Position numbers and translations under genes: made by a program. Below are positions 1 through 64,000 of a DNA stretch of 64,000 nucleotides, piece by piece; position 1 is the first letter of the stretch; each line of letters opens with the position of its first letter. Source of the DNA: Myxococcales bacterium (GTDB lineage Bacteria; Myxococcota_A; Polyangia; Nannocystales; Nannocystaceae); contig JAAZXR010000012.1 in NCBI GenBank assembly GCA_014240065.1, positions 1 to 64,000 on the forward strand, written 5' to 3'. The notes below the pieces were generated by a model. That model made no database searches, was not told where the DNA came from, and worked only from the letters and a program-made list of their open reading frames with translations.

Positions 1-911
1 CCGCGGCCGATCTCCAGGAGGTAGCCGGTGAGCGCGAGGCGCTGGTGGATCGTCGGGTCATCATGGGGAGCGGCTTGGTCGCCTTCTTGGTGGTGATGGT
101 GTTGCCGCTTCGATTGGGCGAGGCGGCCCGGCCGCTGTTGCTGGCGAGATCGCCACGACCGGGTCACGCGCTCGCCACCGGCGCGGCGGTCGTGGCGCTC
201 GGGCGCGTACTCGACGGCTTGTTCGTGGTGTCGATGCTGTTTGTGGGGCTGCTTGGTCTTGGGGGCAGCGCGGGCGAGGCGGGTCTTGAACCGGGGGTCT
301 CCGCCGCCTGGCAGGCTTCCGGTCAGAGCATCGGGGGCCTGTTCGCGGCGCTGTTGCTGCTGGTGTTCGCCGTGTCCCGATCGCCGCGTCGGCTGGATCG
401 ATTGCAGGCGTGGACCCAGGCCCGCGCCCGCTGGACGGTGAGGGTGTGGACGTTCGCGATGAAGATGCTCCACGCGTTGACGCCGATTTGGTCGGCCGGG
501 TGGGGCGCCCTGTGGTTTCTGGTGATGAGCGCGGGCTACTGGCTCCTCACGGCGCTGCAGATGTGGATGACCATGCGGGCGTGTGGGATCGAGGCGGAGC
601 TGATGCACGCGGTCCTCGTGGTGGCTGTGGTGGGGCTCAGCTTGCAACTCCCGGCCGGCCCCGCGCAGCTTGGGAGCTTCCAGCTCGGGATGGCAGGCTC
701 CGTGGTCCTGCTTGGCGCGGTGCCTGGAGTCGCGGCGGGCGGCGCCTCGTTCGCGGCGATCATGTACCTGCTCTCGTTGCTCGGGGCCGTGGCCATGGCC
801 CTCGTCGGCGCCGGCCTACTGCGGCCAGCGCGCGATCAGCCGCGCCCGGCCTCCACGCCGCGGCCCAATGGGCCTAGATCGGCCGTCCAGGACCGCTCGC
901 CTGCTCCGTGA
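1..911 (+). CDS. Lysylphosphatidylglycerol synthase TM-like (UPF0104/LPG_synthase_TM) integral membrane protein, 5' truncated
   Basis: The reading frame is open from base 3, so the true start lies before the window; a GTG at 45 is only the first start-like codon inside it. The visible part has at least six hydrophobic segments and an early Arg-Leu-Gly-Glu-Ala-Ala-Arg-Pro stretch, typical of the LPG_synthase_TM (UPF0104/AglD/MprF N-terminal) family. Members sit in the inner membrane and act as lipid flippases or are linked to lipid or glycolipid modification. The C-terminus is a Pro/Arg-rich cytoplasmic tail. The substrate cannot be told from sequence. The next gene follows on the same strand after about 100 bp. 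Confidence 0.7.
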   Translation, partial: AADLQEVAGEREALVDRRVIMGSGLVAFLVVMVLPLRLGEAARPLLLARSPRPGHALATGAAVVALGRVLDGLFVVSMLFVGLLGLGGSAGEAGLEPGVSAAWQASGQSIGGLFAALLLLVFAVSRSPRRLDRLQAWTQARARWTVRVWTFAMKMLHALTPIWSAGWGALWFLVMSAGYWLLTALQMWMTMRACGIEAELMHAVLVVAVVGLSLQLPAGPAQLGSFQLGMAGSVVLLGAVPGVAAGGASFAAIMYLLSLLGAVAMALVGAGLLRPARDQPRPASTPRPNGPRSAVQDRSPAP

Positions 912-1012
912 TGAAGGCGGAGAGCCCGCAAGGCTGTGGATTGCCCCGGCGCGCGCCGTGCGGGTATCCTCCGCCGACGGCGAAGACATGGTTCGCCGCC
1001 GGGAAACGATCC

Positions 1013-2614
1013 ATGCGCAGCGCTGCACTCAAGACCCTCCAGATTTTTGCCCTGTCCTCCCTCGCAAGCACCGTGGCGTGCGCGGGGAACAAGGCGTCCA
1101 CCGAGACCCCCGCGGGTCTGTCCCAAGAAGAAATCGACGCCCAACGCGAGAAGGTTGTGCAAGCTGCCAAGGTCCAAGGGCTGGTCGGGCTCGCCAACGG
1201 CGACCTCGACAACGGCCGCTATGTGTCTGCGCTTCGTCGGGCCGATGAGGCCCTGGCCGACAACCCCGACAACCCCGACGCCTACGTCGTGAAGGGCGCC
1301 GCCTATTGGCGAGCGGGTCAGCCGGCCGCGTCCACCGAGGCCTACGAGAAAGCCGTGGAGCTCGATCCGAAGAACTTCGCCGCCATCCAAGGGCTCGGTC
1401 GCAACCTCCAGGCGACGGGTCAGCACGCGCGGGCCCTCGAACTTCAAGACCGGCTGATCGCCGCCGAGTCCGACGGGTTTTCAATTCGGCCCTGCGTGGA
1501 CGGCGGCTGCGAAGAGGGCATCTGCGACGCGGGCTCCAATATGTGCAAGCCTCCCATGGAGGTCGCGCCGCGGCTGCTGAAGCTCTGGAGCCAGTACCTG
1601 CTGCTCGACATCGAGGGCGCGACCAACACCGTCGATGAGATCTTCTTGTCGGTGGGCGCCGACGAGATCACCCTGGATCTGGTGCAGCGCTACGCCGCCT
1701 TCGTGAAGGCGCTCAGCGGCCGTGAGGGGCTCCTCGACGTTGAGGGGACCGTGGGCAGCTCTGATCTCGCCCTCGACGTGGCCGGTGGCATCAAGCATAT
1801 GAGCGCCATCGTCGGTGAGGAGTACGCCCGCACGATCGTGCTTGAGCTTCAAGACGAGTGCCGCGTCCACCCTGACCTGGTCGCCGCGCTCGGCCTCGAG
1901 GCCGTGGCCAACATCAAGCCCGTGGGCATCGACGCCGAGACGCCGCTGGTGATCTTGCCGGAGGTGACCATCGGCGATCTCAAGATCAAGAACGTGCCCG
2001 CGCTGGTCCAAGACCTCTCCTCGTTTGAGGCGAGCATCGGCGAGGTCCCGAGCCTCGTCTTGGGGCGGCAGGTCCTGCAGCGCTTCGGCGCCGTGGAGTT
2101 CGACTTCCCCGGCGGCAACGTGAACTTTCACGTCGAGGCTCCGGCGCGGGGGCCCGAGGTTCAAGAGCTCCCCTTGGTGATGCTCGACCTGCACGTGCTG
2201 CACGTGCCCGCGGTGCCCGTGTCCATCGACGGCAACGACCACAGTTTCTGGGCGTGGCTCGGCGGCAGCTGGGGGTCGGTGCTCGCCTTGACCTCCAAGG
2301 CCTATCTCAAGAGCGCCCATCGTCCGTCCGAGATCGATCCTCCCGACGATGAGGAGCTGGGCTTGAAGATGGTGTTCCTGGATTCGTTGCACGTGGGCGA
2401 GAAGTCGCTCCCCGGCGGTGGCGGTCTGGTCTTCACCAACACGCCCCCCGAGGCGACTCTGGCCAAGGTCACCGAGGTCACCCGCTTCGAGCTGGGCGGG
2501 TATCTCAACGTCGCGCGCGTCCGCAATTGGAAGGTGAGCTACCACCTCCAAGAGGGCAAGGTCTCCGTGGCCTTCCCCGCGCACGAGGGCGGCGAAGACG
2601 AGCCTGACGCGTAG
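1013..2614 (+). CDS. TPR lipoprotein with two retropepsin-like domains lacking the catalytic Asp motif
   Basis: The 533-residue product starts at ATG 1013, which directly gives a signal peptide ending in a Cys (Thr-Val-Ala-Cys-Ala), so it is probably a lipoprotein. Residues about 55-150 form TPR repeats. Residues 157-182 hold a four-Cys cluster. The remainder looks like two tandem retropepsin-type units (about 240-385 and 385-525). Each ends in a Leu-Gly-like turn followed by a Phe-Asp or Tyr-containing strand and a Gly-x-Val strand, as in the family signature near the flap and C-terminal strand. Neither unit has Asp-Thr/Ser-Gly where the active site should be, so it is probably a non-catalytic binding module. 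Function unknown; the fold assignment is an inference. Confidence 0.6.
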   Translation: MRSAALKTLQIFALSSLASTVACAGNKASTETPAGLSQEEIDAQREKVVQAAKVQGLVGLANGDLDNGRYVSALRRADEALADNPDNPDAYVVKGAAYWRAGQPAASTEAYEKAVELDPKNFAAIQGLGRNLQATGQHARALELQDRLIAAESDGFSIRPCVDGGCEEGICDAGSNMCKPPMEVAPRLLKLWSQYLLLDIEGATNTVDEIFLSVGADEITLDLVQRYAAFVKALSGREGLLDVEGTVGSSDLALDVAGGIKHMSAIVGEEYARTIVLELQDECRVHPDLVAALGLEAVANIKPVGIDAETPLVILPEVTIGDLKIKNVPALVQDLSSFEASIGEVPSLVLGRQVLQRFGAVEFDFPGGNVNFHVEAPARGPEVQELPLVMLDLHVLHVPAVPVSIDGNDHSFWAWLGGSWGSVLALTSKAYLKSAHRPSEIDPPDDEELGLKMVFLDSLHVGEKSLPGGGGLVFTNTPPEATLAKVTEVTRFELGGYLNVARVRNWKVSYHLQEGKVSVAFPAHEGGEDEPDA

Positions 2615-2632
2615 GCCGAGGCCCTCGCCTAC
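2611..2632. terminator. Hairpin between convergent genes
   Basis: GTAGGC (2611-2616) pairs with GCCTAC (2627-2632), with a further GAGG/CCTC inside. It spans the stop codons of both convergent genes. There is no U-tract, so it is either a GC hairpin terminator acting both ways or an mRNA 3' end stabiliser. Confidence 0.4.
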
Positions 2633-3021
2633 TTGTTCATGAGCTTGTCGAGCAGGCGGCGGTCCCGCTTGCTCGGGCGCCCCTCGCCGCGTGGGCGATC
2701 GTGGGCGACCTCGAGGCGCTTGGATTTTTCGGGGGGAGGCGGCGTGTGGTCTTCGTACAGCAGCTTGGCCTCGCTGAAGGGTCCTCGCCGTTCACCGAGG
2801 GCCAGCACCTCCAGGATCTTGGGGCCGCCAGGGGTCACGACATCGATGGTCACGCCCACGCTGACCAGCTTGGAGGCCTTGCTCGAGCGGCCGTCGATTT
2901 TTACATGACCCGCGGCACAGGCCTTGCTGGCTTGTCCGCGGGTTTTAAACATGCGAGCGGCCCAGAGCCAACGGTCGAGTCGGACACTTGGAGGTGTGCT
3001 CGAATCGGAAGGTGGGGCCAT
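2629..3021 (-). CDS. S4-domain RNA-binding protein, Hsp15 (HslR) family
   Basis: This 130-residue protein opens, after a short Ser/Pro leader, with the S4 signature Arg-Leu-Asp-Arg-Trp-Leu-Trp-Ala-Ala-Arg, then Thr-Arg-Gly-Gln-Ala-Ser and a Gly-His-Val-Lys-Ile-Asp-Gly strand. This is the alpha-L RNA-binding fold of Hsp15, which binds stalled 50S subunits carrying peptidyl-tRNA. The C-terminus is a basic tail, as in Hsp15. ATG 3021 is preferred; a GTG at 3057 would add 12 residues and overlap the stop of the upstream aminotransferase. It is the last gene of a three-gene minus-strand run. Confidence 0.8.
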   Translation of the reverse strand: MAPPSDSSTPPSVRLDRWLWAARMFKTRGQASKACAAGHVKIDGRSSKASKLVSVGVTIDVVTPGGPKILEVLALGERRGPFSEAKLLYEDHTPPPPEKSKRLEVAHDRPRGEGRPSKRDRRLLDKLMNK

Positions 3022-3056
3022 GTCTTGAGTGTGGCGCACTTGGTGCTCGAAGACCA

Positions 3057-4301
3057 CTAGGTGGCGCGAGGTGGCGGCGCGCCCACGCCCTGGTCCGGGT
3101 GGGCCGCGAGGTAGGCGCGAAGCCCCGCTGCGAGGCAGCGCAGGGCGGCGCGGAGGGAATCGAGTCCGAGCACGCAGGCGATGCGGATCTGGTCGATGCC
3201 GCGGGTCGGATCCAAATAAAATCCCGCGGCGGGCGCGACCAACACGGTCTCACCGTCGCACGAGAATTCTTCGACCAGGAAGCGGACGAAGCGGGAGGCG
3301 TCTCGCACGGGCAAGGTGGCCATCTGATAAAACGCGCCCTCGGCGGGTGGAGCGTAGACCCCGGGGATCGTGGCGAGAAGCTCGTGGGTGAGGGCGAGCC
3401 GCTCGCGATAGGTGTTGGTGATCGCCTCGCGGGCGTCCTCGTCGAGGGTGTCGATCTGCGCGACCATCTGCTGCGAGAGGACGGAGCAGGACAGGCGCGC
3501 CTGGGCGAAGCTCATGGTGGCCTCGCGAATTGCAGCATTGCGGGTGACCAGCGCGCCGATCCGCAGGCCGCAGGTGGAGTAGCGTTTGGAGGTGCTCTCC
3601 ACCACGATGACGCGATGCTCTGGGTCGTCGAGGGAGAGGGCGGAGTAGGCGGGGTGTTCCCCAAAGACCAGGCCGCGATAGACCTCGTCCACGATGAGCC
3701 AGAGGTCGTGTCGTCGCGCGGCCTGCAGCAACCCCGACAAAACCTCGCGGCTGTAGAACGCGCCCGTCGGGTTGCCAGGGTTCGACAACAAGATCGCGCG
3801 GGTCTTCGAATTGACGCGGTCGCCGAGCGTGGAGGGCAACGCCCAGCGATCCTCAGCGAAGGTGGGGATCGGTCGCAAGCCGACGCCGAGTGACGCCGAG
3901 AAGCCGAGGTAGTTGGCGTAGGTGGGATCCGGCGTGAGCACCTCGTCGCCGGCGTCGCACAGGGCGGTGAGCGCGAAGGTCAGGGCCTCGCTGGCGCCGT
4001 GGGTGACGAGGATGTCATCTTCGTGGACCTGCGCGCCCACGCGAGCGAGATCGTTGCGAAGCGCGCGACGCAAGGAGAGGTCGCCCGCGCTGTGCCCGTA
4101 CGCGAACACGGAGGGCAGCGAAGACTCGAGGGGTGCCGACAACTCTGGAGGGGTGACGATGTCTGGTTGGCCGATGTTGAGGCGATGGACGTGGACGCCG
4201 CGTCGCTCCGCGGCCTCGGCGAGCGGGACGAGGTGGCGGATCGCGTTTTGCGGCATCTCAAGGGCGCGCCGAGAGATCTTGGGGGTGCTGTTGGATGTCA
4301 T
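3057..4301 (-). CDS. Class I/II PLP-dependent aminotransferase
   Basis: The 414-residue length is normal for fold-type I aminotransferases. Visible landmarks are the Gln-Pro-Asp near residue 45, Thr-His-Gly-Ala-Ser-Glu-Ala for phosphate binding, Pro-Thr-Tyr-Ala-Asn-Tyr, the Asn-Pro-Gly-Asn-Pro-Thr-Gly motif, Asp-Glu-Val-Tyr, and the Schiff-base lysine in Ser-Thr-Ser-Lys-Arg near residue 240, followed by Gly-Leu-Arg-Ile-Gly. The C-terminal Arg-Ile-Ala should bind the substrate carboxylate. The amino-acid substrate cannot be predicted; the aspartate/alanine subgroup is most likely. It starts one base after the stop of the RND transporter, so the two are probably co-translated although no functional link is known. 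Confidence 0.85.
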   Translation of the reverse strand: MTSNSTPKISRRALEMPQNAIRHLVPLAEAAERRGVHVHRLNIGQPDIVTPPELSAPLESSLPSVFAYGHSAGDLSLRRALRNDLARVGAQVHEDDILVTHGASEALTFALTALCDAGDEVLTPDPTYANYLGFSASLGVGLRPIPTFAEDRWALPSTLGDRVNSKTRAILLSNPGNPTGAFYSREVLSGLLQAARRHDLWLIVDEVYRGLVFGEHPAYSALSLDDPEHRVIVVESTSKRYSTCGLRIGALVTRNAAIREATMSFAQARLSCSVLSQQMVAQIDTLDEDAREAITNTYRERLALTHELLATIPGVYAPPAEGAFYQMATLPVRDASRFVRFLVEEFSCDGETVLVAPAAGFYLDPTRGIDQIRIACVLGLDSLRAALRCLAAGLRAYLAAHPDQGVGAPPPRAT

Positions 4302-4302
4302 G

Positions 4303-7300
4303 CTAGGAGAAACGGCGCCACAGGGTGCGGGCGTTCGCCGCGTGTTCGTGGATGAGGAGGTAGGCCGCGGGCAGGAACAACAAGGTGACGAGGGTGCTCG
4401 ACAGCAAGCCCGCCGCGACGATGATCGCGATGGAGTGGTAATAGATACCCGCGAGGGTGGGGTGGTACACGAGCATGGGAATCAGCCCCAGGATGGTCGT
4501 GGAGGCGGTCATGAGGATGGGGCGAAGTCGCATCCTCCCCGACTCGCACAAGGACTCCACCAGCTCCATGCCCTGCGCGCGGAGCTGCAAGGACTTGTCG
4601 ATCAAGATGATCCCGTTGTTGACGGCGATCCCAATCAAGATAAACAGCCCGATCAAGGCCACGGTGTCGACGGTGGTGTCGGTGGCGTACATCGCCCACG
4701 GGGCGCCAAAACAGCCGAGGAGGCAGGTCAGCATGATCGCCACGGGCTGCAGGAAGCTCTCGAACAAGGAGGCCATGACGGCGTACACCAAGAGCAGGCA
4801 CAGGCCGAGATTCACGATCATCTCGGTCTTGTTCTCTCGCTCTTTCCACCACCGCGTGCCCTCTCCTGCGCTGTACCCCGGGGGGAGGCTGACGCCGTCG
4901 AGAAGCTCGAAGACGGCGGCCTTGTTGGCCTTGGGATCCCCTCCCGCGAAGTGGACGCTCATTCGAACCTCGGTCTGCCGATCCAAGCGCTGGATCCAGT
5001 ACGGCGAGCGGGTCGTGGTGAAGTTCGCGAGCGCTCGTAGCGGGATCTCGGTGCCGTCCGGCGCGGCGATCCGAAAATCTGCCAGCTCGCTCATGCTGGG
5101 GTCGTCCTCGCTGCCGCCGGTGCTCATTCGAATGCTGACCTCGCCCTCGGGGCCGGAGGCTTGGCCGACAGAGACGCCCTGAAACCCGCTCGAGATCGCC
5201 TGGGCGACATCGCTGGCGCGCAGCCTCAGCGCGTGCACGCGGTCGATGTCGAGGTTGATGCTCATCTCTTGGCGACCTTCGTCGTAGGGTCCCACTACGC
5301 GCTCGAGTCCGGCGGGCTCTTCGGCCTGCGGATCTGCGGGGGGGAGGTTTTGCTCGAGCACGTCCCCAACCTTTCGCGAGAGCCGAAACAGCGAATCCAT
5401 ATTGTCACCGCGGAGGACGAAGCGCACGACCTTGGGATCGTAGCGACGATGCCGCCATCCGCCGCCTTGACCCACGTGATACTTGATGCCGACTTGTTCG
5501 GGGAGCGTGGCGGTGATTCGGGCCTCGAAGTCGGAGACCGCCTGCTCGCTCTGGAACGCCTCGCTCGGGTAGAGTCGGCACGAGCCGTACCAGTCGCCGT
5601 AGTCGCAGTGGATGGAGCTGATATTCAGCGCCTCCCGCTGCGGGAGCAGGGCCTCTTCGACCTTCGCGAGGTGTTTGATGACCCGCTCGAACCCGCTCTT
5701 TCCGACGATCTCAAGCCTCACTCTCACAGATCGCGTCTCCTCCTCGACCTCCGACAGGTCAAACCGCGCCTGGGTGAGGGGCCAAGCGGTGGAGGCGCTG
5801 ACGAGGAGCCCGACGATCAACGTGGCGCGTGGTCGTCGGAGGCTGGCTGCGATGAGGCGGCCGTAGCGGCGCCGCAGCCACTCCATGCCCTCACTAGACT
5901 GCCGCCGCGGGGGGCGATCGCCCTGGGCCATCACCATCGGGATGATGGTCTGGGAGACGAACAGCGACGCGATCAAGGCGATCACGAAGGTCATCCCCAA
6001 GGGCTGGAGATAGACCGTCATGGGGTCGGCCGGGTTGTCCGACAGCAGGGGCAAGAACACGATGGCGCTCGACAAGGTCGAGGCGATGGTCGCGAGGCCG
6101 ACTTGGCGCGCGCCGATCCTCGCGGCTTTTTTTCGAGAGACGCCGGCTTGAGCCTGCGCTTGAATGGACTCCACGATGACGACGGCGTTGTCGATAAAGA
6201 TCCCAACGCCGAGCACGAGTCCGAGCATGACAACGCAGTTGAGCTCTTGTCCTCGGAAGAACAAAATACCCGTGGCCGCCAGGATGCTGAGCGGGATACA
6301 GATGGCTGCGACGAAGGTGGTTCGAAGTCGCCGCAGGAACAAAAACAGCATGACGATGCCGATGGCGCCGCCGAAGATGCCCGAGTTTCGTAGGTCCTTG
6401 AGGGTCTTGACGATCTGCTCGCCCTCGTCCTCGTACACCTCAATCTCCACTTGACCGAGCTCTGGTTGGGCCTTGATCGCGGGCAAGGCGGCCTTGATGT
6501 TTCGGGTCACCTCGACGGTGCTCGCCCCCGAGCTGACGAAGACGTTCACGGAGATCGACGGCTTCCCGTTGAGCCGGGTGCCCTTACGCTGCGCGACCGG
6601 GTGGAGGGTCACGTCGGCGAGGTCCCGCAGCCGCAGGCTCCGGCCCGCGGAGGTGGCGCTGGGCTCGGCGGTCGCTTCGAGGGTCGTGGTGTCGGCTTCG
6701 GAGTCGCCCGCGACGGGGACGCCCGCGGCATCGCCTGCGCTCCGGCCCGGGGCGTTGATGGGGAGATTCGCGAACGCCTCGGGGTTGGCGACGACGCCTG
6801 GGCTGCGCAGGTGGGCGCGGTGCCCGCCTTGTTGCAGGCTCCCGAGCCCCTGGTCTCGGTTGGCCGCGCGCACCGTGGTGCCTACGTCGGAGAGAGAGAC
6901 CCCTTGTCGATCCGCCGCGTCGAGGTTCACGGCCACCTCGAGCTCGTGCGGCTCCACGCCGACCAATTCCACGCGCGCCACCCCGGGAATCCGTTCGAGC
7001 GGCCGCGTCACCGTACGCTGGAGCAGGTAGTAGCTCGCCGCCAGGGGTCTGTCGCTGGCCAGCATGAGCGACACCGCGGGCTGCTCTTCATCGCCGCGAT
7101 CGGACGAGATCTCCAGCCGCTGAACGAGGTCGGGGAGGTCTGCGCGGACTCGGTCCAGCCGCTCGCGGACCTCGAGCTTTCGCGAATCAAGGTCGGTGCC
7201 GGGGCGGAAGTTTAACGACGCGCGCGCGCCCCACGAGCCGCTGCTGATCTGGAGCTTCTCGAGATCTCGGACGCCAGCGAGGGCCTCCTCCATCGGACGG

Positions 7301-7500
7301 ATCACCTCTCGCTCGAGCACGTTCGGGCTCGTGCGCGTCACCTGTGCTCGCACCGAGATCCACGCGCGATTCTCCGTGGGCATGAAGGCCAGGGGGAGCC
7401 GGAAGGTGCCGATGATGCCGAGCACGAAGACCGCGAGCAGCATCATGCTGACGGTGATCGGCCGGTTGAGGGCGAGGTCTGAGAGGCTCCAACTGCGCAT
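4303..7500 (-). CDS. RND-superfamily efflux permease (HAE1/AcrB-like)
   Basis: The product has 1065 residues, the usual RND length. It has an N-terminal TM helix, a large periplasmic porter domain, a TM bundle with Ile-Asp-Asn-Ala-Val-Val in TM4 (the proton-relay Asp pair with the second Asp as Asn, a common variant), a second periplasmic domain and a C-terminal TM bundle. An Ala/Thr/Glu-rich low-complexity insertion lies in the first porter domain at about residues 245-295. No adaptor or outer-membrane channel gene is adjacent, so it must borrow partners or work without them. It heads a run with the aminotransferase and Hsp15-like genes. Substrate unknown. Confidence 0.9.
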   Translation of the reverse strand: MRSWSLSDLALNRPITVSMMLLAVFVLGIIGTFRLPLAFMPTENRAWISVRAQVTRTSPNVLEREVIRPMEEALAGVRDLEKLQISSGSWGARASLNFRPGTDLDSRKLEVRERLDRVRADLPDLVQRLEISSDRGDEEQPAVSLMLASDRPLAASYYLLQRTVTRPLERIPGVARVELVGVEPHELEVAVNLDAADRQGVSLSDVGTTVRAANRDQGLGSLQQGGHRAHLRSPGVVANPEAFANLPINAPGRSAGDAAGVPVAGDSEADTTTLEATAEPSATSAGRSLRLRDLADVTLHPVAQRKGTRLNGKPSISVNVFVSSGASTVEVTRNIKAALPAIKAQPELGQVEIEVYEDEGEQIVKTLKDLRNSGIFGGAIGIVMLFLFLRRLRTTFVAAICIPLSILAATGILFFRGQELNCVVMLGLVLGVGIFIDNAVVIVESIQAQAQAGVSRKKAARIGARQVGLATIASTLSSAIVFLPLLSDNPADPMTVYLQPLGMTFVIALIASLFVSQTIIPMVMAQGDRPPRRQSSEGMEWLRRRYGRLIAASLRRPRATLIVGLLVSASTAWPLTQARFDLSEVEEETRSVRVRLEIVGKSGFERVIKHLAKVEEALLPQREALNISSIHCDYGDWYGSCRLYPSEAFQSEQAVSDFEARITATLPEQVGIKYHVGQGGGWRHRRYDPKVVRFVLRGDNMDSLFRLSRKVGDVLEQNLPPADPQAEEPAGLERVVGPYDEGRQEMSINLDIDRVHALRLRASDVAQAISSGFQGVSVGQASGPEGEVSIRMSTGGSEDDPSMSELADFRIAAPDGTEIPLRALANFTTTRSPYWIQRLDRQTEVRMSVHFAGGDPKANKAAVFELLDGVSLPPGYSAGEGTRWWKERENKTEMIVNLGLCLLLVYAVMASLFESFLQPVAIMLTCLLGCFGAPWAMYATDTTVDTVALIGLFILIGIAVNNGIILIDKSLQLRAQGMELVESLCESGRMRLRPILMTASTTILGLIPMLVYHPTLAGIYYHSIAIIVAAGLLSSTLVTLLFLPAAYLLIHEHAANARTLWRRFS

Positions 7501-7621
7501 GCCGGGTTCGTCGCGAGACGAAGGGAGTCTCGCACATAATTGCGCCAGGGCGATCGCAAATGGGCGTTCGAGCGCAGTGAGCTTGCATCGTCTGCGGGGC
7601 GGGCTAGGTTAATAGGGCGCC

Positions 7622-7834
7622 GTGGAGCTCATCCTGTTTTTGTTTTGTCTGCCCCTGTTGTCGTGTCTCCACTTGATGCGTCGGCCAGAAGAGCGCGCTC
7701 TCGAGGCGCGTGAACGGGCGCGAGAGCGACTGTATCTGGCCTCCTGGGGCGCGATGTACTCGAGCGCGACGCGGACCACTCCGTGCCTGGCACCGACGAC
7801 GCCCGAGCGCGACTCGTCGGTGAGCGCGATCTGA
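7622..7834 (+). CDS. Possible small membrane-anchored protein
   Basis: A GTG-started frame of 70 codons opens with a hydrophobic stretch (about residues 2-17) and then an Arg/Glu-rich amphipathic segment, the look of a small single-pass protein. No Shine-Dalgarno is visible and the last 25 residues look random. It occupies the only free space in the 7501-7868 interval between the RND gene and trmK. It may be spurious; nothing else is evident in that interval. Confidence 0.25.
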   Translation: MELILFLFCLPLLSCLHLMRRPEERALEARERARERLYLASWGAMYSSATRTTPCLAPTTPERDSSVSAI

Positions 7835-7868
7835 TCCCTCTGTGGCGGCGTTCTGCGCGCTGGTTCGA

Positions 7869-8588
7869 TCAGCGGAAGGACGCGGAGCGCTCCGCACGGA
7901 ACAAAAACGCGCGGAGGATGTCGAGGTCTTCGAGCAGCTGCGCCGCCTCCGCCGGCCGGTGGCGCCCGGCGGTCGCTCCCAAGCGGGTCGCGAGGTGGGT
8001 CGCGCGCGCCTGGAGCCACGGACGCACGTTGGGGCCGCCATGATGGAGCGGCGCACCGAGCAGCAGGTCGGCCCGCGTGGGCGACCGAGGCGCACGGGCG
8101 CGTGAGGAGCTCCGCGCGGAGGCCACGAGGACCGGATAGAAGCGGCCGTCGTCTTCGACGATGCGCTCGTCGTCGAGCCAAAGCTCGAGCGTGAAGAGGG
8201 CCTGCCGTAGCGCCACGGCGTCGTCATTGGGGGCGAGCACAAAGCGTCGAATGTCGCAGTCGCCTTTGCCTCGGAGGATCCGATGGATCGCGGGGCTTCC
8301 CATGCCCGCGATCGTGACGGTGCCGAGGCGTTCGCCCTGAACGGGTGCGAGGCCATCACCGAGCCTGGCCTCGACACGGTCAGCGACCTTGGCGTCCTCG
8401 ATATTCACTCGGGTTTGTTCGAGCGGTCGCGTTCGTTTGTCACAGGCGAAGGCTCGGGGCACGCGCCCTGAACGGGCGAGCTCGATCGGCAAAAATCCAT
8501 GATCCGTGCCGATGTCTGCCATCGGAAGATCCGGCAAGACCGCGGCGGCGATGGCCGCGAGCCGTGGCGTGAGGGGCCCTCGAGTCAC
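7869..8588 (-). CDS. trmK: TrmK-type tRNA (adenine22-N1)-methyltransferase family protein
   Basis: The 239-residue protein begins with Leu-Thr-Pro-Arg-Leu followed by the class I SAM motif Asp-Ile-Gly-Thr-Asp-His-Gly (about residues 25-31). It then has Ala-Cys-Asp-Lys (motif II acid), a Leu-Gly-Asp-Gly-Leu (motif III), and Ile-Ala-Gly-Met-Gly, the TrmK equivalent of the catalytic-loop motif. A helical C-terminal tail follows, as in Bacillus TrmK. The enzyme methylates A22 in the tRNA D-arm. The start is a GTG at 8588; the crotonase gene diverges 47 bp away. Confidence 0.82.
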   Translation of the reverse strand: MTRGPLTPRLAAIAAAVLPDLPMADIGTDHGFLPIELARSGRVPRAFACDKRTRPLEQTRVNIEDAKVADRVEARLGDGLAPVQGERLGTVTIAGMGSPAIHRILRGKGDCDIRRFVLAPNDDAVALRQALFTLELWLDDERIVEDDGRFYPVLVASARSSSRARAPRSPTRADLLLGAPLHHGGPNVRPWLQARATHLATRLGATAGRHRPAEAAQLLEDLDILRAFLFRAERSASFR

Positions 8589-8635
8589 GTCAGTTTCGTA
8601 TACCAGTTCGCGACGCCGCGTGATAAGTGGAGACG

Positions 8636-9436
8636 ATGGAATTCGAGGATCTCAACTACGAACAACGTGGGCAACTCGTGACCATCTCCTTGGCGCGACC
8701 AGACGCTCGAAACGCCTACAGCGAGGGGATGGTGCGCTCCTTGGTGGAGGCGCTCGCGCGCGCGCAGGCCGACGACGACGCGCGCTGCGTCGTGCTGACG
8801 GGGGAAGGATCTGCGTTCTCTGCAGGGGGGGATCTCAAGCTCATGCGAGATCACGCGGGGATGTTCGCGGGGCAGCCAGACGAGCTTCGGCGGCGATATA
8901 TGGACGGGATCCAGCGGATTCCCGCCGCAATTCAGCGGTTCGAAAAGCCCCTGATCGCGGCGGTCAACGGCCCCGCGATCGGAGCGGGCCTCGATCTCGC
9001 GTGCATGTGTGACCTGAGGATCGCGAGCGAGGAGGCCAAGTTTGGCTCGACCTTCGTCAAAGTGGGGTTGGTGCCCGGTGACGGCGGGGCGTACTTCCTC
9101 ACGCGCGCCGTCGGATACGCGCGGGCGCTCGACTTGATGCTCACGGGCAGGGTCATCGACGCCCCAGAGGCGCTGCAGATCGGTCTCGTTCAGCGCCTCG
9201 CGCCGGCCGAGGCGCTCATGACGCAGGCCCTCGCGCTCGCAGAGTCGATCGCAGCCAACGCGCCGGTCGCCGTGCGCTTGACCAAGCGCGCCGCGGTTCG
9301 GGGCTACGACGCAGACGCTCAGGTGAGTCTAGAGCTGGCCGCGACCTACCAGGGCGTCGCCCAAAACACCGCCGATCACGACGAGGCGGTCCTCGCCATG
9401 TTGGAGCGCCGAACGCCGAAGTTTCACGGCAAGTAG
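8636..9436 (+). CDS. Enoyl-CoA hydratase/isomerase (crotonase) family protein
   Basis: A 266-residue crotonase with the oxyanion-hole segment Ser-Ala-Gly-Gly-Asp and the second one in Gly-Pro-Ala-Ile-Gly-Ala-Gly. In hydratases one catalytic Glu sits just before the Gly-x-x-Pro-Gly segment; here that position is hydrophobic (Thr-Phe-Val-Lys-Val-Gly). The second catalytic Glu site reads Asp-Leu-Met-Leu-Thr-Gly. A normal hydratase mechanism is therefore doubtful, and an isomerase or other crotonase reaction is possible. ATG 8636 has a GGAG only 3 nt upstream; an in-frame GTG at 8627 is the alternative. It converges with the SDR gene. Confidence 0.8.
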   Translation: MEFEDLNYEQRGQLVTISLARPDARNAYSEGMVRSLVEALARAQADDDARCVVLTGEGSAFSAGGDLKLMRDHAGMFAGQPDELRRRYMDGIQRIPAAIQRFEKPLIAAVNGPAIGAGLDLACMCDLRIASEEAKFGSTFVKVGLVPGDGGAYFLTRAVGYARALDLMLTGRVIDAPEALQIGLVQRLAPAEALMTQALALAESIAANAPVAVRLTKRAAVRGYDADAQVSLELAATYQGVAQNTADHDEAVLAMLERRTPKFHGK

Positions 9437-9469
9437 CGCGGGCCGGTGTGACTCACCGACGGACCGCGC
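9436..9469. terminator. Nested hairpin between convergent genes
   Basis: GCGCGG (9436-9441) pairs with CCGCGC (9464-9469), enclosing CGGTG (9444-9448) and CACCG (9454-9458). It lies between the crotonase and SDR stop codons. No T-run follows on either strand. Confidence 0.4.
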
Positions 9470-10196
9470 GCTCGTACGCGGCGTCAGGGAGGCGCGCGAG
9501 GGTCCGCATCAAGCGCGCCATGGGGAACGGAAATTCTGCCACGCGCGCCTTCCGGTGGATCGCGGAGACGATCTTTTGAGCGGCTTGATCCGGCGACAGC
9601 AAAAACGGCATCCGCTTCATACCCGCCACCAACTCTGTGTCAACGAACCCGGGTCGAATGTCCGTGACCGCGACGCCGGTGGTCTGCAGATCGAGCCGGA
9701 GCCCCTCCATAAACGCGCTGAAAAAAGCCTTGCTCGCGCTGTATGCCGCCATCTTGGGGGTCGCTCGATACCGGGCCAGGCTGCTGATACCGACGAGGTG
9801 CCCACGCTTTCTCGCGACCATGCGTGGCAAGAGCGCCAGCATCGTCGCGGCGGCTCCCTTCACGTTCACGTCGAGGATCGGGGCGATGTCTTCGTAGGTC
9901 AGCTTGCCGCTCCAGCGTCCCACGGTGACCCCGGCGTTCGCGATGACGGTGTCGAACCCTCCGAGCTCGTCATCGGCCTCTCGCATGCGGTCGGTGAGGG
10001 CCTCGGGCTCCGTGACATCCACCGTGCACACCGAGGCGGCTCCGCCGGCGCTTAAGATCTCGTCTCTCACCTGCGTGAGCGCCTCGGTGTTCCTCGCCGC
10101 GAGGCACAGGTGGTGCCCCTCGCTCGCGAGGGTGAGGGCGACCGCCCTGCCGATGCCTTGGGATGCACCCGTGATGAAAATCTTCGACGCCGCCAT
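9453..10196 (-). CDS. Short-chain dehydrogenase/reductase (classical SDR)
   Basis: The 247-residue protein has the Rossmann Gly-Ala-Ser-Gln-Gly-Ile-Gly nucleotide motif at the N-terminus, Asn-Ala-Gly-Val in the middle and the active-site set Ser-Ser-Leu ... Tyr-Ser-Ala-Ser-Lys. Arg residues after strand 2 (Ala-Ala-Arg-Asn) favour NADP(H). A hydrophobic/basic C-terminal segment resembles membrane-associated SDRs of lipid metabolism. ATG 10196 is placed directly before the Rossmann strand; a GTG at 10217 would add seven residues. Substrate unknown. Confidence 0.85.
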   Translation of the reverse strand: MAASKIFITGASQGIGRAVALTLASEGHHLCLAARNTEALTQVRDEILSAGGAASVCTVDVTEPEALTDRMREADDELGGFDTVIANAGVTVGRWSGKLTYEDIAPILDVNVKGAAATMLALLPRMVARKRGHLVGISSLARYRATPKMAAYSASKAFFSAFMEGLRLDLQTTGVAVTDIRPGFVDTELVAGMKRMPFLLSPDQAAQKIVSAIHRKARVAEFPFPMARLMRTLARLPDAAYERAVRR

Positions 10197-10273
10197 GATG
10201 AGGGCAGTGTGCCCCACACGCGTCCGCGCGTCACCTCAAGGGGAGGTTCGAGCACGTGGAGGCGCCCCGCGAG

Positions 10274-12118
10274 CTACTCCTCGGGACGGACGTAGACCTC
10301 GATCTCGTCATCGTTCACGGCGTCCGCGTTGATTCGGAGACGAAACACCGCGCCGACGGCGTCCTCGACGTACACCACCTGCAGCCCCTCGACGAGGGGG
10401 AGCTTTTCGTGGGTGGTGTCCTCGACGCCGGCGATGTTGATCATGGACACCTTGGAGTCGGGGGACAGTGACGGCTCCGCGAAAAATCCGGGCGTCGTGT
10501 GGGAGTACGACACCTCCGGCGGGAGGTCGTCGGACGTCACGAAGAACAGGTACGGGGCGCCGTCACTCGCGCGGCGGAAGTACAAGTCGACGAGGCCGTT
10601 GTTCTTGGTGTAGTCGCCGAGGAGATAGTCCGCCAGCGCGCTGCTTTGGGACTGAAGGTAGGGGCGCACGGCGTCCTCGATCTCCGGGCCCGTGATGCCC
10701 ACGGGCATGTCTTGGAGGGTGAAGGCGACGTTGGCCGCGCCCTCAGGAAACGTCACCTCGGGCGGGGTGTGGAGCGCCACCTGGGCCACCTCCATGATGC
10801 TCTCCCAGAGGTACTGCGAGGGGGGCGGGTTGCCGAGGTTGAGGAGGGTGAAGTACTCGACCCAACCCGGCGGGTCGCCGTTTTGACCGATCCGCACCTC
10901 CGCGGCTCCAAGCAGGTACGACGCGAAGTGCACGCGGTCGTCGTAGAGCGTGCGGGCGGCGTCTGCGACCACATATTCCATGGTCCATGGTGGTTTGGCC
11001 CACACGGAGTCGGAGGTGACTGGGGACTCGGGGAGGTTGTCTTGACACGGCGGATGTTCGACGCAGGTGTTCACGAACCCGGTCCATTCTTCGACGGCGA
11101 ACCGAAGGTCGACCGCGAGGTCCTCGATGATGCCTGTCATGGAGAATTTCTCCGGATCTTCAAAGTCGAATTCGAGCGGATCCGAGAAGTTCGGGCCCGT
11201 CGTGTCCACCACGACGTTGACGTAGTCTTTTCCGCTATCGAGATCGATCCCGTCGGCGATCCGCATGTTGGATGTGGCCACGGCGGTCATCTGGAAGTCG
11301 GGCCCTAGGGCCTGGCCCGACATGGGGAAGCTTGGGTCGAGGATGCCCGGGTGGCCGCCGCTCGGTCCAAACCTCGCGGTCATGGAGGCGAGATCGGTGA
11401 GCGCGTCTTCGAGGGTGAAGCGGATCTTGGTTTGGCCCTCGAACGAGGGATGCGAGGCGAGCACGTTCAGCTGGATCGCCGCGACCACTGCGCTCGTGGA
11501 GATAAACTCGGTGGTGCGGGAGATCCCGAGCCCGTCCGCGAGAATCTGTCCAAAGCCACCCCCGAGGCCCAGGAGGTCCGCGAGCTCTTGCACCCCCTCA
11601 AGCGAGGTGCCCTGGACCTTCGCGTTGGCGGGCGTCATGGTCAAGATACGGACGAGGGAGTACTCCGCGCTCGTCTCCCACGTGCCGTCGGTGCCGACGA
11701 AGCTCTGGCCGAGCGTCGTGAGGCCGCAGTTGTGATTTGGGTTGGACTGGTCGAGCTGCCAGTCGGTCCCGCAGGAGTTTTTGATCTCGGTCAACGTGTT
11801 GTTGAGGAGGGTCGTTGAATCCAGCTCGAGCAGGAGGATCTCGCTGGCGGCGCTCCCGAACAACTCCGTGACCTCGTCGCGATCCATGGAGAGTTCAAGA
11901 TCGGGGGGTGGGACCTCGTTGAGGCGAAGCTCGAACCATGTCTCGTCGTCGTTGGGCTCGATGTCCCCGTCCCCGTCCCCGCCCGTGTCTTCGCCAACGT
12001 CTCCGCCGCTAGAGCCCGTCGCGCCCTCACCGGAGGGCTGTTGCGGCTCCTCCGTCGCGTCGCCGCAGGCGCAGAGGGCCGCGAGGGCGAGGGTCCAAGA
12101 CAGCGAGCGCACCAGCAC
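10274..12118 (-). CDS. Large secreted lipoprotein of unknown function, third gene of an RND operon
   Basis: From GTG 12118 the product is 614 residues with a signal peptide and a Cys at Leu-Cys-Ala-Cys-Gly, then a Gly/Ser/Glu/Asp-rich linker of about 35 residues ending in an Asp-Gly-Asp-Gly-Asp run, the linker style of myxobacterial surface lipoproteins. The remainder is a mixed alpha/beta body with no family I recognise. Starting at 12118 or 12112 rather than at an upstream codon avoids overlap with the RND gene, which stops at 12129. A GATACT box lies 7 nt upstream of the GTG. Position after adaptor and permease suggests an accessory or substrate-related role, but this is inference. Confidence 0.7.
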   Translation of the reverse strand: MLVRSLSWTLALAALCACGDATEEPQQPSGEGATGSSGGDVGEDTGGDGDGDIEPNDDETWFELRLNEVPPPDLELSMDRDEVTELFGSAASEILLLELDSTTLLNNTLTEIKNSCGTDWQLDQSNPNHNCGLTTLGQSFVGTDGTWETSAEYSLVRILTMTPANAKVQGTSLEGVQELADLLGLGGGFGQILADGLGISRTTEFISTSAVVAAIQLNVLASHPSFEGQTKIRFTLEDALTDLASMTARFGPSGGHPGILDPSFPMSGQALGPDFQMTAVATSNMRIADGIDLDSGKDYVNVVVDTTGPNFSDPLEFDFEDPEKFSMTGIIEDLAVDLRFAVEEWTGFVNTCVEHPPCQDNLPESPVTSDSVWAKPPWTMEYVVADAARTLYDDRVHFASYLLGAAEVRIGQNGDPPGWVEYFTLLNLGNPPPSQYLWESIMEVAQVALHTPPEVTFPEGAANVAFTLQDMPVGITGPEIEDAVRPYLQSQSSALADYLLGDYTKNNGLVDLYFRRASDGAPYLFFVTSDDLPPEVSYSHTTPGFFAEPSLSPDSKVSMINIAGVEDTTHEKLPLVEGLQVVYVEDAVGAVFRLRINADAVNDDEIEVYVRPEE

Positions 12119-12128
12119 CCGACGAGTA

Positions 12129-15100
12129 TCACTGATGATCGGCGTCGACGCCAGCGGGCGGCGCGTCCGCGTCGGCGTGGTGGGGCGCGGCAGGCTCCTC
12201 GGCGTTCCCAGGCTCACCCCACGCGGCCTGCAGCGTCCCAGGGAAGAGCCGATAGACGGCGGGGAGGACGAGCAAGGTGAGGAGCGTCGACGTCAAGAGC
12301 CCGCCGATCACGGAGACGGCGAGGGGTTGTCGAAGCGCGGCGCCGTCTCCGAGCCCGAGCGCCATCGGCGTCAGCCCGAGCACGGTCGTGACGGTCGTCA
12401 TGAGGATCGGTCGCACGCGCGTGGACGCGCCGTCGAGGATCGCTGCGGAGAGCTCCATCCCTTGGCCGCGCCGCAGATTGATCGCCGAGACCAGCACGAT
12501 CGCGTTATTCACGACGATTCCACCGAGGATGATGACGCCGATGCCGACCATGGCGGAGATCGTGAGCCCCGTGAGGGCCACCGCGAGCACGACGCCGACC
12601 ACCGCGAGCGGGACCGTGCACATGATGAGCAGCGGGTGGTGGAGGCTCTCGAAGGTGCTGGCCATGACCACATAGACCAAGAAGATCGCGAGGAGCGCCG
12701 CGAACATCATGCTCTGCAGAGAGTCATCAAGACTCTTCGCTTGTCCGGAGATCTCAAAGGTGACGCCGTCATCTTCCATGGCCTCCCGCAGCACCCTCGC
12801 GACCTCGTTGCGCGCCCCGGCGAGGTCAACCGAGGTGAGGCGCGCGTGGATTCGAATGCCGCGCTGGCCCTCGATGCGGCGGATCTCTGCGGGCCCTGTG
12901 CGAGCCTCGACCTTCGCGACCGAGGACAGGCGCACCGGGATCCCATCGATAGCGCCGATCTGGATCGCGCGGACGTCTTCTTCGTCCGTGCGATTGACCT
13001 GCGGGAGCTGGACCCGGATGTCGAGCTGCTCTTCGTCGGTGTGTAGTTTCGTCGACGCGACCTGACCTTGGACGAACGCTTGGGTGACAGAGGCGGCGTC
13101 GTCGATGCTCAGCGCGAGCAGCCCGAGCTTCACCCGATCAAAATCTACCGCCACCTCGGGTCGCCCGGACAGATCGTCAGGGGTCACATCTCGCAGCTGG
13201 GTGATGTCGCGAAGCTCGGGCAAGACGCGCTTCGCCGCCTCGGTGGCGCGCGCCAGGTCATCCGAGAAAGCCCGAATCTCCAGGGGCGCTGCGAAGTTGA
13301 TGAGGCTGGGGTGGTCGAGGCGAAGCTGTCCACGGTCGCTGAGCTTCGCGCTCAACTTTGTGAACACCTGATCTTCAACCACCTCCATGGGCGGCGCGTC
13401 CTCCGAGATGTCCACGGCCACGTCAATTTGAGCGAGGTGGGTGCCTCGCTGGGATCCCGCGGCGGCTCCCGATTGGGTGAGGCTGCCCACCCGCCCGAAC
13501 ACGGAGGTGGTCTGGGGGTGGTCGGTCACGACGGCCATCAGGGCTCGGGTGATCTCGGTGGTGCGCTCCAAGGAGGTCCCCTGGGGCATCGAGAGCTGGA
13601 CAAAAAACTGCCGCTGCTCGATGGAGGGGATCAAGGTCCGGCCGAGCCCCATGGCGCCGGTGAACGACAGCGCGGTCAACCCCGCCGCGAGGAAGACCGT
13701 GAGGGCGGGGCGCTGAACCACACCCCCGAGGATGCGGCGATAGGCGCCCAGGGATGCGGACTCGTCCTGCGGGGTTGAGGTGGCGCGCGCGCGCGAGAGG
13801 AGCCGTCGCGCGAGGGAGAACAACCATGAGAGCGCCATGCCCAAGGCAGGGATCGCCAACACCAACAACGTGATGATGGTCGCGAGGCGGGGCGTGCCTT
13901 CCAGGGACAAGTAGGCCACGGGAACCGCGACGCAAGCCAGGAGCGGGACGATCAGTCGACGACGTGAGATGGTGGACTCGGCGGCGCCGCTGCGGTCTCC
14001 GAAGGACAGCAGCACGGGGACGAGGGAGAGGCTCACGACCATGGAGGAGAGAATCGAGAAGCTGACGGCGAGCGCCAGGTCGCGGACGAGCTGCCCGGCC
14101 ACGCCGACGACGAACACCAGAGGGATGAACACGGCGACCGTGGTGAGGGTTGACGCCACCACGGCTGTGCCCACCTCGATGGTGCCTCGCGCCGCCGCGT
14201 CGCGCCGACTCAGGCTCGGGTGGGAGGATCGCATGCGAGAGATGGCCTCCAGCGTCACGATGCTGTTGTCGACCAGCATGCCTACGCCGAGGGCCAGGCC
14301 GCCGAGGCTCATGAGGTTGAGCGAGACGCCGGCGATTTGCAGTGGCACGAACGAGACCAGGACGCTGACAGGAATCGCGATGGCGATCACCAGCGTGCTC
14401 CAGAGGTCACGGAGGAACAGCAACAGGACGAAGACGGCCAACAGTCCGCCCATGAGCACGTTGGAGACCACCTCATTGACCGCAGACTCGATGAAGACCG
14501 CGCGATCTTCCAGGACCTCGATGGTCGAGCCCTGGGACAGGCGACGGGTTGCGAGACGCTCGCGGATGCTGCGGGCGACGCTGACGGTGTTGGCGTCCCC
14601 TTCGCGATAGACGGCCAGTTCGATCACTTCTTGGCCAGCCACGAGAGATAGTTCTTCGCGTTCGATAGGTCGACGCGAGACCGTCCCAAGATCGCGGACG
14701 CGGAGCACACGACCTCCTTCATTGCGGACCACGACCCGGCCGAGGTCCTCCGGGGTCCGCGCCTCATGGACCGTCCGGATGAGGTGTCGGCGGTCTCTAA
14801 AATCGATGGCGCCACCGGGGCGGTTGACGTTGTCACCGTCGATGGCGGTCACGACGTCTTGGGGGCGCAGGCCGAAGGCGGAGAGGCGTTGAGGATCCAA
14901 TTCCACCCGGACCTCGTCGCGTTCTCCACCGTAGATGACGGCGGCGGCGACGCCGGGGAGCTTCTCGAGATCAAGCTTCACCGCCCGCTCCACTTCGAGT
15001 CTTAAGGTCGAGAGCGGCACTGTGCTGTCGACCGTCGGCCGGACGGCGATTCGCATGATCGCCTCTTGGGAGGGATCGTATCGAAGCACGAGGGGGCGCT

Positions 15101-15470
15101 CTGCTTGGGTCGGGAGGTTGACGCGGTCAAGCTTCTCCCGGATGTCACTCATGGCGCGGTCAACCGAGGTGCCCCACGCGAAGTTCAGCACCACCTCGCT
15201 GACGGACTCACGCGAGACAGACTCCACCGCGACGAGCCCCGGCACGGCGCCGACAAGCTCCTCGATCGGCCGGGTGATCAAGGTCTCGATCTCGAGGGGG
15301 GCGGCGTCTTGGTAGGTCGTCTGAACCGTGATGCTCGGGTAGGAGATGTCGGGGAGCAGGTTGACGGGGAGTCGCGTGGCGGCGACGAGCCCGAACACCA
15401 GCAGCGCGATCGTGACCATGGCGGTCGTGACCGGTCGAATGACGATGGTCGAGATGAGACGGTCGAGCAC
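12129..15470 (-). CDS. RND efflux permease with an extra hydrophobic pair in its central loop
   Basis: The 1113-residue product is a full RND permease: TM1, porter domain, Val-Asp-Asn-Ser-Ile-Val in TM4 near residue 395, second porter domain and C-terminal TM bundle. Between TM6 and TM7 (about residues 503-557), where AcrB has only an amphipathic helix, it carries two long hydrophobic stretches separated by a short charged turn. This would give 14 TM segments. It starts 2 nt after the stop of the adaptor gene, so both halves of the pump are co-translated. No TolC homologue is in the window. Substrate unknown. Confidence 0.92.
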   Translation of the reverse strand: MLDRLISTIVIRPVTTAMVTIALLVFGLVAATRLPVNLLPDISYPSITVQTTYQDAAPLEIETLITRPIEELVGAVPGLVAVESVSRESVSEVVLNFAWGTSVDRAMSDIREKLDRVNLPTQAERPLVLRYDPSQEAIMRIAVRPTVDSTVPLSTLRLEVERAVKLDLEKLPGVAAAVIYGGERDEVRVELDPQRLSAFGLRPQDVVTAIDGDNVNRPGGAIDFRDRRHLIRTVHEARTPEDLGRVVVRNEGGRVLRVRDLGTVSRRPIEREELSLVAGQEVIELAVYREGDANTVSVARSIRERLATRRLSQGSTIEVLEDRAVFIESAVNEVVSNVLMGGLLAVFVLLLFLRDLWSTLVIAIAIPVSVLVSFVPLQIAGVSLNLMSLGGLALGVGMLVDNSIVTLEAISRMRSSHPSLSRRDAAARGTIEVGTAVVASTLTTVAVFIPLVFVVGVAGQLVRDLALAVSFSILSSMVVSLSLVPVLLSFGDRSGAAESTISRRRLIVPLLACVAVPVAYLSLEGTPRLATIITLLVLAIPALGMALSWLFSLARRLLSRARATSTPQDESASLGAYRRILGGVVQRPALTVFLAAGLTALSFTGAMGLGRTLIPSIEQRQFFVQLSMPQGTSLERTTEITRALMAVVTDHPQTTSVFGRVGSLTQSGAAAGSQRGTHLAQIDVAVDISEDAPPMEVVEDQVFTKLSAKLSDRGQLRLDHPSLINFAAPLEIRAFSDDLARATEAAKRVLPELRDITQLRDVTPDDLSGRPEVAVDFDRVKLGLLALSIDDAASVTQAFVQGQVASTKLHTDEEQLDIRVQLPQVNRTDEEDVRAIQIGAIDGIPVRLSSVAKVEARTGPAEIRRIEGQRGIRIHARLTSVDLAGARNEVARVLREAMEDDGVTFEISGQAKSLDDSLQSMMFAALLAIFLVYVVMASTFESLHHPLLIMCTVPLAVVGVVLAVALTGLTISAMVGIGVIILGGIVVNNAIVLVSAINLRRGQGMELSAAILDGASTRVRPILMTTVTTVLGLTPMALGLGDGAALRQPLAVSVIGGLLTSTLLTLLVLPAVYRLFPGTLQAAWGEPGNAEEPAAPHHADADAPPAGVDADHQ

Positions 15471-15472
15471 GT

Positions 15473-16660
15473 TCAGCCAGCCTCGCTCGGAGCGGCGGCG
15501 GGCGCCTCATCTGCGGCGGCCTGTTCCACGCCGACCGGTTTCACCGCCATGCCATCCTCGAGGTCGTCGGAGGGGTCCGCCGCGAGGATTTGCGAGTCTG
15601 ACAGACCCTCCAAGATCTCAACGAGGGGCTCTTGAAGGATCCCGAGTTTGACCGGTACTTTCTTCGCGACGCCGCCGTCGATCACGTAGACGTGCGGGAC
15701 TCCGCCGATCTCCACGGTCGACGCCAGCGGGACCGTGAGCGCGCGCGGCTTGGTCTCCCTGGTGACGCTGGCCTTGACGTAGGCGCCCGGCACGGTGCGA
15801 GGCGTGGGCGCGGCGATTCGCGCGGTGAGCTTTACGGTCCCGGTCATGGCGTCCACGACGGGCGCGCGACGCGAGATCGTGGCCTCGGCGACCGAGCCGT
15901 CGACGAGCGAGAGACGGACCGTAGAGCCGATCTCGATGGTGCTCGCGTCCAGCTCTGGCGCGTAGATGTCGAGCTCCAGCGTCGACATGTCCGCGAGCTC
16001 AAACAAGATGGTGGTGCTCGTCGCGAGGTTGCCGACGTCGACGCTGCGCGTGGTGATGGTCCCGGCGAAGGGCGCCTCGATGCGGCCGAGAGAGGCTTGA
16101 TGAATCGAGACCCGCGCGGTCGCTTTGGCCGCGGCGACCTCGTAGCGCGCTTGCTCGATCTCTTGCCGCGCGATGGCGTCCTGGTCCGAGATACCTTCGA
16201 GTCGCTGCAGCTCTTGGGCGGCGTTGTCTGCGGCGAGGCGGTCCCGGGCTGCGGAGAGGCGAAGGTCCCTCGTGTCGAGTCGCGCGAGCGCTTGACCCGC
16301 TTCCACCTGCTGGCCCTCTTCGACCATCAGCTCGAGGACGACGCCGGATTGCTGCGGTCGAATCTGCGCGGTTCGAACGGCGCGCAGCGTCCCAGAGGTC
16401 GAGAAGGTGTTGGAGATCTCGCCCCACTGAGGTCGAATGACGCGCAGGGCGACCGCCTTGGATTTTCCCTCGCCGCCCCAGCCCCCCTTGCCACCCTTGG
16501 AGCCCTTGCCGCGCCTACCGGCCTTCGCGGCCTTGCCGTGAGCAGCTTTCGCCTGGGCGTCAGGCTCACCGCCACACGACACGGTCGCGCCGGTGAGGAG
16601 GAGCGCCGCGGTCATGGCCAGCGTCCGGAAAAAAATCCACTTGGTGAGGTCGCGGTGCAC
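15473..16660 (-). CDS. RND efflux periplasmic adaptor (membrane fusion protein), lipoprotein
   Basis: From GTG 16660 the 395-residue protein has a lipoprotein-type signal (Val-Ser-Cys-Gly-Gly) and an unusual Gly/Lys-rich linker of roughly 30 residues. The HlyD-like body follows: a biotinyl-lipoyl half (Gln-Gln-Ser-Gly-Val-Val), alpha-hairpin, the second half (Ile-Glu-Ala-Pro-Phe-Ala-Gly), a beta-barrel and a membrane-proximal domain with Pro-Gly-Ala-Tyr-Val. The hairpin is short, about 60 residues. It should bridge the downstream permease to an outer-membrane channel. A DUF493 gene diverges 25 bp upstream. Confidence 0.88.
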   Translation of the reverse strand: MHRDLTKWIFFRTLAMTAALLLTGATVSCGGEPDAQAKAAHGKAAKAGRRGKGSKGGKGGWGGEGKSKAVALRVIRPQWGEISNTFSTSGTLRAVRTAQIRPQQSGVVLELMVEEGQQVEAGQALARLDTRDLRLSAARDRLAADNAAQELQRLEGISDQDAIARQEIEQARYEVAAAKATARVSIHQASLGRIEAPFAGTITTRSVDVGNLATSTTILFELADMSTLELDIYAPELDASTIEIGSTVRLSLVDGSVAEATISRRAPVVDAMTGTVKLTARIAAPTPRTVPGAYVKASVTRETKPRALTVPLASTVEIGGVPHVYVIDGGVAKKVPVKLGILQEPLVEILEGLSDSQILAADPSDDLEDGMAVKPVGVEQAAADEAPAAAPSEAG

Positions 16661-16685
16661 GGGACAATGGTGGTAACAAAGGAGC

Positions 16686-16982
16686 GTGTCGCAAGGGAAC
16701 AAATATGCCCCCGCGCTGGAGGTGCTTGAGCGCACGCTATCATTCCCGTGTGCGTACGTAATCAAGGCCTTTGGGCCCTGCAGTCCCGAATTCGAGGCGG
16801 GCGTGCTGGCGCTGGCGAAAGACGCCTTGAGCGCGGAATGCGTACGCCTTCAGGGGATCAAAACCACCCGCAGCGGCGATCGCATGTCGGTATCGGTGGA
16901 GCTCTCCGTGGACAGCGCGGAGCAAATTGTGGCGGCCTACGCGTCCATGTCCGGCTGCCCTGGCCTGATCACGCTGATGTGA
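16686..16982 (+). CDS. DUF493 (YbeD-like) family protein
   Basis: A 98-residue protein with Phe-Pro-Cys-Ala-Tyr-Val-Ile-Lys-Ala-Phe-Gly near the start and Ser-Gly-Asp-Arg-Met-Ser-Val-Ser-Val-Glu-Leu in the second strand, then a helix with Glu-Gln-Ile-Val. This is the pattern of the YbeD/HP0495 ferredoxin-like family, which has an ACT-like fold and a suspected regulatory role. GTG 16686 gives normal family length; another in-frame GTG lies at 16722. It diverges from the efflux adaptor. Confidence 0.72.
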   Translation: MSQGNKYAPALEVLERTLSFPCAYVIKAFGPCSPEFEAGVLALAKDALSAECVRLQGIKTTRSGDRMSVSVELSVDSAEQIVAAYASMSGCPGLITLM

Positions 16983-17076
16983 GGCCGAGATGCGCAAACT
17001 ACGCGCCATGGGATGGCCGGAGGTATGTCTGATGGCGGATCCCATGGTTGCGTCGGCCAACGCGCCAAATGGGCGT

Positions 17077-17093
17077 CGTTCTTTTGAAGAACG
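17077..17093. promoter_or_regulatory. Perfect inverted repeat upstream of the LpoB-like cluster
   Basis: CGTTCTT (17077-17083), spacer TTG, AAGAACG (17087-17093). It lies about 85 bp before the LpoB-like start in an otherwise gene-free 196-bp interval, so it could be an operator or a small hairpin. No regulator is identified. Confidence 0.35.
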
Positions 17094-17178
17094 AGGTGGC
17101 CGCTGGTGCCGCAGCAGCGTTAGTTTATCCAGCGGCGAGTGAATGAGGCTCGTCGGCGCAAGTCCAACCTCGAACGAA

Positions 17179-17817
17179 ATGAAACGTCGCATGTCCATCG
17201 CTCTTTGTCCCAAGTCCATTCGTCCCGCCGCCCTTAGCCTCGCCGCCGTTGTGTGCCTCATGGGATGCGCGCCGAAGGCAGTCCGAGGTGGTGAGGGCAC
17301 GTCCAACCCGAACCTCGACAACGCCGCCATGAGCACAGGGCTCGATCGGGTCGACGTCAAAGATCTGGTCGCGAAGAATCTTGAGGCGATGATGAGCTCG
17401 GGCTGGTGGTCCAAGGATGTTCAGGCCGCCGAGAGCGCGCCGGTGGTCGCCATTTGGCCCATCAAGAATTCCACGTCGGAGCACATCGAAGACCAAATGC
17501 TCATGCTGCTCTCAGAGATGGAGACCACGCTCGTCAATTCGGGCGCGGTCAACGTCGTCAGCCGGGAGCGGCAGGCCCAGATGGCGCAGGAGGTCGGCGT
17601 TCAGAACATGGACGTCTTCGACCCCGCCACCGCAGCCGCGATCGGCAAGCAGGTCGGCGCCAAGTACTATGTGACGGGAAAAATTACCTCCACGGACGAG
17701 CGCATGAAAAAAGAGCGACGGGTGCAATACAGCCTCTTTTTGCAGGTGTTGGAGGTGGAGACGAGCATGATCAAGTTCCAATTCACCTCCGAGCGTACGA
17801 AGGCGCTCGTCCGCTGA
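17179..17817 (+). CDS. LpoB-like (PBP activator family) lipoprotein
   Basis: The 212-residue product starts at ATG 17179 with a basic n-region, hydrophobic core and lipobox Leu-Met-Gly-Cys. The mature part matches the LpoB/CsgG-N-like fold: Pro-Val-Val-Ala-Ile-Trp-Pro-Ile-Lys-Asn, Glu-His-Ile-Glu, a Val-Val-Ser-Arg-Glu-Arg strand end, then Ala-Lys-Tyr-Tyr-Val-Thr-Gly-Lys-Ile. In enterics LpoB sits in the outer membrane and activates PBP1b. Here it is followed 22 bp later by a COG3014-like lipoprotein and a beta-barrel protein, an arrangement pointing to one envelope assembly. The exact partner PBP is unknown. Confidence 0.8.
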   Translation: MKRRMSIALCPKSIRPAALSLAAVVCLMGCAPKAVRGGEGTSNPNLDNAAMSTGLDRVDVKDLVAKNLEAMMSSGWWSKDVQAAESAPVVAIWPIKNSTSEHIEDQMLMLLSEMETTLVNSGAVNVVSRERQAQMAQEVGVQNMDVFDPATAAAIGKQVGAKYYVTGKITSTDERMKKERRVQYSLFLQVLEVETSMIKFQFTSERTKALVR

Positions 17818-17839
17818 TACGATCCCTTCGCGGCACGGC

Positions 17840-19228
17840 ATGAAGGGCTCCCAATTGCATCGCTCCCGACTTCTGGCGCTCGCCCTCGCCGGCGGCGCGC
17901 TGGTCGGTTGCGCGACGTATACGGACAAGACGGAGCGCCTCCGCGATTCGGTGGCGCGGGGTGACCTCGGCGGCGGGCTCACCGCCGCGAATAAGCTCCT
18001 CAAGGTCGACGCAGCAGACGAGCTCCCCGACGACATGAAGGGCGATCGGCCGCTCGTCGTGCTGGAGCGGGGTTCCATCCTGCACGCGCTCGGTCGATTT
18101 CTTGAGAGCGCGAAGAACCTGCAAGCGGCGGAGGGGGAGCTCGAGCTCCTCGATCTGTCCAATGACGCGGGAGGCAAGATCGCGAAATATATCTGGAGCG
18201 ACAGCGCGACCAAGTACAAAACACCGCCGGTGGAGAGGCTCGCTCTCAACGCGCTGAATATGATCAACTATCTGGCAGTCGGTGACTTGAACGGCGCGCG
18301 CGTGGAGGCGAAGCGCTTCACCACCATGCGGAACTACCTGCGAGATTACGACCCTGAGCACGCCTACGGAGGCTTCGGTTCGTACCTCGCCGGATTCACC
18401 ATGGAGAAGCTCGGGGAGACGGACTCTGCGCTGTTGTATTACGACGAGGCGCTTGAGGAGCGATCCCTCGTCTCCCTCATCCCCGCCGTCAAGCGGATGT
18501 GGCGACCGGAGAGTTTTGAATCCGAGCGATTTGAATCGCTGCTCGGTGTGGAGCTCACCGCGCGCACCGAGGTGACGCGCCCGGAGGTCAACGAGACCGA
18601 GCCCAAAGGTGGTGAGCTGCTCGTCGTCGTGAACGTGGGCCGCGTGCCCCGCAAGAAAGCGCAGCGCATCCCGATCGGCGCGGCGATTGGACTGGCCGGG
18701 TCCTACGTGACCGGTGACCTCGCGGTGCTTGAACGTACGGCCCTCAAGGTCTTCATCTACCCGGAGCTCGTCCCCGCCGGCAACACCTACGATTCTGCCG
18801 CCGTGCAGGTCGACGGGCATGAGCTGCACACGGAGTTGGTCTCCGATATCTCGGCGCACGTGGTCCGAGAGTACACAGAGCTTAAACCAAAGATCATCGG
18901 CGCGGGGATCTCTCGCATGATCACCAGGGCGTTGGCCGCGGAGGGGGCGAGGGCCGCCGGAAGCAGCGGCAAGAATGAGTCCAGCGGTGTGCTCGGGGCG
19001 CTGGCTGCGCTCGCGGTGGAGGGGGCGATGGTCGCCGCCGACAAGCCCGACACCCGCTCGTGGACGCTGCTGCCGGCGCAGGTCTACATCGCGCGGCAGT
19101 ACCTCCCCGCGGGGGATCACGAGGTGGAGGTGACGATCTCGGGTCCCGGCGGCGAGGAGCGGAGGGTCGCGAACGTGACCATCACCGAAGGTGGATTTTC
19201 AGTTGTGGACTTCACAACCCTACGATGA
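17840..19228 (+). CDS. COG3014-like lipoprotein with TPR-like N-terminal half
   Basis: The 462-residue protein begins with a short signal peptide and lipobox Leu-Val-Gly-Cys-Ala. Residues about 25-220 look helical and TPR-like (Leu-Leu-Tyr-Tyr-Asp-Glu-Ala-Leu-Glu-Glu). A beta-rich C-terminal half follows, containing a long Ala-rich helix. The overall pattern matches the COG3014 group of lipoproteins that often accompany LpoB-like genes; I base that on pattern and context, not on an alignment. It is co-directional with the LpoB-like gene and probably in the same operon. Confidence 0.65.
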   Translation: MKGSQLHRSRLLALALAGGALVGCATYTDKTERLRDSVARGDLGGGLTAANKLLKVDAADELPDDMKGDRPLVVLERGSILHALGRFLESAKNLQAAEGELELLDLSNDAGGKIAKYIWSDSATKYKTPPVERLALNALNMINYLAVGDLNGARVEAKRFTTMRNYLRDYDPEHAYGGFGSYLAGFTMEKLGETDSALLYYDEALEERSLVSLIPAVKRMWRPESFESERFESLLGVELTARTEVTRPEVNETEPKGGELLVVVNVGRVPRKKAQRIPIGAAIGLAGSYVTGDLAVLERTALKVFIYPELVPAGNTYDSAAVQVDGHELHTELVSDISAHVVREYTELKPKIIGAGISRMITRALAAEGARAAGSSGKNESSGVLGALAALAVEGAMVAADKPDTRSWTLLPAQVYIARQYLPAGDHEVEVTISGPGGEERRVANVTITEGGFSVVDFTTLR

Positions 19229-19265
19229 CCGAGGCGATCGCCTCGAGAGATACATGGAACCAGGT

Positions 19266-19838
19266 ATGAAACAACGCAGCAGATTTGGACAACGAGTAGT
19301 ATGGAGCGGCGTCGCAGCCGTGGCCGTGTGGGCCGCACCGAGCGACGCTCGGGCGGGATCTGTGACGGGTTCACAGGGCATTGAGATCGAAGGTCCGAGG
19401 GATCGACGTGGACTCATTTGGGGGTTCGGGCTCGGGATGGGTGGCTCCAAAATGCCGGCGCGTTTCGTGCCGGCGCCGCGACTCCAGATGTTCCTCGGCG
19501 CGGGCGTGAACGAGCGGCTGACGGTGGAGGGAGAATTCACCCTGGGAAAATACTTGGGCAAGGATTCGGGGTGGAACGTCGGGGGGGACCTCGCCCTCAC
19601 GGGCTTCCTCTACAAAGGCCTCTACGCGCGGCTCGGCATGGGTGTGCAGGGGGTCCCTGAAGATTTGGGGCGCCCCTCCATGACCTACGGGATCGGAGGG
19701 GATCTCGGCCTGGGCTACGAGCTGTTCGTCAACAACACCGCCGCGCTTGGATTTGGCGTCGAGTACGACATGCGCTACGCGGGCGATGGGAGCCTGCGCC
19801 ACGGCGCCTTTGGGGGCATCACGCTGCGCTTTTACTAG
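19266..19838 (+). CDS. Small outer-membrane beta-barrel protein
   Basis: From ATG 19266 the product is 190 residues with a cleavable signal peptide ending at Ala-Arg-Ala-Gly. The mature protein is alternating amphipathic beta-strands rich in Gly and aromatics and ends in Leu-Arg-Phe-Tyr, the C-terminal aromatic signature used by the Bam machinery. Size suggests an 8-stranded barrel. It follows the LpoB-like and COG3014-like lipoproteins on the same strand and may serve as their outer-membrane partner. Confidence 0.7.
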   Translation: MKQRSRFGQRVVWSGVAAVAVWAAPSDARAGSVTGSQGIEIEGPRDRRGLIWGFGLGMGGSKMPARFVPAPRLQMFLGAGVNERLTVEGEFTLGKYLGKDSGWNVGGDLALTGFLYKGLYARLGMGVQGVPEDLGRPSMTYGIGGDLGLGYELFVNNTAALGFGVEYDMRYAGDGSLRHGAFGGITLRFY

Positions 19839-19861
19839 CGACGAGCGCGCGGGGAGGTCGG

Positions 19862-21223
19862 CTACTCGGCCTCAACGATGGTGTGGTCGACATCGCGGCC
19901 GTCGGGGGCCTCGCCGTGGAGGCCGAAGCGCTCGACGAGCCGAATGATCTCCGCGACGCCTCGGTTCATCGAGCGAGCGACTTGGGCCACATCTCCACGC
20001 TGGTTGGCGAGGTTGCGCATGAGGTTCCGTCGCAGCTCCTCCACAGACTCCGGTGTCTGCGGGAGGCCTTCACGCCGATTCATGATCTCCTCGATCATGT
20101 CCAGGGTGATGCTGCCCCCCGCCGACGACAGCACGACCGCCGTGGAGAGCGTCTGCTTGAGCTCACGAATGTTGAACGGCCACGAGTGGATCAGCAGCCT
20201 TCGGAAGGCGCGAGTCACCAACTGTATTTTATTGCCGCCGCTCTCTTTCAAAAACGCCCGGCACAGACGCCCAAGATCTTCTCTTCGTTCCCTCAACGGG
20301 GGGATTCTGGCCTGGTATCCCGCGATTTTCGAGAAGAGATCGCCGCGGAAATCGTGCTTGGAGACCAGCTTATGGAGGTCGAGGTGAGACGCGCAAACAA
20401 TACGAGCGGGGAGGCCGGTCCGGTGCTCGAGCGCTTGCGGGACGTTGAACAGGGCCGTGTTCAGCTTCGCTTGCTGCTCACTGGTGAGGGCGTCCAGTTC
20501 GTCGAAGAACAGGGTTCCGTTGTGGGCCCGCTGGAAGATCCCGTCGGTGTTCGGGCTGCCGAACAGCGTCTCGTTGAAGCGATCTTCGGGCAGGGCTGAG
20601 AGGTTTTGTTTGATGAACGCGCCCCTCCGGCCGCTCAGCTTGTGGAGCTCCCGGGCGACGTGCTCTTTGCCCACGCCGGTCTCTCCCGCGAACAAGAGGG
20701 GGATGTTGCTGCGAGCAATTCGCTCGAGCCGCTTCATCACATCAAACAGCGGTGGGTTGGCGGAATAGAGCGCGTCGCGTTCGATGGGTTCGGGCCGTGA
20801 GGTCGAGGAACGGAGCAGCCAAAACGAGCGACCAATTTCGATAATCTGGCCGCTTCGTACCCGCTGCGGACCCTCGATCGCTTCACGCTCGAGGTGCGTG
20901 CCGTTGCGCGAACCGAGATCGCGAAGCTCGTAGTCGTAGTCGAAGCCGCTGCTCCCAAGTCGAAGCTCGGCGTGGACCGAGCTGATCCATCCCAACGGGA
21001 TCTTGAGGCGCATGACGCCGTTCGATTTCTCGATCACGATTTGATCGCGGCCGCCTCGTCCAAATCGGACCGCCCGGATATTGGTGAGGTCGATGACCAT
21101 CCCCGTCTCCGCAAACCCGTTCTCGGGGGAGCCGAGGTAGACGAGCCATGGGTGTACACCGGCCCCCGACGCGGCGGGTACAGGCGTCTCATCGGTCAAC
21201 GTCTCGTGCTTCGTCTCTTCCAC
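19862..21223 (-). CDS. FHA-AAA+ regulator of the enhancer-binding-protein type, without GAFTGA
   Basis: The 453-residue protein has an N-terminal FHA domain (about 45-135, with Leu-Gly-Ser-Arg-Asn-Gly-Thr, the phosphothreonine-binding loop). An AAA+ domain follows: Walker A Gly-Glu-Thr-Gly-Val-Gly-Lys near residue 181, Walker B Gly-Thr-Leu-Phe-Phe-Asp-Glu. A Fis-like C-terminal helical region closes the protein. The segment between Leu-Phe-Gly and Gly-Ile-Phe-Gln, where sigma-54 activators carry GAFTGA, is shortened and lacks it. FHA-EBPs are common in myxobacteria, where Ser/Thr kinases feed into sigma-54. Loss of GAFTGA argues that this one does not remodel sigma-54 holoenzyme. Confidence 0.8.
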   Translation of the reverse strand: MEETKHETLTDETPVPAASGAGVHPWLVYLGSPENGFAETGMVIDLTNIRAVRFGRGGRDQIVIEKSNGVMRLKIPLGWISSVHAELRLGSSGFDYDYELRDLGSRNGTHLEREAIEGPQRVRSGQIIEIGRSFWLLRSSTSRPEPIERDALYSANPPLFDVMKRLERIARSNIPLLFAGETGVGKEHVARELHKLSGRRGAFIKQNLSALPEDRFNETLFGSPNTDGIFQRAHNGTLFFDELDALTSEQQAKLNTALFNVPQALEHRTGLPARIVCASHLDLHKLVSKHDFRGDLFSKIAGYQARIPPLRERREDLGRLCRAFLKESGGNKIQLVTRAFRRLLIHSWPFNIRELKQTLSTAVVLSSAGGSITLDMIEEIMNRREGLPQTPESVEELRRNLMRNLANQRGDVAQVARSMNRGVAEIIRLVERFGLHGEAPDGRDVDHTIVEAE

Positions 21224-21311
21224 TCGTCTTCCGCGATGGTATCAGTTTGGGGCCAGTGAGATCATGGTGAAGCGTCGATTTACAGGGGGCGCGCGCCTTC
21301 CGCCATTCGTG

Positions 21312-21317
21312 TATCCT
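21312..21317 (+). promoter_or_regulatory. -10-like box close to the hemE start
   Basis: TATCCT lies 10 nt before the hemE ATG. No Shine-Dalgarno lies between, so a near-leaderless transcript is possible. No convincing -35 was found. Confidence 0.3.
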
Positions 21318-21327
21318 GTCCACGATC

Positions 21328-22347
21328 ATGGATGAAGACGAATCCAGCTTCTTACGCGCGTGCCGGGGCAACCGCACTCAGCGCACACCCGTGTGGATGA
21401 TGCGGCAGGCGGGTCGGTACTTGCCCGAGTATCGCGCCGTTCGGGAGAAGGTGTCGTTTTTGGAGCTGTGCCGGGCACCTCAGTTGTGCGCCGAGGTCAC
21501 CATGCAGCCCCTGGAGAGATTCGATCTGGACGCGGCGATTTTGTTCTCGGACATCCTCGTCGTCTTCGACGCCATGGGCGTCGACGTTGAATTTGCGCCA
21601 GGTCCTCGGCTGCCGAATCCTGTGAGGACCACGTCGGACGTGGCCCGGCTGCGGTGGGGTGATCCTCGCGAGGAGCTGCGCTACGTGATGGATGCGGTGC
21701 GCGCGTGCAAGCGCGCGGTCACCGGTCGCGCCCCGCTCATTGGATTTTGCGGCGCGCCGCTGACGATCATCAGCTACTTGATTGAAGGGGGGGGGAGCCG
21801 AGATTTCGAGCACACCAAGCGCATGTTGTTCTCTGCGCCCGAGGTGTTTGAGGGGCTCATGTCCGCCATGACCTCCCTTCTTGTTCAGTACCTCCAAGGG
21901 CAGGTAGAGGCGGGCGCAGACGCCATCCAGATCTTCGACAGCTGGGCAGGGGCGCTCACGCCTCAAGACTACCGCGCGCGCGTATTGCCCCACGTGGATC
22001 GACTCGTCCGAGAGGCGCGAGGCTTCGGCGTGCCGGTGATCATGTTTGCGCGGGGGAACGCGCATCATCTTGAGGGGATCGCCTCCACCGACGCCGACGT
22101 GATCGGCGTGGATTGGACCATGGGCCTGTCAACGGCCATCGACGTGGTGGGTGAAGACCGGGTGGTCCAAGGCAACCTCGATCCCATGCTCTTGCTTGGC
22201 GCACCGGAGACGTTGGTCGCGAGGACGCGGGAGGTGGTGGCTGCCGGGCGAAGAGCGCGTGCGCACGTGTTCAATCTGGGTCACGGGATCTCTCGCCACA
22301 CAGATCCCGAGATGGCGAAGTTGATGATCGACACGGTGCACGAATGA
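21328..22347 (+). CDS. hemE: Uroporphyrinogen decarboxylase
   Basis: The 339-residue product is full length for HemE. It carries the family signature Arg-Gln-Ala-Gly-Arg-Tyr-Leu-Pro-Glu-Tyr-Arg near residues 26-36, the Phe-Ser-Asp-Ile substrate-binding segment, Gly-Phe-Cys-Gly-Ala-Pro, Asp-Ser-Trp-Ala-Gly and the C-terminal Asn-Leu-Gly-His-Gly. The enzyme decarboxylates the four acetate side chains of uroporphyrinogen III to coproporphyrinogen III in heme synthesis, in the cytoplasm. Its stop overlaps the start of the next gene (ATGA), so the two are translationally coupled. Confidence 0.96.
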   Translation: MDEDESSFLRACRGNRTQRTPVWMMRQAGRYLPEYRAVREKVSFLELCRAPQLCAEVTMQPLERFDLDAAILFSDILVVFDAMGVDVEFAPGPRLPNPVRTTSDVARLRWGDPREELRYVMDAVRACKRAVTGRAPLIGFCGAPLTIISYLIEGGGSRDFEHTKRMLFSAPEVFEGLMSAMTSLLVQYLQGQVEAGADAIQIFDSWAGALTPQDYRARVLPHVDRLVREARGFGVPVIMFARGNAHHLEGIASTDADVIGVDWTMGLSTAIDVVGEDRVVQGNLDPMLLLGAPETLVARTREVVAAGRRARAHVFNLGHGISRHTDPEMAKLMIDTVHE

Positions 22348-22967
22348 GCCGGGAGGCGTCTGGGGGAGAGGCCGTCCGCCAGGTGCGGAGGAGCGTGCGC
22401 CGTCATCACGTCGCTGGGGGGGCGTGCGGCGCGCTGCTGGCGGTCGTCTCGGCGTGCGTGCTCCCCCCGGTGGCGGCTCCGCCTCCAGCCTCAGCGGAGG
22501 CAGCAGCCGATCCTGCGGTGAGCTCTGAAGGCGAGACAGCGCCCGTAGAGGGCGTGCAGGTCGGTGAGGTCGTCGGGCTCAGCGTCCCGCTTTTGGACGG
22601 CACGCTGTGGCAGGTTCAAGACGCGGAGGCGCCACGAGTTCAACGATGGTGTGTCGTGATCGGCAGCGCCTCCGATCCCAACTTTCTCTCGGCGCTCGAC
22701 GTGGTGCGCGCGCCTTTGGAGGGTGTGGGGGTGGTGATCGTGATCGTGGATGAACTTCGAGACGACGCGGAGCGCGTGCAGGTCGCAGATGCGCGCGTGG
22801 GCTGGGATCCAGAGGGTGTCGTGCCGCTGCAACTTGGTGTGTCGGCGCTCCCGTCGGTGGTGATCTTCGACTCGCGCGGCGCGGTGCAATGGAGCGCGTC
22901 GTTGACGGGCGCGGAGGGGTTGGCTCAGCGGTGGGGAGAGCTTCGCGAGTCCGCGGTCGCGGAGTGA
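22344..22967 (+). CDS. Lipoprotein with a thioredoxin-like fold lacking CxxC (tentative)
   Basis: The 207-residue protein has an Arg-rich n-region, hydrophobic core and lipobox Val-Val-Ser-Ala-Cys, then an Ala/Pro-rich linker. The mature domain resembles a TlpA/thioredoxin core: Val-Pro-Leu-Leu-Asp-Gly, a Cys-Val-Val-Ile-Gly strand, then Leu-Gly-Val-Ser-Ala-Leu-Pro-Ser-Val-Val-Ile-Phe-Asp (the cis-Pro strand). No Cys-x-x-Cys is present, so no disulfide chemistry is expected. It is coupled to hemE by an ATGA overlap, and its last 43 bases overlap the convergent protease gene. Confidence 0.5.
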   Translation: MSREASGGEAVRQVRRSVRRHHVAGGACGALLAVVSACVLPPVAAPPPASAEAAADPAVSSEGETAPVEGVQVGEVVGLSVPLLDGTLWQVQDAEAPRVQRWCVVIGSASDPNFLSALDVVRAPLEGVGVVIVIVDELRDDAERVQVADARVGWDPEGVVPLQLGVSALPSVVIFDSRGAVQWSASLTGAEGLAQRWGELRESAVAE

Positions 22968-24160
22968 GACGTGTCGAGGCGCGCGCGATCCGGAGCGCGC
23001 GGGCAGTCGGCCGCCGACCGACTTGAGATTTGTCGGAGGGCGCGTCGCAATCCACGGTGATTTGGGGCGCGTCGCTCGGCCCTTCGCATCAGCTCAACGA
23101 GCTCGCATCGCACGTGAAGGTCCTGCAGCGAGGGCGCACCAGAGCGCGCGATGGAGACGAGCAGATCGGGCGAATTCTCGGCGTAGGAGGGTGTTTGGCG
23201 CCAAAGGGTCACGGCGACCTCGGCCATCGTTGTGCGACTGAACATGGCCGCCAGCTCGGCGACGACCGTTGGATGCATGGGGGCCTTCATGGCTGTGATG
23301 GCCGCCACGCGAGCGGCGGCGTACCTGCGGCGGGCGAGGTGACCTCGGACACGGATCGTCGCCTCCCACCCCGCGCGTCGGGCAGACGCGATGGCGAGCC
23401 GGAGCTCTTCACGCTCCGGGGGGCAATAATCATCTGGTGCGTCGGTGAGGGTCGCGCGGTGGCGATCTGCTCGCAGGACGCACCTACGATCCGCGCGGTG
23501 AGACAGACCGAGGGCGTGTCCAAGTTCATGCAAGATCACATGGGACAGGGCCGCGTCGCTCGCGGGGGCGTCGTCGCTCCAACTCGCGAGCGAGACGATG
23601 GCGGTGGCGTCGGTCAGGCTCGCGTATCCGAAGACTTGACCGTCGGACCGGGATTCGAGCGGTCGCATCGTTACGCGCATGATGATTCCGGGGGCGCGGG
23701 TTGATACGTCGCGGAGTGTTTCTACGGATCGGCGGGCGTCGACCGACGTTGAGATCGGTGTCTTCTCGTCCGCGCCGGTCCGCGCCCCCGTCGGGACGCA
23801 CGGCAAGTGGAGTTTGGCGCGGATGATCGCGCAGATCTGTTGGACCCGCGCGCTCGGGACGCCGGGATCGGCACGGACCGCCACCGTCGGGGGTGGCGCT
23901 GGCGTGGAGTCGAGGGAGATCTCCGCGGGGGGGGAGAAGGCGGGGGAGGGCGAGGGGCTCGGGGCGCCGCCGCACGCGCCAGATCCGAGGGAGAGCGCCG
24001 CGGCCAGGGCGCGCGTAACGAAGGCTTGGCGCCCGCGCGGGGGCCCGACGCTCGTCTTGTGATGGCGCCGCCGGGTCGCCGCGCTCCGGCCGGGGGCGCC
24101 GCGCCAGCTCGCGAGCCTCCGCGCGCGGACGGGGGGATCGATGGGAGGTGCGCCGCGCAT
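22925..24160 (-). CDS. Archaemetzincin-like zinc metalloprotease with altered zinc-finger ligands
   Basis: The 411-residue product has an Arg-rich N-terminus, a hydrophobic segment ending in Gly-Ala-Cys-Gly-Gly (likely lipoprotein), a Pro/Ser linker, then a metzincin domain with His-Glu-Leu-Gly-His-Ala-Leu-Gly-Leu-Ser-His, the full three-His zinc motif. Spacing after the motif follows archaemetzincins (HExxHxxGx3Cx4CxM, then C..C). However, the first Cys is Arg, the Met-turn Met is Leu and the last Cys is Glu; the second and third Cys remain. The preceding Val-Phe-Gly-Tyr-Ala and Ile-Val-Ser-Leu strands also fit that family. A helical C-terminal region of about 150 residues is unrecognised. 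The start is uncertain. Confidence 0.65.
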   Translation of the reverse strand: MRGAPPIDPPVRARRLASWRGAPGRSAATRRRHHKTSVGPPRGRQAFVTRALAAALSLGSGACGGAPSPSPSPAFSPPAEISLDSTPAPPPTVAVRADPGVPSARVQQICAIIRAKLHLPCVPTGARTGADEKTPISTSVDARRSVETLRDVSTRAPGIIMRVTMRPLESRSDGQVFGYASLTDATAIVSLASWSDDAPASDAALSHVILHELGHALGLSHRADRRCVLRADRHRATLTDAPDDYCPPEREELRLAIASARRAGWEATIRVRGHLARRRYAAARVAAITAMKAPMHPTVVAELAAMFSRTTMAEVAVTLWRQTPSYAENSPDLLVSIARSGAPSLQDLHVRCELVELMRRAERRAPNHRGLRRALRQISSRSAADCPRAPDRARLDTSHSATADSRSSPHR

Positions 24161-24206
24161 GGTTCTTCTTTACACGAGGTCTGTTTTTGTGGTCTGAGAG
24201 AACTCC

Positions 24207-25115
24207 ATGGGCGAGCCTCCTTCCGACCCGCCGCGCCATTCGCGCGAAACACGTAGCGATCGATGGACCATCGGTGAGCTGTTGAATTGGACGACGTCGC
24301 GCCTTGAGGAGCTCGGAGTGACAGAGGCTCGCACCGACGCACAGCACCTGCTCGCGCACGCGCTCGGCTGCTCACGAATGGACCTCTACGTGCGGTTTCA
24401 TGAGCTTTTATCCCCGGAGCAGCGAGCGGGATTTCGTGATTTGGTCAAGCGGCGACTCGCGCGAGAGCCGGTCGCTTATATCGAGGGGAAGCGAGGCTTT
24501 CACGCCCTCGACCTCGAGCTCGGCGTGGATCGGCGGGCCTTGATTCCCCGCGCCGACACCGAGGTCTTGGTGGATTGGGTGTTGGAGGGGGCGACCGCGG
24601 ATGCGTCGCTCAAGGTGGTCGATGTGGGCACCGGCTCGGGCGCGTTGGCGTTGTCCCTCAAGCACAGTTGCCCGGCGTGGTCGGTCACCGCGTGCGACAT
24701 TTCGAAGGAGGCGCTGGCCCTCGCCCGTGAGAACGCCGCGCTGCATTCGCTGGAGGTCGACTTCGTCGAGTCCGATCTGCTCTCGGACGTGGCGAGCCCC
24801 GCCGGCGGCTGGGATCTCATCGTCGCGAATCTCCCGTACATTCCGTCCCAGGACATCGAATCGCTCGCGCCGGAGGTGCGGGCCTACGAGCCACGTTTGG
24901 CGCTCGACGGGGGGCCGGATGGCCTCGACTTGATCCGGCGGCTGATGGCTCAGACGCTCTGTGGAGGGGTCTTGGCGCCGCGCGGTGTCGTCTACCTCGA
25001 ATTCGGAATTCACCAGGCAGACGATGTGACGAGCCTCGTCCGCGATGTGGGCTTGTCGTGCCAGCTACGGGATGATTTGGCTGGGATCCCTCGCGTGGCG
25101 CGGGTGACCCGATAA
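24207..25115 (+). CDS. prmC: Release factor glutamine N5-methyltransferase (PrmC/HemK)
   Basis: The 302-residue protein has the helical PrmC N-terminal domain (Thr-Asp-Ala-Gln-His-Leu-Leu-Ala-His-Ala-Leu), then Pro-Val-Ala-Tyr-Ile and Ile-Pro-Arg-Ala-Asp-Thr-Glu-Val-Leu-Val, typical of PrmC. The SAM motif is Asp-Val-Gly-Thr-Gly-Ser-Gly-Ala. It methylates the Gln of the GGQ loop in RF1/RF2. The catalytic NPPY motif reads Asn-Leu-Pro-Tyr near residue 208, an unusual variant at the Gln-binding site. Length and all other landmarks are normal. Confidence 0.9.
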   Translation: MGEPPSDPPRHSRETRSDRWTIGELLNWTTSRLEELGVTEARTDAQHLLAHALGCSRMDLYVRFHELLSPEQRAGFRDLVKRRLAREPVAYIEGKRGFHALDLELGVDRRALIPRADTEVLVDWVLEGATADASLKVVDVGTGSGALALSLKHSCPAWSVTACDISKEALALARENAALHSLEVDFVESDLLSDVASPAGGWDLIVANLPYIPSQDIESLAPEVRAYEPRLALDGGPDGLDLIRRLMAQTLCGGVLAPRGVVYLEFGIHQADDVTSLVRDVGLSCQLRDDLAGIPRVARVTR

Positions 25116-25161
25116 AGGCAAGAAATTGGGATTTTTTGGCGCTCGCGCCCATGGTTGAACC

Positions 25162-25827
25162 ATGCTGAACCCGCGACGAATGATTGGGCCCCTCGCGTTT
25201 TGTACGCTGACCGCGGGCCTCGGAGGCTGCGCCACGATGAACGGACTGTCGGACAAGTTCGATATCGCCTCGCGCAGCTACAATCGCGCGCTGCGGTGGG
25301 ACGACATGGACACCGCGGTGGCGTTCCTGCCGCCGGAGAGCGTGCCTGGATTTTTGGCTGAGCGGGAGACGACCGAGGACGTGATTAAGATCGTGGACTA
25401 CGATCGCGTGCGGGTGCAGGTGGATCAAAAGCACGCGCAAGGCTTCGTGCGGGTGATGCTGCAGTGGCACTACGACGACTCGCTGACGGTCGAGACCTGC
25501 ATGATCGATCAAATTTGGCAGTATCACAGCGGCGACTGGACGTTGGTGGAAGAGTGGCAGATCAAGGGGAGTCCGCTGTTCTTCTTCGCCGACTACGACG
25601 AGGAGGATCCGGAGGCGCCGCACCCGTACTTGCCGGGGTTGGAATCGTTTCGCGAGACGCGGATGATCGGCTTGTCCGACGCTGAAAAGCGCAAGAAAAT
25701 TCGGGAGGCGAAACGATCCGCGAGAAAGTCGGCGGAGGATGCGGCTACCGATGAGCGCGCCGCTCAGGTGCCGCTCGCGCGTGAGAACACATCTTTCGAC
25801 ACACCGGTCATGTCTCAGGCGCGGTAG
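25162..25827 (+). CDS. Lipoprotein of unknown function
   Basis: The 221-residue product has a signal peptide with lipobox Leu-Gly-Gly-Cys-Ala. The body holds an NTF2-like-looking alpha/beta core: a helix with Tyr-Asn-Arg-Ala-Leu-Arg-Trp, strands with Val-Arg-Val-Met-Leu-Gln-Trp-His-Tyr, and Trp-Gln-Tyr-His-Ser-Gly-Asp-Trp. It ends in a Lys/Arg/Glu-rich helix of about 40 residues. It precedes a TPR membrane protein by 27 bp and may be co-transcribed with it. No family recognised. Confidence 0.7.
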   Translation: MLNPRRMIGPLAFCTLTAGLGGCATMNGLSDKFDIASRSYNRALRWDDMDTAVAFLPPESVPGFLAERETTEDVIKIVDYDRVRVQVDQKHAQGFVRVMLQWHYDDSLTVETCMIDQIWQYHSGDWTLVEEWQIKGSPLFFFADYDEEDPEAPHPYLPGLESFRETRMIGLSDAEKRKKIREAKRSARKSAEDAATDERAAQVPLARENTSFDTPVMSQAR

Positions 25828-25854
25828 GAGAGGTTCGGGTGAGGCGCGGCTTCG

Positions 25855-28410
25855 ATGATGCGACCCGATGACCCAGCGGACAGCCCTGAGTCGTCGAGCC
25901 CGGCGGGTTCGGACCACGACGGCGGCGCGGCGGGATCTGGTGAGCGACCGGTCAACCTGCTGCACGATGTGACGATGCACCCCCGTCGCGCGCTCGCGCT
26001 CAGACTCGGCGCGCTCGGACTCGTGGTGGCGTTGCTGCTCGCGGGTGGTTGGTGGCTGATGGAGCGGAGCAGGGAGCAGGTCGCCGCGGAGGCGCTACGA
26101 AACGCCGCGTCGCGCCTTCATGGAGGATCGCTCGCGGAGCTGCGCGAGGCCTCTCACACGCTCGCGCTGGCTGGCGCTTCGACCACGGGTGACGCGCCGA
26201 TCGATCGCGCGGCGCTCGTCATTGACGCCCTCCGCGTCGCGGAGTTCGGTGACCTCCCGTCACAGGGACTCGAAGAGCTGAAAAGGCGCACGCGAGATCG
26301 AAGCGAGTCCTTTGAGGCGCGCCTCGCCGACGCGCTGCTCACAGCGAGCGAAGGGCGATTCGAGGCGCTCCGCGCGGCGACCGAGCGCCTCACGGCGATG
26401 CCCACGGACGGGGCGTTCGGGGCTGGTCTGACCCAATGGCCGCGGCTCGTCTTGGCGGTACGCGAGGCGAGCTCAAACAGCCTCACCGATGATATTGACG
26501 GAGACGCCCAGGTCGACGCGCTCGAGGGAGCTGAGCGACCGATGGCGGTCAAACGACTAGAGGTGACGCGCGACTATCTGAGCGGCGAGCGCCGCAAAGC
26601 GATCCGCTGGTTGTCTGCGCTCCGCGATGAGGCCCCGGCACATCTCGGCCTCGCGGCGGACGAGGCCTTGCTCTTGGCGGCGGGTCGCGAACAGCTCGGG
26701 GCGGTCGCCTCGATCTCCGAGCAGCTGGCGTCACGAACGGAGGGGTTGAGCGCGGTCGATCAAGGTCGCGCGTCGCTCGCGCGAGCCGTGGTCCACCTGT
26801 ACTCTGGAGATCGAGCTCAAGCGTCCACGCTCGTCGCGCAGGCGTGGCGAACGGGGGCGCCGTGGGATCGCCTCTCCCGCGATCTCGCGCTCGAGGTCGC
26901 GGTCGACGCGGGTGCCTTTGAGCTCGTGGACGTGTTGCTCGCAGAGAGCGGCCTCCCGGAAGAGGACATCGAGACCTATCGCGCGTGGAAGTCATTTGCG
27001 GCGGGAGATCCAGCGGGCGCGCTCGAACGGCTGGCGGTCCTGGAACAGCGCAGCCCGAGGGTCGCCTACCTGCAGGGGCTCGCGCTGGTGACTCAAGAGC
27101 GATATGGGGAGGCGTGGCCGTGGCTCGAGCGCGCCGAGCAGTTTTATCCGGGGCGCGTGGAGATCGAAGTGGCGAAGGCGCGGGTGATGCTGCGGCGGGA
27201 CGATCCGCGGACCATGCTCCGCAGTCTTGAAGGCTTGGCCGAACAGGAGCCGTACGCGCCGCGGGCGTGGACCGCTCTCGGTGAGGCGCGGCTGCAGGTC
27301 TTTCGTTCCAAAGGAGGAGGCGATTTGCGCCTGGCCTTGGCGGCACAATCGGCGCTCGAACACGCGGTGGAGGTGGAGCCCCTGCCGGCGACGGCGCATC
27401 GGCGCCTCGGGGAGCTGTGGCGCGCGCGTATGTCGGCCCGCGAAGACGCGCCCACCCAGGCGCTGACTCACTTTCGTGCGGCCGCGGAGATCAACCCCGC
27501 CGTCGCTCAAAATCGTGCGGCCTTGGCCTCGATGTTGATGGACATCGGGCTCGACGACGAGGCGAGCCCCTTGATCACCGCGTTGCTCGACGATGGGGCG
27601 GCGTCACCAGCGCTGCAGCTGCGGCAGGTGCGACTGTGGGGCCGTGCTGGAGTGGCGGAGCGCGCCGACGCCGTGGAGACGCTGTGTGACACCGCGGCGG
27701 TCGCGGGGGCGAGCGCCCGCGACATCTCCGTGGCGCGGCTGTACTTCGCGCTTGGGACCTCCGACGAGGAGCAGATACGAGCGTTGATTCGCGAGGCGAT
27801 GGACGCACGCGTCGGTGACGGCGACGACGTCGAGTACATCGGCCTGCTGGTGCGAGCGCTCGCGCAGCACTACGACGGAGAGGAGGCGCTCAAGCTCGTC
27901 CGCCGCGCGATCCGTCGCCGGCCGACCGAGGCGACCGGACATCTGTTCTTGGAGTGGGCGCGGATTGAGCTCCACCGCGGCAACTTCGCGCGCGGCGCCG
28001 GCTACGCGTACATCGCCTATCGCAGGTTGCGGGAGGCGAACGCGGCCCCGACCTTGCAGGTGGAAGCGGCGCAGCTCGCGGTGCAAGGGTACGCGCACGG
28101 AGCCAGGGCGAAGCCGGCGCTCCGGATCTCAGCGCCGCTCACCCGGCGCTTCGCGATGGTTGGGAAGGTCTGGCAGATCTATGCGCTCGCGCTTCACGTC
28201 GCGTCGGAGTCGCGCAGCTCGCTGGAGGCGGTGAACAGGGCGATCGAGCTCGCCCCCGATCTCGCCTCGTCGTATGGTCTCCGCGCGAAGATTCAACTGC
28301 GGCGAGGCGACCGCCCGGGGGCGCGAGCGTCCATGCGAACCGCCATGAAGCTGGCCGCGGGGACGCCCGCGTACGGCAGCTACAAGAAAAGTTGGGAGCG
28401 GCTACGATGA
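25855..28410 (+). CDS. Large membrane-anchored TPR-repeat protein
   Basis: The 851-residue protein has a Ser/Asp-rich cytoplasmic N-terminus, one TM segment at about residues 43-68 (Leu-Gly-Leu-Val-Val-Ala-Leu-Leu-Leu-Ala-Gly) and then an entirely helical TPR-type body to the end. Better repeats lie at about 370-560 and near the C-terminus (Ala-Ile-Glu-Leu-Ala-Pro-Asp). The topology places the repeats in the periplasm, so it is likely a scaffold. The stop overlaps the start of the following SDR (ATGA), implying coupled expression. Confidence 0.75.
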   Translation: MMRPDDPADSPESSSPAGSDHDGGAAGSGERPVNLLHDVTMHPRRALALRLGALGLVVALLLAGGWWLMERSREQVAAEALRNAASRLHGGSLAELREASHTLALAGASTTGDAPIDRAALVIDALRVAEFGDLPSQGLEELKRRTRDRSESFEARLADALLTASEGRFEALRAATERLTAMPTDGAFGAGLTQWPRLVLAVREASSNSLTDDIDGDAQVDALEGAERPMAVKRLEVTRDYLSGERRKAIRWLSALRDEAPAHLGLAADEALLLAAGREQLGAVASISEQLASRTEGLSAVDQGRASLARAVVHLYSGDRAQASTLVAQAWRTGAPWDRLSRDLALEVAVDAGAFELVDVLLAESGLPEEDIETYRAWKSFAAGDPAGALERLAVLEQRSPRVAYLQGLALVTQERYGEAWPWLERAEQFYPGRVEIEVAKARVMLRRDDPRTMLRSLEGLAEQEPYAPRAWTALGEARLQVFRSKGGGDLRLALAAQSALEHAVEVEPLPATAHRRLGELWRARMSAREDAPTQALTHFRAAAEINPAVAQNRAALASMLMDIGLDDEASPLITALLDDGAASPALQLRQVRLWGRAGVAERADAVETLCDTAAVAGASARDISVARLYFALGTSDEEQIRALIREAMDARVGDGDDVEYIGLLVRALAQHYDGEEALKLVRRAIRRRPTEATGHLFLEWARIELHRGNFARGAGYAYIAYRRLREANAAPTLQVEAAQLAVQGYAHGARAKPALRISAPLTRRFAMVGKVWQIYALALHVASESRSSLEAVNRAIELAPDLASSYGLRAKIQLRRGDRPGARASMRTAMKLAAGTPAYGSYKKSWERLR

Positions 28411-29264
28411 AGACAGGACTGCGAGATCTGAACGTGTTGATTACCGGGGCGTCCGGAGGGATCGGGGCGGCGCTCGCGGAGGTGTTCTTGGGAGAAGGGT
28501 GTCATCTCTCCCTTCACGCCGGGCGATCGAGGGCCGAAGAACTGGCGCGTCGATATGAGGGGAAGAGGGCGGAGGGCCAGGTGGTGGGCGCGTGGGAGGC
28601 CGATGTGCGGGACGTGAACGCCGTGAGCGATGGTGTGGCCGCGGCCCGAGAGCGCCTCGGTCGTATCGACGTCTGCGTCGTCAACGCGGGCATCTGGCCG
28701 ACGGAATCGACGCCGCTGCACGAGCAGGAGGCGGCGCGGATCCGAGAGGTGATCGAGGTGAACTTGATGGGCGCGATTTGGACCAGCAACGCGTTCATGC
28801 GCGCGCTGGCGGCGTCGGGCCCACGCGCGGACGGGCGCGGCGCGAGTCTGTGCTTTGTTGGCTCCACCGCGGGGAGGTTTGGCGAGGCGGGACACGCGGA
28901 GTACGCCGCGACGAAGGCGGCGATGGTCGGGCTCCTTCGAAGCCTCAAGAACGAGATCGTCCACCTCGATCCCTACGGACGGGTGAACCTCGTCGAGCCA
29001 GGGTGGACGGTGACCCCCATGGCCGCGGCGGCGCTCGAGCAGCCGGGGCTCATCCGCGATGTCGTGGCGACCATGCCCTTGCGCCAGCTCGCGCGGGCCG
29101 AAGACATCGCCCGCGCGGTGGCGGTGCTGTCCTCCCCGTTCATGTCGCGACATGTCTCCGGCCAGCACCTCACGGTCGCCGGCGGCATGGAGGGACGTCA
29201 GCTGTGGCGCGCAGATGATATCGATGAACCCGAGGTTCGCTCACGGCTCCAGCGAGGCGACTGA
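28407..29264 (+). CDS. Short-chain dehydrogenase/reductase
   Basis: From ATG 28407, which overlaps the preceding stop, the product is 285 residues. It has Gly-Ala-Ser-Gly-Gly-Ile-Gly for the cofactor, Asn-Ala-Gly-Ile-Trp, a catalytic Ser in Val-Gly-Ser-Thr-Ala and Tyr-Ala-Ala-Thr-Lys. The end (Ser-Gly-Gln-His-Leu-Thr-Val-Ala-Gly-Gly-Met) is the usual SDR C-terminus, followed by about 20 extra residues. A classical FabG-like oxidoreductase; substrate unknown. Confidence 0.85.
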   Translation: MKTGLRDLNVLITGASGGIGAALAEVFLGEGCHLSLHAGRSRAEELARRYEGKRAEGQVVGAWEADVRDVNAVSDGVAAARERLGRIDVCVVNAGIWPTESTPLHEQEAARIREVIEVNLMGAIWTSNAFMRALAASGPRADGRGASLCFVGSTAGRFGEAGHAEYAATKAAMVGLLRSLKNEIVHLDPYGRVNLVEPGWTVTPMAAAALEQPGLIRDVVATMPLRQLARAEDIARAVAVLSSPFMSRHVSGQHLTVAGGMEGRQLWRADDIDEPEVRSRLQRGD

Positions 29265-29297
29265 TTTCATCCCGAACGTCTCCATCGCGGGCGGCGA

Positions 29298-30401
29298 TCA
29301 GGCGGGGTCGGGTTTCGGCGTGGTCGGGCCGCTCTCCGGCAGCTGCGGCGCCTTGATATATTCCGCCGGCAGCTCGCCCGTCAGCGAGTCAAGGAAGGCG
29401 AGGATGGCGGCCTTCTCGCTCCCCGACAGGGTCCCCTTCGTGGTCTGGTGCTCCGCCATGATCTCCACCACCTTCTCGAGGGTGGCGATGCTCCCGTCGT
29501 GGAGCCACGGGCCCGTCTTCGCGACGTTGCGCAGGGTCGGCACCTTGAAGGACTGGCGATCCGCCTCGTTTTTTGTGAGGGCGAAGCGTCCGTCATCCTT
29601 GGTGTCGTAGGGCTTCACCGCGCCGAGCTTTTGATACATCGTCCCGCCGAGCGCGGGGCCCGTGTGACATTGGATGCACCCGGTGTCGATGAAGATCTGC
29701 AGTCCGCGCAGGGCGCTCTCGTCGATGCCCGCGTCGTTCCCTCCGAGGAAGTCGTCGAACGGGCTCGGGGTGACGAGGCGCCGCTCGAACGCGCCGATGG
29801 CGGTGGCCATGTTGTCGTAGGTGATCCCCGATTCGGGGAAGGCCTTCTTGAATTGTTCTTGATACCCCGGGATGGAGGCGAGGGTGGCGACGACCGCCTC
29901 CTCGCTGGGCATCGCCATCTCGATCGGGTTGAGCACCGGGCCCTTGGCTTGGGCCTCCACGTCGGCCGCCCGACCGTCCCAGAACTGAGCGAGGTGGAAG
30001 GCCGCGTGGTACACCGTCGGACTGTTTCGATCGCCGCGCTGTCCCTTATGCCCCGGGGAGGTCGGCTCTCCATCCACGCCATACCTGGCGAGGTCATGGC
30101 AGGTGTTGCAGCTGACATCATGGTTTTTGGACAAGCGCGGGTCGAAGTACAAGCTGCGACCGAGCGCGACTTTCTCCTCGGACATCGCGTAGGACTTTGG
30201 TGTGGCCTCCGCCGGGGAGACGGAGAAATATGTGAGGGCCTGTTTCCTCACGGAGGCGGGGTCCAGGGCTTTTTGGGTGGCCGACGATGATGAGGACACG
30301 CCTCGCTTCGCGCGACGCTCGGGTTTTGTTTCGTCTTTCGATCCGCAACCGACGACACAGAGGGCGACGACGCTGAGGAGTACCGATTTGAGGTGACCCA
30401 T
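29298..30401 (-). CDS. Di-heme cytochrome c peroxidase (CcpA/MauG family), lipoprotein
   Basis: The 367-residue protein has a lipoprotein signal (Val-Val-Gly-Cys-Gly) and two c-type heme sites, Cys-Asn-Thr-Cys-His near residue 95 and Cys-Ile-Gln-Cys-His near residue 240. Asp-Pro-Arg-Leu-Ser precedes the first heme and a long inter-heme segment contains Tyr-Phe-Asp, as in bacterial peroxidases. It would reduce peroxide in the periplasm with electrons from small cytochromes, or belong to the MauG-like oxidising branch. A TAGGGT box lies 7 nt upstream of its ATG with no Shine-Dalgarno. Confidence 0.88.
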   Translation of the reverse strand: MGHLKSVLLSVVALCVVGCGSKDETKPERRAKRGVSSSSSATQKALDPASVRKQALTYFSVSPAEATPKSYAMSEEKVALGRSLYFDPRLSKNHDVSCNTCHDLARYGVDGEPTSPGHKGQRGDRNSPTVYHAAFHLAQFWDGRAADVEAQAKGPVLNPIEMAMPSEEAVVATLASIPGYQEQFKKAFPESGITYDNMATAIGAFERRLVTPSPFDDFLGGNDAGIDESALRGLQIFIDTGCIQCHTGPALGGTMYQKLGAVKPYDTKDDGRFALTKNEADRQSFKVPTLRNVAKTGPWLHDGSIATLEKVVEIMAEHQTTKGTLSGSEKAAILAFLDSLTGELPAEYIKAPQLPESGPTTPKPDPA

Positions 30402-30408
30402 GCATGCG

Positions 30409-30414
30409 ACCCTA
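30409..30414 (-). promoter_or_regulatory. -10-like box at the peroxidase start
   Basis: TAGGGT on the minus strand ends 7 nt before the ATG at 30401, with no Shine-Dalgarno between. It is a candidate leaderless promoter element. Confidence 0.3.
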
Positions 30415-30615
30415 CCAACCCTCGCGCGTTGTTGTCACTCGGTCACCGAGGGTGGAGGCACGTGGTCGGCGCATCCGAATGGGCTGATGGCGCCAACGCG
30501 GCCCCGAGGAGGGCGGTAGATCCGCGGTGAGCACCGCGAGCGTCGGCGTCTGGTCCGGTCCGGGGAGGCGACCTTGGGGCTTGCGCGATGGTGCCTGAGT
30601 TGTCACTCTTGCTCC

Positions 30616-31167
30616 GTGCTTCCAGCTGTACCCACGGGCAGGTCACGACCCAATCGTAGGCGACGCGTTTCTCGAGGGATCGTGGCCGTCGCGACTGGAC
30701 TGCTGCTCGGAGGGGTCGTGGCTTGCGGCGCCGACGACGCCGCCTCGATCACGGACCGCCTGTGGGTGAGCGACGTGCCGTCGAACCCGAGAGAGGAGAT
30801 TTCGGCCTTCGCCATCTCCAATCTCCGCGGACGCAAACTCGGCGCCCTGTATCAGGGGTCGTTGTATCAGGGGACGCAGCGCGGATTTCGATTGGAGCTC
30901 GAAGGTCGCCGCGCCGTCTTCGAGATGCTGCAAGACGGATCCCGCCATCCGGTGACCGTTCACACTTGCAAGCCGACGACGGGTTTTCATTTTTGTATCG
31001 AACTCGAGGGAGATCCGGCCGGCGGGCGACGCTACCAGTCTCGCAAGCGCTGGTCGCTCGGTCGCTCGAAGGGGGGGCGCGCCGAATCCTCGGTGGTGCC
31101 GATGATCCCGTCACTGCTTGAGGAGTTCGAGCTCGCCGCGGTGGAGGTGGCGCCTCCGGCTCCCTGA
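30616..31167 (+). CDS. Small lipoprotein upstream of the GHKL ATPase
   Basis: GTG 30616 gives a 183-residue protein with a very Arg-rich n-region, hydrophobic core and a Cys at Gly-Val-Val-Ala-Cys-Gly. A TTG at 30574 could add 14 residues. The mature part has a short duplicated phrase (Leu-Tyr-Gln-Gly twice) and a Cys pair about 8 residues apart (Thr-Cys-Lys ... Phe-Cys-Ile). It ends in a Pro/Ala tail. No family recognised. The ATPase gene begins 10 bp after its stop, so it may share an operon. Confidence 0.6.
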   Translation: MLPAVPTGRSRPNRRRRVSRGIVAVATGLLLGGVVACGADDAASITDRLWVSDVPSNPREEISAFAISNLRGRKLGALYQGSLYQGTQRGFRLELEGRRAVFEMLQDGSRHPVTVHTCKPTTGFHFCIELEGDPAGGRRYQSRKRWSLGRSKGGRAESSVVPMIPSLLEEFELAAVEVAPPAP

Positions 31168-31177
31168 CCCGAACACC

Positions 31178-32881
31178 ATGGACGAAGCGGTCGAACAGAT
31201 TCTCGCTCGTCTGATCGGGCAATTTGGGTCGCCCTACGATTTTTGTCGAGAGCTCGTTCAAAACGCCATGGACGGCGGCGCCGGGCGGCTGGACATCAGT
31301 TTTGACGTCCATCGGGGGGGCGACGACGAGGTCGTGTTTGAGCTGCGGTTCGAAGACACGGGCAGGGGGATGACGGAGGAGGTGGTGCGGGACGAGTTGA
31401 CGCGCCTGTTCGCCTCGTCCAAGCGACACGACCGAACGTCGGCCGGCGAATTTGGGGTCGGCTTCGTGAGTGTGTTTGGCTGGCGCCCAGACGCGGTAGT
31501 GTTACAGACCGGGCGTGAGGGGGAGGCCTGGGAGCTCATCTTCGACGGGAGCGCGAGATTTGAGCAGCGACGGATTGACAACCCGCTCGAGGGGACCTCG
31601 ATCTTGTTGCTCAAGCGAGGGGCGCGGGCCGACGCGTCGGAGGTCGTGGGCGAAGTCACCCGCGCGCTTTGTAAGTGGTGCCGCTATTGTCCCATCGAGG
31701 TCATCTTTGAGGACCTCTTCCACGGGTCGCCGCCGCAGCTTATTTCGGTCGGTTGGCCACAGGGCGACGCGATCTGCGAGGACGAGGAGCCGCTCCCCGG
31801 GGGGAAGTTGCTCGTGTCGATGTGCGCCGACCCCCGCGTGGTGCTGATGCGCAGCGGCCTCATATTGGAAGAGGGCACTCTCGCGGAGCTGTTCCCCTCG
31901 GTGGCCTCGCGCTTGCCACCCGGAGCCGAGCAGCACCTTCGGATCTTGGCCGAGACATCGGAGTTTGAGACCAATATTGCGCGCGATAAGATCACGCTTC
32001 GTGCCGCTGTCGAGCACCTCGCGCCCCGGATCGTACGCGCCTTCGCTCGTATGCAGCGGGCGCTGTTCTCGATGGCCGAACAGACCGCCGCCGGGCCGTC
32101 GCGCGCTGCGGAGACGCACTCGCACGCGATGATGCATCTGTGTCTCGCCGCGCAGCTCCCTAACGGTGAGGTGATCGACGAGCTCGATCGCCGCTCCATC
32201 CTGCGAACGCTGCACGATGAGCTCCCGGTCAGCTTGAGGGTGATCGAGCGCGCGTTGGAGGGGCTCCCCCTGATCGTCGCGGACGGGACGTCCGAGCCGC
32301 TCAGGGGGGGGGGCGCAGAGGTCGGCGAGTCGCTCGCCAGCTGTTCGGGGCCTCGTTTCCCCGTCGTGCGCGCCGACTTCGTGCGGGATTTGCCGTGGCT
32401 TCGGATCCTCGGGAGCTCCATCGATCGTGGCGTGGTGCCAGCGGCGAGGGTGCTGTTCGCCGTGGAGCCGAACGAGGGGATGGCCCTAGGGATCTGCGGT
32501 GGCGTGGAGTCGATGCTGCGCGCGCTCGGCTTCGAGATTCACGGCGTTCGAATGGCGAAGTTCGCGGGGGCTCACCACGAAGACGGACCGATCTGCGGCT
32601 TCGACACGGGGAGCGGCGCCCCCTTCGCATGCGCAGAGTTTGGCGCGGAGGTTCGCCGCCGGCTTCATGACGCGCGGGTCTGGATCCGCGAGGACCACAC
32701 CATCGTACAAAACGCGCTCAGCATGGGCGGCCTCGATCCTGTGTTCGCGGGGATGTCGATCGTCGCGGGGATGTCACCGCAACTGGGGCTGTCATCCGCA
32801 GATCTCGCGACGCTCGGGGACGCTGTGGAGCGAGACCTGATGGGCGGCTCCAAACGCGGCAGACTGGGGCCCGCGACGTGA
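31178..32881 (+). CDS. HSP90/GHKL-type ATPase, first gene of an unusual pair
   Basis: ATG 31178 gives 567 residues opening directly with a GHKL domain: Arg-Glu-Leu-Val-Gln-Asn-Ala-Met-Asp (N-box with catalytic Glu and Mg-binding Asn, about residues 24-32), Phe-Glu-Asp-Thr-Gly-Arg-Gly-Met (G1), an ATP-lid Ser-Ser-Lys and Gly-Glu-Phe-Gly-Val-Gly-Phe (G2). The next section resembles the HSP90 middle domain, with a Met-Arg-Ser-Gly-Leu-Ile strand and Asn-Ile-Ala-Arg-Asp-Lys-Ile matching the Asn-x-Ser-Arg segment. The last 220 residues are unrecognised. It is probably ATP-driven and dimeric. Its stop overlaps the start of the 1100-residue partner. Confidence 0.8.
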   Translation: MDEAVEQILARLIGQFGSPYDFCRELVQNAMDGGAGRLDISFDVHRGGDDEVVFELRFEDTGRGMTEEVVRDELTRLFASSKRHDRTSAGEFGVGFVSVFGWRPDAVVLQTGREGEAWELIFDGSARFEQRRIDNPLEGTSILLLKRGARADASEVVGEVTRALCKWCRYCPIEVIFEDLFHGSPPQLISVGWPQGDAICEDEEPLPGGKLLVSMCADPRVVLMRSGLILEEGTLAELFPSVASRLPPGAEQHLRILAETSEFETNIARDKITLRAAVEHLAPRIVRAFARMQRALFSMAEQTAAGPSRAAETHSHAMMHLCLAAQLPNGEVIDELDRRSILRTLHDELPVSLRVIERALEGLPLIVADGTSEPLRGGGAEVGESLASCSGPRFPVVRADFVRDLPWLRILGSSIDRGVVPAARVLFAVEPNEGMALGICGGVESMLRALGFEIHGVRMAKFAGAHHEDGPICGFDTGSGAPFACAEFGAEVRRRLHDARVWIREDHTIVQNALSMGGLDPVFAGMSIVAGMSPQLGLSSADLATLGDAVERDLMGGSKRGRLGPAT

Positions 32882-35800
32882 CCTTTGTGTCCGAGATCGG
32901 GGCCTTGGTCGCGGCCCATTCCATGGGCGAGGACGGGAGCCTCAAGACCTTTACGGTCGCGCGCACCGAGGCGGTGCTCAAGCTCCGCGCGTCGTCTCCG
33001 TCGGAGGGGGTGGGGTGGGTGCTCTCGTTCATACAGGCCATGCGATGCGCCTGCGCAGACATGTCCATCGCGCTGAGTCCATCGGCGAGTGGCGCCGTCG
33101 AGACCTTGGAGATCGTCGCGAGCACCGAGCCGTCGGCGTCCTCGGAGGAGCGGAGTCGGTGGTCGCCCGAGCTCGTGGGTCTGCTGTCGGATGGCCTGCG
33201 TGAGGTGCCCGAACAGCCGGATCAGTTCGACGCGGATCGTCTGACGCAGCGGCTCGGGGCCGCGTTGAACCACCTGCTCGCCACGGATCCCATGCACGTC
33301 GAACTCAAGATCGGCGGAGTCGGGCGTCGCTGGGTACGGCGGGAGCGCGGCGCGTTCGGCCGTGACGAGGATCCCTACGAGTCGATGTCGTGCCCCCCGG
33401 AGGTCGAGGCCGGCGTCTTCGCGCACCTGACCGTATCGCGCGCGAGGGGGCTCGGTGCCCGGTTGCGCGCGCTGTTTGGGGGCGGTGACGCGTGGGCGAT
33501 GGAGGTCGCGGCGCTCGTCCGCGCGCGGTCGCTGGGGGTGAAGGGCGAGGGGTTCACCCTCACCCTCGACCGCGCGTGGCGCCCCCCCACAACCATCCGC
33601 ATGGACGGGCTGGGCTGGTTTGTGCCGACAGAGGGGGAGGCGTTGTGGCTGGTCCGCGGGGGCGTGAAGATCTTCGACTTGGCCGAGGCGTGTGAGGGGC
33701 GGGGCGTGAACGCTCGCGCCGGGATGGTCTACGCGCCCAGCGTGTTGACGACGACGTTGGGGGACGCCCCGCGAATCAATGAGGCCTTCGACGCGGTCGT
33801 CGCGTGGCTCGACGAGGCGGCCGCCGGCGCGGCGCTGACCTCCGACGGCGGAGGTGAAGCGTGGCTGGTCCACGACCCGCCCACGACCTTCGCCACTGTG
33901 GGTGGATTTGGGCGCGCGCTCAACTTTGAGCGGATCGAGCGGCGGGTGCAGCGTGACGGAGAGATCCGCTTCGTGTGGCGTCATCAAGCGCGGGGGGGGG
34001 CCAGGCTCCACGGAGAGATGTCGGGCATGGACCTGGAGGTGCTTTGCTGCACGCCCTCTGAGGTCGCGGCGTTGCGCGCTCGCCTCCCGCCGGACACGGT
34101 GATTCCGCACGCGCTGGTGGGGCGCGCACCTCGCCGGGGGAGCGTCCAAATCGAGAAGCTCAGGATCCACAGCCTCGACCCCGTGCCGCTGGTGGAAGAC
34201 AGCCAGCTCATTCATCGGGGATCGCTGGGCACGGTGAGGCTCCGCACCAATATCCGGGCGTTCATCGCGAGCGAGGAAGCGAGCGCGCGAGCCCTGCGAG
34301 CGCAGGCGGAGGGGTACCTGTGTGTGACCATGCTCGGCAGAGAGGTCATCCGGCTTCGAGGTTTTGATCCAGGCCTCGTGCTGTGGGCGGAGCTCCACGC
34401 GGCCGATGCCCTGCGACTCCCGAGCATCGCAGCCCTAGAGAAAGACCAAGGCTTGCTCAAGGAGCTGCATCGCCGGGCGCGCCACGTGCTGTCCGATGTG
34501 ACGGCGGATCTCATGCGGCGCGTGCTGGCGGAGAGCGAGCCGACAACGCTCCCGTGGTTGCGGCACCAGCTCGAAGAGGTGGGCCCAGACACCCTCGCCC
34601 TCGCATACGAGACGAACGACGCGGGAGACGCAGGGCTGACGTGGTCCTCTCCGCCGCTGCTGCAAGTCCCGGTGGGGGTCGACGAGGGCGGCGTGGTCAC
34701 GGCTGAGGCGCTCTTGCGGCGGGTGGCCAGCGCCTCCATTCGACGTCCGGTCGAGATCGTTCCTGGTCAAGCCGCGCATCTGTACGGCATCTCGACGGCG
34801 CGAGACCCGGCCCTCGCGGGGATCTTGAGGGTGATCTTGCCGTCGTCGAAGCTGGCGTTCTCGATGGCAGAGGAGCTGTGGGCGTTGCCCACGGCCTGGT
34901 CAGAACCTCTGGGCCGGCGACGCATGTCGCGAGAGGATGTGGAGCGCGCGCTGGCCACGAGCCTGCACGATCCGGGGGCGAGGGCGCGACTCGTGACCCA
35001 TTTTTTGATCAGCCGCGCGGGCTCCCTCGAAGATTTTGGGCTGGCCAAGGTCCGCCTCTTCGACCGCTACGATCCGTTCTCCAAGTCCCCGCACTCCCTC
35101 CTCAGTTTCGACGAGATCGTGGCGGCGGGCGAGCGCCTCCCGTGGGTCTTTCCCACCGCGGCGACGCGCTCGCTCACCTCACCGGTCCTGTGTGTGACGC
35201 CTGGCGTCGCCGCGTTCCTGGGCAAGCTGACGGCGCCGCCTCGCGTCTCGCGTGGCCGCTTGTTTCGCCCCCGCGTCTCCGCGGCGAGCAGGCAGCGCGC
35301 GGGAGGTCCCAGGGGACTCAAGGGGGCTTCGCCGGACCGGCGGCCCCGTCGAATTGTTGAGCGGACGATGGACATGTCTCTCGCGCGTGGGGAGGTCTAT
35401 ATCGACGGAGGTGACACCCCAGGCATTGAGCTTTGGCACGGGGGCCTGCGCGTGGAGCGTGTCGTTTTGCGCGGCGCCCTCGGCGTCGTCTCTGGCCAAG
35501 TGACGGTGAAGACTCGCGTGATCCCCACGGACGGACCGGGGCGCGAGGCGCTCGTCGGAGTCCTGCGTCGCGAGGCGGAGCCGCTCGTGGAGGCGCTCGC
35601 CACGTTCCGTCTGCTCGCGTCGAGAGAGGACCACGCCGCCGCCTCGGCGAAGGCCGCGTGGGACGCGATGCTGGATGCGCGTGATGAACACGATTCGCTC
35701 GCGCTGCAGCGGCGTCTTCAGGCGTCGCGCAGCGACCCAACCGACTTCAAGGGGGGCGCAGAGGAACGCGCGCTGCGAGAGGTGGCCAGGATCGCCGAGG

Positions 35801-36180
35801 AGAAGCTCCCGCGGGGGCTGTGGATTTTGAAGATGCTCACCCGCGGCTTTGACGTCGAGCCGAGGACCGCGCGCTTCTCGAAGAAGCTCCTGGAGATGGG
35901 GGGGCCGCGGCATCGTGATGGCAAGCTGACGGCGCGGCTCGGGTTGCGTCACCGCTGGAGTCGCCGGGTGCTCGGACGCGGGATGAGCGTTCGGGCGAAG
36001 GCGCCGCCGCCGTCGGCGTGGGAGCTGCTCGTATGTACTTCGCTGATGATCGCCGAGCTCGGTCGATGGCCGGAGCTCGCGCGCAGGAGCTCGCGTCACC
36101 GGCGGGGCCGGGTCTTGAACATCATGGTGGGGTTGCTGAGCGAGATGCACACGCGAGACTTGTCGCGGGACAAGCCCTAG
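32878..36180 (+). CDS. 1100-residue protein of unknown family, coupled to the GHKL ATPase
   Basis: GTG 32878 overlaps the ATPase stop (GTGA), so the two proteins are made together, probably as a complex. No signal peptide, TM segment or catalytic motif is visible. Residues about 45-80 (Ser-Phe-Ile-Gln-Ala-Met-Arg) track the ATPase N-box helix and strand but lack its Glu and Asn, suggesting a dead GHKL copy. Two later stretches, around residues 255-305 and 845-905, repeat a Gly-Gly-Val/Leu strand followed by an Asp-x-Pro/Arg and long helix, recalling the HSP90 middle-domain segment. An Arg-rich segment lies at about 785-825. The C-terminal 200 residues are helical and basic. Confidence 0.75.
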   Translation: MTFVSEIGALVAAHSMGEDGSLKTFTVARTEAVLKLRASSPSEGVGWVLSFIQAMRCACADMSIALSPSASGAVETLEIVASTEPSASSEERSRWSPELVGLLSDGLREVPEQPDQFDADRLTQRLGAALNHLLATDPMHVELKIGGVGRRWVRRERGAFGRDEDPYESMSCPPEVEAGVFAHLTVSRARGLGARLRALFGGGDAWAMEVAALVRARSLGVKGEGFTLTLDRAWRPPTTIRMDGLGWFVPTEGEALWLVRGGVKIFDLAEACEGRGVNARAGMVYAPSVLTTTLGDAPRINEAFDAVVAWLDEAAAGAALTSDGGGEAWLVHDPPTTFATVGGFGRALNFERIERRVQRDGEIRFVWRHQARGGARLHGEMSGMDLEVLCCTPSEVAALRARLPPDTVIPHALVGRAPRRGSVQIEKLRIHSLDPVPLVEDSQLIHRGSLGTVRLRTNIRAFIASEEASARALRAQAEGYLCVTMLGREVIRLRGFDPGLVLWAELHAADALRLPSIAALEKDQGLLKELHRRARHVLSDVTADLMRRVLAESEPTTLPWLRHQLEEVGPDTLALAYETNDAGDAGLTWSSPPLLQVPVGVDEGGVVTAEALLRRVASASIRRPVEIVPGQAAHLYGISTARDPALAGILRVILPSSKLAFSMAEELWALPTAWSEPLGRRRMSREDVERALATSLHDPGARARLVTHFLISRAGSLEDFGLAKVRLFDRYDPFSKSPHSLLSFDEIVAAGERLPWVFPTAATRSLTSPVLCVTPGVAAFLGKLTAPPRVSRGRLFRPRVSAASRQRAGGPRGLKGASPDRRPRRIVERTMDMSLARGEVYIDGGDTPGIELWHGGLRVERVVLRGALGVVSGQVTVKTRVIPTDGPGREALVGVLRREAEPLVEALATFRLLASREDHAAASAKAAWDAMLDARDEHDSLALQRRLQASRSDPTDFKGGAEERALREVARIAEEKLPRGLWILKMLTRGFDVEPRTARFSKKLLEMGGPRHRDGKLTARLGLRHRWSRRVLGRGMSVRAKAPPPSAWELLVCTSLMIAELGRWPELARRSSRHRRGRVLNIMVGLLSEMHTRDLSRDKP

Positions 36181-36202
36181 GCCGCTCAAGAGGTCGGCTT
36201 GT
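36170..36202. terminator. Hairpin between convergent genes
   Basis: ACAAGCC (36170-36176) pairs with GGCTTGT (36196-36202) across the two stop codons of the convergent 1100-residue and exonuclease genes. There is no U-tract. Confidence 0.35.
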
Positions 36203-37043
36203 TCGTGCGAATCGTGCCGTCGAGGGCGTCCCGGATGAGCTGCTTCACGTCGTCCTCGAAGGAGCCCTTGACGATCCAGCGCAGGTAGTCTCGTTCGGAG
36301 GGGTCCGAGGCCACCGCGCGCAGGCTCTTGCCCCGCAGCTTCCCAAAATTAAACGAGGGCTCGTTGTCTCGCCACACGAAGCGGCGGCTCTTGTCGACGT
36401 AGGCGGCGTCCATGGACGAGAGCATCTCGTTGAGGCTCCCGACGTCGGAGGCGAGGTGCTCGTAGCGCGCGAGCTGCCCGGCGAAGACCCGGAGCGTGGC
36501 GACGGTGTCCGCGGTGGCGCCGTGCGCGTCGACGAGCTCATCGTCACAGTAGAACTGAAGCGCGGCGGAGAGGTTTCGTGGCTCGTTCTTATGGAAGATC
36601 ACCTGGGCGTCCACCACATTCGCCTTTGAGAGATCGAAGCGTTTGTCGGCCCGGACAAGCTCTTGCTGCAGCATGCGAATGTCGAACCGGCACACGTTGA
36701 ATCCGGCGAGGTCACACCCCTCGAGCATGGAGATGACCTCGTCGGCGATCTGCGGGAAGGTGGGTTCGTTGGCCACATGCTCATCGAGGATGCCGTGGAC
36801 CTGCGTGGACTCGGCGGGGATGCGGACCGTCGGGTTCACGCGCCATGTTTTGGGCGCCTCCACCGCGACGGGGAGGGGGCACACGCGCAACAGGCAAAGC
36901 TCGATGATGCGGTCACGTTGGGTATCGGTCCCGGTGCTCTCAATGTCGAAGAAAACCACCGGTCGCTGAAGTCCTTCGATGAACTCGAGGAATCGCGGCC
37001 CTAAATCTTGGATATTCGGGAGTTGTCGATCACTGTCGGTCAT
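36186..37043 (-). CDS. DEDDh 3'-5' exonuclease (DnaQ/ExoX-like)
   Basis: The 285-residue protein has Phe-Phe-Asp-Ile-Glu-Ser-Thr-Gly (ExoI motif, D and E), Val-His-Gly-Ile, Asn-Val-Cys-Arg-Phe-Asp-Ile (ExoII D) and His-Gly-Ala-Thr-Ala-Asp (ExoIII H and D). All DEDDh metal and catalytic residues are therefore present. The C-terminus has the ExoX-like add-on (Phe-Asn-Phe-Gly-Lys-Leu-Arg-Gly-Lys and Tyr-Leu-Arg-Trp). Likely role: trimming DNA in repair or recombination. Confidence 0.87.
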   Translation of the reverse strand: MTDSDRQLPNIQDLGPRFLEFIEGLQRPVVFFDIESTGTDTQRDRIIELCLLRVCPLPVAVEAPKTWRVNPTVRIPAESTQVHGILDEHVANEPTFPQIADEVISMLEGCDLAGFNVCRFDIRMLQQELVRADKRFDLSKANVVDAQVIFHKNEPRNLSAALQFYCDDELVDAHGATADTVATLRVFAGQLARYEHLASDVGSLNEMLSSMDAAYVDKSRRFVWRDNEPSFNFGKLRGKSLRAVASDPSERDYLRWIVKGSFEDDVKQLIRDALDGTIRTNKPTS

Positions 37044-37321
37044 GGCGTGTCGGCTTATAGATCAGGCGAGGGCCGGGTGGGGCTCGCGAGCGCAAGATAT
37101 TGAGTCGGGAGCCCGGTGATCGCCATGAAATCGCTTCAATGGGTGTTGCCTCACATCTCGCGGGCCAGGGCCGGGCGTTGTCATCAATTGTGTGTGGTGC
37201 GTACATTCGCCGCCTCCTGCGGGGATAGGGCGCCGCGAAGGGCGTTTCGCGCGCGTCGCGGTCGTCTTGTGCGGCGAGGTTGACCATGTCGCGCTCGCTA
37301 GGAAGCCCGCTTGAGCGCTGC

Positions 37322-37327
37322 TATATT
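37322..37327 (+). promoter_or_regulatory. -10 box immediately before a lipoprotein start
   Basis: TATATT ends 6 nt before ATG 37334. There is no Shine-Dalgarno between them, so transcription would start at or next to the ATG. It is the best -10 match in this 290-bp intergenic region. Confidence 0.4.
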
Positions 37328-37333
37328 TTTCGC

Positions 37334-38482
37334 ATGCGTTTTGTTTGTCTTTCTCGATCAGTGCCTGTCCTCGCCTGTCTCACGCTGCTCGCGGGGGGTT
37401 GCACAAAGGACAGCCGCACCGAGTACGACACCAGCTCTGGTACCGGAGTCAGCGATGATGCTTCCACGGGGGGGAACGACACCATCGGGGATTCGGCCGG
37501 CGACAACACAAGCGATGGACCCGGTACGTCGTCGGACGGCACCGACGGCGGCGAGAAGTTCGACACCATGCAAGCCGAGGGGGGAACCGGCGACGGCGAC
37601 GGCGACGGCGACTGCACGGTCCCCGAGCACGCGCCGTGCGACTCGGGAAATCCGACCTACGGCCAAGCGATCGGTCTGGGCTGTCCGGGTGAGCTCCCGT
37701 TCGTCCCGACCTTCTCGGGCGGGAATGGGACCATCGGCCTGCGCAACAGCTTCGGTCCGACGAACACATTTAACCCGCGGGAGGGCTCGTCCTATGTGGT
37801 CATCAGCAGCGGACTTGTCGGCGATCTCGACACGCCGAATCTGAGCACCTCGCCGAGCTCATGCAACACGAGCGTCGGCTCATTCCCGAACGGCGGGGTT
37901 CTTCCGGCGCCGTTGGTGCCCATGGACGTGGGGAACCAGGACTGCACGCAGAACCCCGCGCTGATCGGGACGGGCGACTGCTCCAACACCATCGAGTCGC
38001 AGTTTACGCAGGGCGGCGGGGTCGGCGGCAGTGACTATACAGAGCTGCGGCTGCAAGACATCACCGTGCCCGGTGGCGCGACGAGCTTTAGCTACGACCT
38101 CGCGTTCTTCTCCACCGAATATCCGAACTACTTCGGGACTGTCTACAACGACATGTACGTGGGCTGGCTCGAGTCCATGCAGTGGACCGGCAACATCTCC
38201 TTCGATGAGCAGGGCAACCCGATCTCGCTCAACGCGGGGTTCTTGGACTACAACGCCGGGATGACGGGGCAGCAGGTGCCCGAGCTCGCGAACACCTGCG
38301 TGAATTACAACGCGGGGACGAAGTGGCTCACGAGCACGGCGCCGGTCGTCCCCGGCGAGACCATCACGGTGGTGTTCGCGGTCTTCGATCTGTCGGACGG
38401 AGTGCTCGACAGCTTCGTCTTCCTCGACAACTTCCAGTGGGGCTGCGAGGGCGGACCGCCGACCACGACGCCCGCGGGCTAG
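37334..38482 (+). CDS. Choice-of-anchor-L-like lipoprotein, first of a tandem pair
   Basis: ATG 37334 gives 382 residues: signal peptide, lipobox Leu-Ala-Gly-Gly-Cys, a roughly 75-residue Gly/Ser/Thr/Asp linker ending in Gly-Asp repeats, then a beta-rich domain. The domain has Phe-Asn-Pro-Arg-Glu-Gly, paired Cys, Tyr-Asp-Leu-Ala-Phe-Phe-Ser-Thr-Glu-Tyr-Pro, Tyr-Asn-Asp-Met-Tyr-Val-Gly and a closing Leu-Asp-Ser-Phe-Val-Phe-Leu-Asp. That pattern fits the choice-of-anchor L extracellular domains frequent in Myxococcota. Probably surface-exposed; ligand unknown. A clear paralogue follows. Confidence 0.75.
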   Translation: MRFVCLSRSVPVLACLTLLAGGCTKDSRTEYDTSSGTGVSDDASTGGNDTIGDSAGDNTSDGPGTSSDGTDGGEKFDTMQAEGGTGDGDGDGDCTVPEHAPCDSGNPTYGQAIGLGCPGELPFVPTFSGGNGTIGLRNSFGPTNTFNPREGSSYVVISSGLVGDLDTPNLSTSPSSCNTSVGSFPNGGVLPAPLVPMDVGNQDCTQNPALIGTGDCSNTIESQFTQGGGVGGSDYTELRLQDITVPGGATSFSYDLAFFSTEYPNYFGTVYNDMYVGWLESMQWTGNISFDEQGNPISLNAGFLDYNAGMTGQQVPELANTCVNYNAGTKWLTSTAPVVPGETITVVFAVFDLSDGVLDSFVFLDNFQWGCEGGPPTTTPAG

Positions 38483-38597
38483 CGGTCGCGAGAGCATCGC
38501 CGGCGAGGTTCGGTGCCGCGCGTCCGGCGAGACGAGAGGTGGTTTTTAGGGTTCTGCGGCGGATCTGAGCCCATTGTTCGTGTGCCCGCCGGTGCGC

Positions 38598-38603
38598 TAA
38601 GAT
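38598..38603 (+). promoter_or_regulatory. -10-like box before the second lipoprotein
   Basis: TAAGAT lies 7 nt before GTG 38611, with no Shine-Dalgarno. It has the same arrangement as the paralogue at 37334, so each copy seems to have its own near-leaderless promoter. Confidence 0.35.
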
Positions 38604-38610
38604 CGCCGTT

Positions 38611-39717
38611 GTGACGCCCCAAATTCAACCGCGCGCTCTCCAGCTCGCCGGCGTCGTCGCCGTGCTGATCGGCGCGGGGTGTACGAGGGAGGGGGATGCT
38701 CGCATGAGCGCTTCGGCGACGATCAGCTCTGGGGGGAATGAGGGGATCGGCACGGGGGGCACAGGTGGAACCACCGACGCGGGGACCACCACGACCAGCG
38801 ATGACGGACCGAAGCTCGACGTGCTAGACGCGGGCGAGGAGGCGGATGGCAGCGACGGCGGAGGTTGCACGATCCCCGAGCACACGCCGTGCGATGAGCT
38901 ATCGACGGCGACGCCCGGTGAGTCGATGGGGCTCGGTTGTCCGGGCGAGCTGCCGCTCACGCTCATCTTTAGTGGGAGCCCTGACGCGGTAGGAGTGCGA
39001 TCGGGGTTTGGACCCACGACGGCGTTCGATCCGCGCGAGGGGGAGTCGTTCGTGGTGCTCAGCACCGGGCCAGTGTCCGAGCTCGACACTCCGAATATGG
39101 GACCGACGCCGGTGCTTTGTAGCGGGAATCTCGGCGCAGCCCCGGACGACGGCAATTTGCCACCGCCGCTCGTGCCGATGAATGTCGGCGTTCAAGACTG
39201 CGCCGAAGCGCCGGCGCTGGTCGGCACAGGGGACTGCTCCAACACGATTCAAGGCCAGTATGAGGAGGGGGGGGCGCTCGGCGACTACTCAGAGCTTCGG
39301 CTGGAACAGATCCAGGTCCCCGATGGCGTGACGAGTTTCAGCTATGACTTCGCGTTCTTCTCGACCGAGTATCCAGAGTTTTTTCAGAGCCCGTACAACG
39401 ACATGTATGTGGGCTGGCTCGAGTCCATGCAGTGGACAGGGAATATCTCATTCGATGAGGAGGGGAACCCGATCTCCCTCAACGCTGGATTCCTCGACTA
39501 CAAGAACGGGGCGGTGGAGCTGAATAACACCTGCGTTAACTTCAACGCGGGGACCAAGTGGCTCACGAGCACAGCGGCGGTGACTCCAGGAGAGGTGATC
39601 ACGCTCGTCTTTGCGATCTTCGATCTCAACGATTCAAAGCTCGATTCCTTCGTCTTCCTAGACGCGTTCCGGTGGGGGTGTGAGGGCGGCGCCCCGTCGA
39701 CGATGCCGGTGGGATAG
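38611..39717 (+). CDS. Choice-of-anchor-L-like lipoprotein, second of a tandem pair
   Basis: This 368-residue paralogue of the preceding gene has a signal peptide with lipobox Ile-Gly-Ala-Gly-Cys, a Gly/Thr/Ser linker and the same beta domain with conserved Cys, Pro-Glu-His and Tyr-Asn-Asp-Met-Tyr-Val-Gly-Trp-Leu segments. The two proteins agree nearly residue for residue over the C-terminal half, while linkers and signal peptides have diverged. This copy has a shorter Asn-rich loop near the C-terminal third. GTG start; 128 bp separate the two genes. Confidence 0.75.
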   Translation: MTPQIQPRALQLAGVVAVLIGAGCTREGDARMSASATISSGGNEGIGTGGTGGTTDAGTTTTSDDGPKLDVLDAGEEADGSDGGGCTIPEHTPCDELSTATPGESMGLGCPGELPLTLIFSGSPDAVGVRSGFGPTTAFDPREGESFVVLSTGPVSELDTPNMGPTPVLCSGNLGAAPDDGNLPPPLVPMNVGVQDCAEAPALVGTGDCSNTIQGQYEEGGALGDYSELRLEQIQVPDGVTSFSYDFAFFSTEYPEFFQSPYNDMYVGWLESMQWTGNISFDEEGNPISLNAGFLDYKNGAVELNNTCVNFNAGTKWLTSTAAVTPGEVITLVFAIFDLNDSKLDSFVFLDAFRWGCEGGAPSTMPVG

Positions 39718-39730
39718 GCGTGGGCGCCGA

Positions 39731-39750
39731 GCCGTCGCCTTCGCGGCGGC
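39731..39750. terminator. GC-rich hairpin between convergent genes
   Basis: GCCGTCGC (39731-39738) pairs with GCGGCGGC (39743-39750), one G-T pair, around a 4-nt loop. It lies between the stop codons of the second lipoprotein and the gene at 39757. No U-tract. Confidence 0.35.
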
Positions 39751-39756
39751 GCAGGT

Positions 39757-40293
39757 CTACTCCCAGCGCACGAAGAAATGCGCGCCGCTGTCGTGAGGTT
39801 CGTGTGAGACCGCTGCCTCGCTCGCTCCGACGTGCTCAAGGGCGGCGAGGATCGCCCCTTCGAGGATGGAGAACAGCGCGGGTGAGGACGGTTGCATCTG
39901 AAGGTCAAGCTCAGCGTCGAAGAGGCGATGCTTGACCAAGGAGACAGAGCCGTAGTTCGCGACGCGGGCCAACAGCCGCTCGAACGCATAGACCGTGTAG
40001 CACGGCGTCCGGGCGCGGAGCGTCCCATCGAGGCGGCGTCGATGACGGCGCAGCGCTTCATAGCCGAGCTGCACGAGGGTGTTCGCTTGGAGTCGTTCAA
40101 TCTGCGGCAGGCAGCGATCGAGGAGCTCGAGCTGCGCCGCGGCGGGGTGCCAGGGATGGGATTCGAGGGCGGCTGTGGTGGCGCCAAGTTGTCGCGGTTC
40201 CGCGATGACCGGCTCGTCATCAAGGACCCGATAGACGGCAGCGAGGACGCTGCGGTGAAAGCTCGGTGTCATCCCAGACATGACACGCAGCAT
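39757..40293 (-). CDS. Uncharacterised protein, possibly DUF2378-like
   Basis: A mostly helical 178-residue protein without signal peptide or TM. The end (Ile-Leu-Glu-Gly-Ala-Ile-Leu ... Leu-Glu-His-Val-Gly-Ala-Ser ... Phe-Phe-Val-Arg-Trp) recalls DUF2378, a family largely restricted to Myxococcales, but the likeness is limited and unconfirmed. In-frame ATGs at 40293, 40281 and 40272 make the start uncertain. It diverges from the small gene at 40454. Confidence 0.55.
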   Translation of the reverse strand: MLRVMSGMTPSFHRSVLAAVYRVLDDEPVIAEPRQLGATTAALESHPWHPAAAQLELLDRCLPQIERLQANTLVQLGYEALRRHRRRLDGTLRARTPCYTVYAFERLLARVANYGSVSLVKHRLFDAELDLQMQPSSPALFSILEGAILAALEHVGASEAAVSHEPHDSGAHFFVRWE

Positions 40294-40453
40294 GTTGCCA
40301 GCGCGCGTGTCGATCGCGAAAAACCGGGTGAAGATGGCGTCTCACTGAACGTCCGCGACGGTCGCGCGCCCGGCGTCGGCCCTCCATTTCGCCATATTTT
40401 GTGGAGAGTTTTGCCGCGACGTACACTTTGGTTGGGTTGAAGGGAGACGATTC

Positions 40454-40702
40454 TTGGTACATCACGGTGAGCGCGCAGAGTTCCTAGAAAGACTCATCGT
40501 GGAGCGTCTGATCGAGAGAACAGACCGGCTGTCTGACGAAGCTTTGGTCGCCTTCATCGACGGGTGGCGAAGTCTGCTCGACGTCCTCTCAAGGGCGGAT
40601 TTGTGGTTGCCCGTCGAGTCTTCGACGGAGCGCAGCATGGTGGAGGGCCTCGTGGAACGGATTAGGAGCGCGCAAGAGCGTGTCCTCAATGAGGAATCGT
40701 AG
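40454..40702 (+). CDS. Small acidic helical protein
   Basis: The 82-residue frame starts at TTG 40454 with a good Shine-Dalgarno AGGGAG (40441-40446) and 7-nt spacer, which supports translation despite the rare start. The product is helical and acidic, Leu/Arg/Glu-rich, with a Trp in the middle. No family recognised. It lies in a 564-bp gap between the divergent DUF2378-like gene and pepD. Confidence 0.5.
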   Translation: MVHHGERAEFLERLIVERLIERTDRLSDEALVAFIDGWRSLLDVLSRADLWLPVESSTERSMVEGLVERIRSAQERVLNEES

Positions 40703-40821
40703 CCGTCAATTTCGTAGGAATACCGGTTGATCCTGCCTCAAAAGGAGGCGATCCCGGTCGGCGAAGTAGAATTGGATCGCACGAGATCGACGATAGACGT
40801 TGTTTTGGACCATTTAGGCAC

Positions 40822-40851
40822 TTGAGCCTTCCGACCGTTGCTTGATAGGCT
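40822..40851 (+). promoter_or_regulatory. Candidate promoter of pepD
   Basis: TTGAGC (40822-40827), 18-nt spacer, TAGGCT (40846-40851), then 6 nt to GTG 40858. The transcript would be leaderless or nearly so. Confidence 0.45.
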
Positions 40852-40857
40852 TTCACC

Positions 40858-42378
40858 GTGGAAGTTTTCCCCACCGACGTGGATTTGGATACGGCGCTCG
40901 AGGGGCTGGATCCGGAGCCACTGTGGCGACAGTTCGACGTTCTGCGTCGGATCCCTAGGGCTTCCACGAATGAAGAGGGAGTGCGGTGCTACCTGCGAGC
41001 GTTGGCCGACGCGCATGGGTGGGAGCGCGATGAGGACTCCGCAGGGAACATCGTATTGCGGGTACCCGGCCGAGGCGCGGGAGCCCGCTCCTCCTCGTTG
41101 GCGATTCAGGGCCACATGGATATGGTCTGCGTGAAAGACGATAATCGTGAGCACGATTTCGCATCCGATCCGATCGAAGTGACGCGCTCGACCGTGATGG
41201 TGGGTGGTGAGCCGCGGCCTGTCCTGTGCGCGGTGGGGACCTCGCTGGGTTCGGACAACGCCATCGGCTGCTGCGCAGGCTTGGCGTTGGGCCTCACGCC
41301 GGGCTTGGATCACCCGCCGCTGGAACTCTTGTTCACGGCAGATGAGGAGTCGGGAATGACCGGAGCGACGAATCTCGATTCGAAGATGATCCGTTCGCGT
41401 CGGCTCCTCAACCTCGACGCTGAGGAGCATGGATCTTTGTACGTGGGATGTGCTGGCGGCCGGGATCTCGTGGCGGAGTGGGACTTTGTGGGCGTGGAGC
41501 TCGGAGCGGAGTGGGAGCCCGTGGCGTTCGAACTTTTTAATCTCCGCGGGGGCCACAGCGGAGTGGACATTGATAAAGGCCGAGCGAACGCGGCCGTTGA
41601 GTCGTTGCGGCTGATTCGCGGTGTCGCCGCAGACCTCGACGGATTCGCGCTGCGCTCTGTGGAATCTGGGGGGTTCAGCAACGCGATCCCACGCTTTTGC
41701 AGGATTGAATTCTGGGTGCTGCGAGAAGACCTCTCTCGGTGCGAGCGTTACGTCCGCGACTTCGCCGACGCGTTGATGCTCCGGGCGGGGGTCACGGACC
41801 CGTCCGCAGATTGGGAGTTCCAGCGGATTTCGCTGCACGGGGAAGACCGGGCTGCCATCGCGCCCGCGGCGTCCTTGGAGGTCCTTCGCGCGCTCGCGAG
41901 CGTTCAAGACGGCGTGTTCGCGTGGTCGGAAGCGGTCGATGGACTCGTCGAAACCTCGAGCAACGTCGGGGTGGTGGAGGGCGACTCACGGCGACTTCGC
42001 GTGGAGATTCTCTCCCGATCATCTGTGGACGAAGAGGTGCTTCGGATTCAACAAAAGATGTCGAGCATGCTCGAACACACCGGCGCTACGGTCACCTTTC
42101 ATGGCGCCTACCCGGGGTGGACTGCGGACCCTGGAAATCCGCTGTTGGAGGCGGCGGAGCGCGCCTACGAGAGGCTATTTGGAGAGCCGCCGAAAGTGAA
42201 GGCGATCCACGCGGGCTTGGAGTGTGGGATTCTCGGAGAGCGGCTCGACGGGCTGGACATGCTGTCATTCGGTCCGGAGATCTGGAACGCGCACACCACC
42301 GATGAGCTGGTGTTTGTGAAGTCGGTGTCGGCGTTTTGGTCCCTGCTGACCACGCTTGTTCATGATTTGTGTGAATGA
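40858..42378 (+). CDS. pepD: Aminoacyl-histidine dipeptidase (PepD, M20 family)
   Basis: The 506-residue product is of PepD size. The di-zinc M20 ligands can be followed: Gly-His-Met-Asp-Met-Val near residue 90, Gly-Ser-Asp-Asn-Ala-Ile-Gly (bridging Asp), Asp-Glu-Glu-Ser-Gly (catalytic Glu and ligand), Asn-Leu-Asp-Ala-Glu-Glu, and the final His in Ile-His-Ala-Gly-Leu-Glu-Cys-Gly. A lid domain interrupts the catalytic domain, with Gly-Gly-His-Ser-Gly. It hydrolyses dipeptides such as Xaa-His in the cytoplasm. GTG start. Confidence 0.92.
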   Translation: MEVFPTDVDLDTALEGLDPEPLWRQFDVLRRIPRASTNEEGVRCYLRALADAHGWERDEDSAGNIVLRVPGRGAGARSSSLAIQGHMDMVCVKDDNREHDFASDPIEVTRSTVMVGGEPRPVLCAVGTSLGSDNAIGCCAGLALGLTPGLDHPPLELLFTADEESGMTGATNLDSKMIRSRRLLNLDAEEHGSLYVGCAGGRDLVAEWDFVGVELGAEWEPVAFELFNLRGGHSGVDIDKGRANAAVESLRLIRGVAADLDGFALRSVESGGFSNAIPRFCRIEFWVLREDLSRCERYVRDFADALMLRAGVTDPSADWEFQRISLHGEDRAAIAPAASLEVLRALASVQDGVFAWSEAVDGLVETSSNVGVVEGDSRRLRVEILSRSSVDEEVLRIQQKMSSMLEHTGATVTFHGAYPGWTADPGNPLLEAAERAYERLFGEPPKVKAIHAGLECGILGERLDGLDMLSFGPEIWNAHTTDELVFVKSVSAFWSLLTTLVHDLCE

Positions 42379-42705
42379 GCTCGCGCGAATCGGCACGTGC
42401 ATCGCGAGTGATTTTCACGGTGCCGTGGCCGTGTGTCGCGCGTGAGCACGCGGGTCAAAACGAGCCGCTTCTCCAGGCTCGGTCCGCCGAACCCTCCGCC
42501 GAATTGAGATCGTGTGCGGCTTCCGACGCGTGTTCCCGCATCGTTCTAATGAAGACATCCGCTCGGTGACTTGTCTCGTTTCGTGACACATCGTTTCGTT
42601 TCACGCGTCTACGCGCGCTTGGTATCGCACGCGTGAGCGAGCTGGTTCTCTCGCGTCTGGGCGGCACGCGCTCGTTGGTCGATCACGGCCTGAAGTTCGA
42701 GCAGG
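42379..42705. other. 327-bp intergenic region
   Basis: No convincing gene on either strand. It contains two close copies of a GTTTCGT-type phrase near 42577-42600 and no clear terminator. It separates pepD from the convergent orphan HTH gene. Together with 42840-43060 it is visibly richer in A/T than the surroundings. Confidence 0.4.
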
Positions 42706-42906
42706 TCAAGAGCTCAAGGGCGTCTCCGCGCGCTGTCGCCCGCGGGGCCACTCGATGTGATGTTTCAAAATTCTGCGCTTGAGAGCATGTCGAGTGATGC
42801 CTAGGAGCACCGCAGCCTCTACGATATTGCCGCCCTTATGAAGAGCATGTTCACAAAGTGCGCGTTCAGCTTCAGCAAGTCGGAAAGATTCGAGCACGAT
42901 AGGCAT
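42706..42906 (-). CDS. Stand-alone Fis-type (HTH_8) DNA-binding protein
   Basis: The 66-residue product is almost nothing but the C-terminal DNA-binding domain of NtrC-type activators: Leu-Ala-Glu-Ala-Glu-Arg, Gly-Gly-Asn-Ile-Val-Glu-Ala-Ala (helix), Leu-Gly-Ile-Thr-Arg-His-Ala-Leu-Lys-Arg-Arg (recognition helix). No AAA+ or receiver domain lies upstream in any frame. It may be an independent Fis-like nucleoid or regulatory protein, or the relic of a larger activator. A TAGTCT box ends 6 nt before its ATG. Confidence 0.7.
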   Translation of the reverse strand: MPIVLESFRLAEAERALCEHALHKGGNIVEAAVLLGITRHALKRRILKHHIEWPRGRQRAETPLSS

Positions 42907-42912
42907 ACGGTG

Positions 42913-42918
42913 AGACTA
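42913..42918 (-). promoter_or_regulatory. -10-like box at the HTH_8 gene start
   Basis: TAGTCT on the minus strand, 6 nt before ATG 42906. No Shine-Dalgarno. Confidence 0.3.
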
Positions 42919-43144
42919 AAACAATTCCTCGCAATCGACACTCGAATAAAATGGCAAACCAAGAATCTACGGAGCGCCACCTCAACGCGCGAAAATCTGG
43001 TCACCTGAGACTAGCGGAACCGCGCGGGCCAAAAAACAGCGTTTGTCCGATTTCGGGACAATTCCGAAATGCGCGGTCCGCGCGTATGGACGGTTCGTGT
43101 GACGCACGATCTGAGCGAAGGCACCGGCGCTCGCGAAGCGCCGG

Positions 43145-43150
43145 TATGCT
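43145..43150 (+). promoter_or_regulatory. -10-like box before the pseudo-receiver gene
   Basis: TATGCT ends 8 nt before GTG 43159, which supports that codon as the start over the upstream ATG 43069. Confidence 0.3.
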
Positions 43151-43158
43151 CTCGCCGA

Positions 43159-44442
43159 GTGAGCGCTCAGTCTTCAACGGTGGTGGATCGGTCCCTCCTT
43201 TTGGTCATGGAGGATGCCACCCAGCGATCCGAGTTTCAGCGGGTCTTGGCAGAGCACGGCTGCGTGACCAAGGGTGTCGACTCGGTGGAAGCGGCGCTCG
43301 GGACGTTGCGCGCGGCGCCGTTTGACGCGGTCATCACCGCGCTCGACTTTCAGCTCGGTGAAGGAATCGACGTGATCGAGTGGCTCGGTCGCCACCTGCC
43401 GTCCACGAGCGTCTTCGTGGTTTCGGAGGGGGTGAGCGACGATCGTAAGCGCTGGTTGGATGAACGAAAAATTCCAATTTTCAGCGCAGCCGTCGATGAC
43501 GACCGGGCCGAGTCGTTGATCGAGGCTGTCATGGCGAGGCGAGGGTTCTTCGGTTTCGGTATCGAGATTGAGCTCTTCGACTACGTGCAGATGGTCGCGC
43601 TCTCAGGGAGAGACAAGCTGATCGAGGTGGAGTTGTCTTTCAACCGGATCGCGTCGATCTGGTTCGAACACGGGGATATCGTCCACGTGGAGTTTGGTGG
43701 ACTCAGCGGCGAGGACGCGTTCTACGGGATGCTCAGCGAGGACGTCGGGCGGTTTCGTGAGCGATTTTTTGTGACGCCCGCTCGGCGTACGGTCTTCGCG
43801 TCGAGCATGCATCTCTTGATGGAATTCGCGCGTCGCGCCGACGAGGAGAGCGTCCCACACGTGGCCGCGCAGGCGAGCGGTGCAGGCCGCAAGACGGCGC
43901 TTTACGGCGAAGCTCCGGGGGAGGGCGCCGAAGAGCCGCCCGCGGTCGCCAGCTCGAGCGACCTCTCGTTGACCGAGGAGGTCTCCGACAGCATGATCTC
44001 CCCGATCGTGTCCGCGCAAGAGTCGGGCATCTACGAGCGGAGCAGCCAGAGTGGACCACACGGTGTCGCTCCATGGGCTGCCTCCGAGAGCGCGTCGATG
44101 ATCAATCCGCTCGACGATCCGGAGACGCGCAAGCTCATGTTGGGCCAGTTTTTCGCCTACGAAGGTGTGAAGGGGGTCGCCATCCTCTCCAGCACCGGGA
44201 AGGTCCTCGCGGAGGACCTGCGAAGCGAGCCCTCGCAGGTCACCCTCGCGGGGTTCTTGATGCGCGGTGCGGCGCGGATTTCGAGGGTGCTGGGTCAAGG
44301 GGTCTTCGACGGCGTGATCGCCGACGACTGCGAAGGACGGACGATGCTGATGGTGGCGATGGGCGCGACCTCAGCCGTGCTCGCGCTCGGCGAGGACGCC
44401 GACGCGAGCGCGTTGAGGCGAGAAATTTTGGAGGATCAATAA
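43159..44442 (+). CDS. Pseudo-receiver / DUF4388 / roadblock-like signalling protein
   Basis: From GTG 43159 (427 residues; an ATG at 43069 would add 30 unlikely residues). Residues about 10-125 have a CheY-like pattern, but the phosphoacceptor position reads Thr-Ala-Leu-Asp where Thr-Asp-Leu is expected, so phosphorylation is doubtful. Residues 135-240 match DUF4388 (Gly-Asp-Ile-Val-His-Val-Glu-Phe-Gly). A Ser/Ala-rich linker follows. Residues 315-427 form a roadblock/LC7-like fold (Gly-Val-Ala-Ile-Leu-Ser-Ser-Thr-Gly). Such proteins in myxobacteria often work with Ras-like MglA GTPases; none is present here. The next gene starts directly after its stop. Confidence 0.75.
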   Translation: MSAQSSTVVDRSLLLVMEDATQRSEFQRVLAEHGCVTKGVDSVEAALGTLRAAPFDAVITALDFQLGEGIDVIEWLGRHLPSTSVFVVSEGVSDDRKRWLDERKIPIFSAAVDDDRAESLIEAVMARRGFFGFGIEIELFDYVQMVALSGRDKLIEVELSFNRIASIWFEHGDIVHVEFGGLSGEDAFYGMLSEDVGRFRERFFVTPARRTVFASSMHLLMEFARRADEESVPHVAAQASGAGRKTALYGEAPGEGAEEPPAVASSSDLSLTEEVSDSMISPIVSAQESGIYERSSQSGPHGVAPWAASESASMINPLDDPETRKLMLGQFFAYEGVKGVAILSSTGKVLAEDLRSEPSQVTLAGFLMRGAARISRVLGQGVFDGVIADDCEGRTMLMVAMGATSAVLALGEDADASALRREILEDQ

Positions 44443-44793
44443 GTGGATAGTTATCGCGCGCTCGTCACTGAACTTCGCGCTCGTCCCGAGGTGCGAGACG
44501 TGGTGGTGTCGACGATCGAAGAGGGCAGCGCCACCCTCGGGAAATTTTCATCGTGTTCGGCGTCTGAATCGAAGGACATTGAGAAAACGGTGCGGCGGAT
44601 GTTCGCTGCGTCGTCTACGATTGGTTCGAGCCTCCGCAAGGTCACGATGCACCTAGGAGCCAGCGCGCTCGTCGCCCACGTGCTCACCCCGGAGGTCAAC
44701 CTGTTGCTGCTCGTGGACAGTGAGGCGGATTTGGACGGACTGGCGCCGCATTTGGAGAGATTTCGTGCCGCCGCCTCCGCGGGAATTCAGTGA
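44443..44793 (+). CDS. Roadblock/LC7-like partner protein
   Basis: The 116-residue product starts with GTG directly after the TAA of the preceding gene and has a Shine-Dalgarno GGAGGA (44430-44435) inside that gene, so expression is coupled. It has the beta-beta-alpha roadblock look: a central Ser-rich helix region, Thr-Met-His-Leu-Gly, and a Leu-Leu-Leu-Leu-Val-Asp-Ser strand. Roadblock proteins dimerise, so pairing with the neighbour's C-terminal domain is the natural guess. Confidence 0.65.
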   Translation: MDSYRALVTELRARPEVRDVVVSTIEEGSATLGKFSSCSASESKDIEKTVRRMFAASSTIGSSLRKVTMHLGASALVAHVLTPEVNLLLLVDSEADLDGLAPHLERFRAAASAGIQ

Positions 44794-44928
44794 TGATCGC
44801 GGCGAAGCGTCGGCGTAGAGGCCGCTGGCAGAGCGACCTGCACGCGCGGTGGAACCGGTCGTGAAACGCCCGCTCCGGACGGTCGTGGGGCTCGTTGTTC
44901 GAGGCGGCGCCGCGCCTGCACTTCCCGC

Positions 44929-44957
44929 TTGACGGGTCCCCTACGATCTCGTACACA
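44929..44957 (+). promoter_or_regulatory. tRNA-Phe promoter
   Basis: TTGACG (44929-44934), 17-nt spacer, TACACA (44952-44957). Predicted start is near 44964, 7 nt before the mature tRNA. This is the best sigma-70-like promoter seen in the window. Confidence 0.65.
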
Positions 44958-44970
44958 GGCCGTCCGACGC

Positions 44971-45043
44971 GCCCAGATAGCTCAGTCGGTAGAGCAGGGG
45001 ACTGAAAATCCCCGTGTCCCTGGTTCGATTCCAGGTCTGGGCA
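44971..45043 (+). tRNA. tRNA-Phe (GAA)
   Basis: The 73-nt cloverleaf has acceptor GCCCAGA/TCTGGGC, D-stem GCTC/GAGC, anticodon stem GGGGA/TCCCC with loop CTGAAAA (anticodon GAA at 45004-45006), T-stem CCTGG/CCAGG and TTCGATT loop, then discriminator A. The following bases are CCG, so CCA is not encoded and must be added by nucleotidyltransferase. A promoter and terminator flank it. Confidence 0.97.
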
Positions 45044-45050
45044 CCGAAGG

Positions 45051-45086
45051 AACCCTCCCCGCGCGAGCCGGGAGGGTTTTTGTTTT
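45051..45086 (+). terminator. Intrinsic terminator after tRNA-Phe
   Basis: AACCCTCCC (45051-45059) pairs with GGGAGGGTT (45070-45078), followed by a T-rich run (TTTTTGTTTT) to 45086. Unlike the hairpins at convergent gene ends, this one has a proper U-tract. Confidence 0.85.
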
Positions 45087-45150
45087 GCCAGGACGGTCGC
45101 GAGGGGCAGTTGGATCAGGCGACCTGACCCGCGCTCTGACCCGCGATTGT

Positions 45151-45840
45151 CTACTTGGGCGGCACCTTGGTCACCACCGAGCGTATCCGTCGAGCGACCG
45201 CAAATTTTCGAGCGGTGAGGTGAAGTCCATCGCTCCGAAGGAGCCTAGCCCTGGCGGCGTCGTAGTAGAGGTTCGCGCCCCCGATCGAGCACTCAAGGAA
45301 CGCGCCTGCAAGCGTGTCTCCGAGGCTCTCCCGAGCCCCCTTCGCCAGTTTTCGAGGCGCGCCGTTCGCCCCGAGGACGGCTTCGGACCTCACCGCCGTG
45401 TACCCCGTTTCTCGATAGTCAACGACGATGGACCCGGTCGCCGCCGTCTCCATCTTCTCTACCTGCTCGACGAGGGCTGCGTCCTTTGTTTTCCAGTGCT
45501 TCTTGGCTTGGAAGAGCAGGGACTTCCGAAAGACCACGTCACCGTCTTTGTCGATGATGGAGAGCTCGATGATGGCGTCAGCACCGAGCTCTTTCTCGAG
45601 CGCGCCAGCTCCACGACCTCGGAATTTCTTGACGATCGTCTTCCAGCTGTAGGTGGTGCCGTCGTGCTGGAGCGTTCCACCGACGTGGTCGGCCATGGAC
45701 TGGCTGAGCCCGCCGGTGAGACAGTCCTCGTCTGCGGAGTTGTTGTCGTAGTTCTCCTCGGCTCGTGCCACGGCCTGCCGGTACTGCCGCGCGAGCTCGC
45801 CGAGAACATCATCTGGAAGCTGAGCGCGTAGCTTGGACAC
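45151..45840 (-). CDS. PD-(D/E)XK-like putative nuclease of an accessory type
   Basis: GTG 45840 gives 229 residues; longer upstream starts add only Arg-rich, random-looking sequence. The centre reads Leu-Glu-Lys-Glu-Leu-Gly-Ala-Asp-Ala-Ile-Ile-Glu-Leu, then after a turn Leu-Leu-Phe-Gln-Ala-Lys-Lys. This is the E...GxD...(Q/E)xK arrangement of PD-(D/E)XK nucleases, with the Gln variant seen in Mrr-type enzymes. Strands with Ser-Ile-Val-Val-Asp-Tyr follow. Such genes are common in defence islands. It sits 107 bp from tRNA-Phe, on the opposite strand. Activity is inferred. Confidence 0.55.
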   Translation of the reverse strand: MSKLRAQLPDDVLGELARQYRQAVARAEENYDNNSADEDCLTGGLSQSMADHVGGTLQHDGTTYSWKTIVKKFRGRGAGALEKELGADAIIELSIIDKDGDVVFRKSLLFQAKKHWKTKDAALVEQVEKMETAATGSIVVDYRETGYTAVRSEAVLGANGAPRKLAKGARESLGDTLAGAFLECSIGGANLYYDAARARLLRSDGLHLTARKFAVARRIRSVVTKVPPK

Positions 45841-46105
45841 GGCCCGCAGCGTAGCCCGACCGACTCGCGCGCACCATCGCGTGGCCTGGCTTGTCGGCAT
45901 CGATGCCGCGTTCGTTGTAGCGCCACGACCTGATGGCGAAATTCGTGTTCGCGCGCCCGCAACGCGGCCAGCGTCGTCCCACCTGGCCATGGGGCTTTGT
46001 CGGACTCGTCGTGGCGATCCCGGATCTGGGGAAAGATTCGCGCGTCTTCGAGGTTTGGGCGTTGTCGCGCCTTCGTGAGCCCCGCAAGACCGGCTAGCAT
46101 GTGCC

Positions 46106-46112
46106 AGAGGAG
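46106..46112 (+). promoter_or_regulatory. Strong ribosome binding site for the gene at 46120
   Basis: AGAGGAG with a 7-nt spacer to ATG 46120. It fixes the start and excludes the longer frame from 45997. Confidence 0.6.
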
Positions 46113-46119
46113 CCATTTC

Positions 46120-46785
46120 ATGGATTTAAAGAAGTTCTCTCGAAGCTACGATCTCGATCTGATCCCCGCATCTCACGACCGGATTCACACGGGCATGCTC
46201 GTGTGGGATCCGTTGATTGGAAAGCCAAAGTTCGATCACCCGGGGATGCCGGACACGATCTTTGCTGCGTTTCGGGACGCCGATTACGTAGACGACGAGG
46301 GCATGATGGCGATGATCTCGGAGTCCCGGTCGCTCCCGAAGGGGAAGGCCAGCCTCGCCGCCGCGGAGGTAGAATTTGAGCGTGAGCACAGCAGCTCACT
46401 TGAGCATCCCGTGCTCGGAAAGATCGACGGGCGCTTCGATCTTTCGCGGGCGCGAAAATTTAAGTTTGCTGATCTTGAGGTGCGAGTGATGTCACCGCTG
46501 ATGCGCGTGCAGATCGACGACCATCTCGAAGAGCTCAAGCGAGATCGATGGGAAGACTACGACGGTCGCATTCGACGTGTGTTTATGATCACCGAGCTGT
46601 ACTACGGTTCGTTGAATATCATCGTCGCGACGAGCACCTCCGCAGAGTTTGAAGCGGCGCTTCAACACGCCGATATCACGGTCGCTTCGAAGACCTCCGG
46701 TTCGCGGAACGCCCAATACACCTTCGCTCACGCGGACTGCCCGTTCGCGATGCGTCTTGAGCGGGTCCGTGGTTTCACTGGGTGA
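46120..46785 (+). CDS. Orphan protein, divergent from the putative nuclease; pattern recalls bacterial gasdermins
   Basis: The 221-residue protein has no signal peptide or TM. Its outline is an N-terminal Tyr-Asp-Leu-Asp-Leu-Ile-Pro strand, a Phe-Lys-Phe-Ala-Asp-Leu strand followed by an Asp-Asp-His-Leu-Glu-Glu-Leu helix, then Val-Phe-Met-Ile-Thr-Glu-Leu, and a C-terminal Pro-Phe-Ala-Met-Arg-Leu. That order resembles gasdermin cores (strand, helix, Val-Ile-Thr-x-Leu, closing Phe-Ala/Gly strand). It lacks the N-terminal palmitoylated Cys of bacterial gasdermins and no protease gene adjoins. This is remote pattern resemblance only; the family is unknown. Confidence 0.6.
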   Translation: MDLKKFSRSYDLDLIPASHDRIHTGMLVWDPLIGKPKFDHPGMPDTIFAAFRDADYVDDEGMMAMISESRSLPKGKASLAAAEVEFEREHSSSLEHPVLGKIDGRFDLSRARKFKFADLEVRVMSPLMRVQIDDHLEELKRDRWEDYDGRIRRVFMITELYYGSLNIIVATSTSAEFEAALQHADITVASKTSGSRNAQYTFAHADCPFAMRLERVRGFTG

Positions 46786-47071
46786 GGGGTGGGCGGTGGC
46801 GCGCTCGCATGGCGCGAAGCGGCGCCGGTGTCCCTCATGTTCGCTGAGCGCGAGCGCCGATTTGGATCGCGAAGGTCGCGGGGGGGCGAGGGCTGGCTCG
46901 GTGTTGTTCGCTGCGTTGCTGAGCGGCGCAAGTCGCGGAGGAGCGGCGACGGCGGCGTGACGTAGGCGGCCCTGAAACTCACACAAAACACCAGAATTCG
47001 GCCCTGAAAGGCCGCGAATGGCGCGCGGAGAAGTTGCGACGGCGGGGCCTCCGTGCTTGACTCCCGACACG

Positions 47072-47716
47072 ATGAACGACTCGATCTCATCCAGTCAATC
47101 CGCCGAGATTCGCGCCCAGCTGCAGCGAGAGCGCGCGCGCGCCGTAGAGAATCGGCCGACTCGAGAAGAGGCGATGTCCGCGGTTCGCGTGCTGCTGCGC
47201 TGGGCGGGAGATGATCCCGACCGTGAGGGGCTCGTTGGGACGCCAGACCGGGTGACTCGAGCCTACGACGAGTTCTTCGCGGGATATCAAGAGAACCCGG
47301 TCGAGATATTGAGCCGCACCTTTGAAGAAACCGAGGGCTACGACGAGCTCGTGGTGCTCAAAGATATTCGTTTCGAGTCCCACTGCGAGCATCATATGGT
47401 GCCGATCATTGGCAAGGCTCACATCGCCTATCTCCCCGACCGTCGAGTGGTCGGCATCAGCAAGCTGGCGCGGGTGTTGGAGGTGTATGCGAGGCGCTTC
47501 CAGATCCAAGAGAAGATGACGGCGCAGGTCGCCACGACGATCCAGTCGGTGTTGCAGCCTCGGGGGGTGGCGGTGGTCGTGGACGCCTCCCATCAATGCA
47601 TGACCACGCGAGGGGTCCATCGACCAGGCGTCTCCATGGTGACGTCGAGCATGCTCGGCGTGTTCCGAGACAACCCCGAGACGCGCCGCGAATTCCTGAC
47701 ACTCATCGGCAAGTAG
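47072..47716 (+). CDS. folE: GTP cyclohydrolase I
   Basis: ATG 47072 gives 214 residues, normal for FolE. The zinc site is seen in His-Cys-Glu-His-His-Met-Val-Pro (Cys and His ligands) and in His-Gln-Cys-Met-Thr-Thr-Arg-Gly. The Gly-Ile-Ser-Lys-Leu-Ala-Arg segment and C-terminal Thr-Ser-Ser-Met-Leu-Gly-Val-Phe are also canonical. It converts GTP to dihydroneopterin triphosphate for folate. It converges with rdgB and a 9-bp hairpin separates the two. Confidence 0.96.
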
Positions 47717-47754
47717 CGCCGGCTCGCTGCGCGTCGCGGCGTCGCACCGCGTGG

Positions 47755-47779
47755 CGTCTCGCCTACGGGGGGCGAGACG
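47755..47779. terminator. Hairpin between convergent folE and rdgB
   Basis: CGTCTCGCC (47755-47763) and GGCGAGACG (47771-47779) form a perfect 9-bp stem with a 7-nt loop that includes the rdgB stop codon. No U-tract on either side. Confidence 0.5.
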
Positions 47780-48404
47780 TGGCGTTCGCCTGGATGTCTT
47801 GAAGGAGGGACTCGAACGCGCTCGCGCGATGCAGCAAGACCTCCGCGCCGGCGTCCCATGGCGGCGCACCGCGAAACAGAGGAAACAGGCCCGGACCGTC
47901 TGGCAGCGGGGGCCACTGAAGTGCGCCTTCGATCGTGCTCGCGCCGGTGAAGATGCGCCCGTCGGGGAGCGAGAGCGCGACCGCGCAGTGAGCCGTCGCG
48001 GTGACGGTCGGGGAGACACGCTGCGTCGCGGACGGCGGGGCAGGTGCGACGAGCCCCGCGCGCTGCGCGAGCGCTCGCATGGCTTCGACCGGGCCTCCGT
48101 GTGCGCGCGTAAAGCGGGCGGTGCGGAGTCCGGGGATGCCACCCAACGAACTGACCTCGATCCCTCCGTCGTCGCCGATGGCGGGGGTGTCGAATTGTTC
48201 GCACGCGTGGCGGGCTTTTGAGACCGCATTTTCGAGGTAGGACTCGCCCGTCTCTTGCCCTGGCGGCTCGCCGCCTCTGTGGAGCAGGTCGGTGACCCTT
48301 CCCCACAGGGCGGCTTGGCTCAACAGGATCGAGTACTCGCTGATTTTGCCACGGTTGGTAGAGGCAATGATGGTGGCGTCGAGCTGCATCGCGGTGTTCA
48401 GCAT
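47763..48404 (-). CDS. rdgB: XTP/dITP diphosphatase (RdgB/HAM1 family)
   Basis: ATG 48404 gives 213 residues and is supported by GGAGAGGG just upstream. ATGs at 48434 and 48389 are alternatives. Family marks are Ala-Ser-Thr-Asn-Arg-Gly-Lys near the start, Ser-Tyr-Leu-Glu-Asn-Ala, Lys-Ala, Gly-Asp-Asp-Gly-Gly-Ile-Glu-Val (usually Asp-Asp-Ser-Gly), Gly-Ile-Pro-Gly and Arg-Thr-Ala-Arg-Phe. The C-terminal catalytic-site region around Trp-Asp-Ala-Gly is less conserved than usual. It removes non-canonical purine triphosphates. Third in a minus-strand run with the endopeptidase and RibD-like genes. Confidence 0.85.
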   Translation of the reverse strand: MLNTAMQLDATIIASTNRGKISEYSILLSQAALWGRVTDLLHRGGEPPGQETGESYLENAVSKARHACEQFDTPAIGDDGGIEVSSLGGIPGLRTARFTRAHGGPVEAMRALAQRAGLVAPAPPSATQRVSPTVTATAHCAVALSLPDGRIFTGASTIEGALQWPPLPDGPGLFPLFRGAPPWDAGAEVLLHRASAFESLLQDIQANATSRPP

Positions 48405-48405
48405 A

Positions 48406-48413
48406 CCCTCTCC
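48406..48413 (-). promoter_or_regulatory. Ribosome binding site deciding the rdgB start
   Basis: GGAGAGGG on the minus strand, GGAG core 5 nt from ATG 48404. Neither neighbouring ATG has a comparable site. Confidence 0.6.
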
Positions 48414-48456
48414 GGCGCGGACGCCCGCGTTCATCTGCGCGCTCGGCTGCGACGAT

Positions 48457-49164
48457 TTACAGCCGCTCGTCGACAAGACCTTCGTCTGTGAAGCTGGGGG
48501 CGAGGGGGTCGTCGCTCGGCACGTACACGGATGTGAGCCCATGGGCGCCGAGGCGCTCGAGTAGCTCCATAGGTCGCGAGCCCTGAGGTACCCGCAGCTT
48601 CAGTCTCCCCCGATCAGCGAGCCCCTCGACCCGTCGGACCGCCGCATCTGTCTCCAGGACCGCGTCGGCGCGCCGAGCAGCGATGAGGCGCGCGGGCGCT
48701 CCTAAGAAAACGAAGGGGCGCCCGGTTCGCAGCTTATGAAAGAACGCCGACAGGGTCGATCGGGCAGCCTCTCCGCACACGTCTGTGACCACCTCGATCC
48801 CCGCGTCGCGGAGCATCGAGATCCCTCGTCCGTTCACCCGCGGGTCCGGGTCAACGGCGCCGATGACGACCCGGTGGATCGCAGCGTCGATCAAGGCCGC
48901 CGCGCACGGAGGAGTCACTCCGTGGTGCGCACATGGTTCGAGGGTCACAAATGCGTGCGCTCCACTGGCCAAGCCGCTGGCAGCCTGGAGCGCGTTCGTC
49001 TCCGCGTGGGGCCGACCTCCGAGGGACGTCTGCCCCTCTCCGAGCACGACATCATCTCGGACGAGCACGCATCCTACGCTCGGGTTTGGCCACGTCTCCC
49101 CCAGCCCACTCGACGCGAGCTCGAGCGCCCTCATCATCCACTCGCGATCATCGCTTGCTGACAC
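48457..49164 (-). CDS. RibD-like deaminase with a shortened, degenerate reductase region
   Basis: The 235-residue protein has a full cytidine-deaminase-type RibD domain: His-Ala-Glu-Thr (zinc His and catalytic Glu) and Glu-Pro-Cys-Ala-His-His-Gly-x-Thr-Pro-Pro-Cys, with Asn-Pro-x-Val-Gly in front. RibD is normally about 360 residues. Here the reductase half is cut to about 90: a Gly-Arg-Pro-Phe-Val start, then a jump to Leu-Leu-Glu-Arg-Leu-Gly and Leu-Val-Asp-Glu, with the usual Glu-Gly-Gly replaced by Ser-Asp-Asp. It probably works as a deaminase only. It overlaps the endopeptidase stop by one base. Confidence 0.8.
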   Translation of the reverse strand: MSASDDREWMMRALELASSGLGETWPNPSVGCVLVRDDVVLGEGQTSLGGRPHAETNALQAASGLASGAHAFVTLEPCAHHGVTPPCAAALIDAAIHRVVIGAVDPDPRVNGRGISMLRDAGIEVVTDVCGEAARSTLSAFFHKLRTGRPFVFLGAPARLIAARRADAVLETDAAVRRVEGLADRGRLKLRVPQGSRPMELLERLGAHGLTSVYVPSDDPLAPSFTDEGLVDERL

Positions 49165-50594
49165 TATCGATCCTCGCAGCGGGTGTCATGACCCGCACAG
49201 AGGAAGCGTACGTGAATATGGCCGACATGCCCATCGGCGTGCCGAATGATCGTTTTGTGTCGATCACCGCTGGGCGAGTATTGGAACCACACGTCGGCTT
49301 GGGCCTCCGTCAAACCCGCACGACGGGCGGCGCGGTACAACATCCGCTGACCCGAGCGCGCCAGAAACACGTATTTGAGGTGATCTGTCTCGAGCAGCTC
49401 ACGCACCAAGATCCACGCGACATCCCAGTCGATCTCCGCGCGGTGAGAAGGTTTGTAGGCGACCGGCCGTGTGTGGTCCTTCACCGGGAGTCTGACGTCA
49501 ACATCACGACCCGATTGATGGGAGCGGTGGGGCTTGAGTCGTCCGCCGTGCTGCCGGCTGAGGGAGGCGATGGCGATCGGGCGACCGTATCGGGAGGTCT
49601 TTTGGAAGCGGTGAAGCGCGGAGACGAGCGCGTTGGCGACGTAGTCGGTCGCCCAAGCCTCCGATGGTCGGACGAGTAGAAACGCAGGATCTCGAGGAGG
49701 CAGTGAGACACCGCGCACGAGCCGCCCGCGGTTCGTCCTCCCGACGCTCTCGGATCTTCGACGAGACCTCGTCATCGGCGCAGCACCGCTGCTTGCGTGG
49801 GTTGCGGCGTCATTGTACGCAGCCATCACCTCTCGTGGCACATTGGGTGACGAAGCCTCTTGTCGAGGTGTGGGGGCTTGAGCCGCCGGCAGGTCGCCCC
49901 TGTTGAATCGTCGCTCACGGAGCGCCTGGAGCTCGTCACGCTCGAGCCAACAGCGAATCGTATCTCCGTCGCCGAGCGCTCCTCGCATCTCGGGGTTCCA
50001 TCGATGCAGCGCTTCGCTCGTCACCTGGAGTCGATCCGCGAGGCCCCCCCATGTCTCTCCGTCTCGGATTCGGATGATGAGCATATGTGGAACGAGGTCG
50101 CGTCGCGTCGTGGGCACCCAGACCCGCTGACCAGCCTCGATTCGCCAAGTCGTTGATGGTCGATCATTCGCCGCCGCGAGCTCTTCTAACGAGACCTCAT
50201 AGCGAGCGCCGATGTCCTTGACGGTCTCCCCGGGGCGGACGATGTGCGCGACAGTTCCTCGCCAGGAGGTGGCGCTCAACGCGGAGAGGGGGTGCCCCGA
50301 TGGTGTCGCCGTCCCCGGCGCAGCGTCTCGTTGTTGCGCGGCGTAGTCGCGGGTGGTTGGGAGCTCCCCGGATAGAGGTGGAGCGGGGAGCCTCGGTCGC
50401 GCGATGTCGCCTCCTGCCTCCGGCGGGGCGGAAGCTGGCGCGACGTCGGCGGAGGAGAGGGAAGGTGGCGCGGGCAGGGGCGCGTGCTCAATTTGTTCCG
50501 CGGGGGCCTCACCCGTCGCCGGAGAGGAGGTGGTGAGGGCGCCTGAACGGATGAGGAGGATCGCGAACAGGCTCGTGAGGTGGGCACTCGCCAT
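49164..50594 (-). CDS. LysM-containing penicillin-insensitive murein endopeptidase (MepA/M74-like)
   Basis: The 476-residue secreted protein has a signal peptide, a Pro/Ala-rich region, two LysM domains (about 98-145 and 165-215; e.g. Arg-Pro-Gly-Glu-Thr-Val, Asp-Gly-Glu-Thr-Trp) and a C-terminal LAS-type metallopeptidase. That domain has His-Arg-Ser-His-Gln-Ser-Gly-Arg-Asp-Val-Asp (zinc His and Asp) near residue 360 and His-Ile-His-Val-Arg at the end. MepA cuts the D-Ala-meso-DAP crosslink. The LysM repeats should hold it on peptidoglycan. It lies first in a run with the RibD-like gene and rdgB. Confidence 0.85.
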   Translation of the reverse strand: MASAHLTSLFAILLIRSGALTTSSPATGEAPAEQIEHAPLPAPPSLSSADVAPASAPPEAGGDIARPRLPAPPLSGELPTTRDYAAQQRDAAPGTATPSGHPLSALSATSWRGTVAHIVRPGETVKDIGARYEVSLEELAAANDRPSTTWRIEAGQRVWVPTTRRDLVPHMLIIRIRDGETWGGLADRLQVTSEALHRWNPEMRGALGDGDTIRCWLERDELQALRERRFNRGDLPAAQAPTPRQEASSPNVPREVMAAYNDAATHASSGAAPMTRSRRRSESVGRTNRGRLVRGVSLPPRDPAFLLVRPSEAWATDYVANALVSALHRFQKTSRYGRPIAIASLSRQHGGRLKPHRSHQSGRDVDVRLPVKDHTRPVAYKPSHRAEIDWDVAWILVRELLETDHLKYVFLARSGQRMLYRAARRAGLTEAQADVWFQYSPSGDRHKTIIRHADGHVGHIHVRFLCAGHDTRCEDR

Positions 50595-50697
50595 GCCCCT
50601 ACGTTAAGGTGTTTTGAGGGCCGCTTCAAAATTCTGCGGATCACGTGAACGCGGCCGCGGCTGAGCAGGGTGCGCGAGCGTGGCGAAGGTGCCCGCG

Positions 50698-53600
50698 CTA
50701 CGGCGCGGGTTCCACAACGACGCCATCCAGATAGGTCTCGAGCTGACTGATCTGTTCCCGGGCCTCTTTGATCCGGCCGTCCAACACCGCCCGCTCGATT
50801 TTTTGGCCGAAGACTGTGATCGCCGGAAATCCATAGCTCGCGCCCACGCCCTTGAGGGTGTGGCCGATTCTGCGGGCGACCTCGAGATCCCCCGAGCCGA
50901 GGCTCTCACGGAGCGTGATGACGTCCTTTGAGCGGCTCTCGAGAAACGATGGAATCAGCTTGAGGATGTCCGGATCGATCGAGACGACAATATTCTTTTC
51001 ACTCTCGGCGCTCGTGCTCTCCTGGTTTCCAGCGTGTGCTCGTGACGGCGTACCCCTGGTCCGCACGCGCCGCAGGTGCTGCTTCACGACCTCAACAAAT
51101 TCTTCGCGCTGCAGCGGCTTTTGAATTCGTCCATCAAACAGATCCGATTTTCGCGCGAGCTCGCGGCGATCGAGCCCCGTCATCGCGATGACGCACAGAT
51201 CTCGCTGGTGAGTTCGTATCTGCTTGAGGGTGTCGGCGCCATCGAGATCAGGCATGAGCATATCGAGGAGGACGAGATCGAACCTCTCCGCGGCGACCGC
51301 ACGAATTGCGGCTTCACCGCTCTCGACCGCCTCTAGCTCGTAGTCATCGTCTGCGTGTAGGAGCTTCATGGCGATCGATCGAGCGGCTGCAGAGTCATCG
51401 ACGATGAGGATTTTGGGCTTGCTGGTGAGGAGCTCGTCGAGCTTCATGAACAACTCTGGCCAGCGGACGGGCTTGGTGACGAACGCGTCCATCCCGGCGG
51501 CGACACAACGTTCTTGAAATGACACAAGCGCGTGAGCCGTGACAGCGACGATGGGCGTCTTCTTGGTGTGGAGTCGTTTTTCGAGCGCACGGATTTTCTG
51601 GGCGACCTGGACGCCATCCATTCCTGGCATCTCCAAGTCGGTCAAGACGATGTCGTATTCCGAATTGCTGAAGGCTTCGATGGCGTCCGCTCCATTCTCG
51701 AATCCCTCCACGTTCATGCCATGCTTCTCGAGCATGGCGCTCGTCAGCTTGCGGTTGTCGATATTGTCTTCGATCAAGAGGACCTTATGAGAGCGCTTGC
51801 TCCCTGCCCGTCGCTGCTGCTTCTCGTCCTCTCGGGTGTTCGTGAGCTGCTCGAGATGCAGGGCCTGCGCGAGACTGAGCCGGAGGTTCTCTTGGCGAAT
51901 CGGTTTTGTGATGTACTTCGCCACGGGGTCCTCAAGGAGACGAGGCTCCAGGTCGCTGCTGCGGCACAGCACCATGACCTTGCATCGTGGCGAAGGGGCT
52001 GGCGTACTGCGGCGCCTGGCGTTTCGCATGAGATAGGCTCGATATATCGTGAAGTCCACGAGCAGAACGTCGACGTTCGTGGTGCCGTTGATCGCCTCGC
52101 CGACGATCTCTATCGAATCGGATGTTGTGACGTCGACGCCCCAGTGAGACAGGAGTCGATTAACGGCATCTCGGCTTCGATCATTGCCGTCGCACAGGAT
52201 GGCTTTGACGTCGTGGAACGGGGAATTGACCGCCGGCGGTGTCATCGCGGGGGCGACCCGCGGGAGCGATATTTTGATCGTGAAGCGGCTGCCATCACCG
52301 ACCGCCGAGTCCACGCGGATGGTACCACCCATCAACTCAACGAGAGACTTCGTGATGCTGAGGCCGAGTCCTGTCCCTCCGAATTGACGACGGGTGGATT
52401 GGTCGGCTTGCACAAACTGCTCAAAGACATTCTCTGTTTGCGCCTTTGGGATGCCAACGCCCGTATCCTCGACGACAATCTGAATTTTCGATTCCTCTGG
52501 TGTCGAGTGCTGGAGCGTCGTCTCGAGCAGGATCTCTCCTTGATCGGTGAACTTGATCGCGTTGCCGATCAGGTTGATGAGGACCTGGCGGAGATGATCT
52601 GCGTCACCCTTGAGCGCGCGAGGTATCCTCGGATCACAATAGCAGACGAGGTCGAGCCCTTTGGCCTCCGCGTGCACGCTCAAGGCGTCCGCGACCGACT
52701 CTGTGACCTCAAGGAGAGAGAACGGCTCTTCGACCGTGGTCGTCTGTCGCGCCTCAATCTTGGAGAAGTCAAGAACATCTCGCAGCATCGACGTGAGGAC
52801 CTCTGAGTTCGCCTGAACGGAGCGGAGCAGCGAGCGTTGCTCCGTGGGGAGGCTCCCTTGAAGCGCGAGCTCCGTGAGCCCCAATATCGCGTTTAGCGGG
52901 GTGCGGATTTCGTGACTCATCACGGCGAGGAATTCCGATTTTGACTTGCTCGCCTGCTCCGCCTCCCGCTGAGACCGGAGCATCTCGGCCTCGTTTATTT
53001 TGCGGTCGGAGATGTCAGAGAGCACCGCGATAAATCGTGAGATCTGACCGGCCGCATCTCGAACGGGGGAGAGGTTGACGGAGTTCCAAAACAGCGGTCC
53101 GGATGCGCGTTGGCAGAGGATCTCCGCTTGCATGGCTCGCCCGTCGCGAATGTGCGTGTCGATCATGGCGAGCTGTTTTGGGTCGGCGTTCGGACCACCC
53201 AGGAGCGCTCCGAGCGGGATCCCGGTGGTCTCCGCGCGCGAGTATCCGGTCGATACCTGGAAGGCCTTATTGACCCACTCGACCTGGCCATGAAGATCGG
53301 CGATGGCGACTCCGACGCCGAAGCTCTCGGCGACGGCCGAGAGCGCGTCGAGTCGGTAGTCTGTGACGTGGGCTGTCGAGCGGTCGAGCAAGGTCACGAC
53401 GAGAGTCTGTCGTGTCCCCAACTTGATCGCGGCCAGTTGGACTTCGACTTGTGCCGGAGACGCCTTTGACTTCGAAACCGGCGCTTGGAAGGTCGCGAGA
53501 CTGCCCGCCATGGCGCGCTTCTGGTTGTCCGCGAGCGCAGCGTGGTAGGGGAGCGGGAAGATGCTCGTGAGGAGCGCGGCGCGGAGCTCGGCCTGGGACA

Positions 53601-54951
53601 TCTCGAGGAACGCCGCCGCGGAAGAGTTGCCGAAAGTGATGGCGCCGTCGACATCGCAGATCAGCGACGGTTCGGGACGAAGTTCGATCAACCGTTGGAT
53701 CGCGCCGAGCCCCTCAGCGGGGAAGGACTGACGAAGGTCCGCAGCGATCGATGCAAACTGCCAGACGCGGTAGACCTCACTGTCTTCGTTGAAGACCGTC
53801 GACACGCTCACGAGGAGGCTTCCGCCGTCGATGGTCTGGAAGACCTCCTTGTCGACCGCGTCCGGCGAGATGCGACGGGTCCGCATGTTGACTAAGTCGG
53901 CCGGCGCGATGAGGAGCGCGGCTTCTATTTCTGAGATCGCTTGGTTGGTCTCGCTGCGCAGTGCGTTGGAGAGCAGCGGGTGGTCGAAGAGCTCTTGATA
54001 CGCCGGGTTACTCAGGAGGGGGGCGCCGTCGGGAGCCTCCACGAGCACCGCGACTGAGAGCGCGTTGAGGACGTAGCGCAGCCTCCTCTGGGAATTCTCT
54101 AGACCGCGCCATTTCTTCCGCAACGCGGTGATGTCGGTCGCGATCATGATCCACGTGAGGGGTGTATCTCGTGCCACCTCGCACGAAAAGAAGTGATTCG
54201 CGGCGCGGAGATCGACCTTGTACGACGCGGAGGAAGACTCAGGGGTTAAGGCGGCGGCCAAATTGTTGGGCAATGTCTCCTTGAGATCTGGATCCCAGTT
54301 TCTTAGGAACTCTCTGCCCATGCCGTTCGCGTTGAGGATCCGCATGTCGTCGCTGAATCGTACCCAGGGGATCGGGAGATCGGGGGTGAGCCCGGGGGGC
54401 CCATCACGTTCCCCGCTCGAGGGGGTGCGCACCGCGAGGAGCCCCGAAAACCGCCGCAGGAGCTCGATGGTTTTTCGACTGAAGGTGCCGATGCTCTTGG
54501 ACGCCAGGACGAGCGTCGGCTGAGTCCCGTCACAGTCCTCGTCGGATCCCAAATAAATGAGCGAGCGAATGGCCGGCGGACCGTTCCACCCGCCGCCGTC
54601 GTTGGCGCCACCTTGGGTGGTGAGGTCGATCGCCAGGGCCGCGTTCACACCGGGCTGCCTGGGGAGCTGCGCGAGCGCGCCCCACTCGAGCGTGGCCAGC
54701 AGCGGATCGCTCGCATACATCGACGTGTCGCTGTGTGAAGGAGAGGCTGGAAAGATTGCGGCGAAATCGAATTCGAGCAGGTGTTCGAGGCTCTCGAGGA
54801 CGCTGCGCCATCGCTCTATCTCGGAGGTCGCGCGAATGACTCTGTGAGCGGCGTTGCACAGTCCGTCGAGCAGTTCTTGCTGCGCCTTCGCGAGCTCACG
54901 CGCCCTCGCGAGCTCCACGAGGGCCTCTTGTAGTAATGCCGGGTCGTTCAT
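50698..54951 (-). CDS. Hybrid sensor histidine kinase: GAF/PAS - HisKA - HATPase - 3 receivers - HPt
   Basis: The 1417-residue soluble protein begins with a coiled coil and a GAF-like region (to about 200). At least three PAS-like segments follow (about 270-380, 420-530, 535-655; the last ends in a PAC Ile-Ser-Asp-Arg-Lys). Then come HisKA (Met-Ser-His-Glu-Ile-Arg-Thr-Pro-Leu-Asn, phospho-His near 679), HATPase (N-box near 794, Gly-Thr-Gly-Leu-Gly-Leu near 864), three receivers starting near 917, 1054 and 1179, each with an Asp and Lys-Pro, and an HPt with His-Thr-Leu-Lys-Gly near 1361. It can run an internal phosphorelay. The divergent NtrC-like gene is its likely target. No TM, so it senses a cytoplasmic signal. 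Confidence 0.92.
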   Translation of the reverse strand: MNDPALLQEALVELARARELAKAQQELLDGLCNAAHRVIRATSEIERWRSVLESLEHLLEFDFAAIFPASPSHSDTSMYASDPLLATLEWGALAQLPRQPGVNAALAIDLTTQGGANDGGGWNGPPAIRSLIYLGSDEDCDGTQPTLVLASKSIGTFSRKTIELLRRFSGLLAVRTPSSGERDGPPGLTPDLPIPWVRFSDDMRILNANGMGREFLRNWDPDLKETLPNNLAAALTPESSSASYKVDLRAANHFFSCEVARDTPLTWIMIATDITALRKKWRGLENSQRRLRYVLNALSVAVLVEAPDGAPLLSNPAYQELFDHPLLSNALRSETNQAISEIEAALLIAPADLVNMRTRRISPDAVDKEVFQTIDGGSLLVSVSTVFNEDSEVYRVWQFASIAADLRQSFPAEGLGAIQRLIELRPEPSLICDVDGAITFGNSSAAAFLEMSQAELRAALLTSIFPLPYHAALADNQKRAMAGSLATFQAPVSKSKASPAQVEVQLAAIKLGTRQTLVVTLLDRSTAHVTDYRLDALSAVAESFGVGVAIADLHGQVEWVNKAFQVSTGYSRAETTGIPLGALLGGPNADPKQLAMIDTHIRDGRAMQAEILCQRASGPLFWNSVNLSPVRDAAGQISRFIAVLSDISDRKINEAEMLRSQREAEQASKSKSEFLAVMSHEIRTPLNAILGLTELALQGSLPTEQRSLLRSVQANSEVLTSMLRDVLDFSKIEARQTTTVEEPFSLLEVTESVADALSVHAEAKGLDLVCYCDPRIPRALKGDADHLRQVLINLIGNAIKFTDQGEILLETTLQHSTPEESKIQIVVEDTGVGIPKAQTENVFEQFVQADQSTRRQFGGTGLGLSITKSLVELMGGTIRVDSAVGDGSRFTIKISLPRVAPAMTPPAVNSPFHDVKAILCDGNDRSRDAVNRLLSHWGVDVTTSDSIEIVGEAINGTTNVDVLLVDFTIYRAYLMRNARRRSTPAPSPRCKVMVLCRSSDLEPRLLEDPVAKYITKPIRQENLRLSLAQALHLEQLTNTREDEKQQRRAGSKRSHKVLLIEDNIDNRKLTSAMLEKHGMNVEGFENGADAIEAFSNSEYDIVLTDLEMPGMDGVQVAQKIRALEKRLHTKKTPIVAVTAHALVSFQERCVAAGMDAFVTKPVRWPELFMKLDELLTSKPKILIVDDSAAARSIAMKLLHADDDYELEAVESGEAAIRAVAAERFDLVLLDMLMPDLDGADTLKQIRTHQRDLCVIAMTGLDRRELARKSDLFDGRIQKPLQREEFVEVVKQHLRRVRTRGTPSRAHAGNQESTSAESEKNIVVSIDPDILKLIPSFLESRSKDVITLRESLGSGDLEVARRIGHTLKGVGASYGFPAITVFGQKIERAVLDGRIKEAREQISQLETYLDGVVVEPAP

Positions 54952-55281
54952 CTTTCGGCGTGACGCCTAGGCGAGCACGAGGCCATGATGAAGATATCAC
55001 GGACGCAGCGCCTGGAACCCGAGGACACGCCAGCATGGCCTCCGATAGGGGACGGCCTCAAACGAGTAGTGGAGGCCCGGTGAACGGACTCGCCGCGCCT
55101 GGCGGACGCGCGGTTCGAGGACCAGCGACGCGCCCAGCGCGGCGGGACCTGAGCTCACTTTCTCGGAGATGGAAGCCAGGTCGGACGGGAGTCCCATTTC
55201 GGACTATTTTGGAGATTCGCGGGGTTCTTGCGTCAAGCATTGTAGTCGAGCAGTTTGCTCGGTAGTCTATGCGTGGAGAGG
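54952..55281. other. Divergent intergenic region between kinase and regulator
   Basis: 330 bp with no convincing gene on either strand. Its right end holds a promoter-like element with an embedded palindrome (see 55240-55268). Nothing else stands out. Confidence 0.5.
55240..55268 (+). promoter_or_regulatory. Promoter-like element with palindrome before the NtrC-like gene
   Basis: TTGTAG (55240-55245), 17-nt spacer, TAGTCT (55263-55268). The spacer contains CGAGCA-GTT-TGCTCG (55247-55261), a perfect palindrome that a repressor could use to block RNA polymerase. It lies 14 bp before ATG 55282. Confidence 0.4.
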
Positions 55282-56673
55282 ATGACGCTACTCAACGTGG
55301 ACGAATCGCCGACGAACAACGCACGGGTCTTTGTGGTGGATGATGACGCGGATACCCGCAACCTCCTGATGGCATGGTTGGAGGGCGACGGGATCTCATC
55401 GGAGGGGTTCGACAGCGGGTCCGCGTTTCTTGAGGCGCTCGATGCACGGCGACCGGACGCCGTGTGTCTCGATGTACGGATGCCCGAGATGGACGGGCTG
55501 GAGGTGTTGCGTCGGCTGAAAGACCGCGGCAATCGCTCTCCCGTCGTCATGTTGACGGCGGACGAGCAGCTTGAGACCGCCGTCGAGTGCATGAAGCTCG
55601 GCGCCTTCGACTATCAGGTTAAGCCTCTGCTTCGAGAGGCCACGATCGGTGTGATGCGGGCGGCGGTCCGCGAGCGCGCGCTCGACGAACGCCCGCGCGC
55701 CGCGACGACTGGGGACGAGCTCAAGACGAATCGGCGTATTCTCGGCTCCTCTGGTCCGATTCGACAGGTCTTGGCCGAAGTGGACCGCGTCGCCCAAAGC
55801 AAGGTCAGCGTATTCCTTCAGGGTGAGAACGGCACCGGGAAGGAGCTCGTAGCGAGGGTGATTCATGAGCGCAGTGAGCGGTCCGACAAGCCCTTCGTGG
55901 TTGTCAACTGCGGCGCGATCCCAGAATCGTTGCACGAGTCAGAGCTGTTCGGTTCTGTGGAGGGCCCCGAGGACAAGGGCCCCGGAAAGATCGAGATGTC
56001 GAGCGGTGGCACGCTCTTCCTCGATGACATCAGCGAACTTAGTCAGGGCGCGCAGGTGCGTCTTTTGCGAGCGCTGCAAGAGCGCACCGTGGAGCGCGTG
56101 GGAGGGCGTGAACAAGTCCCCGTCAACCTGCGGTTGATCTCGGCCACCCAGCACGACTTGGCGCGGCTGGTGGACGACGCAAAATTCCGGCACGATCTGT
56201 TCTACCGATTGGTGATCTATCCGATCGACATGCCGCCGCTTCGTGACCGTATTGAAGATCTCCACGATCTCTTCCCTCATTTTCTGAGCCGCTACGCCGC
56301 TGAGTTCGAGTGCCCCGTCTCTAGCTTCGATCCAGAGGTGCTGCGTCGCCTTCAAGCGTATCGGTGGGCTGGCAACGTTCGCGAGCTTGAGAACCTCGCC
56401 CAGCGCATGGTGATCTCGGCGCGGGGATCGCGAATCACCGTGGCCGATCTTCCCTCGGATATTAGAGAGCCTGCGCAGAGCGCTGCGGGGAGCTCATCGA
56501 CGTCGACGAGTGGAACAGTGCGCTCCATCGAAGAGGCCGAGCGCGAAGCCATCGTCGAGGCGCTCCGCCACGTGGGCGGCAACGTGACAGAGGCCGCCCG
56601 AAGGTTGGGGATCGGGCGCGCGACGCTCTACCGCAAGCTCACCCGCTACGAGATCGAGCGCTCCAGCTTTTGA
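55282..56673 (+). CDS. NtrC-type response regulator (REC-AAA+-Fis) without GAFTGA
   Basis: From ATG 55282 (463 residues; GTG 55273 and TTG 55255 are possible). The receiver has Val-Asp-Asp-Asp, phospho-Asp in Cys-Leu-Asp-Val-Arg-Met-Pro near residue 61 and Val-Lys-Pro. The AAA+ domain has Gly-Glu-Asn-Gly-Thr-Gly-Lys near 181, Gly-Gly-Thr-Leu-Phe-Leu-Asp-Asp and Arg-His-Asp-Leu-Phe-Tyr-Arg. A Fis HTH follows (Gly-Gly-Asn-Val-Thr-Glu-Ala-Ala-Arg-Arg-Leu-Gly). Between Leu-Phe-Gly and Gly-Lys-Ile-Glu the sigma-54-contacting GAFTGA is replaced by an acidic Gly-Pro-rich loop. Activators lacking GAFTGA (TyrR, R. capsulatus NtrC) act with sigma-70. Probably paired with the divergent kinase. Confidence 0.88.
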   Translation: MTLLNVDESPTNNARVFVVDDDADTRNLLMAWLEGDGISSEGFDSGSAFLEALDARRPDAVCLDVRMPEMDGLEVLRRLKDRGNRSPVVMLTADEQLETAVECMKLGAFDYQVKPLLREATIGVMRAAVRERALDERPRAATTGDELKTNRRILGSSGPIRQVLAEVDRVAQSKVSVFLQGENGTGKELVARVIHERSERSDKPFVVVNCGAIPESLHESELFGSVEGPEDKGPGKIEMSSGGTLFLDDISELSQGAQVRLLRALQERTVERVGGREQVPVNLRLISATQHDLARLVDDAKFRHDLFYRLVIYPIDMPPLRDRIEDLHDLFPHFLSRYAAEFECPVSSFDPEVLRRLQAYRWAGNVRELENLAQRMVISARGSRITVADLPSDIREPAQSAAGSSSTSTSGTVRSIEEAEREAIVEALRHVGGNVTEAARRLGIGRATLYRKLTRYEIERSSF

Positions 56674-56734
56674 GGTGCGAGCGAGCGCTCGACGTGACTA
56701 GTGCCCATCGAGGCGCTCGCGGCCCTGCGTGTCG

Positions 56735-58029
56735 CTAGACTCGCTCCAAGACCGCCGCGGCCCCGAGCCCACCGGCGGCGCAGATCCCGAGCAGCGCGGT
56801 CTCTTTGTCGCCGCGATGAAGCTCGTTCGCCATGGTGGTGACCATGCGCGCGCCCGTCGCCCCGAAGGGGTGCCCGATGGCGATCGATCCGCCGTGTACG
56901 TTGAGTCGGGCCGGGTCGATCTCGCCCACCGCGGTGTCGCGCCCTAGGCGGTGCTGGGCGAACGACTCGCTCCCGAGCACCTTGAGCACGCTGAGCACTT
57001 GGGCGGCGAAGGCCTCGTGCATGTCGACGAGGTCAATGTCAGCGAGGTCGAGCCCCGCACGCTCGAGCGCGCGCGGCATCGCGAGCGCAGGTCCAATGAG
57101 GAGTTGATCCGTCGGATCGACACCCACATACGACCAGCTCTTGAAGGCCGCCAGCGGCGTGTAGCCGAGCGCCTTCGCCTTCTGCTCCTCCATGAGCAAT
57201 ACGGAGGCGGCGCCGTCCGTCAGGGTGCTCGAGTTTCCTGCGGTCAAGGTTCCGTCTTTGGCGAAGACCGGCTTCAACTTCCCGAGGCGCTCGATGCTGG
57301 TGTCCGCGCGCACGATGGTGTCGGCGCTCACGAGCGCGCCTGTCGGAGTCTCGACCGCCACGACCTCGTCGTCAAATCGGCCGGACTCGATGGCCGCCGC
57401 CGCTCGTTCGTGGCTGCGAAGCGCGAGCTCGTCTTGGGCGAGGCGAGAGATCTCGTTGCGAACTGCCATTTTCTCCGCGGACTCTCCCATGACCTCGCCT
57501 GTGGTTCGTTCCGCGATCTTCGGCATCTTCGGGAGGATGTCTCCCAGTGGCATCAGCTGGGACAACACTCCCATGACGTCGCTCGGTGACGCCTTGCCAA
57601 AGGCGAAGGGTGCGAGGAGGTGCACGGCCTTGGAGGGCAGGCTGACCTCCGCGTTGCTGGTGGAGTCGGAGCCACCGGCGATGATGACGTCGGCGTCTCC
57701 ACGCTCGATGGCAGCGACGGCGGTTGTGATGGATTGCAGGCCCGAGGCGCACGCGCGCGTGACGGTCATCCCCTCCACTGACGCCGGGAGGCCGAGGTCG
57801 AGGGCGATCTCTCGTCCGACATTCGGGGCCGTTGACGGCAGGATGACCCCACCCCATACGATCGCGTCGATGTCTTGCTGGGACAGATTCGTCCGCTCAA
57901 GCAACGCACCACCGCCGCGCCGCCGAGCGCGAAGGTGTCCATTTTAAGGAATTCGCTGAAGGCGCGAACGAAGGGGGTGCGGACCCCAGAGACGACGACT
58001 GCACGTCGGGATTGTTTTTTCTTTGGCAT
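56735..58029 (-). pseudogene. fadI: Acetyl-CoA acyltransferase (thiolase) with a one-base frameshift
   Basis: The N-terminal 41 residues (start ATG 58029; Val-Ser-Gly-Val-Arg-Thr-Pro-Phe) run in one frame to about 57905. The rest, from Leu-Leu-Glu-Arg-Thr-Asn, is in the next frame to 56735. The total of 1295 nt is exactly one base short of 432 codons, and one added base restores a continuous 431-residue thiolase. All catalytic residues are in the second part: Cys in Arg-Ala-Cys-Ala-Ser-Gly, His in Gly-His-Pro-Phe-Gly-Ala-Thr-Gly, Cys in Gly-Ile-Cys-Ala-Ala-Gly-Gly. It would cleave 3-ketoacyl-CoA as last step of the operon's beta-oxidation. Real mutation or sequencing error is undecided. Confidence 0.85.
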
Positions 58030-58044
58030 GATTGATACTCCAGT

Positions 58045-59478
58045 CTAGGCGCCGATGAGCGCGCCGCCGCATACTCGCAGCGTGGTGCCTGTGATTCCGT
58101 GGGCCGCAGGTGTGGAAAGGAATGTGATCGCGTCGCCGACGTCACGGGGTTGGCCGCCTTGACCGAGGTTGCTGAGTCGACGTCCCGCCTCGCGGATCAC
58201 CACGGGGATGGCCGCGGTGAGACGAGTCTCGATGAACCCGGGGGCGATGGCGTTGACGGTGATTCCTCGTCGCGCCACGACAGGGGCGAGGCCTCGCACG
58301 TAACCCAATATGCCGGATTTACTGGCGGCATAATTGGTCTGCCCGAGATTTCCGGCGATCCCTGCGACCGACGACAGGCAGATGATCCTGCCGTGATCCC
58401 GCAGGGTCCCTTCGAGGAGCTTGCTGGTGATGCGTTCGACCGCGCCGAGGTTGATGTCGACGGCTTGATCCCACCACTCCGGCTTCATCCGGGCGAGGGT
58501 CTTATCGCGGGTGACGCCCGCGTTGTGAACGATAATGTCGAGTCCGTCACGATGCTCTGCGACGAAGTCTGCGATCGCTTGAGGTGCCTCGGGGGTGGTG
58601 ATGTCGACGGGGAGCGGCATGCCGCCGACCTCGCGGGCGACCTTGCTGAGCAGGCCGTCGTCGGCGGGGCGGTCGAGGCAGATGACCGTCGCGCCCGCGC
58701 TCGCGAGGAGCGAGGAGGTCGCGGCGCCGATTCCTCGGGCTGCGCCCGTGACGAGGGCGACCTTCCCGTCGAGCGGGCGACTCCAGTCCCACTCGGGGAG
58801 CTTGCGGCCCTTCGGGGCTCGGACGACGATGGGTTGCCCACTGACAAAGACGGACCGGCGAGATAACAGGAAGCGCAGCGGCCCCTCGAGGTGCGCGCTG
58901 GCGTTGCCTTCGACATAGATGATGTTGGCAGTGGACCCCTTTTTCCCCACCTCTTTCGCGACGCTCTTGATGAACCCGAGGAGCGCGGCTTGGGTGGCTC
59001 GCATGAGGGGGGCTTGCTTCGCGTCTGGTGCGGTCGCGAGGATCACCACGCGCCCGCACTTTTTAAGGCGCCGCATCAGCGGGTGAAAGAAGTCGTAGAG
59101 GTTGCGCAGGGACTCGGTGGTGTCGAGCGCGCTCGCGTCGAAGACGATGCTATCGAGCTTGGGTCCGTCAGGATTCAAGGTGAGCTCCCACTGAGGTCGA
59201 CTCCATGCCTCGGCTTGGGTCTCGAAGATTCCGCGGGACGGGCAGTCGTGGACAACACCCACGTGTGCCCCAGCCTCCGCGAGCGTCTTGGCGATCACCT
59301 CCGACAGCGGGCTCGCGTCGCCGTGGCCAAACGCCACCTCATGTCCTTCGAGGGGGCGGGCGATGAACCCCTCGCTCGCTCGCGCGAGGTCTTGAGGCAT
59401 CGGGATCGGTAGGCCGAGGCCTTTGATGAGGGCGCGGGCGCGGTGATTTTGTCCGAGTTCTAATAAAAAGTCGCTCAT
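58045..59478 (-). CDS. High-molecular-weight FabG (FabG4-type) 3-oxoacyl reductase / 3-hydroxyacyl-CoA dehydrogenase
   Basis: From ATG 59478 the product is 477 residues, about twice a normal FabG. An N-terminal flavodoxin-like, catalytically silent Rossmann half (about 1-215) is followed by a complete SDR half with Gly-Ala-Ala-Arg-Gly-Ile-Gly, Asn-Ala-Gly-Val, Ser-Ser-Val-Ala-Gly and Tyr-Ala-Ala-Ser-Lys. This layout matches mycobacterial FabG4, which prefers CoA substrates and NAD(H). Between MaoC and thiolase it supplies the 3-hydroxyacyl-CoA dehydrogenase step. The thiolase starts 15 bp after its stop. Confidence 0.9.
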   Translation of the reverse strand: MSDFLLELGQNHRARALIKGLGLPIPMPQDLARASEGFIARPLEGHEVAFGHGDASPLSEVIAKTLAEAGAHVGVVHDCPSRGIFETQAEAWSRPQWELTLNPDGPKLDSIVFDASALDTTESLRNLYDFFHPLMRRLKKCGRVVILATAPDAKQAPLMRATQAALLGFIKSVAKEVGKKGSTANIIYVEGNASAHLEGPLRFLLSRRSVFVSGQPIVVRAPKGRKLPEWDWSRPLDGKVALVTGAARGIGAATSSLLASAGATVICLDRPADDGLLSKVAREVGGMPLPVDITTPEAPQAIADFVAEHRDGLDIIVHNAGVTRDKTLARMKPEWWDQAVDINLGAVERITSKLLEGTLRDHGRIICLSSVAGIAGNLGQTNYAASKSGILGYVRGLAPVVARRGITVNAIAPGFIETRLTAAIPVVIREAGRRLSNLGQGGQPRDVGDAITFLSTPAAHGITGTTLRVCGGALIGA

Positions 59479-59534
59479 GAGATCATTGCTTCTGTTCGGT
59501 ATTGGTGGGGGGACCAGGTCGTTGCCGCGGTCTC

Positions 59535-60461
59535 CTAGGCGTGAAAAGTTCCCTCGAGGTAGGCGGGGGCGCCGGGGGCGTCTCCGACCCACACTTCATC
59601 GCCTCGCGTGAAGACGCCGACGCGGGCGGGGAGGACCAAGGGCCGAGTAAATTTGACGTCCAGCTTTCCTAGCCGCGCGATATCTCCTGAGAACCGTCGG
59701 ACGCGGAGCGTCTCCCAGGTGCGGGCCATGGTCGCGAAGCCGTGGAGGATCGTATTCTTGAATCCGAAGGCGCGGGCGTACGGTGGGACCCAGTGGACGG
59801 GGTTGAAGTCACCCGTGAGCATGGCGTAGGCCAGGCCAGCGTCCGCCGGGAGGCGCCATCGATCAAGCTCGAGGGCGTCGAGCGGTACTCGGGGGCGAAT
59901 CTTCTCGGGCCGCGCGCGCTCTTTCGACCCCGCCTCACTCGATCTCTTTCGCTGGAGTGGGACGATAGCGTAGAGGTTCGCCTCGATGGCGTCGGGAGTC
60001 GACGCGGTGCCGGTGGTGACCCGCTGATGCAGCACAGCGCGCCGTTCGGTCTCGTCGATGTCCATTAATTGTGCGGTGACCAGGAGTGGTTCGTTGGCGG
60101 GAAGCGGCGCGCGCACCTCGAGGCGACAGCCGCCGTTGAGCACCTTGAGGAGCGGGTAGGGGGCGCCCGCGAGGGTCTTCGCGGAGAGTGGAAAGCCCCA
60201 CTGCGGCCAAAGGTGGGGTGGCACAACACCGCGGTAGGCCTTTGTGTCGCCGCATACGTGGCGTTGATACTCGACGAGCAGGGACGTTGCGCGAGGCGCG
60301 ATGGTCGCCTCGAAGACTGGGCCGGGGGTCGTGAAGGCGCCGGGCGCGGGTGGCTTGAGCTGCTGCCGCAGCGCCGTGAAGGCGGCGCGGCCGAGCGTCG
60401 CGAGGACCGGCCCCTGATGGATGATTTGAGCGGAAGGTAGACGCATGAGTCTCCGAATCAC
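59535..60461 (-). CDS. MaoC-like enoyl-CoA hydratase, double hotdog
   Basis: The 308-residue protein has two hotdog folds. The C-terminal one carries the MaoC hydratase motif Gly-Asp-Phe-Asn-Pro-Val-His with a following Gly-Phe-Lys-Asn-Thr-Ile-Leu-His-Gly (catalytic Asp and His). The N-terminal one lacks it. It should hydrate trans-2-enoyl-CoA to (R)-3-hydroxyacyl-CoA. GTG 60461 overlaps the acyl-CoA dehydrogenase stop (GTGA), consistent with coupling; an ATG at 60446 is the alternative start. Confidence 0.85.
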   Translation of the reverse strand: MIRRLMRLPSAQIIHQGPVLATLGRAAFTALRQQLKPPAPGAFTTPGPVFEATIAPRATSLLVEYQRHVCGDTKAYRGVVPPHLWPQWGFPLSAKTLAGAPYPLLKVLNGGCRLEVRAPLPANEPLLVTAQLMDIDETERRAVLHQRVTTGTASTPDAIEANLYAIVPLQRKRSSEAGSKERARPEKIRPRVPLDALELDRWRLPADAGLAYAMLTGDFNPVHWVPPYARAFGFKNTILHGFATMARTWETLRVRRFSGDIARLGKLDVKFTRPLVLPARVGVFTRGDEVWVGDAPGAPAYLEGTFHA

Positions 60462-62422
60462 TGCGCGGCCTCGGCCGTTGGTTTCGCGGCCTCCTCTGCG
60501 GAGGTGTCGGGTGTGGAATTTCGGCTGAGCTGTTCGAGGATGCGGAGGCCTCGGGTGGAGATCTCATCCTTGAGGCTTCGGACGCGGGGCTCCGCGCGGT
60601 CGAGGTAGCGGTCGAGCACTGCGCGTCGCTCGTCGTGCTCTTTCGCCTGACTCAAGAGGATCTTGGAGATCGCGACGTCAGTCATGATGAGCGTGAGCCG
60701 CTCGGCGTGGAGCATCGCGAACGCAAAATCACGTTTTGGATTCCAGTCCTTCAAGAACGTCGTGCCCCACCGCTGCATCGGGACCCCCTTGAGGAGCTTG
60801 AGCTTGTCGGTCGCCGTCTTCCGCATCATCAATTGAATGGTCTCGAGTTCAGCGAGCTCGAGCCTGGCGACGCGACGCTCGAGTGGATCCCGCGCGGACA
60901 TGGTGCGCCAACGCGCTTGCGCGACGCCGCGGACGAACTCTTGAGGATTGGCGATGACCGCATTGAGCGCGTCCTTCATCGCCATGAGCGACTGGATCTG
61001 GCTGGTGCCCTCGTAGATCGGGAGGACGAGGGCGTCCCTCAGCAGTTTCTCCGCGCCGTATTCCTTGGTGTAGCCGTTGCCCCCGTGGATCTGGACGCAG
61101 CGTCGCGCGTGGGCGACGGCGCGCTCGGCAGCGCTGTACTTCAACAGCGGCGTGAGCTTCCTGGCGCGGGCCTTGAGGTTTCGAACCCGCTTACGAAGCG
61201 CGTCGAGATCGAGCTCGCCGACCCGGTTGGCACCTTCCGGCGCCGCCTCGAGCATGAGGGAGAGCTTGGTGGCGGTCTCCTCGTCGATCGCAGCGGTGAT
61301 CGCGAGGGCGCGGAGTCCTTGGATGTCAGACTCCATCTCGTCGAGGTAGTCGGCGATCATCTCGTGCTGATCGATGGTCTTGCCCATGGACGGGCGTTGC
61401 TGCGCGTATTCGCGGGCGAGCCGGGCGGCGGCCTCGCAAAGTCCGATGCTCTCGAACCCGACGCCGAGGCGCGCGTTGTTCATGAGCGTCAGCATGTATT
61501 TGAATCCCTCGCCGCGGTTTCCGATGAGCATCGCCGGGGTTCGGTCGAAGGAGATGGACGCGGTAACGGAGCCGTGGTGCCCGAGCTTCTCCTCCACACG
61601 ATCGACGCTCGCGAGGTGTTTTCGGGTGCCGTCGGGGAGGTCTTCATAGGCCGGCACCAAGAAGAACGAGAGGCCAGCGAGCCCCGCGAACGGGTCGTCT
61701 CCATCGGACTTCTCGGTCCGCGCGATGACGAAGTGGTACTTCCCGTGGCCGGAAGTGATGAAGATTTTTTGACCCGTGACGAGCCAGTTTCCGCTCGCAT
61801 CTTGCTCGGCGGAGGTGCGGAGCGCGGCCATGTCGCTGCCGGCGTCGGGCTCCGTGATGTCCATGGTTCCCCACGCCTCGCCGTTCCCGATCTCTTCGAT
61901 GAAGTCGGCGAATCGGGTCCCGGTGATCTCGCGCTTGTCGAAGTCGAAGGTGGTCGTGCCCTCCTTGATGGAGTACGCGAGCATGGCCAGCGCCATACCT
62001 CCGTGAAAGCTGTGGTGGGTCATCACGGAGACATCCGCACGCGCGAAGACCTCGGCGGTCATGAAGTAGACCAGCAGCGGTACGTTCATGCCCCCGAGTT
62101 CGCGCGGGATGCACATCCAGTGGAGGTCGAGGGCCTTGAGCTGCTCAAAGATCTCATCGAGCTCTTTGGGGACGCTCACCTCACCGTCGCTCACGCTGAT
62201 CTCACCGCGATCAATTCGCGAGGCGCGGGACGCGATCTCATCACTCGCGAACTTGCCGATCATGGTGAGCATGTCTTGATAGGTCTCGACCGCCTCCGCG
62301 ACCGCCTCGTCAGAATCGGAGCCTTCGCGCTCGAACTCCGTCGTGCGGATGAGCGATTTCCAGTCGATGGCTTCGCGGAAGTAGTATTGAAGGTCTTCGT
62401 TGTCTGTGTAGAAGTTGGACAT
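60458..62422 (-). CDS. Long-form acyl-CoA dehydrogenase
   Basis: The 654-residue FAD enzyme shows Thr-Glu-Pro-Asp-Ala-Gly-Ser-Asp (FAD/substrate loop) near 190, Gly-Gln-Lys-Ile-Phe-Ile-Thr-Ser-Gly, and Ile-His-Gly-Gly-Asn-Gly-Tyr. The catalytic Glu lies in Ile-Tyr-Glu-Gly-Thr-Ser-Gln-Ile-Gln near 480. Length is well above the usual 380-400: a helical insertion precedes the catalytic helix and about 160 helical residues follow it, as in long FadE types. It carries out the first oxidation of beta-oxidation. The start has AAAGGAG about 10 nt upstream. Confidence 0.9.
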   Translation of the reverse strand: MSNFYTDNEDLQYYFREAIDWKSLIRTTEFEREGSDSDEAVAEAVETYQDMLTMIGKFASDEIASRASRIDRGEISVSDGEVSVPKELDEIFEQLKALDLHWMCIPRELGGMNVPLLVYFMTAEVFARADVSVMTHHSFHGGMALAMLAYSIKEGTTTFDFDKREITGTRFADFIEEIGNGEAWGTMDITEPDAGSDMAALRTSAEQDASGNWLVTGQKIFITSGHGKYHFVIARTEKSDGDDPFAGLAGLSFFLVPAYEDLPDGTRKHLASVDRVEEKLGHHGSVTASISFDRTPAMLIGNRGEGFKYMLTLMNNARLGVGFESIGLCEAAARLAREYAQQRPSMGKTIDQHEMIADYLDEMESDIQGLRALAITAAIDEETATKLSLMLEAAPEGANRVGELDLDALRKRVRNLKARARKLTPLLKYSAAERAVAHARRCVQIHGGNGYTKEYGAEKLLRDALVLPIYEGTSQIQSLMAMKDALNAVIANPQEFVRGVAQARWRTMSARDPLERRVARLELAELETIQLMMRKTATDKLKLLKGVPMQRWGTTFLKDWNPKRDFAFAMLHAERLTLIMTDVAISKILLSQAKEHDERRAVLDRYLDRAEPRVRSLKDEISTRGLRILEQLSRNSTPDTSAEEAAKPTAEAAQ

Positions 62423-62460
62423 GGGAGGGGGCTCCTTTGTGCAATTTTGTGATGCCGCGA

Positions 62461-63171
62461 CTAGCTTCCGGTTGGAGCGTTAGCGTCGTCGGTACTGCTC
62501 GGCGCTTCATCGCGCTCCTCACGAGGAGCGATGCCGAGGGCCTCGAGTTGGCGAAAGAGGCTGGCGCGAGCGACCCGCACGAGCTCGTCGACGTGCCGTC
62601 GGAGGTCGGAGTCGTCGCCCGACCGGTCCTTGGAGGTGCCGAGGGCGCCGATCGAGTCGAAGGTGGCGATGCTGCTGACGACGAGGTTGATCGCGTGGAC
62701 GATGTACGCTTCAGGATCGACGTCCGCCCGCACACGGCCCGCTTCTCGTCCGCGGCGGATGTAGTTGGACACGACGTCCGCCCAGGGTTGAACGTGTCCG
62801 ACGATCAGCGCGCGCATCTCCTTGGGTCGGTCGAGGGCTTCGCGCAGCAAGAGTCGGGCGCGGTCGCGGTCCGCCGTGAAGAACGCCACCGTCTCCTTGA
62901 TGATGGCGTCGAACTGCTCGCGCCCGGAGGTGGCGGCCATCAAGAGCTTGGGGAGGACTTGATTCCAGTGGGAGAGGAGCTTGTCGAGCACCGCTTTGCG
63001 CAGCTCATCCTTGGACGGGAAGTGGTACAGCAAGGAGGGTTTGCGGATTCCAACGGCGTCGGCCACCGACTGGAGCGACGTGGCCTCAAAGCCGCGCTCT
63101 GCGAACAAGCGCGTGGCTGCGTCGAGGATTCGCTCCGAGACTTCGCGTTTTTCTGAACGGTCGGAAGGCAT
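62461..63171 (-). CDS. TetR-family transcriptional regulator, probable repressor of the beta-oxidation operon
   Basis: ATG 63171 gives 236 residues: a TetR HTH (Ile-Leu-Asp-Ala-Ala-Thr-Arg-Leu-Phe-Ala-Glu-Arg-Gly-Phe, then Thr-Ser-Leu-Gln-Ser-Val-Ala and Leu-Leu-Tyr-His-Phe-Pro-Ser-Lys) and a helical ligand domain with a Ser/Asp-rich tail. It lies 38 bp upstream of the acyl-CoA dehydrogenase gene on the same strand, so it may be the first gene of that operon. A 22-bp palindrome just upstream is the likely operator. Acyl-CoA is the natural guess for the inducer. Confidence 0.88.
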   Translation of the reverse strand: MPSDRSEKREVSERILDAATRLFAERGFEATSLQSVADAVGIRKPSLLYHFPSKDELRKAVLDKLLSHWNQVLPKLLMAATSGREQFDAIIKETVAFFTADRDRARLLLREALDRPKEMRALIVGHVQPWADVVSNYIRRGREAGRVRADVDPEAYIVHAINLVVSSIATFDSIGALGTSKDRSGDDSDLRRHVDELVRVARASLFRQLEALGIAPREERDEAPSSTDDANAPTGS

Positions 63172-63193
63172 GTGGAAACCCAAAGGTCAGCAT

Positions 63194-63215
63194 CTACCTA
63201 CCACTTGGTAGGCAG
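63194..63215. promoter_or_regulatory. Putative TetR operator, 22-bp imperfect palindrome
   Basis: CTACCTACCA (63194-63203), CT, TGGTAGGCAG (63206-63215): 9 of 10 positions symmetric, centred 33 bp before the tetR ATG. Size and symmetry suit a TetR dimer, so autoregulation is likely. Confidence 0.6.
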
Positions 63216-63443
63216 GCAGTCAACGGCGAGTCTGCATATGAGCGCGATCTCCGCATCTGTGATCTCCAAGCAAACGCCCACGCAACGCGGAGGCAGTGCC
63301 TGTCAGGAGGACTTGCCCTCGGAGCCGCCTGGCTGTGCGAAGCCTAGAAGAGGTGGAGCGTGCGCGCCGACCAGGGCGCTCGCGAAACCAAATGGCGCCT
63401 CGTATGCGAGGGACAGCCAGCCGCCGGCGCCTGAAGATCGGGT

Positions 63444-63851
63444 CTATTCGTCGAGTTTTGAGGGCGGGTGGGCGTCGGAATGCGCCCACCCCTTGAGCAC
63501 CACCCGCGCCAAATTCGACGGCGAGAGACCGTAGTGGGCGGCGAGCTCTCGAAACCGATGCAAAAACTCTGGGGTCATGTGCGCGGTCACGGCAGTGCGT
63601 ATGTCACGCCGGGGCCCTTCGAGCGCCTCCGCCGGGAGTCCAAACTGTTCCAGCAACGAGATGAGGTTACGTACCTGTTCATTGCTGAGGCCTCGCAGCC
63701 CGCGGTATTTTCGAATTTCGTCGTAAAGACCAACATCGCCCTCCATTGTTTCCCCCACTTTTTCTTCACCCAAGACCGTCCCTCGCTCACCCTCCGTCGG
63801 GCTCACGTCGTCGTCAAGTTTGTACTGCTTGAATGCTCTGGAACGGTTCAT
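63444..63851 (-). CDS. Small hypothetical protein with a ribbon-helix-helix-like C-terminal segment
   Basis: The 135-residue product has a polar, acidic N-terminal half and a helical middle (Leu-Ser-Asn-Glu-Gln-Val-Arg-Asn-Leu-Ile-Ser-Leu-Leu). The C-terminal part reads Val-Thr-Ala-His-Met-Thr-Pro-Glu-Phe-Leu-His-Arg-Phe-Arg-Glu-Leu-Ala, then Gly-Leu-Ser-Pro-Ser-Asn-Leu-Ala-Arg, the strand-helix-helix pattern of RHH DNA-binding proteins. The family is not recognised. TetR lies downstream on the same strand, 272 bp away. A TATAGT box lies about 45 bp upstream of its ATG. Confidence 0.6.
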   Translation of the reverse strand: MNRSRAFKQYKLDDDVSPTEGERGTVLGEEKVGETMEGDVGLYDEIRKYRGLRGLSNEQVRNLISLLEQFGLPAEALEGPRRDIRTAVTAHMTPEFLHRFRELAAHYGLSPSNLARVVLKGWAHSDAHPPSKLDE

Positions 63852-63896
63852 TTTTCAGCTCTGGGAACGGGCGACTTTATCCTGCGTCCCCTTTTC

Positions 63897-63902
63897 ACTA
63901 TA
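63897..63902 (-). promoter_or_regulatory. -10-like box for the gene at 63444-63851
   Basis: TATAGT on the minus strand about 45 bp upstream of ATG 63851, within an AT-rich patch unusual for this window. No clear -35. The remaining bases to 64000 show no gene; a GTG at 63990 after AGAGGAC could begin one that runs out of the window. Confidence 0.35.
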
Positions 63903-64000
63903 TACAAGAGATCCTCCCTGTGTAACGCGCGAGCGCTAATATTCTTCGGTCGAGAAGGCAGGGAAGCCCGACGGGACCGTAGAGGACAAGTGAGCGCCCG

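Follow-up and report, generated by a model that had tools for sequence, protein, structure and literature searches.

What does a bacterium do with an Hsp90-like ATPase whose gene runs directly into that of a protein of 1100 residues? The question is raised by three consecutive reading frames in the window, by which we mean the whole 64,000-nucleotide stretch of DNA analysed here from a Nannocystaceae bacterium. The first (30616-31167) encodes a lipoprotein-like protein with the lipobox LLLGGVVAC. The ATG of the second, which encodes the 567-residue ATPase (31178..32881, + strand), lies 10 bp past the lipoprotein stop codon, and the third, which encodes the large partner (32878..36180, + strand), starts at the GTG of a GTGA sequence and overlaps the end of the ATPase gene by 4 nt. 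These reading frames, strands and overlaps, including the GTGA coupling, are as given in the initial annotation, which had suggested a chaperone-like or defence complex with a partner of no recognisable family and the lipoprotein as a possible member. Homologues of the three genes stand in identical order in other genera, so the arrangement is not due to chance. We found no published account of the ATPase-partner pair in the literature searched, with most subscription journals outside its coverage.

The ATPase: an intact ATP site and a predicted Hsp90-like fold

The smaller protein is predicted to be an active GHKL (Bergerat-fold) ATPase on the basis of its N-box, G1 and G2 motifs and its Pfam matches (HATPase_c_3 at 2.7e-9, and HATPase_c likewise above cut-off). 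The N-box reads ELVQNAMDGG (E25 and N29; 31250..31279, +), the G1 box DTGRGM (D60, G62 and G64; 31355..31372, +) and the G2 region AGEFGVGFVS (G90, G93 and G95; 31442..31471, +). E25 and N29 are found in 55/55 sampled ATPases covering the site, the G1 and G2 residues are invariant among 56, and T140 is equally kept wherever it is covered in this sample of 55-56. Also invariant in 56 ATPases is R269, in the sequence ARDK of the middle domain (31982..31984, +), a candidate catalytic arginine that, judging from its position and loop sequence, probably corresponds to Hsp90 Arg380. The predicted model of the protein (mean pLDDT 79) resembles Hsp90 chains throughout its length (best E 5e-19) and all 50 of its listed PDB matches belong to the Hsp90 family, which points to an N-terminal Bergerat domain followed by an Hsp90-type middle domain. 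The intact motifs and the Hsp90-like middle segment noted initially are therefore supported by profile matches, residue conservation and predicted fold. Orthologues are found across Nannocystaceae and relatives across Myxococcota.

The initial annotation was also right that this ATPase is not HtpG, since it scores 25 bits against NF003555 (cut-off 371), over positions 71-206 only, while the true HtpG (681 bits) is encoded on another contig of the same genome. What the two have in common is the Bergerat-fold ATP domain, the Hsp90-like middle region and the candidate conserved middle-domain arginine. HtpG is a homodimer, and we know of no large pseudo-ATPase partner for it. A match to a housekeeping family, which had been named as an outcome that would speak against a new system, was not obtained, as no such family reached its NCBIfam cut-off. 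By profile, the closest family of ATP domains is the sacsin-type domain NF047352, which the ATPase passes by 1 bit (51.0 bits for the protein and 55.0 in the genome search, cut-off 50). Sacsin strings together Hsp90-like N-terminal and middle modules with a conserved arginine (PMC9880540). The ATPase is not sacsin proper, with 23 bits against the 32.8 cut-off of Pfam SACS (PF25794), and the sacsin combination of HEPN, J and repeated SRR in one chain is not present, with neither a HEPN nor a J domain found by Pfam in the ATPase or the partner; moreover, the active and degenerate modules reside here on separate genes. The HSP90 family PRK14083 (NF010683) is of similar length and resembles the ATPase N-terminally (34 bits over residues 17-179), far under its cut-off of 455.

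The large partner: a probable diverged Hsp90 with a degenerate ATP site

Searches of Pfam, NCBIfam, PADLOC and PHROGs with the partner gave no match, nor did a PDB sequence search, and a single-sequence scan of the genome contigs returned nothing, while an alignment scan with the ATPase did find matches. The view that the partner lacks a recognisable family is nevertheless overturned by profile comparison and its AlphaFold model, in which it appears as a diverged Hsp90-like protein with a Bergerat N-terminal domain and an Hsp90-type middle domain. The model is of moderate confidence (mean pLDDT 64.5, pTM 0.47) and mainly mixed alpha/beta. Its best Foldseek matches are TRAP1, HtpG, Hsc82 and GRP94 (E 4e-5 to 1e-3), with topoisomerase VI-B as the second fold family; the PDB alignments extend over ~370-550 columns of the Hsp90 N-terminal and middle domains, with low TM-scores against complete Hsp90 chains. 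Residues 30-370 have their helices and strands in the same order as the ATPase model. From this order and the PDB alignments we place the Hsp90-like region at approximately residues 30-550 (32965..34527, +, limits estimated).

Comparisons of HMMs in local mode lead in the same direction. The partner families are mutually homologous at 97-98% probability and partners from other lineages match the ATPase at 98% (c9), 97% ('big') and 94% (ph2), while a direct comparison of the window-type partner with the ATPase gives a weak 41%, so that its kinship rests on these intermediates. Both proteins thus come out as Hsp90-like in predicted fold. The ATP site of the partner, in contrast to that of the ATPase, appears degenerate. 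The N-box asparagine is missing from every partner with a readable N-box, its place in the window being taken by Ala54 in the equivalent sequence SFIQAMRCAC (33025..33054, +), and DxGxG is absent from the partner, which therefore lacks the motifs by which a GHKL ATPase is recognised.

ATPase and partner form a conserved two-gene unit

Among 57 ATPase loci the partner gene is next on the same strand in 44, is cut by the contig end in three and is separated from the ATPase by one small gene in six, all from Nannocystis; one locus lies at a contig edge and three have no neighbouring partner. Across Myxococcota, the partner is thus directly downstream or one gene on at 53 of the 56 evaluable loci, which answers the question of adjacency posed in the initial annotation. 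In the genomes of the three exceptions (G007, G009 and G010) a partner is encoded elsewhere. Viewed from the other side, by a wide search with a 683-residue fragment of the partner as query, 41 of 51 partner places have an adjacent ATPase, and an adjacent pair is present in 32 of the 35 genomes where the partner was matched, so the partner is not found mostly without the ATPase. Many pairs share the 4-nt overlap. In the congeneric genomes G004 and G005 the locus is collinear and both genes are jointly absent from G005, where the lipoprotein gene is ~0.2 kb from the next gene, compared to ~4.7 kb with the pair in G004. This joint absence from an otherwise intact locus, together with co-occurrence and adjacency, establishes the ATPase and partner as a unit. 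Both genes are under purifying selection among Nannocystis species (dN/dS ~0.33-0.35).

The partner diverges fast: members of its family share ~30% identity, compared with 54-68% for the neighbouring peroxidase and exonuclease, and such a rate is unusual in a general chaperone. Many Nannocystaceae genomes hold 3-7 ATPase-type paralogues, and one partner carries an FHA domain.

Proposed mechanism

What is the role of an apparently dead relative alongside a predicted active ATPase then? We propose, with a probability of about 55%, that the two proteins come together as the subunits of an Hsp90-like heteromer that acts as chaperone or scaffold. The 567-residue subunit would bind and hydrolyse ATP at its intact Bergerat-fold site, completed by the middle-domain arginine. 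The 1100-residue subunit would be a paralogue of ancient origin that shares the N-terminal and middle fold, lacks a functional ATP site and has extra C-terminal domains. It would probably pair with the ATPase to provide the scaffold or bind the client, and when ATP drives the ATPase subunit to close, this movement would act on whatever the partner holds. Overall, the complex may serve as a cytosolic chaperone or assembly machine. The chaperone-like complex suggested initially remains the best reading, although its large partner is no longer of an unknown kind. A wider proposal, to which we give slightly less than an even chance, is that the pair represents an undescribed class of split Hsp90 machines widespread in Myxococcota, in which an active ATPase is obligately paired with a giant pseudo-ATPase paralogue, this paralogue having diversified into several lineages (1000-1800 residues, sometimes with FHA or duplicated copies) that serve different adjacent client or effector genes.

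Alternative roles

An anti-phage or conflict module, with the ATPase as an NTP-driven switch, the partner as sensor or scaffold and lineage-specific effectors upstream, seems unlikely to us. GHKL domains do occur in defence proteins, and the several ATPase paralogues per genome, the rapid divergence of the partner and the FHA domain would suit such a role, as would the gene upstream of the ATPase, which varies by lineage (FAD oxidoreductase, desaturase, peptidase, AAA protein, lipoprotein or ion channels, the last joined into an operon at some loci). However, the genes beside window-type loci on the chromosome (peroxidase, patatin and exonuclease) stay the same from genus to genus, no match was found in IMG/VR viral contigs or, for the phylum-level relatives tested, in 72,556 plasmids and 50,697 phages, and no PADLOC model recurs in the 135 genes surrounding 25 paralogous loci, the Pfam matches of these genes being mostly to housekeeping families. 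In these searches the pair thus showed no association with defence islands or mobile elements, and the suggestion of defence made initially is left without support. TmtA, a PADLOC candidate defence protein, is likewise very large and has a GHKL domain close to its N-terminus, but it matches the ATPase over only ~80 residues of the ATP domain (23 bits) and the partner not at all. Since this match and that to PHROG RIIA are limited to the shared ATP domain, they are not taken as kinship; the weak match to MzaB is likewise confined to this domain.

A nucleic-acid machine, in which the GHKL protein clamps DNA with the partner as accessory, appears improbable. Heteromers of the MutL, topoisomerase VI-B and MORC type are clamps powered by ATP, and in some of them one site is weak or inactive; the topoisomerase VI-B matches of the partner model would fit. 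In contrast to these clamps, the ATPase has a middle region predicted to fold like Hsp90, its best model matches being all to Hsp90; neither protein contains a nuclease, helicase or DNA-binding domain by Pfam and NCBIfam, and the exonuclease of the window is not beside the pair in most genomes. We similarly see little prospect for a membrane-linked regulator of stress or ion flux that gates or assembles membrane proteins encoded upstream. Ion-channel genes of two types directly precede the ATPase at four loci (L057, L062, L064 and L140, gap -4 to 2 nt) or are divergent from it in L143, but none is beside the pair in the window and channels are a minority because most loci have other genes upstream.

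Least probable is a three-gene system with the lipoprotein as membrane anchor, for, even if it adjoins the ATPase in most Nannocystaceae loci, often with a 4-nt overlap, the lipoprotein tracks with a divergent di-haem peroxidase, remaining with it in G005 without the pair and away from the pair in Enhygromyxa and Plesiocystis, other pairs have no lipoprotein, and a lipoprotein acts beyond the cytoplasm, while neither the ATPase nor the partner showed a signal. It is therefore very unlikely to be part of the system, contrary to the possibility left open initially.

Implications

To our knowledge, Hsp90 in bacteria is one protein that forms homodimers, and few dedicated clients of it are known. 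If the heteromeric Hsp90-like machine is real, a two-gene Hsp90 with one catalytically dead subunit would offer a natural heterodimer in which the role of each arm can be dissected, and a bacterial system to set beside sacsin, in which the Hsp90-like repeats resist study. It would also assign a family to more than 1000 residues that no library names. The two-gene arrangement is found in many Myxococcota, and a Nannocystaceae genome can carry several diverged copies of it.

An Hsp90-like ATPase and a degenerate partner

Three consecutive genes lie on the plus strand of the window, which comes from contig C33 of a 4.7-Mb draft genome (completeness 97.7%): a lipoprotein-like ORF (30616-31167), the ATPase (31178, ATG, to 32881) and a large partner of 1100 aa (32878, GTG, to 36180), the last two overlapping by GTGA as the initial annotation had read. 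Among the genomes compared, the order to which this one belongs comprises a single family, whose named loci come from Nannocystis, Enhygromyxa and Plesiocystis, which places it in Nannocystaceae, Myxococcota. The ATPase passes both Pfam HATPase_c_3 and HATPase_c and exceeds the NCBIfam cut-off for the sacsin-type ATP-binding domain by one bit. It scores far under the cut-offs of the HtpG, PRK14083, MutL and topo VI-B models and the true HtpG of the same genome is found on a different contig (681 bits), confirming that it is not HtpG. The family was sampled across Myxococcota in 20-kb loci, giving 56 members. All 55 that cover the N-box keep its Glu and Asn, and the G1 Asp and glycines, the G2 glycines, Thr140 and Arg269 are invariant; the ATP-site motifs first noticed as intact are thus intact in the sampled members. 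Only Hsp90 chains appear among the 50 best PDB matches of the structure model (pLDDT 79, pTM 0.72), and the proposed Hsp90-like middle segment thus stands at the level of the fold. Arg269 is a candidate counterpart of the Hsp90 middle-domain arginine; an arginine of this type was proposed in sacsin too (PMC9880540). The same genome encodes a second, larger sacsin-like ATPase (G000:C181:2604-3056, open frame 1016 aa), and similar proteins of 1000-1050 aa are present in most Nannocystaceae genomes searched.

The partner was originally described as of no recognisable family, and none was named for it in a PDB sequence search, Pfam, NCBIfam, PADLOC or PHROGs, but HMM-HMM profiles and a structure model point to a degenerate Hsp90. 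The profile of window-type partners (c1) matches partner profiles from other ATPase loci with local HMM-HMM probabilities of 97.9% (c8), 98.0% (ph2) and 96.9% (c9), and such other-locus profiles match the ATPase (c9 98.1%, 'big' 97.1%, ph2 93.6%); the direct match of c1 to the ATPase is weak (40.6%). Partners have in common the N-terminal stretch FTVxRxxAxxKxRxFxLxxPxxYxLELVQAAVxxGA, in which ELVQAA occupies the position of ELVQNA in the ATPase; the window partner reads SFIQAMRCAC there, and the N-box Asn is lost in all partners with a readable site. The model of the window partner is moderate overall (pLDDT 64.5, pTM 0.47), reaching pLDDT 70-87 across most of residues 40-300. Its top PDB matches are TRAP1, HtpG, Hsc82 and GRP94 (E 4e-5 to 1e-3), followed by topo VI-B, and the order of helices and strands over residues 30-370 is that of the ATPase model. 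Since these two independent lines, family profiles and structure model, agree, we assign the partner as a predicted pseudo-ATPase relative of Hsp90 with added C-terminal domains. Partner architecture varies elsewhere: at L148:2-5506 a partner of 1835 aa has an FHA domain at its N-terminus and its ATPase is preceded by an AAA-family gene, and at L137:7457-18356 one ATPase is followed by three tandem partner-type genes.

The ATPase and partner form one unit

In 44 of 57 ATPase loci the next gene on the same strand encodes a protein of 750 aa or more, and in three others (L054, L088, L132) the partner is cut by the contig end. Six loci, all from Nannocystis, have one small gene in between (~250 aa, no known family; L076, L085, L086, L089 and also L075, L087), one stops where its contig ends, and the remaining three have no partner next door, their genomes (G007, G009, G010) each encoding a window-type partner elsewhere. 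A partner-fragment match was obtained in 36 of 189 sampled Myxococcota genomes and the ATPase family in about 74 of 361 (rows with E < 1e-25). Adjacency across the phylum had been set beforehand as a check, and the partner occurs mostly with the ATPase: the pair is adjacent in 32 of the 35 partner-matching genomes also searched for the ATPase, which adjoins 41 of 51 partner places, with the partner downstream in 39. The cleanest evidence is a joint absence. G004 has the order peroxidase, lipoprotein, ATPase, partner and two more genes, while the congeneric G005 keeps this order with both ATPase and partner missing, the spacing from the lipoprotein to the next gene being about 0.2 kb versus about 4.7 kb. 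Because of this absence and the adjacency counts, ATPase and partner are one unit.

In other Myxococcota (L134, L136, L138, L141, L145, L146, L147, L148), a recurrent two-gene unit, encoding a predicted coiled-coil of ~350 aa and a protein of ~320 aa, is found no more than a few kb from the pair; neither has a Pfam family, and the unit was not found beside the window pair.

Genomic context and the defence question

The lipoprotein had been considered a possible member of the system, and it usually adjoins the pair. We reject its membership because it stays beside the divergent di-haem cytochrome c peroxidase gene (MauG/CCP; 29298-30401, minus strand) both in G005, where the pair is absent, and in three g11 genomes (Enhygromyxa and Plesiocystis), where the pair has another location. 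Peroxidase and lipoprotein are a conserved pair of their own across Nannocystaceae and are associated independently of the ATPase pair. Related lipoproteins also occur in other Myxococcota; two Cys are conserved in the lipoprotein, which also contains the motif GDPxGxxxYQS.

A role in defence, as initially suggested, would fit the several ATPase-type paralogues found per genome, the variable upstream genes and the fast divergence of the partner (within-family identity about 30%, versus 54-68% for peroxidase and exonuclease). However, window-type loci of different genera have the same chromosomal surroundings (peroxidase, patatin, exonuclease and a family of secreted proteins), and no match was obtained in plasmids and phages, searched at limited reach with a phylum-level relative as query, or in IMG/VR, also at limited reach. 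The 135 genes neighbouring 25 paralogous loci show no recurrent PADLOC model, and their Pfam matches are mostly housekeeping. On this balance defence is possible but not supported. Among Nannocystis species dN/dS is about 0.33-0.35 for both genes, indicating purifying selection.

The window also holds tandem paralogues (37280-38482 and 38611-39717, plus strand) of a secreted protein family with a low-complexity leader; this family recurs near window-type loci. Genes for two types of ion channel immediately precede paralogous ATPases at L057, L062, L064 and L140 (gap -4 to 2 nt), and at L143 one is divergent to the ATPase.

Proposed mechanism

Both parts of the pair belong to a known superfamily, and their pairing, folds and motif states are as observed here; that they represent an active and a degenerate Hsp90-like protein has, in our estimate, a probability of about 0.85. 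The literature searched, which covered subscription journals thinly, gave no account of bacteria with an active/pseudo Hsp90 pair. Hsp90 family members are ATP-driven clamps. Since an active Hsp90-like subunit is encoded with a larger dead paralogue, we suggest that the pair may be a heteromeric clamp: the active subunit would be the arm that runs the ATP cycle, and the dead paralogue would be the arm that holds clients or structural contacts. We lean slightly towards this mechanism as a whole, in which the pair would combine a heteromeric clamp, an ATP cycle and a chaperone role.
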